Below, in pieces: positions 1 to 64,000 of a stretch of 64,000 nucleotides of DNA. The notes beneath the pieces are model-generated. The model searched no databases. It was given only the letters and a program-made list of their open reading frames with translations, and was not told where the DNA came from. Location of the stretch: assembly GCF_964340395.1 (NCBI RefSeq), contig NC_135553.1, positions 9,137,501 through 9,201,500 on the forward strand. The letters run 5' to 3'. This DNA comes from Glandiceps talaboti. Its lineage: Eukaryota > Hemichordata > Enteropneusta > Spengelidae. A program made the position numbers and the translations under genes. How positions within the stretch are numbered: position 1 is the first letter of the stretch; each line of letters begins with the position of its first letter.

Positions 1-236
1 CTTTAAGATAGCAAGATCGCAGTTTCTTGCTACATTTAATCTGAATGAAATAAACCACTTGAATATATTACAACTATAGACGCAGAGTGGACGGTGCCAA
101 TATTTTGATGTCTGCATTTGTGGCATGTTTAGTTCATTCATTTACTAGTAAACCAATGTCGCAAGAAACTATTTCTTATCTTAAAGTGTAGCATGTGCAG
201 TTTCTTATTGGCTTCTATGTGGTTGTGTCAAAGATA
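1..236. repeat. Inverted-repeat element, second copy at 39552
   Basis: Bases 4-38 contain the reverse complement of the segment around 150-180 (shared core GCAAGAAACT), so the stretch is an inverted-repeat element. The right part, from GTCGCAAGAAACT through GTGCAGTTTCTT to about 234, recurs in direct orientation at 39552-39620 in ATP5PD intron 4. The left border may lie outside the window. Confidence 0.6.
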
Positions 237-3200
237 ACAAATGAACAGTAACGTGCAGTGCACTGTAATAGTTAAAGTTTGACTTGAGGGGGATATCAGA
301 AAACTGGTACAGTATTGAATGTGATCTCTTGTTGAAAGGTTGTGATTGGAAAATTTACATGTCATATACAATCCACGTGACTTAGAGATGTATCTTTTAA
401 AATAATCATCACTACCACGACTGGATGTCAATTCGATGACGTAGGTTTGTTGTTGATGACGTCAAATTAATCATGGATACCTTTGTACAATTTCTAGTGA
501 CAGGAGACATTGTGATTTATGGTCGATGATTACCTTGTACATTTCAATAAGAAGGACACACGTTTTTACCTCAGAACTAGTACTATAACCAAGAAAGCAC
601 CATAGCGCTCTAGACTCTGTCCTGGTCAAGTTACTTTTGAAAATAATTTACAACTATGAAATGTATGAATTTTAAACTGCAATTTTTTATGTGTAATTCT
701 CATAAAGTGAAATCTTATTAAATAAAGGAAAACATAGGCTTGAATATAGCTACGGTTTGGTATACAAAAACATATGTTTGACCCCTTCAATAGTCAAATT
801 ATACATGTACATACTGCTGTGAAGTATCCAGTGTGTGTGTACATGTATGTGTGTGCATGCATGTATGTGCGTACGTGCGTGTGTATGGTGTGTATGTGTG
901 CATATGGGTGGGCTTTCATATACATTCTCCCCCTATCATAAGGAGACAGGCTGCAATATACATTCTCTCCTAACTGAGTAGGTGTTAGACTGTATGATAC
1001 GTCATGTCATTCCACCCTAACCGGCCTACTCTTACCCGACATGGGAGGGGTTGACCGATGTGTGAGGGGGCGCCCCGCCATGGCGTACCTTACAGACTCA
1101 GTAGGAGTGGAAACGGATGAAACCATTGATTGACAAATTAAGATCTACTTTTAATAGTGTCTGACATCGGGCAGTCCAAAAAAAAAGAACATAATTCAGT
1201 GCTCACTGGATATCAGCACTGAAGCAGAGTCTCATTCCATGACATAGGACAGTCAACTCCAAAACTGTAGTGTATGTTAACATCTACAGCCACACCACAA
1301 CCACTGATATTAAAGCATCACACATTTAAACACACGACTCACACAATAAGTTCAAAGTGTAAAATTTTTATTTTTAGTAATTATTTTGAGCAATTTAACA
1401 AGAAATATGACAATTAAATAGCAGTTAAGAATTAATTATTAGAACATGTCTACTCTACATTTAGTTGTTTTTGAAAAAATAAGGAACATTCTGTAGCTTT
1501 TGTAAAGTACGAGAGGTTTGTGGTTGAAAGTTTTACTAACCATACAGATATTCTCTAGTAGTATATAAAATACATCAAATAAATACATCATCCTTTTCTA
1601 CAGAATATACACGTCATGGCTCTAGTCTCTAGAATTTTTAGCTATCTAAGTATTGTCTTGAAGTTCTTGTAAGAGAAATCACAACTGTACATAAACTATT
1701 CTCATTTCACTGTTTTTAGTCCTGTCTACTGACGGCATCTGATTCACTGTGTTAATAGAAAAGCTACAGGTAATATTATCTTCAGTAAAATTGTTGACTC
1801 TGAAATAAGATCTTTGAAGTCTGCAGTTTTGCTTGAAATACCAATATTTTAGTGCTACTTGGAACACGAGCTTTGAAGTCTGCAATTTTTGAAATATGAC
1901 CTTTGAACACTAAATACACTTGGTGCACAACCTTTTGAACTCTGATTTGAACTTGGAATATGACCATTCAGATTGGTAATTTCACTTGAATTATGACCTT
2001 TGAACCCAGTAATTTCACTTGAAATCCTAAAATCAGAACCATGTTCTGTGGGGAATGCTATGCTATGTGTATGGCAATGTATGTCTGGACCACAATGACA
2101 GTTACAGAATGCTTGAAACTATTTTCTGTGTTAACAAATAAAGTTTAACGCTATCAGATTTGTTTACATTACTAACTATACATTTCTGTCACAGCAGAAT
2201 AGGCATTCTTTCCTCTCAAGACTTTCAAATAAATACATTACCAAATGTGAATTCTGACAAAAAAAGGCACAGATCAGCTACAGAAAATTCCTATTTTTAC
2301 CTAGTTAACATTTCATTAAAAAGATACAATGTCAGGCAGCAAGGGAAAAAAAAGGTGAAATTCTGACTTATTTCGATGAAAATTTTTTCACATTTATAAG
2401 TATTAACAAACTGTTTCTTGAAAACTGGACAGCAATAATTTAGAAGAATTCTTTGGTATCTTAAATACACTCCATTGAAGGTTAAATATGGCAACTGGTT
2501 CTTATAAAAAAACCACAATTCGGTTACTCAAAATAAGAATAATGGGAATAACTGAATATTTGTTCTCTTTTGAAATCTACCGTGTCTGCCGTAAAAACCC
2601 TGCTGATAAGTTTTGTTTTTTTTAGCACTGTAGCATCATCTATATGCTATAATATCTATCGCATCTTAGCACATCGGAGTGGCTGCTGAATGTTAGCGTT
2701 CTGTCGCATAAAAACATGCATAATTGCACAACTACCATCAACTTACAGTGTTTGATATCATAGTCTTGAAAAAAAAATACTTCCAGGACTAAATTCAAAG
2801 TTGTTACGCAATGGCTGTGAATAGCAAATATATGCACACGTTTTTTTTTTACATTATATTGGTTGGAACAATCGTAATAACAAATATGTACACCTTGGTG
2901 AACATGAGAACAGAATTGCATGGTTTTCTTGTGATGTTCGGTTTGATTCTTTTGGCTGTGAAATATATAGTCTACAGTTGCAGCTACAGTGTCTTTGACA
3001 TTCATGGCTAAACTGAGGTTTAATGTACGGTAACTTACTCTTGATGCATACAAAATCATCTAGTAAATTAAAAATTAAAGTAAATACATATCTAGATCAG
3101 TGAGGACTTTATTGTTGATGTAACACAAACTAAATTCATAGAAAGATGACATCATGGCTTTAGAGTTATGATTTAAACTGAATTAGCTGTAATTGAAGTA

Positions 3201-3670
3201 CAAATATTGAACTGATCAGACAACCGTTAACCAATAGTATACTTACTAAAAAATGTTAAAATACTGATAACTAGACATTGTATATGTTAATTATCAGTAC
3301 ATGTTGATTTCATCCATAGGTATTACAGTATAAGGTTGAAATCACTGCAGTTACAGTCAGTGCAGTTTAATCATATGAGAACTACACAAATACCCACAGG
3401 TGATTCAATACTGCTCAGGGTGTACATTATGAGAATGTCATTATACGTAACAAAAAAGTTTGGAAAAACATCTCAGTTACATCTAAGGCAGCTTTAAGAA
3501 AACCTGTTTACAAGTTAAAGCTGTTTACTCACATTTCTGTTGGTTGACATTTTGATGTTTGACAAAGCTGAAGTGAAATTACTTTACACCTTGGTATATT
3601 TACAAAGACGGTATGGATATCTTTGACTACACATGAAATCAGTTTGGCTAATGATCAAACCCATTGTTCT
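237..3670. other. Intergenic, no gene seen
   Basis: AT-rich flank without recognisable exons, apart from a degenerate (TG)n tract at about 829-902 and a GC-richer patch at about 1010-1110 of unknown nature. The short ORFs here show no family motif or splice-site context. Confidence 0.6.
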
Positions 3671-3846
3671 CCAGTGTTTTTGTTAAGGGTGGTAAGCAGG
3701 TAAAATATACCTGAGTTCTCCTGTCATTCTACTGGGGGTTACAATCATAATTATGGTTGGGACAAAGTATTGGAAACTATGCCAGTTTTACTATATTTCC
3801 CCCCCTTTCTGTTACCGTGGTTCCTCAACCTTAGCAAAAACACTGG
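3671..3846. mobile_element. MITE A, copy 1 (176 bp, 18-bp terminal inverted repeats)
   Basis: The left end CCAGTGTTTTTGTTAAGG is the reverse complement of the right end CCTTAGCAAAAACACTGG except for one base. Inside are GGTAAAATATACCTGAG, a short C-run and GTTACCGTGG. A second copy lies at 25190-25354. It has no coding capacity. The family is not identified, and I found no clear target-site duplication. Confidence 0.75.
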
Positions 3847-6189
3847 TTATCAGACTGTTTTCTATGAAGCGCTCACTTATATTCTTAATAATGCATATCA
3901 TCTTTGCTGTGAGTATCTGCAAGGCAATGCTGTGTCTTTTGTTTATGGAGTTATAAGAGAATGGAATAGCCCTTTTCTGTTCCATTTTGACATAAAAAGC
4001 GAGAAAGAGAGAGTAATAAAGATATTAAATTTGATGTAGTATAATGACACTGAATCATAATCACAGATAATACAGTTCAAATCTTTCATATCTACTTTTT
4101 TTTACTTCAATTATGTTGTCCAAGTTTGAAGAAACAGTTTTTGAATAATATTGCACCGGTATTAGTTTATTATTCAATTATCAATGAAACAGAAAAAGTC
4201 TCTCAAATAGAACGATTAGTGAAAAGTATATATATATATATATAGCAGTAAAAAATGTATCCAAATAACAAAAACATTGAAAGCTGCATAAGCATTTGAA
4301 TTAAGAAGTGACAAGTCTATAATACACTTGAAATTAAAAAATTCACACAAATCATCTACAGTTTGATTCTACTACCCTTATGCTATATCAGAGAGAGTAC
4401 GCTCTTGCATGAATGAATGAATGAATGAATGCACAGTCCTCTGGCGGACAATTTGCAGCAAAAAGACACGCCAACAGAGACAACTGAACACAAAGTATCT
4501 TCTCTTGTATGAACACTCTGTGATTGTTAGCAAATAAGTATACTGCCCTCTAGCAGCAAAGAATGAAAATTATCTTGTTTTTGTTTTTTATGATGACAAG
4601 AGCTTCGATGTCACCCAATTCCGAAACAAATAGTCTAATCGTTATTAAAACGCTCACCTGCGTATAGCAGTTATCAACATGGTACAACAACAAACTCATA
4701 TGAAAAAAATTGCCTCTATCTCATACATGGGTGAAAGAATGTTAGATAAATGTTAGATATTAAAGGTGTTGGTATATATTGAGGTCAATCTGATTAAAAT
4801 CTGGTGTGGTGAAAGCAGCTAGATCTCTTTTCTTTACCTCTATTTCCATTGCGTTGTGTCATTTGTTTTGTTCTGGGTGATCACTGCCTCATTCAAATTT
4901 CTCACATTTTTTAGAGGTTTCTTCAACGAATCAGCAAGCTTCTTTTTTTGAAAGAAGCATGCTGATTCGTTGAAGAAATCTTTCAAGGTCCTTGAGATTC
5001 AACAAGATTTTCTATTACACAGGGTCAGACGTGAGAAGGGGTGGCAGTCACCCGGAACAAAACAAACGACGCAACATGATGGATATAGAGATAAATAAAG
5101 AACATCTAGTGGCTTTCACTACATCAGATTTTAATCAAATATTAATATTGAGGTATGCCCATACTACACCTCAACATATACACTTTCATCACACCCATCA
5201 ATTTAGAGTGTATTTCACCCATGTCAATCATTGCTACACAGACAAAACACTATTGCTACTGACATACAAAGCATCACTGACACATTAAATTTCAGATCTT
5301 GAAGTGCATTCTTTTGCAGGGTGGGTTAGTTTTTTGTTTCTGACCAACTTTCAGGTCATTCACTATGGCACAAGATATGAAATGCATAATAAACTATTAT
5401 ATCACAGAGTGTAAATGTTGGAACAGAGTTCAATAATTTCTTCTTTTGTTGCTTCCTAACTTTAAGACTTTCACGACTATTTTATGGGGACGAAATTTGT
5501 CTCTTAAAGAAATTGTTAATTCGTCAACCACACTAAAGAATGCCCATGAACTTTGACCTTTGACCCTACACACTACAGATATCATCATTGCTAATTTCCT
5601 CCAAACCCTAACCCAAGCCTAGTTATTAAACAGACTGTAAAACACATCACCAGAGGGCGCCCTTATCATCCCTTTTGCAGAAAGATATAAGAAGCGTGCC
5701 CACAATGGATGATCTTTCAGTCAAAGTTATTAAATTGTGTATATCAATTTTTTTTTTTAGCCAAGAGGCTTTTCAAAATCGTTTTTACAAAAATTCAAAC
5801 AGCAAATGTATGAAAAATTTACACAACATTAGTGAGTTGTTAGTTTTTTTACTGTTGAGTACATCACACGACTTATTTCATATAGAAGTCAAATAACAAA
5901 AGAAGCTGCGTTATGTTCGGTGCCAACATATTGGGCCAAGAAATTTCAAAAGACTGACAAAAATGTCTTTTTATATTTTTATATATTGTATTGCAAACAG
6001 TGTACTGTTCACCATATAAAGTGTTAGCCTACGATAGCTAACGTAAAAAAAACTCAAACCCACATTGGTGGAAAATTTGAAAGATGATGCAAATTGCCAG
6101 GAACACACTTAATAAAAAAAACATCTAAAGTTAGTTTTGTATTCCATCCAACAGAATATATAATATCTATAATTGTCTATAACATGAAC
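3847..6189. other. Intergenic, no gene seen
   Basis: Contains a (TA)n tract near 4230, an (AATG)n tract at about 4409-4431 and the hairpin at 4918-4978. The 98-codon ORF at 4992-5288 has no family motif. A CCGGAACAAAACAAACG segment near 5055 resembles CCGGAACCAAACAAC near 16515, hinting at a shared old repeat. Confidence 0.5.
4918..4978. repeat. Near-perfect 28-bp hairpin
   Basis: TTTCTTCAACGAATCAGC (4918-) pairs with GCTGATTCGTTGAAGAAA (-4978). The arms are 28 bp with one mismatch around a 5-base T-rich loop. Confidence 0.85.
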
Positions 6190-6715
6190 AGAGAAGTCTA
6201 TACACTGAAGTTTATAGACCATCTACTTTGTAGACAAGGTCTATACATTGAACTGTACATAGACCATCTACATTGTACATGTGGTTTATACTTTCAACAT
6301 TACATAGACTATCTATTTTGTAGATAGTCTGTACAATGATGTGCATAGACCATCTACTTCGTAGACAAAGTCTATAGCTTGCATGGTATATAGACCATCT
6401 ACTCTGTAGACAAAATCTACGCAATGAACTACTTTGTAGACAGTCTATAAATGAAAAGTACAGAGAACATCTACTTTGTAGATGTGGTCTATACCTTGAA
6501 CAGTATACAGACCATCTATTTTGTAGACTGTCTATACCTTGAACAGTATACAGACCATCTATTTTGTAGACTGTCTATACAACAGTATATAGACCATCTA
6601 CTTTGTAGACATGGTTTATAGCTTGGACAGTATATAGACCATCTACTTTGTAGACGTGGTCTATAGCTTGGACAGCATTTAGACTACATCTATCCACTTT
6701 ATAGACAGTCTATAC
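6190..6715. repeat. 45-bp tandem array with a palindromic unit
   Basis: About twelve copies of a roughly 45-bp unit (period 45 between the copies at 6215, 6260 and 6305; some are 41-47). Each unit contains TAGACCATCTACTTTGTAGA followed by a GGTCTA half, so each copy can fold on itself. Short ORFs here on both strands are by-products of the repeat. Confidence 0.85.
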
Positions 6716-8237
6716 ATTTAACAAAATATACATGATTTACCACAGAAAAGACTAGATCATTTAGCAATTAGCCTGCTCTAGAAATAAACAAAATAAAATG
6801 TCTACAAAATGTACATTTCAGTCTATGATAATTGGGAGTGCCATCTAAATTGATTGATATGAATGGAAATCACAGCATTACTTTGACTACTTCACCCTGT
6901 TAGACTATCATGAATTGGATATGTTCTATTCTACCATAAAAGGTTGATTTGTTCACAGATGCAATTGGACAGATATTAAGGAACATTATTTAACATTTAA
7001 AGGAAAACGAAAAATATGTAGCAAGTTTGCATATTTGTGGTCTAATAGTAGAATCTCTTCCTTATACAAAAATCTCTCTGCAGGCTTTTTTTTTTTTTTA
7101 GGTTTTATTTGTCATTTTCTTGCGAGGTTGTGAAATTTTTTGCATCAGGATTTCAAAGTTCCCAGCTGAGAAGTGAGTCAGTATGGATGTATGTATACAT
7201 GGCTTTACAGTCAGGCAGTATATATAATATTAGTACCCCCCCCCCCCCCCCTCCCTCCTCTAACCCCTCTTCAAAAAACACTCATATAAAAACAAACAGG
7301 GAATTGCAGAAGCAGCTGAGAGGACCGCTACCTCTTAACACCCCCTACTGTGTCAGTTTTCGTGCTGTTTTGCACACTATGTCAAATTAAACTTAAGTTT
7401 GTACACTGTTCCATACATGAATTTGTTTTGCTGACACTGTGCCAAACTTCGCTCTGTTTTACACATTGTGCCAAACTTTCTGATTTGGTATTTCTCGCAT
7501 GCATGGTTCAGTGTTCAGTTATCTAACATTTTTTGGGATGGAAATGCTTGCTAAAAGTACTACATGATATGAAGTGTGTGAAGTGTTGTCTCTTGACATA
7601 GAAGGTCTTGCCCTTGTGCATCCGATTCATCATATGTGTAGGAATCATGCCACAGTTAGGACTGCTACATAATATATATATGGCAGGATTTTAAACTCAG
7701 CACACATCCATTTCTCTGCCTCCCCCATATTGCTTGCTTTCAAGTGTCCATATCCTCGCATACACTGGTATTCCAACACATGACTGAGAACTTGGGTACA
7801 TACACTACATATGTACCGGTAGTACATGATGAAGAAAACAATGAAACTCTTCTACATTTCCAAGACTAGCTGCTGATGTGCTATTTGTACGTTTCTACAG
7901 GTGAAGTTATTGTTTTGTATTTTGCAACTCACTGACGACAAAATGCGAAAGACTGCACATGTATATCTAGCTGATCTGTACCAGAGAGTGTCTCAGTCAC
8001 GGTGTTAGAAAACCAATGATGGGATAGGTTATTGAAAGAAACTATCCTCATTGTTATTCTATAATCCATTTTGTTCATAATGCCTTGCCATGCAGCATTG
8101 ACTGTAATACGTACAAATTGAAAATCTTCGTACACTTACTATTTCAGGTTTATGAATAACACAAAGCAGCCACCAAGGAACTGATATATCAACAAACTTA
8201 AACAAGCTATCTTGCAAAGATCATTTTGATCAAAGCA
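6716..8237. other. Intergenic, no gene seen
   Basis: Holds poly-T at about 7087-7099, poly-C at about 7237-7252 and a degenerate repeat of CACTGTGCCAAACTT at 7350-7475. The first minus-strand AATAAA downstream of KCTD5 is at 7104-7109. Confidence 0.5.
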
Positions 8238-10133
8238 GCATAGCAAGGCATTCAATGACTACCCTGTACCTATGCAGCATGGCATATCACTTACTGAGTA
8301 CATTCTACATTTACCAATGAAGTTTTGCATGTCATTCAATGACTATACTCTGCATTGATCTATGCAGTATGGCAAGTCATTCAATGACTATACTCTACAT
8401 TGATCTATGCAGCATGGCATGTCATTCAATGACTATACTCTACATTTACCAATGAAGTTTTGCATGTCATTCAATGACTATACTCTGCATTGATCTATGC
8501 AGCATGGCATGTCATTCAATGACTATACTCTGCATTGATCTATGCAGCATGGCATGTCATTCAATGACTATACTCTGCATTGATCTATGCAGTATGGCAA
8601 GTCATTCAATGACTATACTCTACATTGATCTATGCAGCATGGCATGTCATTCAATGACTATACTCTGCATTGATCTATGCAGTATGGCAAGTCATTCAAT
8701 GACTATACTCTGCATTGATCTATGCAGTATGGCATGTCATTCAATGACTATACTCTACATTTACCAATGAAGTTTTGCATGTCATTCAATGACTATACTC
8801 TGCATTGATCTATGCAGCATGGCATGTCATTCAATGACTACTCTGCATTGATCTATACAGTATGGCATGTCATTCAATGAATACTATGCATTGATCTATG
8901 CAGTATGTCATTCAATGACTATACTCTGCATTGATCTATGCAGTATGGCATGTCATTCAATGAATACTATGCATTGATCTATACAGTATGGCATGTCATT
9001 CAATGACTACTCTGCATTGATCTATACAGTATGGCATGTCATTCAATGAATACTATGCATTGATCTATGCAGTATGTCATTCAATGACTATACTCTGCAT
9101 TGATCTATGCAGTATGGCATGTCATTCAATGAATACTATGCATTGATCTATGCAGCATGGCATGGCATTCAATGACTATACTCTGCATTGATCTATCCAG
9201 CATGGCATGTCATTCAATGACTACTCTGCATTGATCTATACAGTATGGCATGTCATTCAATGAATACTATGCATTGATCTATGCAGTATGTCATTCAATG
9301 ACTATACTCTGCATTGATCTATGCAGTATGGCATGTCATTCAATGAATACTATGCATTGATCTATACAGTATGGCATGTCATTCAATGACTACTCTGCAT
9401 TGATCTATACAGTATGGCATGTCATTCAATGAATACTATGCATTGATCTATGCAGTATGTCATTCAATGACTATACTCTGCATTGATCTATGCAGTATGG
9501 CATGTCATTCAATGAATACTATGCATTGATCTATGCAGCATGGCATGTCATTCAATGACTATACTCTGCATCTACCTATGCAGTATGGCATGTCATTCAA
9601 TGAATACTATGCATTGATCTATGCAGCATGGCATGTCATTCAATGAATACTATGCATTGATCTATGCAGCATGGCATGTCATTCAATGACTATACTCTGC
9701 ATCTACCTATGCAGCATGGCATGTCATTCAATGACTATACTCTGCATCTACCTATGCAGTATGGCATGTCATTCAATGAATACTATGCATTGATCTATGC
9801 AGTATGGCATGTCATTCAATGAATACTATGCATTGATCTATGCAGCATGGCATGTCATTCAATGACTATACTCTGCATTGATCTATGCAGTATGGCATGT
9901 CATTCAATGAATACTATGCATTGATCTATGCAGCATGGCATGTCATTCAATGACTATACTCTGCATTGACCTATGCAGCATGGCATGTCATTCAATGACT
10001 ATACTATGCATTGATCTATGCAGCATGGCATGTCATTCAATGACTACTCTGCATCTACCTATGCAGTATGTCATGTCATTCAGTGACTACTCTCTGCATT
10101 GACCTATGCAGCATGGCATGTCATTCAATGACT
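8238..10133. repeat. 1.9-kb satellite, 43-45-bp monomers with higher-order repeats
   Basis: About 43 copies of a unit built from GTCATTCAATGACTATACTC, TGCATTGATCTATGCAG and TATGGCAT. The 45-bp form is a multiple of three, so an open frame runs through several copies. Variants of 43 bp (AATACTATG in place of ACTATACTCTG) and of about 38-40 bp alternate. A block starting GACTACTCTGCATTG recurs at 8836, 9005, 9219 and 9388 (spacings 169, 214, 169), showing higher-order structure. It ends about 130 bp beyond the KCTD5 stop codon. Confidence 0.92.
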
Positions 10134-10260
10134 ACATACATCATTAATCAATCTGCATTGACAGGCAAAGTCCTGAATTTCACCTGAAGGCTGACAGCCT
10201 CTCAGCCATCAGAATTTCTTCCTATACACATTTAAAAAAAGCTACATTACTATAAAGATG

Positions 10261-35733
<25,473 letters not shown>

Positions 35734-36346
35734 CTTTTTATCCTAAGTATCTAGCGTCCTCATGCGTCTGCTTTCTATTGAATGAGACTCGTTCGTTTTT
35801 TACGCTATCGCTGGCACGTGATTACACAAATATCAAAGCATATTGTGATTCAGCATGAAAAAAATCACTCTCAAAAGAATTGGCCATAGTCGTAAAATAA
35901 TTGAAATTGAATGTATTCACGGAACATTCACTTATTACATGTATTAAGTTCGAATGATACGTAATTTTGAAGTTTGCGAGAGATTATGCATGAGGATTTG
36001 TCCTTGTGGAAAGCGCCACCAAGCGGTGTTATTTTCTCACCTCATTATGTACCCCTGATGTACCTTTTAGTATTCCCACAATTCTGTGATTGCAATAGTT
36101 CTCTCTTGTTCAAAACTTTTTGACTATTGCATATACACAAATATATTTCTTCTCGTTAGAGAGTAAAGTAACTTTATTAATACAGCAAGTCAAACTGTAT
36201 GAACCACATGTGACTGGGACCATCAGTGATACCATCAGTGCCTTTTGGCAAGGGGATTGTGGGATATATAAGTGAGAAACAAGAATAAGGTAAACCTGTA
36301 CTCCGCCATCTTTGCTCGTAGACGAGGCACTGAACCGAAAGAAGTC
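35734..36346. promoter_or_regulatory. Divergent KCTD5/ATP5PD promoter region
   Basis: The two start codons face away from each other across 613 bp, which must hold both 5' UTRs and both core promoters. On the ATP5PD side a TATA-like TATATAAG lies at 36265-36272 and a YY1-like GCCATCTTT at 36305-36313, about where transcription should begin. On the KCTD5 side the start codon sits inside a YY1-like AAGATGGCG (35728-35736, minus). An E-box CACGTG lies at 35815-35820. Motif calls are by eye. Confidence 0.6.
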
Positions 36347-36468
36347 ATGGCAGGCCGAAGGGTAGGCCAAAAAGCAGTAGATTGGGCTCTTTTTGCAGAA
36401 AGAGTTCCCCCAAATCAACGATCCCAGTTTATAGCATTGAAAGGAAAATCAGACGCAATAAAAGCCAG
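36347..36468 (+). CDS. ATP5PD: ATP5PD exon 1 coding part
   Basis: 40 codons plus 2 nt, from ATG (context AGTCATGG) to the donor CCAG|GTAAGT. It encodes the N-terminal motif VGQKAVDWALFAERVP and ends in phase 2. Confidence 0.96.
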
Positions 36469-39400
36469 GTAAGTATCGGATGAACTATCGCTTGTAGTTT
36501 ACGACCTCAATAGTCACTGCAGTTTGCTTCAAGCTTCACATTGCAGAGGCACTGTTGCAGTGTACTTCGTCCTTATTTGCTACCAGCTTGTTAGGTCTGA
36601 AGTGGATAAGGAAATGTGGCACAGTTTTACTTATAAATGATATATTCGTGTTCAAGTATGATCAGTTAAATTCCGATAATTCGATAACCGTCATATCAAG
36701 CCGGCGTAATTTACATATCTGTGACGTAAGCCATGCCCTCAATCCGTCATAATCTAACGGCAATATTTCGTCTGCAATACTATTAAATGTGGCTGTTTTG
36801 TGTATACCTCCAAATAGTACAACTGATAAGTGTATGCAATCTGCATCTTGTATTCTCTCTACTGGCAGTGCCAAAATTGTTATACTGATTTCCCCAAAAC
36901 AGTGTTTAAAAATATGTTAAGAATTGGTCGTCTGTAGGCATGGGACTCCTGTTAATTTCGAGCCCTGTCCATGGATGTCTCACTAGTGCATCTGTGTTAT
37001 TACTGGCGTGGAATTCGAAGGGTTTTCCTTCATAGTTAACTTGCCATGTACAGAGTGTTTAAATCTTATCAGTCTTGCATTGTCGAACTACATGTAACAT
37101 GGAAAGAATGAAGTACATGTACACACATTGATTGACATTTATGAGCAAGTAAAGTTGTATTACAGTAACAAACAGGTACATTTAAGCTAAAAACCATTGC
37201 GAGAGAGATGCAGGCATGATGTGTTAGTTTGCTGGTCATAACTGAAAAGACAGTCTCAGGATAGGATTTATTCAGACTCAGTCTTTTTACCTGAGATCTC
37301 CACTCTACTTCAGAGATGTGAAGTCATGGCGTTTAACGGTTTATACACGTGGGACTCTAAAATATTGTGTGAACATTGCGACAAAAATCCCTTAAGAAAG
37401 CCAGAGAACTTTGGTCGAAAGCTACATTTTATTGAAAAATGTCTGTTCAGTTAGAACCAGTACAAAGTTTTAGTTTATTTCAAAGTATATCATTTACACA
37501 GATGAGTTTGCATCAAGTTAATACATGTAATGTTACACTTCCCTAATTACTGTAAACACTAGCAAAACTCGATAAGACTTTGAATTAACTCAACAGCATG
37601 TACATGTAACAGTTTTATTTTTTCTCTTCACACTTGGCAACTACTACTTGTATGTATTTTAATGTTTTACAAAATCTAATTTTCTCCTCCTTTTCCATCA
37701 ATTCAGGTTTACCACAATCCCAGAAAAGCCAACCGCCATTGACTGGAACTTCTACAAACAAAGAGTTCCAATTGCTGGCCTTGTAGACCAGTTTGAAAAG
37801 GCTGTAAGTTTTGCTACACCAAGTCTTTTTTTTTTTTTAAAGAGTCACAGAATCGTTTATGTAATCACTATATTGAAAAACAAAAAATGTGTGAAAGCTA
37901 GGTGTACAGTAAGCTGTAATCACAGACTATCATGTGAACATCCAGTTTTCATATGAACACAGAGGAGTTGTAGGCATCTTGTTTTGCCCAACTTGTAGAT
38001 ATTTGTATGCAAATAAATACCTCCTCCCTCCCTGTAGAGAGGATTAAAATGAATGATCTCCCAACCAAATCGTACCACCAACTGTAAATCAAGTTTCTAA
38101 CCTCACCCCACATACAGTTTACCACCACTTAACCGCCAAAATTCTCAGTACTCAGATCATTTATTTAAATTCATCTATAGTTTTACAGCCAAAATATTGA
38201 TTGTGTTTACTCTTGAAATACTGCAAGTCTATTTCTGTACTGAAGGGTACATGTAGATGTCTTTCACTCCTAGCTTGTATTTGCTTATAGTCAGGTCTAT
38301 GAGCCACAATTTATCAGTTGGCTGTAGTGGGAAGGGTCAGTTATTACAATATTTGTTTGACTGTCACCCAACTATTCCAGCGTAATGGAAGGAAATTGAC
38401 AGCTTTCACTATCTAAGTGAGTGTATAATGTTGTTTCAAGTGAAGCAACCTGCCAAAGTGTCTGGGTGCCTTCAGAGTCATTTATGCCAATAAGCACAAA
38501 CTAGGGCAGGTATAGTGTGATATTGCACTTACTCTATGCACTAACACTCACTATTAGTAGTTAGCCAGAGGATTCTAATCTTGTGTTTGGTGGGACAATA
38601 TCATAACAGAATTAAAATTATTTGATAAATAAAGGTTTATGCCACTGTTTAAATGCTATAACTTGAAGTAGATGGATACATAATATATCATCAATCATCA
38701 CTACCATGTAAGTTCTAGATAAAACTAAGTTTTGATTTCTCTGCAATACAGTTTCAATTTACCCTAATACAGCTAATTCATGTACTTTTCTAGTATGGCA
38801 ATGTGAAGGTCCCCTACCCACAAGACACAGTAAGTGCCAGTGTAGAAGAACAACGTAAACAAATGGTAAGTGAAACTATGGATACAAAATATTGCCACGC
38901 AGAAAATTTCTGCAAATACTCCTGTATGTTGGCAAGCATCTCATTGGCATCCATCAGGGGTATACTACAATGGACTGACATCATGAGATAACAGCAAACT
39001 ATTTTTGGATTGTGTTCAATTACAGTGTTTCTTGCTGAGGAGAAAAGTTATTTTGTTGTGATGCAATATCATACCAAATAAAACATAACTTGTAGTATCA
39101 TTTCTGAATAGTTTTCATCATTCAGCCATACAATACTTGTGCCATTGCCACTACTTTGTAGTACTTATCTAGGACCTCTGTAATTAATGGTTTCCCTGGC
39201 TAAACAGAAATCACAGGCGAAGAAAAAGTATTGGGAAATAGTTTATGTCAATGATAATGATCCAAAGTATACATTGATGATTGATAAAATCTTTATTTTG
39301 GACTCTGAATATTTCCATAGTGTACTCTTTTTTTTTTACTCTAAGTAAGGTACTATCATCACTTACATCTTTTAAGTTATTGATCTGATTATCGGCTACA

Positions 39401-41231
39401 AAATCTAATCTAAAATCCAATCTAAATCTATGCTGTGTTTCTCTTACAGGATCAGGTTGCAGCTGATTTCAAGAAAGAATCTGATGGCCGTATTGCAGGC
39501 TACCAGAAACATGTAAGTGTGAGGTTCACTGTATATACATTTAGACAAAGTGTAGCAAGAAACTGCAATTGAAGTGTAGTATGTGCAGTTTCTTTTTGGT
39601 TTCAGCGTGGTAGTATCAAACAGCCCATGAGCACAAACCTGCAACAGGCTGTAGATGTTGGTCAAGATTGGACATAGTGCCATACTATCATGAACAGTTT
39701 CAGGGTAGAAATCAAGTTAGATTGGCAGATATGTTGTGAACACTCCTGTAATAACACACATTACTTGTCTAGCTAATAGTTAGCTGGAGGACCAACAACG
39801 ATGAATATGTCAGTCGAAATCCTGGTGAAATGACAAGTATCTTGTAGTAAGTTGTAGTTTGTTTCCCCAAAACTGTTCCTAAGGTGAAATCACAAGTAAC
39901 TTGTAATGTGTTACCCCAAACTTGTTCCTAAGGTGAAATGGCCCACAATTTGTCATTTGTTACCCCAAAACTGTTCCTATGGCGAAATGGCCAACAGTTT
40001 GGTCATTTGTTACCCCAAAACAGTTACTAATGTGAAATGAACAGCAACTTGCAAATTGGTTCCATGGAACATTGTACTAACTTTGAAAATGGCTTGTAAT
40101 CAGTTCCTACTGTATATGATACATACATTGTGTGTAATACTGCCAAGACATTTAAAGTGAAAACAGATTCACGAAATGAAACCTCCATTCTTACCCCGCC
40201 TTTATCCTATATAATGTCGGAATTTAAGTGGAGGAATAGCATACATCTATGAGTGTATTCCGTGTAGTAATGATACATGCAGCTATATGGGTTACTCTCA
40301 TAGAGACACACATGTAGGTAAATACTTGTAATCTGATGAACTAGTCAATCTGATATCATAGAGTAACTATATTACCGATACATTTATATGTCCATTTGAT
40401 CAAGGTTTCAGTATTAGCTTATGCATATCCATGTACCTTATGAATTCACAATATGTAGTAAAAACTTTGATCTTAAAATTTATGTCATGAAGTGCATATG
40501 TTTCTTTTATTTATCAGTATGGAGTTGGCATTGATCAGAATTTAGGCGGAAGTGACAAATGGACCTTCCTATGCAACTTCTGTTAAACCATAGACCCTCC
40601 ACCCACAGTCCTGTGGGTGGAGAATCTATGTGGGTGGAGGGTCTATGTGGGTGGAGGGTCTATGGTTAAACATACTGTCAAACTCTTTCTATTTTCATTG
40701 CAAGTGTTTAATACTAGTAGTACAAGCATTCAACAATATTTTCAACGGAAGTTATCTTGTAAGGCCTGTACATTGTACGTCACTTCTGCCTAAGTTCAGA
40801 TCGATGCCAACCCCATACTGATAAGTGAAAATGAATGAAATGAACCCTTTTTACCTCATTTAACATCAATGGTTTTATAAAACAGTGAATTCACAAGGCA
40901 TCCTTCCCCCTTAAATCCAGCAAATGGTACTGCTGACATCCAGAACAAAAAGTATGGTCGTCAGTTATCAGCCTTGTAAAGCAGTTATCTAAATGATCAT
41001 TGATATGGAAAACATTTTACTCTTGAGTGTTGTCCAACCTGCTCTACCACAATTATTGCAAGGTCAACATCTTAAACATCTCTTCTTTCTTTTCTGCTAC
41101 AGCTCGATAGGTTAGTTAACATGATTCCATTTGAAGACATGACCAAGGAAGAGTTTGCCGAAGCTTACCCAGAAACCCTAGAAGAGAGAAAGAAGTATCC
41201 ATACTGGCCTCACTACCCTTACTGGCAGTAA
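36347..41231 (+). CDS. ATP5PD: ATP synthase subunit d, mitochondrial, complete, five exons
   Basis: Encodes a 160-residue subunit d (human 161 aa), part of the peripheral stalk that holds the F1 head of mitochondrial ATP synthase still against the rotating ring. Exons are 36347-36468, 37707-37803, 38794-38865, 39450-39512 and 41103-41231; introns are GT-AG and the phases agree. Landmarks in order are MAGRRVGQKAVDWALFAE, PTAIDWNFYKQRVPIAGLVD, VKVPYPQDT, MIPFEDMT and KKYPYWPHYPYWQ. The human protein has MAGRKLALKTIDWVAFAE, PPAIDWAYYKANVAKAGLVD, LKVPVPED, LIPFDQMT and KKYPYWPH. The protein is nuclear-encoded; as in the family there is no long cleavable presequence. The gene is divergent from KCTD5 and convergent with TMF1. 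Confidence 0.97.
37707..37803 (+). CDS. ATP5PD: ATP5PD exon 2
   Basis: 97 bp, phase 2 to 0, acceptor ATTCAG|GTTTAC and donor GGCT|GTAAGT. It encodes FTTIPEKPTAIDWNF and YKQRVPIAGLVDQFEKA, the most conserved part of subunit d. Confidence 0.96.
38794..38865 (+). CDS. ATP5PD: ATP5PD exon 3
   Basis: 24 codons, phase 0 at both ends, acceptor TTCTAG|TATGGC and donor AATG|GTAAGT. It encodes YGNVKVPYPQDTVSASVEEQ, aligning with human ALKVPVPEDKYTAQVD. Confidence 0.95.
39450..39512 (+). CDS. ATP5PD: ATP5PD exon 4
   Basis: 21 codons, phase 0 at both ends, acceptor TTACAG|GATCAG and donor ACAT|GTAAGT. It encodes DQVAADFKKESDGRIAGYQK, a helical stretch weakly similar to human AEWVSLSKARIVEYEKE. Confidence 0.93.
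39552..39622. repeat. Second copy of the 1-236 repeat
   Basis: Begins GTAGCAAGAAACTGC and continues through GTGCAGTTTCTTTTTGG to GTGGTAGTATCAAA. It matches 153-234 with scattered substitutions and lies 40 bp inside ATP5PD intron 4. Confidence 0.6.
39885..40045. repeat. Short tandem array in ATP5PD intron 4
   Basis: About four copies of a 55-60-bp unit with TTACCCCAAAACTGTTCCTA and GGTGAAATGGCC-type segments. Confidence 0.75.
40582..40671. repeat. 25-bp hairpin with a triplicated 17-bp arm
   Basis: GTTAAACCATAGACCCTCCA (40582-) pairs with the segment ending at 40671 (GGAGGGTCTATGGTTAAAC); 24 of 25 positions match. The arm segment GTGGGTGGAGGGTCTAT occurs three times in a row, at 613, 630 and 647 (+40000), so three alternative stems are possible. 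Confidence 0.85.
41103..41231 (+). CDS. ATP5PD: ATP5PD exon 5 (terminal)
   Basis: 42 codons and TAA, acceptor GCTACAG|CTCGAT. It encodes LDRLVNMIPFEDMTKEEFAE and ends KKYPYWPHYPYWQ. The human counterpart is MKNLIPFDQMTIEDLNEAFP followed by KKYPYWPH. Confidence 0.96.
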   Translation, partial: LDRLVNMIPFEDMTKEEFAEAYPETLEERKKYPYWPHYPYWQ

Positions 41232-41456
41232 AAAAAGATGGTGCTATGTCCTGCAGTGTACTCCTACCTGTAGGAGAGTTGTGTGTGTGTCCATAGAGTT
41301 ACAAAGTCTTTGTTTTTGGATTTCTGGTGAAACTTCTGTTTTGCAGTTAATAACAAATTCTAGTTTGTGTGTTAACACCGTCATACCTCCAGTAACACAA
41401 CCAACTGAAATGGAGTTTATGCCGGGTGGCATTGTAATATAAATTATACACAGTTT

Positions 41457-41462
41457 AATAAA
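41457..41462 (+). terminator. ATP5PD: ATP5PD polyadenylation signal
   Basis: AATAAA 226 bp after the ATP5PD stop codon is the first canonical signal on this strand and implies a 3' UTR of about 240-250 nt. The 3' UTR begins with a small perfect hairpin, CTCCTAC-CT-GTAGGAG at 41261-41276. Confidence 0.8.
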
Positions 41463-41539
41463 TCAATTTCGTAATTGACTTCTGTGTTGTGTGGTTTATT
41501 TCACAAGAAAACACAATTTGGCTGAATAATTAGATATTA

Positions 41540-41826
41540 TTCCCCAATATTTTTCTTCGTTCAGCCAAGGAAAATACAAGTGACCTCAGGGGCTTTGTCA
41601 CTATGAGTCGCTAAATTGGCATTTTCCGGCTAAATGAAGAAAAATATTTGAGAATAACAATTATACCAGCACCAGTAATATCAAAGAAAAATGGCAATTT
41701 TGAATGTTTTGACTCATATTTCGAACACAGCAGAACCAGTGACAAAGACACATGTTGTTGTGACGTAGGACCAGGGTATAAATTCCCTATTTTTTGTTCA
41801 ACTTGGCTTGTGCATGGTAGAGTGAT
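41540..41826. mobile_element. Foldback family C, copy 2
   Basis: Same order as copy 1: CCCCAATATTTTTCTTCGTT, GTGACCTCAGGGGCTTTGTC, a shortened return arm, TTATACCAGCACCAGTAATA, GAACACAGCAGAACCAGTGA, CAACTTGGCTTGTGCATGG. It begins about 80 bp after the ATP5PD poly(A) signal. Confidence 0.85.
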
Positions 41827-44800
41827 ATAATATATTACAAGTGTATAAATTTTGCACCATCACAATGGTCATTTGGCAATTTTATTCCACAAAGGACTCT
41901 TTCTGGACCCATAACCCAGTTCTTGGAGCACAACCATGTCATAGCAAAGATAACTAGAAACAGTCTGTGACTCCAAATGGGATGCATTTCTAAGAATTAC
42001 ACCAAAGACACAAACTAAAACTATTATTGTTGCATAATGGTAATAGCAATACCTTTGTGATTCAGATGTAATCAACACTGGAAGTTTTCAAAATTGTACA
42101 TTGGAAGATGACAGAAATAAATCACAATTATGGTTTCAATTTCCCAGAGACTGATCCATTCTTGAGGTTAAATATGCCATATTCTGGTTACTAAAGGTCT
42201 GATAATTGTGCATGAAAGGATTGCAAGAGGGCGCCCCATATGTGACGCAGTAACATTTGATCATGGCACTGATAATACATATGTATGAACAAAATGTGTG
42301 CTAAAGAAATGTCTTTTAATAGACTATTACAATAGTAGTTAGGCATTTTCTGATTACTGGTAGACAGAACAACATGGAAAATGACTTTTGTGTCTGCTGT
42401 CTTTACACTCAACTATTCTGGCCTCACATCCTGCCTCAATACAGCTTGAAAACAGCACTCCAAGTGGCCAAACCATGAAATCTTTTATCTTGATAATTTG
42501 AATATGGCGTATTTGTCACCACTTACAATAAGAGATGCCAACCGGTATACTGTGTGTATTTTAATCAATCCATTGGTAGATTATGTCAATATGTTCCAAT
42601 ATCGGTAATAATTTTAGTTTGTGTTTGTTTTAGTAGGTCAAACCATGTAACCCAAACTTACAAAGTAATAACCTCTAACATCACAGAAAGTCGAAGAAGG
42701 TATAACAGTTGTATTAATGTTAAGTAACAGATAAAACTTGTAAAAAAAACCACAAGAAGTCATTCCATGTTTATCAGTATCCTTACTGTTTATTTTCCTT
42801 TCCCTCTTACAATATTTACACACAAATTGTCTAGATCCAGAAAAGTGAACCATACATGACACCTAGTGAGGCAAAAATGCCTTGCTCCTAAAGCGTTTAC
42901 CATGAATCACTATAATTGCAAATACCCACCCACCCCCACCCCCCACAGCTTATAAATCACATACCCTCATCTATATCACAGACCACACTTTGCAAGTCAG
43001 CTAAAACATGCCAACATCTTTGCAGAATACAGATATAAAATAAGGAATACAATGGCTACTTGTTACTCTATCAAATGATCTACTGAAAGTTATCATTTGA
43101 TTGCAAGTGTATCCCCCCTTCCACAACCTGTGTTTGAATTATTGTAATATGACATGTAAGAGTACAAAGAATTACAGTAATACATGCATGACATGCGTTG
43201 GAAGAAAACATTCAATGGTTACGGTAGATGTGATAAATATTGTAGTCCTGTGTGTGTGTGTATGCAAATTGCGCCTCTGTTCCTACAATACATAGTGTAT
43301 GTGTGTGTGATATATATTGTAGTCCTGTGTGTGTGCGAGTGTGTGCAAATTGCATCTCTGTTCCTACAATACTGTGTGTGATACATAGTGCATGCGTGCG
43401 TGTGTGTGTGTGCATGTGTGTGTGTGCATGTGTGTGTGTGTGTATCTGTTCTCACAATACACACTTCCCAGAGAGACCCATTTTCTCTTTTTTCTAATAT
43501 CCACTGGATGCAAAGAGAACTTTTCTATTAATTTCAAATCAGAAATACAACCCATACTATGTTCCATGATATAAAGTTCTATGTAAAAGCTTCTACATTT
43601 CCAAATGTGCTTCTTTCAAGTTTGCAGAGAAGCTCTTGGCCTTACTTTTCAGTGTTAAAGTGAAAGACAATCACTACAAACACTACTTGATAGACAGGTC
43701 TGAAATACAATATCATGACATACTCCCACAGATGATTGTAGGTTTACACTAATTAGCACCAGTAAGAAATGAAACTCAAAGAAACAGAGCAATTAAGTAG
43801 TTGTCCAAAATAATTTCACCTTAATTTTTTGTACAAGTAACCACCTCACTTTTGTGACTGCTCATTGTTTACATTTCAGGAATTCTGACTATTTCAGATG
43901 ACTATTTTATTTACAATGATTCTACTTTCACTGAATTTTCTCAGTTACGCAAAAAGTCAGTCATTTCAAACTGTTTATGCTTATATATATAGTTTGCACT
44001 AAACCCTGCTTGCACCAGCATGATATGATACACAATGTAATACATCCCTAGTTTGTACGATACACTGTGTCAGAGTGCTATAAAGTGACCCAAACTTGTT
44101 CAACATTGCAGCATACACATCGTAGAATTTACAGTCGTATGTATGAATGGAGAGCTGTTATACCAAAGAGAGACATCAACGCTGAATAACTATATTTGTA
44201 ATTCATTGCGTGATCAAGGTCCGTAGTAGACAGATCAAAACGTCGCATTCGTTTCCAATTTATCGTTCCACAAGTAACTATATTGTACTGTCCAGTTATA
44301 CCAAATATTTGAGCCAACAGTGCCCAAGCTTGAATAAAAAAACGTGCTCATGTATTCAAAGGTGAGTATTCCACAATGTATTAATATAAAGGTTAAAGGT
44401 TAAATGTCATACAAAGAGTCAACCTGACCACGCTTCACATACATTTCTACCAAGGAAATGTAAAGAGAAAAGTGGATTCAACCTTCATGACAGTCCCCAG
44501 TAAAGTCACATTGTCTTTACAAATAAAGTTTACGGTAGTGGCATTTTAAACTCAAATTTGTAGAATTGCTAGATTGAATTATTTGCATATAATTTTACAG
44601 AATTCTATATACCCTGAAAAAGAAAACATTAACTACTTCTCTCCCAACTTTTCAAAACACTAAATGTTACGTTTGTGCTGTAAGCTTGGATACACAAAAA
44701 TCTATATTTTTTTTTCTCTCTGAGGTTTCAGAACATTCACTTCATGCATCCTTTACCAAACTACTGAGAAGTCCTAAAAAGATTTGTTATTTTGTATACA

Positions 44801-45085
44801 CTGAAAATATGTCTTAGTTTCTTAGAATATGATTAAGTCATCAAATGTACATCAGATGAATTTGATTCTAGTAGTTTACAGCCACTGTCTGTCCTCTTAG
44901 AAAGGTATTGCACTTTTTTGAAAACAAGAAAGCTATTTAATGAAGATTCTTTTCACAAATCCACATCATGTGTTCAACTCTAATCCTACAAAGGTACAGA
45001 ACGACTGTATAAATATGGAATATATTACATACACCATAATGGTTTGTTCATCAAAATGCAGACAGAGAACTACAGATGGCAGACA

Positions 45086-45429
45086 TTAAAGGGGTACAGG
45101 CTGTAACTTTATGCTCAATAGTGGTTATTTTTGCTACATTTTGAAATATCCCCATATTATACCAACCTCTAAATTATGTTGAGTTGTGTCTCTCAATCCA
45201 TAGAGCTCTCACTGTGTATACAGATATGATACAAAAATTATGTAATATTTTGGTTACCAAAAAATTCTAAATAGGTCTCATTTAAACCTTTTTGCGCATA
45301 TCTAAACACCTGTAGCACGCTATGACAACTTAGATTTGGTTTGAAATAAGTTTGTGTGTGTATTATGTATGAATATTTTGTACAATGACAGTTGAAAAAA
45401 GTCTCCAGTTACAGACTGTGCCCCTTTAA
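45086..45429. mobile_element. TTAA-flanked MITE (344 bp)
   Basis: Left end TTAAAGGGGTACAGGCTGTA; the right end is the reverse complement of TTAAAGGGGCACAGTCTGTA. This gives 19-bp terminal inverted repeats with two mismatches, bounded on both sides by TTAA. TTAA target duplication is typical of piggyBac-type transposons. The interior is AT-rich and non-coding. Confidence 0.75.
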
Positions 45430-46039
45430 TTGAGGATAAAACAACACAATAGTCTATTTGTAGACTCATTTACTACCTTCCAGCATACTGTTTGATTAGA
45501 GAGATGTTGAAGGCAGTATAGTAGAATGACAATCATAGTACTGTTATTCAAATAACCTTTATACATCTATGACCTGATATTGATTTAGAACTTTGGAAGT
45601 TTTACATATAAAGTGGGAAAGTTTCTACAATGTACAGACTGACTTTGTTTTTGTTATTGCAATATCCCATTGTTACCTATGTAGTGTGTGTGTAGTATCA
45701 GACATGCTGATATCAGTCAGTGGTCCTTAGTGGTCATGTGACATTGACTAGCACAGACTGGATTAGACCGGACTGTACTGGACCAAACTGGTGTGAACTA
45801 TATATTGGACTTAAATCAAACAGAATCATAGAGGACTTGACTTACAATAATCTGTGTGTGGACTATTATTTTTTTTTTTTAAATAATTATTTTTTTAGAT
45901 GCCTAAAATCTTACAATTTAACTTAGATTCAATACTCTCTTTATATCAGTGTGTGCAGTGAGGTGCCCCTCTTCCATCTATCGTGTACTTTAAATGAACA
46001 TCATACAAACAAGTCTCTACACCAGTATAGAATACTTCC

Positions 46040-46260
46040 CACCAAACAAGGGCAGGTCATCCATAATCTAACTAGAGCAGGTCATCCATAATTTAGCAAA
46101 GGCAGGTCAACTGTAAGTAATATAAGTGCAGGTCAAATGCCCTTCATACAAATATGTCATCCACAATGAAGCAAAGGCAGGTCATCCATAATGACACAAA
46201 GGCAGGTCATCTGTAATTTAACAAGGGTAGGTCATCTGTAATTTAACAAGGGCATATCAT
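46040..46260. repeat. Minisatellite of about 25 bp, downstream of TMF1
   Basis: Seven to eight copies of GGCAGGTCATCCATAATTTA-GCAAA with variants (CTGTAATTTAACAAG). Confidence 0.85.
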
Positions 46261-46434
46261 TGTCCTCTTTTTAGTACCAGTATGTCCAATTATTGTCTTC
46301 TGAGTAGTGCACAAGAGTCCACTTCATCTCCTTCAAAGCCAAGGTCGCCATGATATTCTAACACACTGCAGTGACACCATCAACAATCGAACACCCTTCT
46401 AGTCACTAGAGATATAATTGCTATGATGTCTTGA

Positions 46435-46440
46435 TTTATT
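46435..46440 (-). terminator. TMF1: AATAAA overlapping the TMF1 stop codon
   Basis: The last codons AGT AAA TAA A contain AATAAA. If used, the 3' UTR would be very short. The next minus-strand AATAAA I noticed is about 2.5 kb further on, near 43905. Use of this site is inferred only. Confidence 0.35.
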
Positions 46441-46462
46441 TACTTTTCAGTAATTCTTCAAT
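46436..46462 (-). CDS. TMF1: TMF1 terminal micro-exon (8 codons and stop)
   Basis: 27 bp: acceptor ATTGTCAG|ATTG, then IEELLKSK and TAA. Human TMF1 ends QIDELLRQSLS, so the position and the IxELL motif agree. The stop codon overlaps an AATAAA hexamer. Confidence 0.85.
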   Translation of the reverse strand: MEELLKSK

Positions 46463-48949
46463 CTGACAATAGGAAAAAAAGTACAAAGAGTCAATTCAAC
46501 CAGTTTATATCCAGTATCCAACTATAGTTGTGACCAATTTGTAAGAAGCCATTTCTGATAAAGAATTCTGGTATTCAAATGGGAAACAATGTACTTAAAC
46601 ATCTCACAAAACATTTTTTGTTATGAATAGCAAGGAAACCATGTTTTCAAAGAATAACACCGTACCTGTACAGGTTGATGATGTTTACAAATAATTCAAA
46701 GTAGTTCCGACCATATTACTATAGTGTGACGTCAAAGTATAGTAATATGAAATGCATGGATTTCATATTACTATACTTTGACGTCACACCCTGGGAATAT
46801 GAATGAGGGTCTATGTACATAAATAATAATACATTTTAGCTCACTCTGAACATAAATAAAAAGGTTTGTGTTTGCATCATCCTTATTTCATCCAGTCCTG
46901 TTGATTTATGTTCACAGTGAGATAACATGTATCATTTCATATGCATGCATGCTATCAGTGTCTGTATTTTGATTTATATAATTTGTAACGAAAAACCTTG
47001 AGTGTGACGTAAAAAAATATCGTGCTTAATCACTTTAGTTTGGTAGTAAGAAACAGATTTCTTTTGACAGAATACTTTACCTGTTGTCTGTACATTTCTT
47101 TCACATCCTGTAAATCTAATTTCAATTCTTCAGCTTCTTCTGCTTTTTCACCATACATCTGAAGCACTGCATTATGTTTGTGTTCCAGAGCCTGCCAAGC
47201 AATAGTGAAATCAGTGTTCAAATAAACGTATAACATCTTGGCATTTTGGGTCTCTAGTATTCTGGCAACACTGCCAATTTTGTGGGGCTTTAATACTGTA
47301 ATTCCAACAGATTACTGTATGATCATTATCATTGAGCTTGGTTTTATTTTGTGATTAATGGATTAAAGGCCCATAATTCAATCCCAGGTTCTTACATTAC
47401 TTCTGTCTTTATCAGTGGCAACATAAGGACACATCAGATCAACATTTTGATCAGCACAAACTTCTGTAGCTCTCCAAGACAACTGTTTTCTACAACTAAA
47501 TTTTAATCCTACTCACACCTAAGCCTTTTGAAATTCATAGAACTATGTAGATTACCACTGATAAACTTTTATTGTCATATTTATCATTTATTTTCGCAAA
47601 TACTCAATATGTAGCACAATTCAAGAAATACACCATTCTATGATATTGCGAGATCAACTCACAGCACCCACTAGCTGGAAACTACAACACATGTGCTGCT
47701 AATGAAATGACTTTCTGTTGAAATGATCCATGCTTGAAATGATCCACATGTAGACCTATAGAATCTACACTGTGAAGGGAATGACGCCTACATTTTGATC
47801 ATTAGTACATCAAGACATTATAACTGTAAACTCCTAGTCTGGCAAACTCTTCTCCAACTATCGCAGGAGAGAGACATGTAACTTTCATTATACCCTCCAT
47901 AAAGGAAGCCATTTTTTTTTTTTTTATATTTATAAGATTTTTATTGGTAACTTCAGTTGTTTACAATATAAGTTGCTCTTGTTTTACATAATAAGATGGT
48001 GTATTGTTATCCATTTGTTACAGTGCCTTTCAAGTTTGTCTTTGTTAACAGCTATAATATACTCACAGTGATAATTGTATTTCACATGGTTCAAGTATAG
48101 TGCAAAGTGCGGTTTCAAGTTTTTCATCTTCATAGAGTAAATGTGTCTCTTGGCCAACAGAAGCAAGTGGTTATACAGATTTGTGAAAGTTATGTTTCCA
48201 ATATCTCACTGAGGGAGGGCAGGTCGAATAGAGTAAAGAAATTCTTGAAACAATTTAAAAAATCTTGCCAAAACTTTTGAGTTTCATTACATGAGTGGAA
48301 TAAGTGCCTTAAAGTTTCATCATCTCTTTCACAAAAAATGCAAGCTGGAGAGAAACCATTCTTATATTACAAATTCTACAGCATTGATCTGTATCTGTAA
48401 TTGCCACTCTACCTGTAGTCTTCTTTGCATTTCTGGTATTTGTTCCACTTTATCTTCAAGTATTTCATTTCTATTGGACAAATTAACTAGCTCCTCTGCC
48501 ATGGCAGTTCTTGTTCTTTCAAGTTGAGTAATCTCCACCTAAAATTAAAAATAGGTTTATTTATGAGTCTGGTCTAACGGTATTTTCATACATATTCGTA
48601 ATTCTGTATCAAATCACACACATTATGCTGAGCAATACTGACCTATGAAAGATTATAATGAATCATTTTCATACAGTCTTCCGTGATTGGCTCAGATTGT
48701 GTCACATGGTATGGACAAGTGACCCATAGTGACCTCAATTTACATACAGAGGGTACTATTCTTTTTATAGTTTCCCTAGGGCACTATTAATGTAGCACAG
48801 GAGTACAACCATTGATTTACTTTGACTATGGGAAGACTATGAGCCTGAGAATGTAATGTGTTGAAAGATATCATTTCTGATTAGCAACAATCTACTATCT
48901 CCAACAGGTAAATTTGATTTATAACATTCTTATCTCTTTCAGCAATTGC

Positions 48950-49042
<93 letters not shown>

Positions 49043-52000
49043 CAAAAATATTCAGGGGTCATGTTATTGTATTGGCAGTAGTATGTGCTGTATCAAGTGC
49101 CTTTTTTGTAATAATTTTATTGCATACAGCCACACCCCCTTTCTTATTTTAGTTTCATTTCAGTTTTAATGACCAGACCAATTCTACTGTATATCTGTTG
49201 TATTTTGCTTCAGTGACCCTGGAATGCCAATCTATCTTATGACATGCTTTTTGTTCCAGCTATCTTGTTCAAACCCTGGAATTTCAATTCGAACTGTGAC
49301 ATGTTTTGTGCAACTTTGGTCTGAGCAAGTGTAATTAGAACTTTCCCCAGTTATCTCAGACTCAAGACGGTATCATTTATAGTAACAGTACTGACAAGTT
49401 CTATGATGGAGTACATTACTCACCTGTAGCTGTACTATTTCACCATCTCTCTGCTTCACTTGTGACTGTAGACTTTCTATAATGGCAGTAGCAGATCCTG
49501 ACATGACGTTTTCATACATACTACCTGTCATGCTGGCTGACATACTCTGTTCTAGAATCTCACCCTATGATAAAAACACAACATAATTGAGAGGTGAAAA
49601 CACCTGAAAAATCCCAAAAACTAGAACAATTAAAATATGTGTCTGCAATATTTCAGTTACCAGGCATTGGTGATTTGGAACAATCTCAATATTACTGGGT
49701 GTTTGTGGGTAATAAAATCTACCTGAGTCAATGGTAGTAATATTACTGGGTGTTTGTGGGTAATTACACCTACCTGAGTCAATGGTGGTAATATTACTGG
49801 GTGTTTGTGGGTAATTAAACCCTACCTGAGTCAATGGTGGTAATATTACTGGGTGTTTGTGGGTAATTACACCTACCTGAGTCAATGGTAGTAATATTAC
49901 TGGGTGTTTGTGGGTAATTACACCTACCTGAGTCAATGGTGGTAATATTACTGGGTGTTTGTGGGTAATTAAACCCTACCTGAGTCAATGGTAGTAATAT
50001 TACTGGGTGTTTGTGGGTAATTACACCTACCTGAGTCAATGGTGGTAATATTGGAGTAGAGGTCAGAGGTTCACTTGTAAAACTGGCTGATCTTGATAAT
50101 GTAGGGGTTTCAGGTTGGCTGTTAACTTTCAAGTGAACACTCGTACTCAGTTCCTCCATCTTCTTCTCCTGTGAAAGAAAACCAATTATGACTGTGGTAA
50201 AACCATAAAATATACAGGGTTTTGTCAGTAACAGTGTGTAGTGCAGGTTCATATCAAGTCCTTGATACATCAAATTCAGCATTTTATTTTTAAAAATCCT
50301 ACTTAAAAGCAACGTAGCAGTAGCAAAAACTCTTGGTCAAAGTGAACTGATTCCTACATTGGAAATTATAATAATTATGTGTACAGCTTAGTTCCATTGT
50401 TGCCATTAGTCAAGTATTCAGCAACCCATCACCTTAAACCATTAGATTTTTGTAAGGCTAAGAAATGCATTGTTTGTGAACGTGTAGGAGAAGTACTGTA
50501 TTATCTCTTCCTTTCATGAATTGTACAAGAAACATTTTCGATAAGTTGCAAATGTGGGTTGACAGTGTACACAAGCACTCAGTGACTAGTTAAAGGCAAA
50601 GATTCAGTAATCTCAGACAGGTACAAGTCCAACAGTCAAGATTAGTTTTTACTGTACATGTGTCACTTTGTGAACAACAAGGAAAAATACCAAGATATCT
50701 CTTACTTTGCTGAATTGTACAAGAAACATCTTTGAAGAGTTGAAAAATGGTAGTTGAAAGAAGATAGAGAGGTTGCAGGGTTCCAAGTTAGTATTTGGCG
50801 ACAAAGATTCAGCAATCTCAGACACACAACAGTCTCCCTGGTAAAGATTAGCTGCCAATATCACGTCTCAGTTCTTGACAATTTCAAGTCAGTTTGATGA
50901 GTGACTGTACTCATCAGGTAAACATGTGCATGACTAATTTTGTACACATTTTCACACCCCTCAAATACAACAAAGATTATTCAAATTACACATGTTTTAC
51001 TAATTTGACAAAATATTTCCTGCTACATTATGTACAAATGCTGTTTGGCTACTCAATGTATGTTTGGTTTGTTATTGGTAAATGCACAGGTGTTGCTGAA
51101 CTAATATGCTAAGTTCATTACTTTCAGTGTGCTAATATGTAAATTAGCTTCTTGCTAGTAGAACTACAGGTGTCATTCTACTATGGTATGCAGATTTCCT
51201 GAAATGGATCAATGTTAAGTGGCTTCTCTTTACAAACACCAGATGTGAAGCAAATTATAGCTCTGCATTATTTCACATTATCAGCACACATGTGGCTAAT
51301 TTAATTTCTCCACATATTGTTAATATGTAAATTTTTCTTTCTTATTTTCAGAGATCAGCTAATTGTGATAAAGCAGAAGTTATTTTGTCTAATTATGCAT
51401 ATAAATCAATCAGACAATCAATCAATCAATCAATCAATCAATACCTGTTTACCTTATCTTTCAGAGCTTCTTGTGCTAGTAATAATTTCTTCTTTTCTGT
51501 ATCAACTTTCAGTCTTTCCATTTCGACTTGTTTTTCCAGCAACGCCTTGTCTCTCTCTAGATCCTCTATGGCCTTGGAGTAGGTATGTCTGACTGTGTCT
51601 AACTGTACAGCTTCTCTGGATAACACATACAAAAAAACAAAAACATGAAACGTTAACAAATGTGACAGTTTGAGATAGTCATATCCACACACACATTTCA
51701 TCATATATACTCTATATGTAACTATCATTTACATATCGGAAGCTGCACAACACCATGTCCTCACTACTTACATAAAGTCACTTTTGTCTAGGCTTAACAG
51801 ACATGAAGAAACGTCCCGAGCTCTGCTAATGAAAGGACGAACTGACAACATATCAGAACCCTAATCGTCATCTACATATTTCAGGACACTGTGTATAATA
51901 CCATGATCATGCTACAGTAACTTCACTTACATGAACGGAGATCTGTCTGTGATTGCAGCGAAATAGGAAAACATTTTGCGCGCCTTTTTTCATGAAATGA

Positions 52001-55000
52001 TTACTGTTGATAAATCCTGCGTTATACAAGTGTATCGGAAAACAAACTGAAGATACATTGATCAACGGCACGTTTTAACACGCATTTACTAAAAAGTCAT
52101 AAATATCTATTTTGCATATTCCATTATACAACCGTGTCAGACATGTCATGAAACATGCTTTCCTTTGTTAGAATAAATCTGGTATTTCAAAATAAACAGA
52201 ATGAAATACAACAATAGAATAAGTTGCAAATGTAGTCCACATTATTGGTAGTGGTATAACACGCATTTCAACACTATTGTTCTTGTCTTTATTACACCAT
52301 ACCGCACGAGATCATTCTATTGATAAAAATCATTTCATTTGGATCATACATGTACAGCAAAATTGAAGGGATATTGCACTCAAGGGAGCACTTAATACAA
52401 CAAACACATAATCTGTCAGTGTTACAATCAGATATAATCCCAATTTTCTTCATTCAGCTAAGGTAAATATGAGTGACCTAAGGAGCCTGTTACTATGTGT
52501 CAATAGACAAGTACTGGGTAGTGACAAAACCCTTAGGTCATGAGTATTTTCTGGCTGAAAGAAGAAAAATACTGGGGAATAAATCAAATAATTTCAAATA
52601 CTTTGATTCATATTTTGAGCACCACAGAACCAATGATGTAGACACACGTTGTTGTGACATAGAATGACTAGCCCATATTTTGTGTTCAAACATGTTCAAC
52701 CTGGCTTGTTTGTGGTATAATATTGCTCATCAGTAATTTTCCTCTGCTCTTTATGTAACACAGTAATCAATAAATATAACTCTATGAATTTATGAAGGCC
52801 ATACATTATACATCGGAAATTGCATAAAATCAATTTGCATATAAGTCATGTCAGACACAACCAAAAACCATAAGAAACCCACAACATCCAGAGTACATGT
52901 ACACTCCAAAATAATATTACCCATAGTAGCAGTGTTCTCCCTTGGTATTCTTCTGACTGTGTGGTTGATTTACATAAATATTTGCATATCATTATCATAT
53001 ATGTCTACACACTTATACCCTGTGCAGACTAAACAGTCTGAGTTTTCAATATTATGCTGACCAAAATTTTGTAACAGTCAACAAATGAATGTTCAAATTC
53101 TTATTACCTAAAATGGAATTTTACCACTTGAACAACAATTCGATTCTTTGTTCAACACCATGACTTCCCCTCAACTTGCTACACACATGTATTACTATCC
53201 ACACATGTGAATATGTCAACCTTGCTCTATTTTGACCCTTAAGTATGATGTAAAGTTCTATTACAGGTACAACAAGAATTATACAAATATACTATAAAAA
53301 GAGGCGAACTGACTACTCTTGCTTTATCCAGACTTTATGTGAAAATCTTCAACTACTGTTTTACATTCCCTTTGTCATACTTCAAAAGTATGTAGTAACA
53401 AGTCTTCTACTTTGTCGGAGACATAGCCCCCACCTCCAATAATAAATATGTTACTAGTAACAAAGCGATATCTTACCTGTTTTTATATTCCTCCAAAGAT
53501 TCAATCTTTGTTCTTTCCATCTCCAACATCGCTGACAGTTTGACTTTCTCTTGTCTTAGTAACGTCACCTGTGATTCAAGGGCAGCTAATCTAGAGTTCA
53601 TTTCAAGTGAATTCTCTGTCACCATCCGTTCCTTCTCTAGGGCTGATGCTAGTTGAGTTTGTGCTTCATTCAATCTCTCTGTCAGACTTCTTTCAATTCT
53701 CTCCCAGGAATTAGATTGTGTTGTAAATGTAGACTGTAGGTTCTCTATTTGTCTCAACAAAGGTCTGGTAGCTACAAATTGTCAAAAGTCGAAGAAAAAA
53801 AATAAAATTTTACAATTATCGTTTCAGTAATCAAAGAGAAGTGACAAACTCTCCTCTATTTTGACATGTTGGGAATTACTCCCAACTATTTTTTTTATAC
53901 ATAGTACACAAACACAGACACAATTCTACACACTTCCATTCAGGTTTGGGACTGCATGACAGGGCGATGTTGCATACTTGCTTTCATGTCACTGTAGAAC
54001 TGTCAAGGTTTCTGAGTCAGTCCATAGTCCATCCCAGAGTCACCCACGCCTAGCAATGCATAGCACCTGTAAGTTCCATGTTAGGAATAGTCATGACACA
54101 AGTAATTTTTCCAGGAGTGCCCCAATTTGCACTCGTCTTGTCTTTTCTCATATGAACATTTTGCAAGAACTATTGGATATACGATCTAAAATCATTATGT
54201 AACTATTACTTTATTAATACAAAAATCAAATCTCATAAACACTTGGTAATCATTGCCTGTACTTACCAGCAGTCACACTTTGACTAAGTTCTTGGTTCCT
54301 GTATTCAGCTTCCTGTAATCTTTGTTGTAAATCTCCTATCTCTAGTCTTAGATTGTCTTCTTTCCTGGCATATATCTGTTCTGCTCTACTCAGACTCATT
54401 CTAAGGTCATTCACCTGAATGTGAGGAAGGTATACAATTTAAGATTGTGATGATATATATTAACATTACAATCAAAATCATGAAATTTGGATCTTAACAA
54501 CAGTGCTACATTTGATTGTTAAGCCCAACAAAAATCTGTCTGATGAGAGGAGGGTAAATACCATTCTGATCCAACTCAGCAAACATACACACACATCAGA
54601 TATCCATCAGATATCCAACAATTTTTTTCTGTAAAAATCACACTTTAGATAAGGTACTATTCTTTTGTGTATACTAATATTGCCAATGTGCAATATAAGT
54701 TTTACAAAATATCGTTGACGTTTCTATCTATGTCCTTATACATTAGCTGAATTATTGCACACTGACAAAAAACTAATTACTGAAAGTCTAAAATCTACGC
54801 CACAATTTTATGAACCACTCACTTGAACTGCTAAACTGTCCTGTTCATGTCTTGCCTCTTGTTGAGCCCGTTCCAATGCAAATCGGATTTCTTCCTTGGC
54901 ATTCATCTCAGCACTAAGCTGTGCTTCTTGTATTTTACTCTCTTTACTGGCTATGGTTCTATGAAGTTCAGCTATCTCCCTGTTAAATAACAAAATGAAA

Positions 55001-58000
55001 CATCAACATTGACATAATATATTCACACACAGTGTTTTCATGGAACTTTTTCACACAAGGTCTGCAGAGACACCTTCTGTAGTTGGTGATTACTAGGGAC
55101 TCAGCGACAACATCTTGGTCTGAGAATGATTTACATGATATCAAGATGCTGATGATCAGAAATTTTAACATAGTTTGACCACCAGGTCACTTTGTCTATA
55201 TCCTTTTCTTTATCAGGTCAGTAAACCATTGTAATAAACAAGACTGATCTAATATTTCAATGGATATCCTCTAGTCCACATATAAAACTGTGACATCATT
55301 ACTTGCACAACGAAATCTTGCATTCAGTTCAATTTATGATGATCTAAATTTCTTAGCAATTAAAGGCAAATAATTGTGATAACAAAATATTTTTAAAAAG
55401 GCAAACACTAAGTACATTGTACCTTCATTCAGTTGAGCAACGCAATAGAATACATCAGCATTGCATCTCCCCTACCCCATCCCATCCAACCCCTCCCCCA
55501 TCCCCACCCCCAACCAGTACCATACTTTGTACTTACTTGTAGGATGCATCTAATGCAGACTGCGTACTTCTCACTTTATCCTTTGCATCTTCCAACTCAC
55601 TGTTCAGTGTATTGATTTGTTTCTCTTGTAACTCTACAGCTACACTTAATTTAGAAATACCGTCTGAAAGACAAGGATAAATGAAAACAACATGTGACAT
55701 CTATGCCAAGTTGTAGGTGGAATGTCAATATTTGATGCATCTTGGAGTTATGAAAGAGCTGTAGATATAAAATATTCTCATACGTTAGACACTGAGTAAC
55801 TACTTATAAATCGATTCTTAATTTTAATGCTTAGTGCTGAGGTCAGGGGTCAGACATGATTAGCATAGCTATTTTCTAACTCCTGTTATCCGTTCTGATT
55901 GTTTTGCTTCTTATGTATTTACGTTTGTCATGTCTTCTTTTTTTTGATCGGGTAATAAAAGATATTGTATCATATCATATTTAATGAGGTATTATGAACT
56001 ACCACTAGACTGAAAGATCTGTTGGTGATCTGTTGTTGTGTACACTTCATTAATCACTTCATACAGTATTTAGCTAGTGGGAACATAGCTTGACAAACTA
56101 AAGGCATTTTCATAATTATGGGTTCTACGGAGTAATTTCATGATTTCACATCACACAAATTTCACTTTATTGGAGTCAGCAGACATTAGATGAAGAGCAC
56201 AGGAGCACCATCAGCATTTAATCATTCAGTCTAGAAATATCTGTATCTCAATAATCAAATCCTTCAAAGACAAAATCAAAGAAACACACATCAACATATT
56301 CTTACCTTTCTGTTTCTTATCAATGCCCTCCTTTCCATCAAGGACCTCCTTCAAGTGTGTTACTTCAGCTTCTAGGCTATCTAGTTGCTTTCTGAACAAG
56401 AACAATAAGAGAATGGAAGAAATTTAAAGTTTCTCATCCTCTGAAAGTCGATTTTGTTCATTTAAAATGGATGGTTTTTCTCATTTCATTTTGTGGGTCA
56501 TTCCTGCCTAGCAGAGTACCATACAGTCCTACAAGTATAAACTGCTGTGTTTGTAGTGGCTGCACATAAGAAAGCGTGAGTGCAATTCTCACAACTTCTT
56601 GAGACTCTGTGAGATTTTCTTATACTACTTTCATGTACTATTTGAGAACATATAAGATTGTCACACCCAATCTAGAATTCTGCTTACTGTATACATAATT
56701 GGATATTTCTGCAAATGCCCAGGGCACTGACATTGCCTAAATGTTCACTTTGCCTACTTACAAATCGATAACATTTTCACATGAAATTCATGCGATTGCA
56801 TTATGTTTTGTACTCTGATATTGAGATGACCAATGAAATTTGACATGATTTCATTCTCATACTTGATATACTAGTATAAGACTACTACACTTACTTCTGA
56901 TATTTGTTGAGATTTTCAGTGAACCCATACTTGATATATTTGAAGACTACTACACTTACTTCTGAGACTTGATGAGATTTTCACTCTCTTTCTCTTTCAC
57001 TCTGAGTTTCTTGATGATATTGGAATTCTGTAATTGTTGTTTGGATAACTTCTCACCCTCCTCCATCAAGCCTTCAATCTGTTCATCTTTCTCTTCCAGT
57101 AACCTAGCAACCCTGTCTTCATTGGATCTAAATGACAAAGTAGCACAAGTTGTTTAAAATGATAAGCTATACATTCTGTGCACTTCAAAAGAATTTCTAC
57201 TTGTTTTTTACCAATTTAACTAAGAATCCATGCAATGTGTAATGTGGAAGATTTAAGTTGTGAGAACCACATCAAATTTATCATCAGAAAGATCATAATA
57301 ACAATGGACATCCCTGCTGTGTGAGACATCTACTTAGCACAGCAAAATACAGCACACAGTATATATCTAGTACAAAACAATACAACACAGCACAGCACAG
57401 CACAGTTCAGTAAAGTAAAGCAAATTTCAGTAAACTTAAGCACAGCGAAGCACAGCACAGCACAGCACAGCACAGTGCATTGCAGTAGTGCAGTTCAGTG
57501 CAGCACAATACAGTACACTACAGCACAGTACATCAGTGACGTACAGTACATCACATTACAGCACAGCAGAATACGAAAACAAATGTCAACATCAGCTGTA
57601 AAAATTGCAAATCTTTCTCAAAATTCAAATTAACAACAGTTATTTATACATACTTGTCTTGTAGCTGTTGATATGTGATCTGAATTTCTTTCTTCAACAT
57701 GTCTCTTTCCTAACAAGAAAGGATAGCAAGCAACAGTTTAATTGAACGAATGGTGAGATGTGCTTCAAAATCTACAAAAACCATCTTCTGTTTAGAAACA
57801 CATGTTACATGTTACAATATTAAAATACATGTACAGAACAGGAATAATGGGGTAGAATGCTACTAGTATTACAACAATTAACAATACACACATATAATAA
57901 TAATGTCGGTTTTTATATAGCGCTTTTGAAATTTCCCACTCTGTGTTCAAAGCACTTTACAATTATTACCCCTGGCTTGGATCTATAGTGGCACAACGGC

Positions 58001-61000
58001 CCTTTATACTTCCTCAACTCCCTGGGGAGAATACAATTCATTGCAGTATTTATAAGTGCATAGGATTAAAGCATTGACATTGCAACCTCTATCGTACCTG
58101 GTACCCAAATATACAGCTGGGTGGACTGAGGCACGATCGTGGTTCAAATTTTGCCCTGGGACTTTAGCCACTAAGAAACAAATGGCGGCAATGGGGTTCA
58201 AACCTGCAACCTGCAGATTCCAAGCCGACCACTCTAACCATTCACCCATCATGACTTCATATAAGAATGATGCCAATGTCAATGATCATTAGTATGCAAT
58301 CTCATTTCTAAACATCTCATAATATATTTGCATTACTGTTGTTTTAAAGTATAGGTGCATTGTGTTTTTTATTACAAGCAATATTCACCCTTGGTCCCTA
58401 AAGTCTACTGTGAGTATTTGGTGATAGAGTACTTAGTGATAAAATAATACCTTAGTCACAGACTGAAACTTCTTTTCCATAGATGATAAACGCTGCGTAA
58501 ACTCTTCAGTTACAATGTTTAAATCTTCCAACTCACTCTCCCTGGCTTCTTCAGATTGTTTAAGTTGACTGTAAAACAGAAAATAAAACATTTTTGAAAC
58601 CACAACATTTAATGCACCTGGTTCTAGGAATTGCAAGTCAAGAAAGTCAGCTGATTTCTATGCAGTGAAAAAATGAACCCCCTTTAAATATCTGAAAAAG
58701 ACTAAGAACACTTTCCAGAAACATACAGTTTAATACGGTTTCTTTGCTTTTATTAACTAATACTTCCGGTACCTGCACTCAGTGCTACTATCTCACCTTC
58801 TAAGTATACTACTGGATTCCTGTAGGTCCATATTTTCTTTACTGAGAGTCAGAACTTGGTTTTCCCTTGCTTGAAGAACCTCAGCCATTTCAGCCAATTT
58901 CTGAAATTAGTGTGAATAATAATGATACGAAAACACATTAAGTAATGGATATTGATATGAACAGGTCAAATTGAATGTACACAGGATGGTACAAGTTACA
59001 ATTGGGTATTACAATTGTGTAATATACATGCTCGTTCATTTCAGAATAAGAGGAATGACTTTGGGATCTACCATATTGGGGTAGGGTAAAATATAAAATA
59101 CAAGCAAGTTCCTTTTCTGCAAATACATTTAACGGTGGGGAGAGATTTACAATACAATAATGTTGATTTTTATATATAGAGATCACAGTGTTTTATTAGT
59201 ACTCCTAGTATGAACCTAGAATAGCACAAAGGCCCTTTATATTTCAACTCCCCAGGAAGTATAAATCCTTTGTAGTGTCTGTAAGTGCATACGATGAAAT
59301 CATTCACATAGCAACCTCTATCATACCAGGTCCCTAATTATACAGCTAGGTTGACTGGGGCACAATAGTGGTTCGAATCTTGCCCAAGGACAAATGGCAA
59401 CAGTGATGCTCGAACCTGCAACCTACAGATTCCAAGCTGACCACTCTAACCACCAGACCATCAGAATTCCACTTTATACTTCAATTTATGTACATGAAAG
59501 GATGTATTTCCGTGTGATGCAAAAATGCTTACTAATTTTTTTACATTTCAGAAACATACTTTTTACCTATCAAACTAGCCTATTTACCAACAAATTTAGT
59601 TTTTTTTTGCCTCTATAGGAATTTGGCCTTCAGTTATTATTCACAAAACATAAGGAAAATATGAGGCAAATATTTGTACCCATTATCCCATTGTTAAGAT
59701 GATACCCTATATAAACACACACTCTTACAATAACAATATTAGAATTATAAACTAAATATACACAAAACTGATAAATGTACATTGCATTATGTACATGTAT
59801 ACCTCAGAACTTTTGAACAAAAACCACTCCTCATAATAACCCATAAATAATACATAGGACCCAACAGTAATAATAGCAACGATTTTTTCTTCTTCATTTT
59901 TTCTATGTGTTCATATGAATATATGGAAATCAATGTAAACATGTATTCATATAATATTCTATTTAAATATGGCTGGTAATATACCTTACTGTATAAATAC
60001 ATTTTTTCAAAATTCCCAAATTTCCAAAAAAAATGATTATTATAGTTGTACATAATTCCATATTTTTTTATTTTTAACCTTAGAATACAGTAAACGACAT
60101 TGAAACATTTCTCTGACACCACTCAAAGTATTCATACATTTTATTTCCTACATTTATATGCACTGGTGATCTTGTTAATCTTGTACCAGCTGTAGACAAT
60201 CAGCCCATCAATAGCTACCAATTCTAGTTATCAAAACCTGCCCCAACGTATAGCTGTTTATTCGTATGACGTTCTGCAGACTTATTCACTATAGTTTCCA
60301 ATGTATGTAATGTATTTGCATAATCTGATGGTCTGAGACTTTCCTTTTGATATTTAACTATGTGGAATAGACTAGAGCAAACCTAGCTATTATATATGAA
60401 TTTAATATCATTTACCAATACCAGCTGTAACATTTGAACATACAGAAAACCCTGTGCCAATGTGGCACACCTTGGTGTATTTGCATAAAGTGCTTGGGGT
60501 GTTATCGGTGGCTGTAATGTCATAAGTGAAGTGAGTGAATGAAAGTGTAGCAGAAAACACTGCAAGTATGAAGGGTGAAAATACTCCACACGTTCACACT
60601 GGCACGTTTACATCTTGGAGTTTTATTATTTTTACATATGTTTATCCAAAGCAGTAAATCTTATGAAAATATAACTGATGGTCATGTGATTAATGTATAT
60701 GGAACAATCACGTACTCATTTGCATACTTGTGAAGAATGCAATGTTTTCAGTATTAAAACTACCGTGTACATATCAATAACATGTGAACTGATGCAAGTA
60801 ATCACTGGTACATATGTTATAGTAAACATTCTGATTTTAATATGCTATCAAAAATATGGCATCATGTACTATACAAAAAATTTCTTTACTTTTTTAATTA
60901 TTATTTAGTAATACCATATTGCTAAAACTGCGGCTGCTTAGCCACAACGATTTGTTAATGTTATGGTACTGTTTGTAATTATTCAAATGTCTAATAATTT

Positions 61001-62239
61001 ACCAGAGTTTTTTTTTATCAATCTATTACAGATGATGAACACAACTTCTAATACAAAACCTGTTCAAACCAAACAGCTAATTTTTTTTACAAATATTATT
61101 TACCATTACCATTACCCTTTCTTTACTTTTTTTTTTTACTTTCCAACTTTATTATGTTCACCTAACGTGTGCTAAAACCAGCAAACGGATAGTTTGACAA
61201 AGGCTGTCAACCTAAAAAAGATGAAACTTTACTCATAAGTAATTAAAACCCTTAGTCGGGATACAAGAAGTAATTATAACTAGTACTTTATCACTTTCAT
61301 TTAGTACAGAAGTAACAAAGAAATAATGCTTGCAGACATACATCACTCACACAACAAAATGTCATGGATGAGAAGTATCGGTACATCCCCTCTGTATCAT
61401 GTATGTATCAACTGAATGTATGACTTTGTATACAGTAAATCAATTAAAAAGTCTACAGCTGCTACGGAATTAAAAATTGACACACAGTTCTCCATACATA
61501 GTACTTACTATAGTATTGCACATCCAGACACCATTGAGAAAAAACTTGACACAAAATGGATGAGTTTTTAGATCAATATACACCACAACCCAATGAATTA
61601 TGACATACCTCTAGTAGGTTCTCAGACTGTTCACACACAGTGACAGAATCAGAGTTGAGGTCTGATGTACTTTCATCAGTTTCATCAGAGTCCTGATATA
61701 TGCCAAGCAGTCAGTCAGTCAAGCACAAGTCAAAGATAGAAGTACATGTATACATGCCATGTCAGCTTTGTTACCATGGAAACTCAACATGTCACATGAT
61801 ATGTTACAGTAGTCATGCGTACACCACACCATAGTAGACAATGATTGACATACATGTCTAGAAAAAAGTAGAATACACCGGCCATACCAGAGTACACCAA
61901 ACTCAGTAAAACCACAACTAAATAAACCATGCATAAACCTTTTAAAACCTGTCAAAACCAAACACCTGCTTATAAATTTGCTGATCTAACCATCAAAACT
62001 TACAAAAATTTTACAATCCAACCTGACCAAACCAATTATACCAAACATAGCTAACTATAATCTAGCCACTAACTTATAGCCACATATAACTAATCATAAC
62101 CTAGCCAGTCATAACCAAACATAACCTAAACATGATTGATCCACCTACAAGTATTGGATTTGCTAATACTAGTGTACAGTACACATGGATGGAGGCCATT
62201 CCTGTAGCCCTCATTGAGTGCATATTGGGTGGACAGATC

Positions 62240-62274
<35 letters not shown>

Positions 62275-63021
62275 GGTAGAGGCTATTCCTACATGTATAG
62301 CCCTAATGGAGTGCATATTGGATGGACAGACAGACAAACACACGAATGGACACCATTCCTACTACATACTCTCCATGTAGTCTCTGTTTGGCCTGATTAC
62401 AACTGCATTCATAATTATTGTACCTCCTCTACAGTAGGACAGTGAATGGTAATCCATAATTTATTTGACTTTTAATGGCGACTGCCGGGGATTACAAAAC
62501 ATCAGGTACACCACACCTAGATATAGATATAGGCGACCTAGACAGTTATAATGAATTATCTACTTGACCAAAACATTAGGACGACAGATGTGTTTGGTAT
62601 TATGAGAAATTACAGTCATACAAATTAATAATACTCCAATTTTGAGGTGAAAATTTAACATTATGCAGTATACAATTCTGATTTTGGGTTTGATTTGGCA
62701 TGTCAACATTTTCATCTGACAAATATGGCAACAGCTAAACTTAATTGTGGTGGTTGTGGTGCCATCTCACTAAACGCTTTTAACAAATCACTGACAAAAA
62801 TATGAAAACGATCAAAATTTGTTGATATTTTACTACTACGTACTACAACCACTGATTTCATAAAATACATACAACACTGATGATGATTAGCGCAATCAGC
62901 TTTATATACGTAACTTCGAAAAGATGTTTCACCTTCAATAACTTCTCTGATTTCACAGCTTCTTCTGGGTCAAAATGTTGTTGTTCTTGTTGGACAGCCT
63001 GTTTTTCTTCATCAGCAGGAT
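46436..63021 (-). CDS. TMF1: TMF1 (golgin, ARA160 homologue), 3' part with 17 coding exons
   Basis: This is the C-terminal part, about 711 codons (human TMF1 is 1093 aa), of TATA element modulatory factor 1, a long coiled-coil Golgi protein that binds Rab6 and tethers vesicles. It was first named for DNA and androgen-receptor binding. Exons (minus): 63021-62933, 61692-61609, 58900-58797, 58568-58451, 57709-57654, 57127-56960, 56391-56306, 55663-55537, 54979-54823, 54414-54267, 53771-53477, 51615-51453, 50168-50031, 49564-49424, 48538-48413, 47191-47081 and 46462-46436. All phases agree. Hallmarks: LMEEGEKLSKQQLQNSNIIK (Pfam TMF_DNA_bd region), RPLLRQIENLQ, LSRSASF, TAMAEELVNLSNRNEILEDK and VLQMYGEKAEEAEELKLDLQ (TMF_TATA_bd region). 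No exon was recognised between 63022 and 64000, so the N-terminus is probably off the window. Confidence 0.96.
46724..46789. repeat. Perfect 30-bp palindrome with two CRE octamers
   Basis: GTGTGACGTCAAAGTATAGT... (46724-46753) is exactly complementary to 46760-46789, with a 6-base spacer GCATGG. Each arm holds TGACGTCA, the canonical CRE. A third CATATTACTATA at 46712-46723 gives an alternative 12-bp pairing with the left arm. It lies in the last TMF1 intron. Confidence 0.93.
46900..46986. repeat. Dispersed repeat B, copy 2
   Basis: Second copy of the 20874 repeat, here in the last TMF1 intron. It shares GTTGATTTATGTTCACAGTG, ATGTATCATTT and CAGTGTCTGTA. Confidence 0.75.
47081..47191 (-). 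CDS. TMF1: TMF1 exon, TMF_TATA_bd region
   Basis: 37 codons, phase 0 at both ends, acceptor TGGCAG|GCTCTG and donor ACAG|GTAAAG. It encodes NAVLQMYGEKAEEAEELKLD then LQDVKEMYRQQ, nearly identical to human NTILQMYGEKAEEAEELRLD. Confidence 0.98.
47912..48385 (-). mobile_element. LINE remnant, L1/Tx1-like C-terminus with poly(A) tail
   Basis: Minus-strand translation gives YKNGFSPACIFCERDDETLR then HLFHSCNETQKFWQDFLNCF, the zf-RVT domain (CxxC...H...C) at the end of L1-type reverse transcriptases. After a frameshift comes LLLAKRHIYSMKMKNLKPHF, the usual extreme C-terminus. AATAAA (minus, near 47940) and a poly(A) tail (plus poly-T at about 47912-47925) mark the 3' end. It is 5'-truncated and dead. 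It sits in the TMF1 intron just downstream of the exon ending at 48413, on the same strand. Confidence 0.85.
48413..48538 (-). CDS. TMF1: TMF1 exon, TMF_TATA_bd region
   Basis: 42 codons, phase 0 at both ends, acceptor TTTTAG|GTGGAG and donor ACAG|GTAGAG. It encodes TAMAEELVNLSNRNEILEDK, matching human SIMAEELVKLTNQNDELEEK. A LINE remnant begins only a few tens of bases into the next intron. Confidence 0.97.
48952..49042. repeat. (ATTG)n microsatellite
   Basis: About 22 perfect ATTG units in a TMF1 intron. Confidence 0.97.
49424..49564 (-). CDS. TMF1: TMF1 exon, start of TMF_TATA_bd region
   Basis: 47 codons, phase 0 at both ends, acceptor CATAG|GGTGAG and donor ACAG|GTGAGT. It encodes SMYENVMSGSATAIIESLQS then QVKQRDGEIVQLQ, matching human NLYDAVRMGAGSSIIENLQS. 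Confidence 0.96.
49687..50044 (-). repeat. TMF1: 51/52-bp minisatellite carrying seven TMF1 splice donors
   Basis: On the minus strand each unit reads AATATTACCACCATTGACTC-AG|GTAGGT... then ACCCACAAACACCCAGT. It contains the last 22 bases of the exon plus the first 29-30 bases of the intron. Possible exon ends are 50031, 49980, 49928, 49877, 49826, 49774 and 49723 (spacings 51, 52, 51, 51, 52, 51). Four copies have GTAGGTGT, two GTAGGGTT and the last GTAGATTT. Confidence 0.93.
50031..50168 (-). CDS. TMF1: TMF1 exon, Ser/Pro-rich linker
   Basis: 46 codons, phase 0 at both ends, acceptor TTCACAG|GAGAAG. It encodes EKKMEELSTSVHLKVNSQPE, then TPTLSRSASFTSEPLTSTPI and LPPLTQ. PTLSRSASF matches human PTMSRSSSI. 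Its donor CTCAG|GTAGGT is the first of seven copies in a 51/52-bp tandem array, so the true 3' end could be any of several positions; 50031 is the first and simplest choice. Confidence 0.9.
50515..50840. repeat. Tandem duplication, about 195-bp period
   Basis: GAATTGTACAAGAAACAT occurs at about 50518 and 50712, and AAAGATTCAG-AATCTCAGACA near 50600 and 50812, in the same order. This is an old duplication of about 195 bp inside a TMF1 intron. Confidence 0.75.
51415..51442. repeat. (CAAT)n microsatellite next to a splice donor
   Basis: Seven CAAT units. They end about 9 bp from the donor of the TMF1 exon 51453-51615. Confidence 0.93.
51453..51615 (-). CDS. TMF1: TMF1 exon, coiled coil
   Basis: 163 bp, phase 2 to 0, acceptor ATCCAG|AGAAG. 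It encodes DKALLEKQVEMERLKVDTEK, matching human EKTLLNSQLEMERMKVEQER. The donor TAAG|GTAAAC keeps frame with the next exon. A second GT (ACAG|GTATTG) 8 nt downstream would not, and abuts a (CAAT)n tract. Confidence 0.94.
52437..52722. mobile_element. Foldback family C, copy 3
   Basis: Diverged copy in a TMF1 intron: CCCAATTTTCTTCATTCAGC, GAGTGACCTAAGGAGCCTGT, return arm CCTTAGGTCATGAGTATTTT, then GAGCACCACAGAACCAATGA and CAACCTGGCTTGT. The same orientation as the other two. Confidence 0.82.
53477..53771 (-). CDS. TMF1: TMF1 exon, largest in window
   Basis: 295 bp, phase 1 to 2. It encodes TRPLLRQIENLQSTFTTQSN, then SWERIERSLTERLNEAQTQL and ESQVTLLRQEKVKLSAMLEM. The human counterpart is TRPLLRQIENLQATLGSQTS and on. 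Acceptor TTGTAG|CTACC, donor ACAG|GTAAGA. Confidence 0.97.
54267..54414 (-). CDS. TMF1: TMF1 exon, coiled coil
   Basis: 148 bp, phase 0 to 1, acceptor ATTCAG|GTGAAT and donor GCTG|GTAAGT. It encodes VNDLRMSLSRAEQIYARKED, then RLQEAEYRNQELSQSVTA, matching human RLQEAENRNQELSQSVSS. Confidence 0.96.
54823..54979 (-). CDS. TMF1: TMF1 exon, coiled coil
   Basis: 157 bp, phase 2 to 0, acceptor AACAG|GGAG and donor TCAA|GTGAGT. It encodes EIAELHRTIASKESKIQEAQ and later EMNAKEEIRFALERAQQEAR, matching human REMKAKEELSAALEKAQEEA. Confidence 0.95.
55537..55663 (-). CDS. TMF1: TMF1 exon, coiled coil
   Basis: 127 bp, phase 1 to 2, acceptor TTTCAG|ACGG and donor ACAA|GTAAGT. It encodes ISKLSVAVELQEKQINTLN and ends STQSALDASYK, matching human SIQAALDSAYKEL. 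Confidence 0.93.
56306..56391 (-). CDS. TMF1: TMF1 exon, coiled coil
   Basis: 86 bp, phase 2 to 1, acceptor GTTCAG|AAAGC and donor AAAG|GTAAGA. It encodes LDSLEAEVTHLKEVLDGKEG, matching human LEEELQHLKQVLDGKEEV. Confidence 0.94.
56960..57127 (-). CDS. TMF1: TMF1 exon, TMF_DNA_bd region
   Basis: 168 bp, phase 2 at both ends. It encodes RLLEEKDEQIEGLMEEGEKL then SKQQLQNSNIIKKLRVKEKE, the best-conserved block of TMF1 (human LMEEGEKLSKQQLHNSNIIK). Confidence 0.97.
57370..57560. repeat. (CACAG)n-type microsatellite
   Basis: Many GCACAGCACAGCACAG and AGTAAAG/CAGTACA variants, degenerate at both ends. Confidence 0.85.
57654..57709 (-). CDS. TMF1: TMF1 exon, coiled coil
   Basis: 56 bp, phase 0 to 2, acceptor TGTTAG|GAAAG and donor ACAA|GTATGT. 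It encodes ERDMLKKEIQITYQQLQD, matching human ERDAAKKEIKNIKEEL. Confidence 0.92.
57898..58262 (-). mobile_element. tRNA-derived SINE copy 3 (best preserved)
   Basis: Read on the minus strand it starts GTCATGATGGGTGAATGG and shows a pol III A-box-like TGGTTAGAGTGG and a B-box-like GGTTTGAACCC (plus 58194-58204), spaced as in a tRNA (Ser/Leu-like head). The body contains a GGTACGATAGAGGTTGC-like block and ends with a tail AGCGCTATATAAAAACCGAC followed by (ATT)n. Total is about 365 bp. It sits in a TMF1 intron on the TMF1 strand. Confidence 0.85.
58451..58568 (-). CDS. TMF1: TMF1 exon, coiled coil
   Basis: 118 bp, phase 2 to 0, acceptor TTACAG|TCAAC and donor TAAG|GTATTA. It encodes EELEDLNIVTEEFTQRLSSM-like heptads; the stretch EEFTQRLSSMEKKFQSVTK matches human DEFTQRIAEAEKKVQLACK. 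Confidence 0.93.
58797..58900 (-). CDS. TMF1: TMF1 exon, start of coiled coil
   Basis: 104 bp, phase 0 to 2. It encodes KLAEMAEVLQARENQVLTLS then KENMDLQESSSILR, matching human EKLEKREAQLLSLSKEKALL. Acceptor TTTCAG|AAATTG, donor GAAG|GTGAGA. Confidence 0.92.
59158..59472 (-). mobile_element. SINE copy 4
   Basis: Shares with copy 3 CAACCTCTATCATACCAGGT, ACAGCTAGGTTGACTGGGG, GGTTCGAATCTTGCCC, AACCTGCAACCTACAGATTC and CCAAGCTGACCACTCTAACC. It lies in the next TMF1 intron upstream, same orientation. Confidence 0.82.
61609..61692 (-). CDS. TMF1: TMF1 exon, acidic linker
   Basis: 28 codons, phase 0 at both ends, acceptor TATCAG|GACTC and donor AGAG|GTATGT. It encodes DSDETDESTSDLNSDSVT then VCEQSENLLE, acidic and serine-rich like the region before the coiled coil in human TMF1. 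Confidence 0.8.
62200..62345. repeat. Duplicated block with (GACA)n
   Basis: GAGTGCATATTGGGTGGACA and GAGTGCATATTGGATGGACA, each followed by GACA repeats, lie about 95 bp apart in a TMF1 intron. Degenerate ATAACCAAACATAACC-like repeats precede it from about 61960. Confidence 0.75.
62933..63021 (-). CDS. TMF1: TMF1 exon (first seen in window)
   Basis: 89 bp, enters in phase 1 (acceptor AACTAG|ATCC) and leaves in phase 0 (TGAAG|GTGAAA). It encodes DPADEEKQAVQQEQQHFDPE then AVKSEKLLK, an acidic, poorly conserved linker. It is assigned by splice sites, phase and position more than by similarity. Confidence 0.75.
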
Positions 63022-64000
63022 CTAGTTGTAAAATAGGGAAATATCAAACATAAATGGGTTGACAGTGTAGGTACAAAATAATTTCTTAACAGCAATATGA
63101 GTTTGGAAACTGCAGCAACATGGAAAGGCACTGAGAAGTACATCTTTTGTATAAGTAAACACATCCAATGTTTCTAATGTTGACAAACACATCACAAACA
63201 GGTGCTCAGAGTTTTTTCCACACCATACTTTTACAGTCTTCAAACAGAAGGGGAAGATACTTCATACTCAGCCAAGAGACTTGTCTTGGTGTTACTGGTA
63301 GTGGATGTCCTCTTGAAACAGTACCACCAAGATGAGTCTACAGTCTAATTTATAATAACCTGTTTATTCAAATTACACCTTTTACGAACGTTTTCATGGA
63401 AAAAGAACATCTTGTTTTGCACACCGCTGCGAATCTTTTCAACACAGTATTATGTTGTTGTCTAACATACATTCAACTCTAACAATGGACTGGATGTGTT
63501 TCTCACTGCTCTTAGCTTTAAAGCTTGACAATATAATTCTATTAGTAGTACATCTTGGGTGTCAATGTGATGTTGTGAATACATATACATTGATATTCCA
63601 GATAATCTTGTACTCATTTACAGTTGTGAATACATTTAATTGAAACTTCTTTATATTGCTTCTCGATGTCTTGTTTTTAATGATCTGGTGTGAAATACTT
63701 TCATACAATGTTAATGAATAATGTATTGTTCCCTAGGGTGCCCTCAGGATTTCAGAGCTCTCACCCTTGATTGGTGTACAAATGAACAATCATTTAAATA
63801 TTCTTAATACCCTTCATTTTGTTTCATCTCAGCTTACACATCCATAGCTACATACATGAAGGTGTGTTTGCATAAATTAGCATATCTTGTTTTCTTTCCC
63901 TGTCACTGAATTTCACCAGTTTATTCTGTAAATTTATAATTATAATTTATAATGTCAAGTTCACACCATGCTTTCTCACAGTATTATCAATCCAAGTTCT
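63022..64000. other. TMF1 upstream intron or flank, no exon recognised
   Basis: The exon at 63021 enters in phase 1, so the gene continues to the right. I found no convincing TMF1 exon here on the minus strand. A TTSNTKTSLLAEYEVSSPS reading near 63255-63330 lacks a clear donor and was not called. Confidence 0.5.

Follow-up and report, generated by a model that had tools for sequence, protein, structure and literature searches.

A tandem array of seven 5′ splice sites at the end of TMF1 exon 10 in Glandiceps talaboti, with mirage-like arrays at other coding-exon ends of the same genome

The border between exon 10 and intron 10 of the TMF1 gene in Glandiceps talaboti has been copied in tandem, leaving seven near-identical 5′ splice sites in a row, and we consider it probable that this array is a slippage-made mirage in which the first donor is used and the other copies are mostly passive intron. 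As mirages are already known from amphioxus, the single TMF1 array is ordinary within its class, and the parts worth following are the recurrence of such arrays in one genome and the evidence from protein sequence for use of the first donor in three genes. The analysis has covered a window of 64,000 nucleotides, i.e., the whole stretch of DNA under study (G000:C6:9137501-9201500), and the genome searched comprises 590 Mb in 47 contigs. The features around the array are as follows, in positions of the window:

46436..58900, minus strand: TMF1 gene model with 14 exons placed, 5′ part incomplete
50031..50168, minus strand: TMF1 exon 10, in phase 0 at start and end, with 22 terminal nt that form the exonic part of the first copy
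49688..50052, minus strand: tandem array of 7.1 copies of 51/52 bp (TRF)
49565..50030, minus strand: TMF1 intron 10, which donor 1 makes 466 nt long
49565..49566, minus strand: AG of the exon 11 acceptor, the exon starting at base 49564
49424..49564, minus strand: TMF1 exon 11

Exons 3-14 of the model encode a protein of 561 residues that matches both Pfam TMF domains (TMF_TATA_bd, 1.1e-29; TMF_DNA_bd, 7.5e-21), which upholds the identity given to the gene by an earlier, sequence-only reading. Exons 3-14 join in phase throughout, exons 1-2 have no in-frame join to exon 3, and this mismatch marks the 5′ part as incomplete, with at least one exon probably missing between them. The array at the exon 10 end lies between TMF_TATA_bd and TMF_DNA_bd, directly ahead of the C-terminal domain, at a position whose counterpart in human TMF1 we take to be a serine-rich, variable linker. 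The smallest intron placed in the model measures 228 nt. A search of the own genome with the 93-residue exon 10-11 peptide has returned two matches at E<=10, both at the TMF1 locus, and hence no paralog or retrocopy; the C-terminal part has found weak coiled-coil matches only in the PDB, and the Rfam search gave no match. Other repeats stand in the same window: a tetranucleotide repeat ATTG/TGAT (51404-51442) begins ∼10 bases past the exon 9 donor, which itself offers two GT choices (AAG/GTAAACAG/GTATTG, slashes marking the possible borders), a perfect TTGA repeat of 23 units (48951-49042) occupies the intron after exon 11, a large 45-bp satellite of ∼43 copies has a higher-order period of 383 bp (8270-10134), and 24-bp repeats of the ACTAGAAAG type (12916-13346) carry long open frames on both strands.

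Each array unit consists of the last 22-23 nt of exon 10 and the first 28-29 nt of intron 10. TRF has reported periods of 51 (score 656) and 154 (score 695), and as 20 first-order random windows scored no higher than 70, chance is excluded. The array sequence has one match in its own genome and is thus locus-specific, which has ruled out that the unit came from a mobile element or from a dispersed satellite. The seven CTCAG/GTAG donors on the minus strand, noticed already in the sequence-only reading, have been borne out, as has their distance of 51 or 52 bp; a strict alternation of the two lengths has not, since the spacings run 51, 52, 51, 51, 52, 51, the second and fifth units being those of 52 bp. 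Pairs of units differ at 0 to 5 positions, and the last 22 nt of exon 10 recur without change in units 3, 5 and 6. The block of units 2-4 differs from that of units 5-7 at only 4 of 154 positions, which suggests a three-unit duplication. The sequence AATATT is found at both edges of the unit, ∼51 bp apart, one at the exon end and one in the intron.

Minisatellite-like tandem copies of exon-intron boundaries have been described as mirages in amphioxus Adh3 and the globins BflGb6 and BflGb9 (PMC3087553), together with a TnC mirage and similar repeats in lancelet PGBD5 (PMC3902484). The unit is reported to range from 10 to 160 bp, and many units carry a splice signal (PMC3087553, PMC3902484). The arrays are described as varying in length, even somatically, and RT-PCR has suggested undisturbed splicing (PMC3087553). 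The TMF1 array is alike in its tandem boundary copies, its splice signal and its unit size: the units cross a real exon-intron boundary with the splice signal included, and a locus-specific unit of 51/52 bp is within the minisatellite range. It differs in its host and in the number of donors, with seven in a row here and, elsewhere in the genome, arrays with dozens; furthermore, amphioxus mirages are reported at 3′ boundaries as well, whereas our survey has addressed donor-side arrays. Judged from listings and titles, the open-licence literature searched has yielded no mirage outside amphioxus, hemichordates included.

TMF1 carries a second array of this kind at exon 3:

56858..56983, minus strand: two-copy tandem duplication of 65 bp across the exon 3 donor (donor 56959, copy 56894)

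Its copies match at 86% (TRF). With two of the 27 placed exon boundaries inside arrays, and arrays making up ∼4% of the gene span, TMF1 alone gives no excess.

The splice sites available at the exon 10 array are these:

50029..50030, minus strand: donor 1, CAG/GTAGGT, last exon base 50031, the putative functional donor
49978..49979, minus strand: donor 2, CAG/GTAGGG, last exon base 49980, +51 nt, in frame and open
49926..49927, minus strand: donor 3, CAG/GTAGGT, last exon base 49928, +103 nt, TGA after the junction codon
49875..49876, minus strand: donor 4, CAG/GTAGGT, last exon base 49877, +154 nt, TGA after the junction codon
49824..49825, minus strand: donor 5, CAG/GTAGGG, last exon base 49826, +205 nt, TGA after the junction codon
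49772..49773, minus strand: donor 6, CAG/GTAGGT, last exon base 49774, +257 nt, stop within the array
49721..49722, minus strand: donor 7, CAG/GTAGAT, weaker, last exon base 49723, +308 nt, stop within the array
49604..49605, minus strand: second acceptor-like AG, TTTTTCAG, exon start 49603, 39 nt upstream of that at 49564

Joined to the acceptor of 49564, donor 1 gives the open TMF1 frame, and donor 2 adds 17 stop-free codons (VGVITHKHPVILLPLTQ), as had been stated before; the statement that the inserts of 103, 154, 205, 257 and 308 nt shift the frame is likewise correct, and all of them lead to premature stops, which fall 373-470 nt before the last junction. The former description of 49564 as the single acceptor is doubtful, since the AG at 49604/49605 has the same upstream pyrimidine share (65% for both). 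With an exon start at 49603, each of the seven donors runs into a stop, so that the frame is kept in two of the 14 donor-acceptor pairs of exons 10-11. The proposal that changes in array length would choose which isoforms are in frame fails, because the frame of a donor is set only by the units between it and donor 1; units gained or lost downstream of a donor leave its frame as it is, and array length alone is thus not frame-setting. Pairing with the U1 end amounts to −11.2 to −11.3 kcal/mol for donors 1-6 and to −8.0 kcal/mol for donor 7, and among the TMF1 donors only that of exon 11 (−11.7 kcal/mol) exceeds donors 1-6. Donors 1-6 are therefore about equally strong, and of the local features examined only position favours donor 1.

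Which copy is used can be approached from genes in the same genome whose proteins are conserved. In IARS1, PNPT1 and DDX28, which carry comparable arrays, the exon ending at donor 1 was joined to the next exon and aligned to PDB homologs, and the joints (QEMTAYRLYTVV in IARS1, QRGQTQVLCTVTFD in PNPT1 and the P-loop AAETGSGKT in DDX28) have been found gapless. Donors 2 and 3 of these three genes produce frameshifts and stops, and donor 4 of IARS1, three units on, returns to frame only after stops. In a galaxin-like gene only donor 1 opens into the next exon (donors 2-4 tried, donor 3 being in frame after stops), and the same has been seen in an extracellular-matrix-like gene (donors 2-3 tried). 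The DDX28 array has 26 donor-word matches in 1.5 kb alone and extends over ∼3 kb by coordinates, its middle being taken from the matches listed; its donor 1 is GTAAGC, and the later copies among the matches listed are mostly GTAAGT, which indicates that position outweighs strength at DDX28. Judging from the protein sequences, the working donors in IARS1, PNPT1 and DDX28 must include the first copy, at DDX28 even against a better consensus further on. Of the two outcomes foreseen in the sequence-only reading, a splicing switch that is polymorphic and a first donor held by strong selection, the second accords better with these gapless joints.

The most serious alternative, which we nevertheless rate as unlikely, is a working module of alternative splicing, in which donors 1 and 2 would give two TMF1 isoforms that differ by 17 linker residues, donors 3-7 would tune the dose via nonsense-mediated decay, and array alleles would shift the balance. 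The stops behind donors 3-7, all of them ahead of the last junction, speak for it, as does the next-donor insert of TMF1 exon 10, whose 51 open nt are unique among 15 exon-end arrays (a set that includes TMF1 exons 3 and 10 and the array L041, and in which the AQR insert measures 61 nt). A 51-bp open unit is, however, expected by chance now and then, and there is no bias to multiples of three: the next donor word preserves the frame in two of the 15 arrays, namely TMF1 exon 10 and a gene that we take to be PI31-like (L041), with a stop in the insert of the latter, where ∼5 would be expected by chance. These counts do not point to selection for in-frame units, and with one open insert in 15, downstream donors are generally not kept as coding isoforms. 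The repeat unit of human IFI6, which is also a minisatellite with units as splice donors (predicted ones in TMF1), measures 12 nt and, as far as known, preserves the frame in every copy, whereas in TMF1 only donor 2 is in frame. As a precedent for the module, and as a point against use of donor 1, two downstream repeat units of IFI6 (6-16) are reported to serve as donors, three mRNAs being formed (PMC4526556, citing a 1995 minisatellite paper). Against the module, amphioxus mirages are reported without disturbance of splicing (PMC3087553, PMC3902484).

Less probable still is an intermediate of intron gain, in which CTCAG/GTAG would act as acceptor and donor at once, so that splicing could remove single units or several together and regenerate the same donor, as a route to new introns. 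Such a model has been proposed for the amphioxus globins (PMC3087553), and the minisatellites reported at exon-intron boundaries of human duplicated genes, with 30-bp units in four copies on average, are described as either kept in exons or forming novel introns (PMC2812944); both cases concern recently duplicated paralogs, whereas no TMF1 paralog has been found here. Each CTCAG within the array has 65% pyrimidines upstream, inside the native range of 59-82%, but the tracts contain just 6-7 T per 17 nt where native tracts have 7-13, a one-unit intron of 51 nt would be far under the smallest intron placed in TMF1, and intron 10 is already present. An assembly artefact is the least credible reading of all, for although tandem arrays are a classic place of misassembly and concatemer errors may occur in this assembly (contig C40 carries COX1 three times at a period of 15.4 kb), the TMF1 copies differ from each other, the flanks are unique and the same class of array recurs at other loci.

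Contig C40 (L038, L039), with an exact COX1 period of 15,435 bp and 53% GC in a 4.3-kb piece, is probably a mitochondrial concatemer. Its ND2, COX1 and COX2 frames hold no AAA and no AGA/AGG in 1088 codons, and three of the four ATA codons in COX1 are at sites which are Ile/Val in other animals, the fourth being at an often-Met site. Such a codon pattern is that of enteropneust hemichordates and suggests a deuterostome host other than a cephalochordate, probably an acorn worm. A lancelet fluorescent protein has found no match in the genome, a result of little weight by itself.

The passive mirage remains our preferred account, and it would have arisen as follows. The two AATATT stretches may have served to duplicate the boundary segment, through replication slippage or through unequal exchange, and later rounds would have built seven copies, one of them probably copying the 154-bp block of three units. 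The extra boundary copies would end up inside intron 10, and splicing would use donor 1, the one nearest to exon 10's own acceptor, as the protein sequence requires in the three other genes; this presupposes that exon definition or a 5′-most choice prevails over equally strong downstream copies. Donors 2-7 would be mostly passive, and rare use of donors 3-7 would lead to mRNAs with premature stops. In classic tests of duplicated 5′ splice sites, the copy closest to the 3′ splice site is reported to have been preferred in some cases, which counts against use of donor 1, and with a linker as variable as that of human TMF1, conservation is still compatible with use of donor 2. A further point against the account comes from the TMF1-type donor word itself, CAGGTAGG, for which nine of the 11 arrays among the matches listed are not clearly at coding-exon ends.

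A genome-wide count of CAGGTRAG words in threes, at gaps of 12-42 bases, has given 2368 matches, and 825 with the word reversed; for the word taken singly the counts are 33,200 and, reversed, 21,324, where a Markov model expects about 22,000 to 28,000. The CAGGTRAG matches listed comprise nine distinct arrays, on C1 and C2, and the reversed-word matches listed also comprise nine, on C1 to C7 with three on C1-C2 (counted by eye). The CAGGTAAGT pattern at gaps of 42-72 (443 vs. 196) has added six further arrays among the matches listed, and the CAGGTAGG pattern at gaps of 30-60 (1672 vs. 199) eleven, from matches listed that stop before C6 and hence are without the TMF1 array itself. By our judgement, 14 of the 26 arrays inspected among these matches stand at coding-exon ends and extend mirage-like structure beyond TMF1. 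They comprise 12 of the 15 CAGGTRAG/CAGGTAAGT arrays among the matches listed (L020, L043, L044 and L047 by an exon-like open frame only, the L043 exon having no match in the PDB), with no clear coding-exon end at L004, L028 and L036. Among the 11 listed CAGGTAGG arrays, two are at coding-exon ends and a third is likely so (L070); of the rest, seven are not and the remaining array is masked.

Homology at E<1e-3 has been obtained for nine of the 14 exon-end arrays among the matches listed. PDB homology has been found for the array exons of IARS1 (L026, 1.4e-25), PNPT1 (L034, 3.7e-24), DDX28 (L037, 2.2e-14), AQR (L045, 1.9e-12) and, in the CAGGTAGG set, CPOX (7.3e-9). The galaxin-like gene (L035) shows a galaxin repeat (9.4e-9), the KNTC1 exon (L042) reaches 6.3e-9, a PRXL2-like gene (L046) 1.3e-4, below Pfam's cut-off, and an armadillo-like gene (L010) matches nothing but a designed protein, at 8.3e-4 (Pfam 0.059). 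The second CAGGTAGG array judged to be at a coding-exon end (L076) has an open frame only and no Pfam match, and the extra array L041, from the single-word CAGGTRAG matches listed, has an exon-like end and equally no Pfam match. AQR is itself a spliceosome factor. At L028 (G000:C1:31431955-31435060), 24 CAG/GTAAG donor words follow an exon for the TBK1 coiled coil (Pfam TBK1_CCD1, 6.4e-14), and the first of them shows no exon of its own. The CAGGTAGG arrays L069 (C1:3034301) and L074 (C1:31864861), separated by 29 Mb, have almost identical units, indicating that some donor-like arrays are dispersed.

A preference of arrays for real donors is not claimed firmly. Coding-exon ends, judged by the author and not blind, have been found for 12 of 15 arrays among the matches listed and for seven of 20 single CAGGTRAG sites (Fisher, 0.016; the seven being L052, L053, L056, L059, L060, L062 and L066), the controls being hand-picked from the first 100 matches listed, on the plus strand of the first 1.9 Mb of C1. 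In the matched subset, i.e., the nine of 15 arrays that have the 8-mer of the controls, the count is six of nine (p 0.23). Homology at E<1e-3 has been reached by eight of 15 arrays among the matches listed and by two of 20 controls (p 0.008; matched 5/9, p 0.016), a comparison which is uneven, as arrays were also searched against the PDB, partly as joined exons, and a peptide was submitted for only eight of the 20 control sites; a third control site reached E 0.0015. An automatic exon score has given 13/15 among the matches listed vs. 7/20 (p 0.005; matched 7/9, p 0.05), and this score is weak, having missed DDX28 and taken the wrong frame for galaxin. The CAGGTAGG set, with two clear cases in 11 among the matches listed, counts against a preference. 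Three of the 20 control CAGGTAAG sites (L048, L049, L050) belong to a single family of interspersed repeats.

One genome thus offers natural genes with two to dozens of near-identical donors, some of them in conserved enzymes. The choice of the 5′ splice site has otherwise been studied with engineered duplications, and as protein sequence tells which donor is required, RNA-seq could measure position against strength in this choice and also reveal whether the arrays make introns grow. As a tentative extension, for which we see clearly less than even chances, true 5′ splice sites may be places where minisatellites arise or persist more readily than elsewhere, in dozens of genes and under a strict rule of the 5′-most donor that would apply even where later donors are closer to the consensus, and the arrays may keep supplying longer or new introns. 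If this is true, mirages would reach beyond amphioxus into a further deuterostome phylum, where they would form a genome-wide class.
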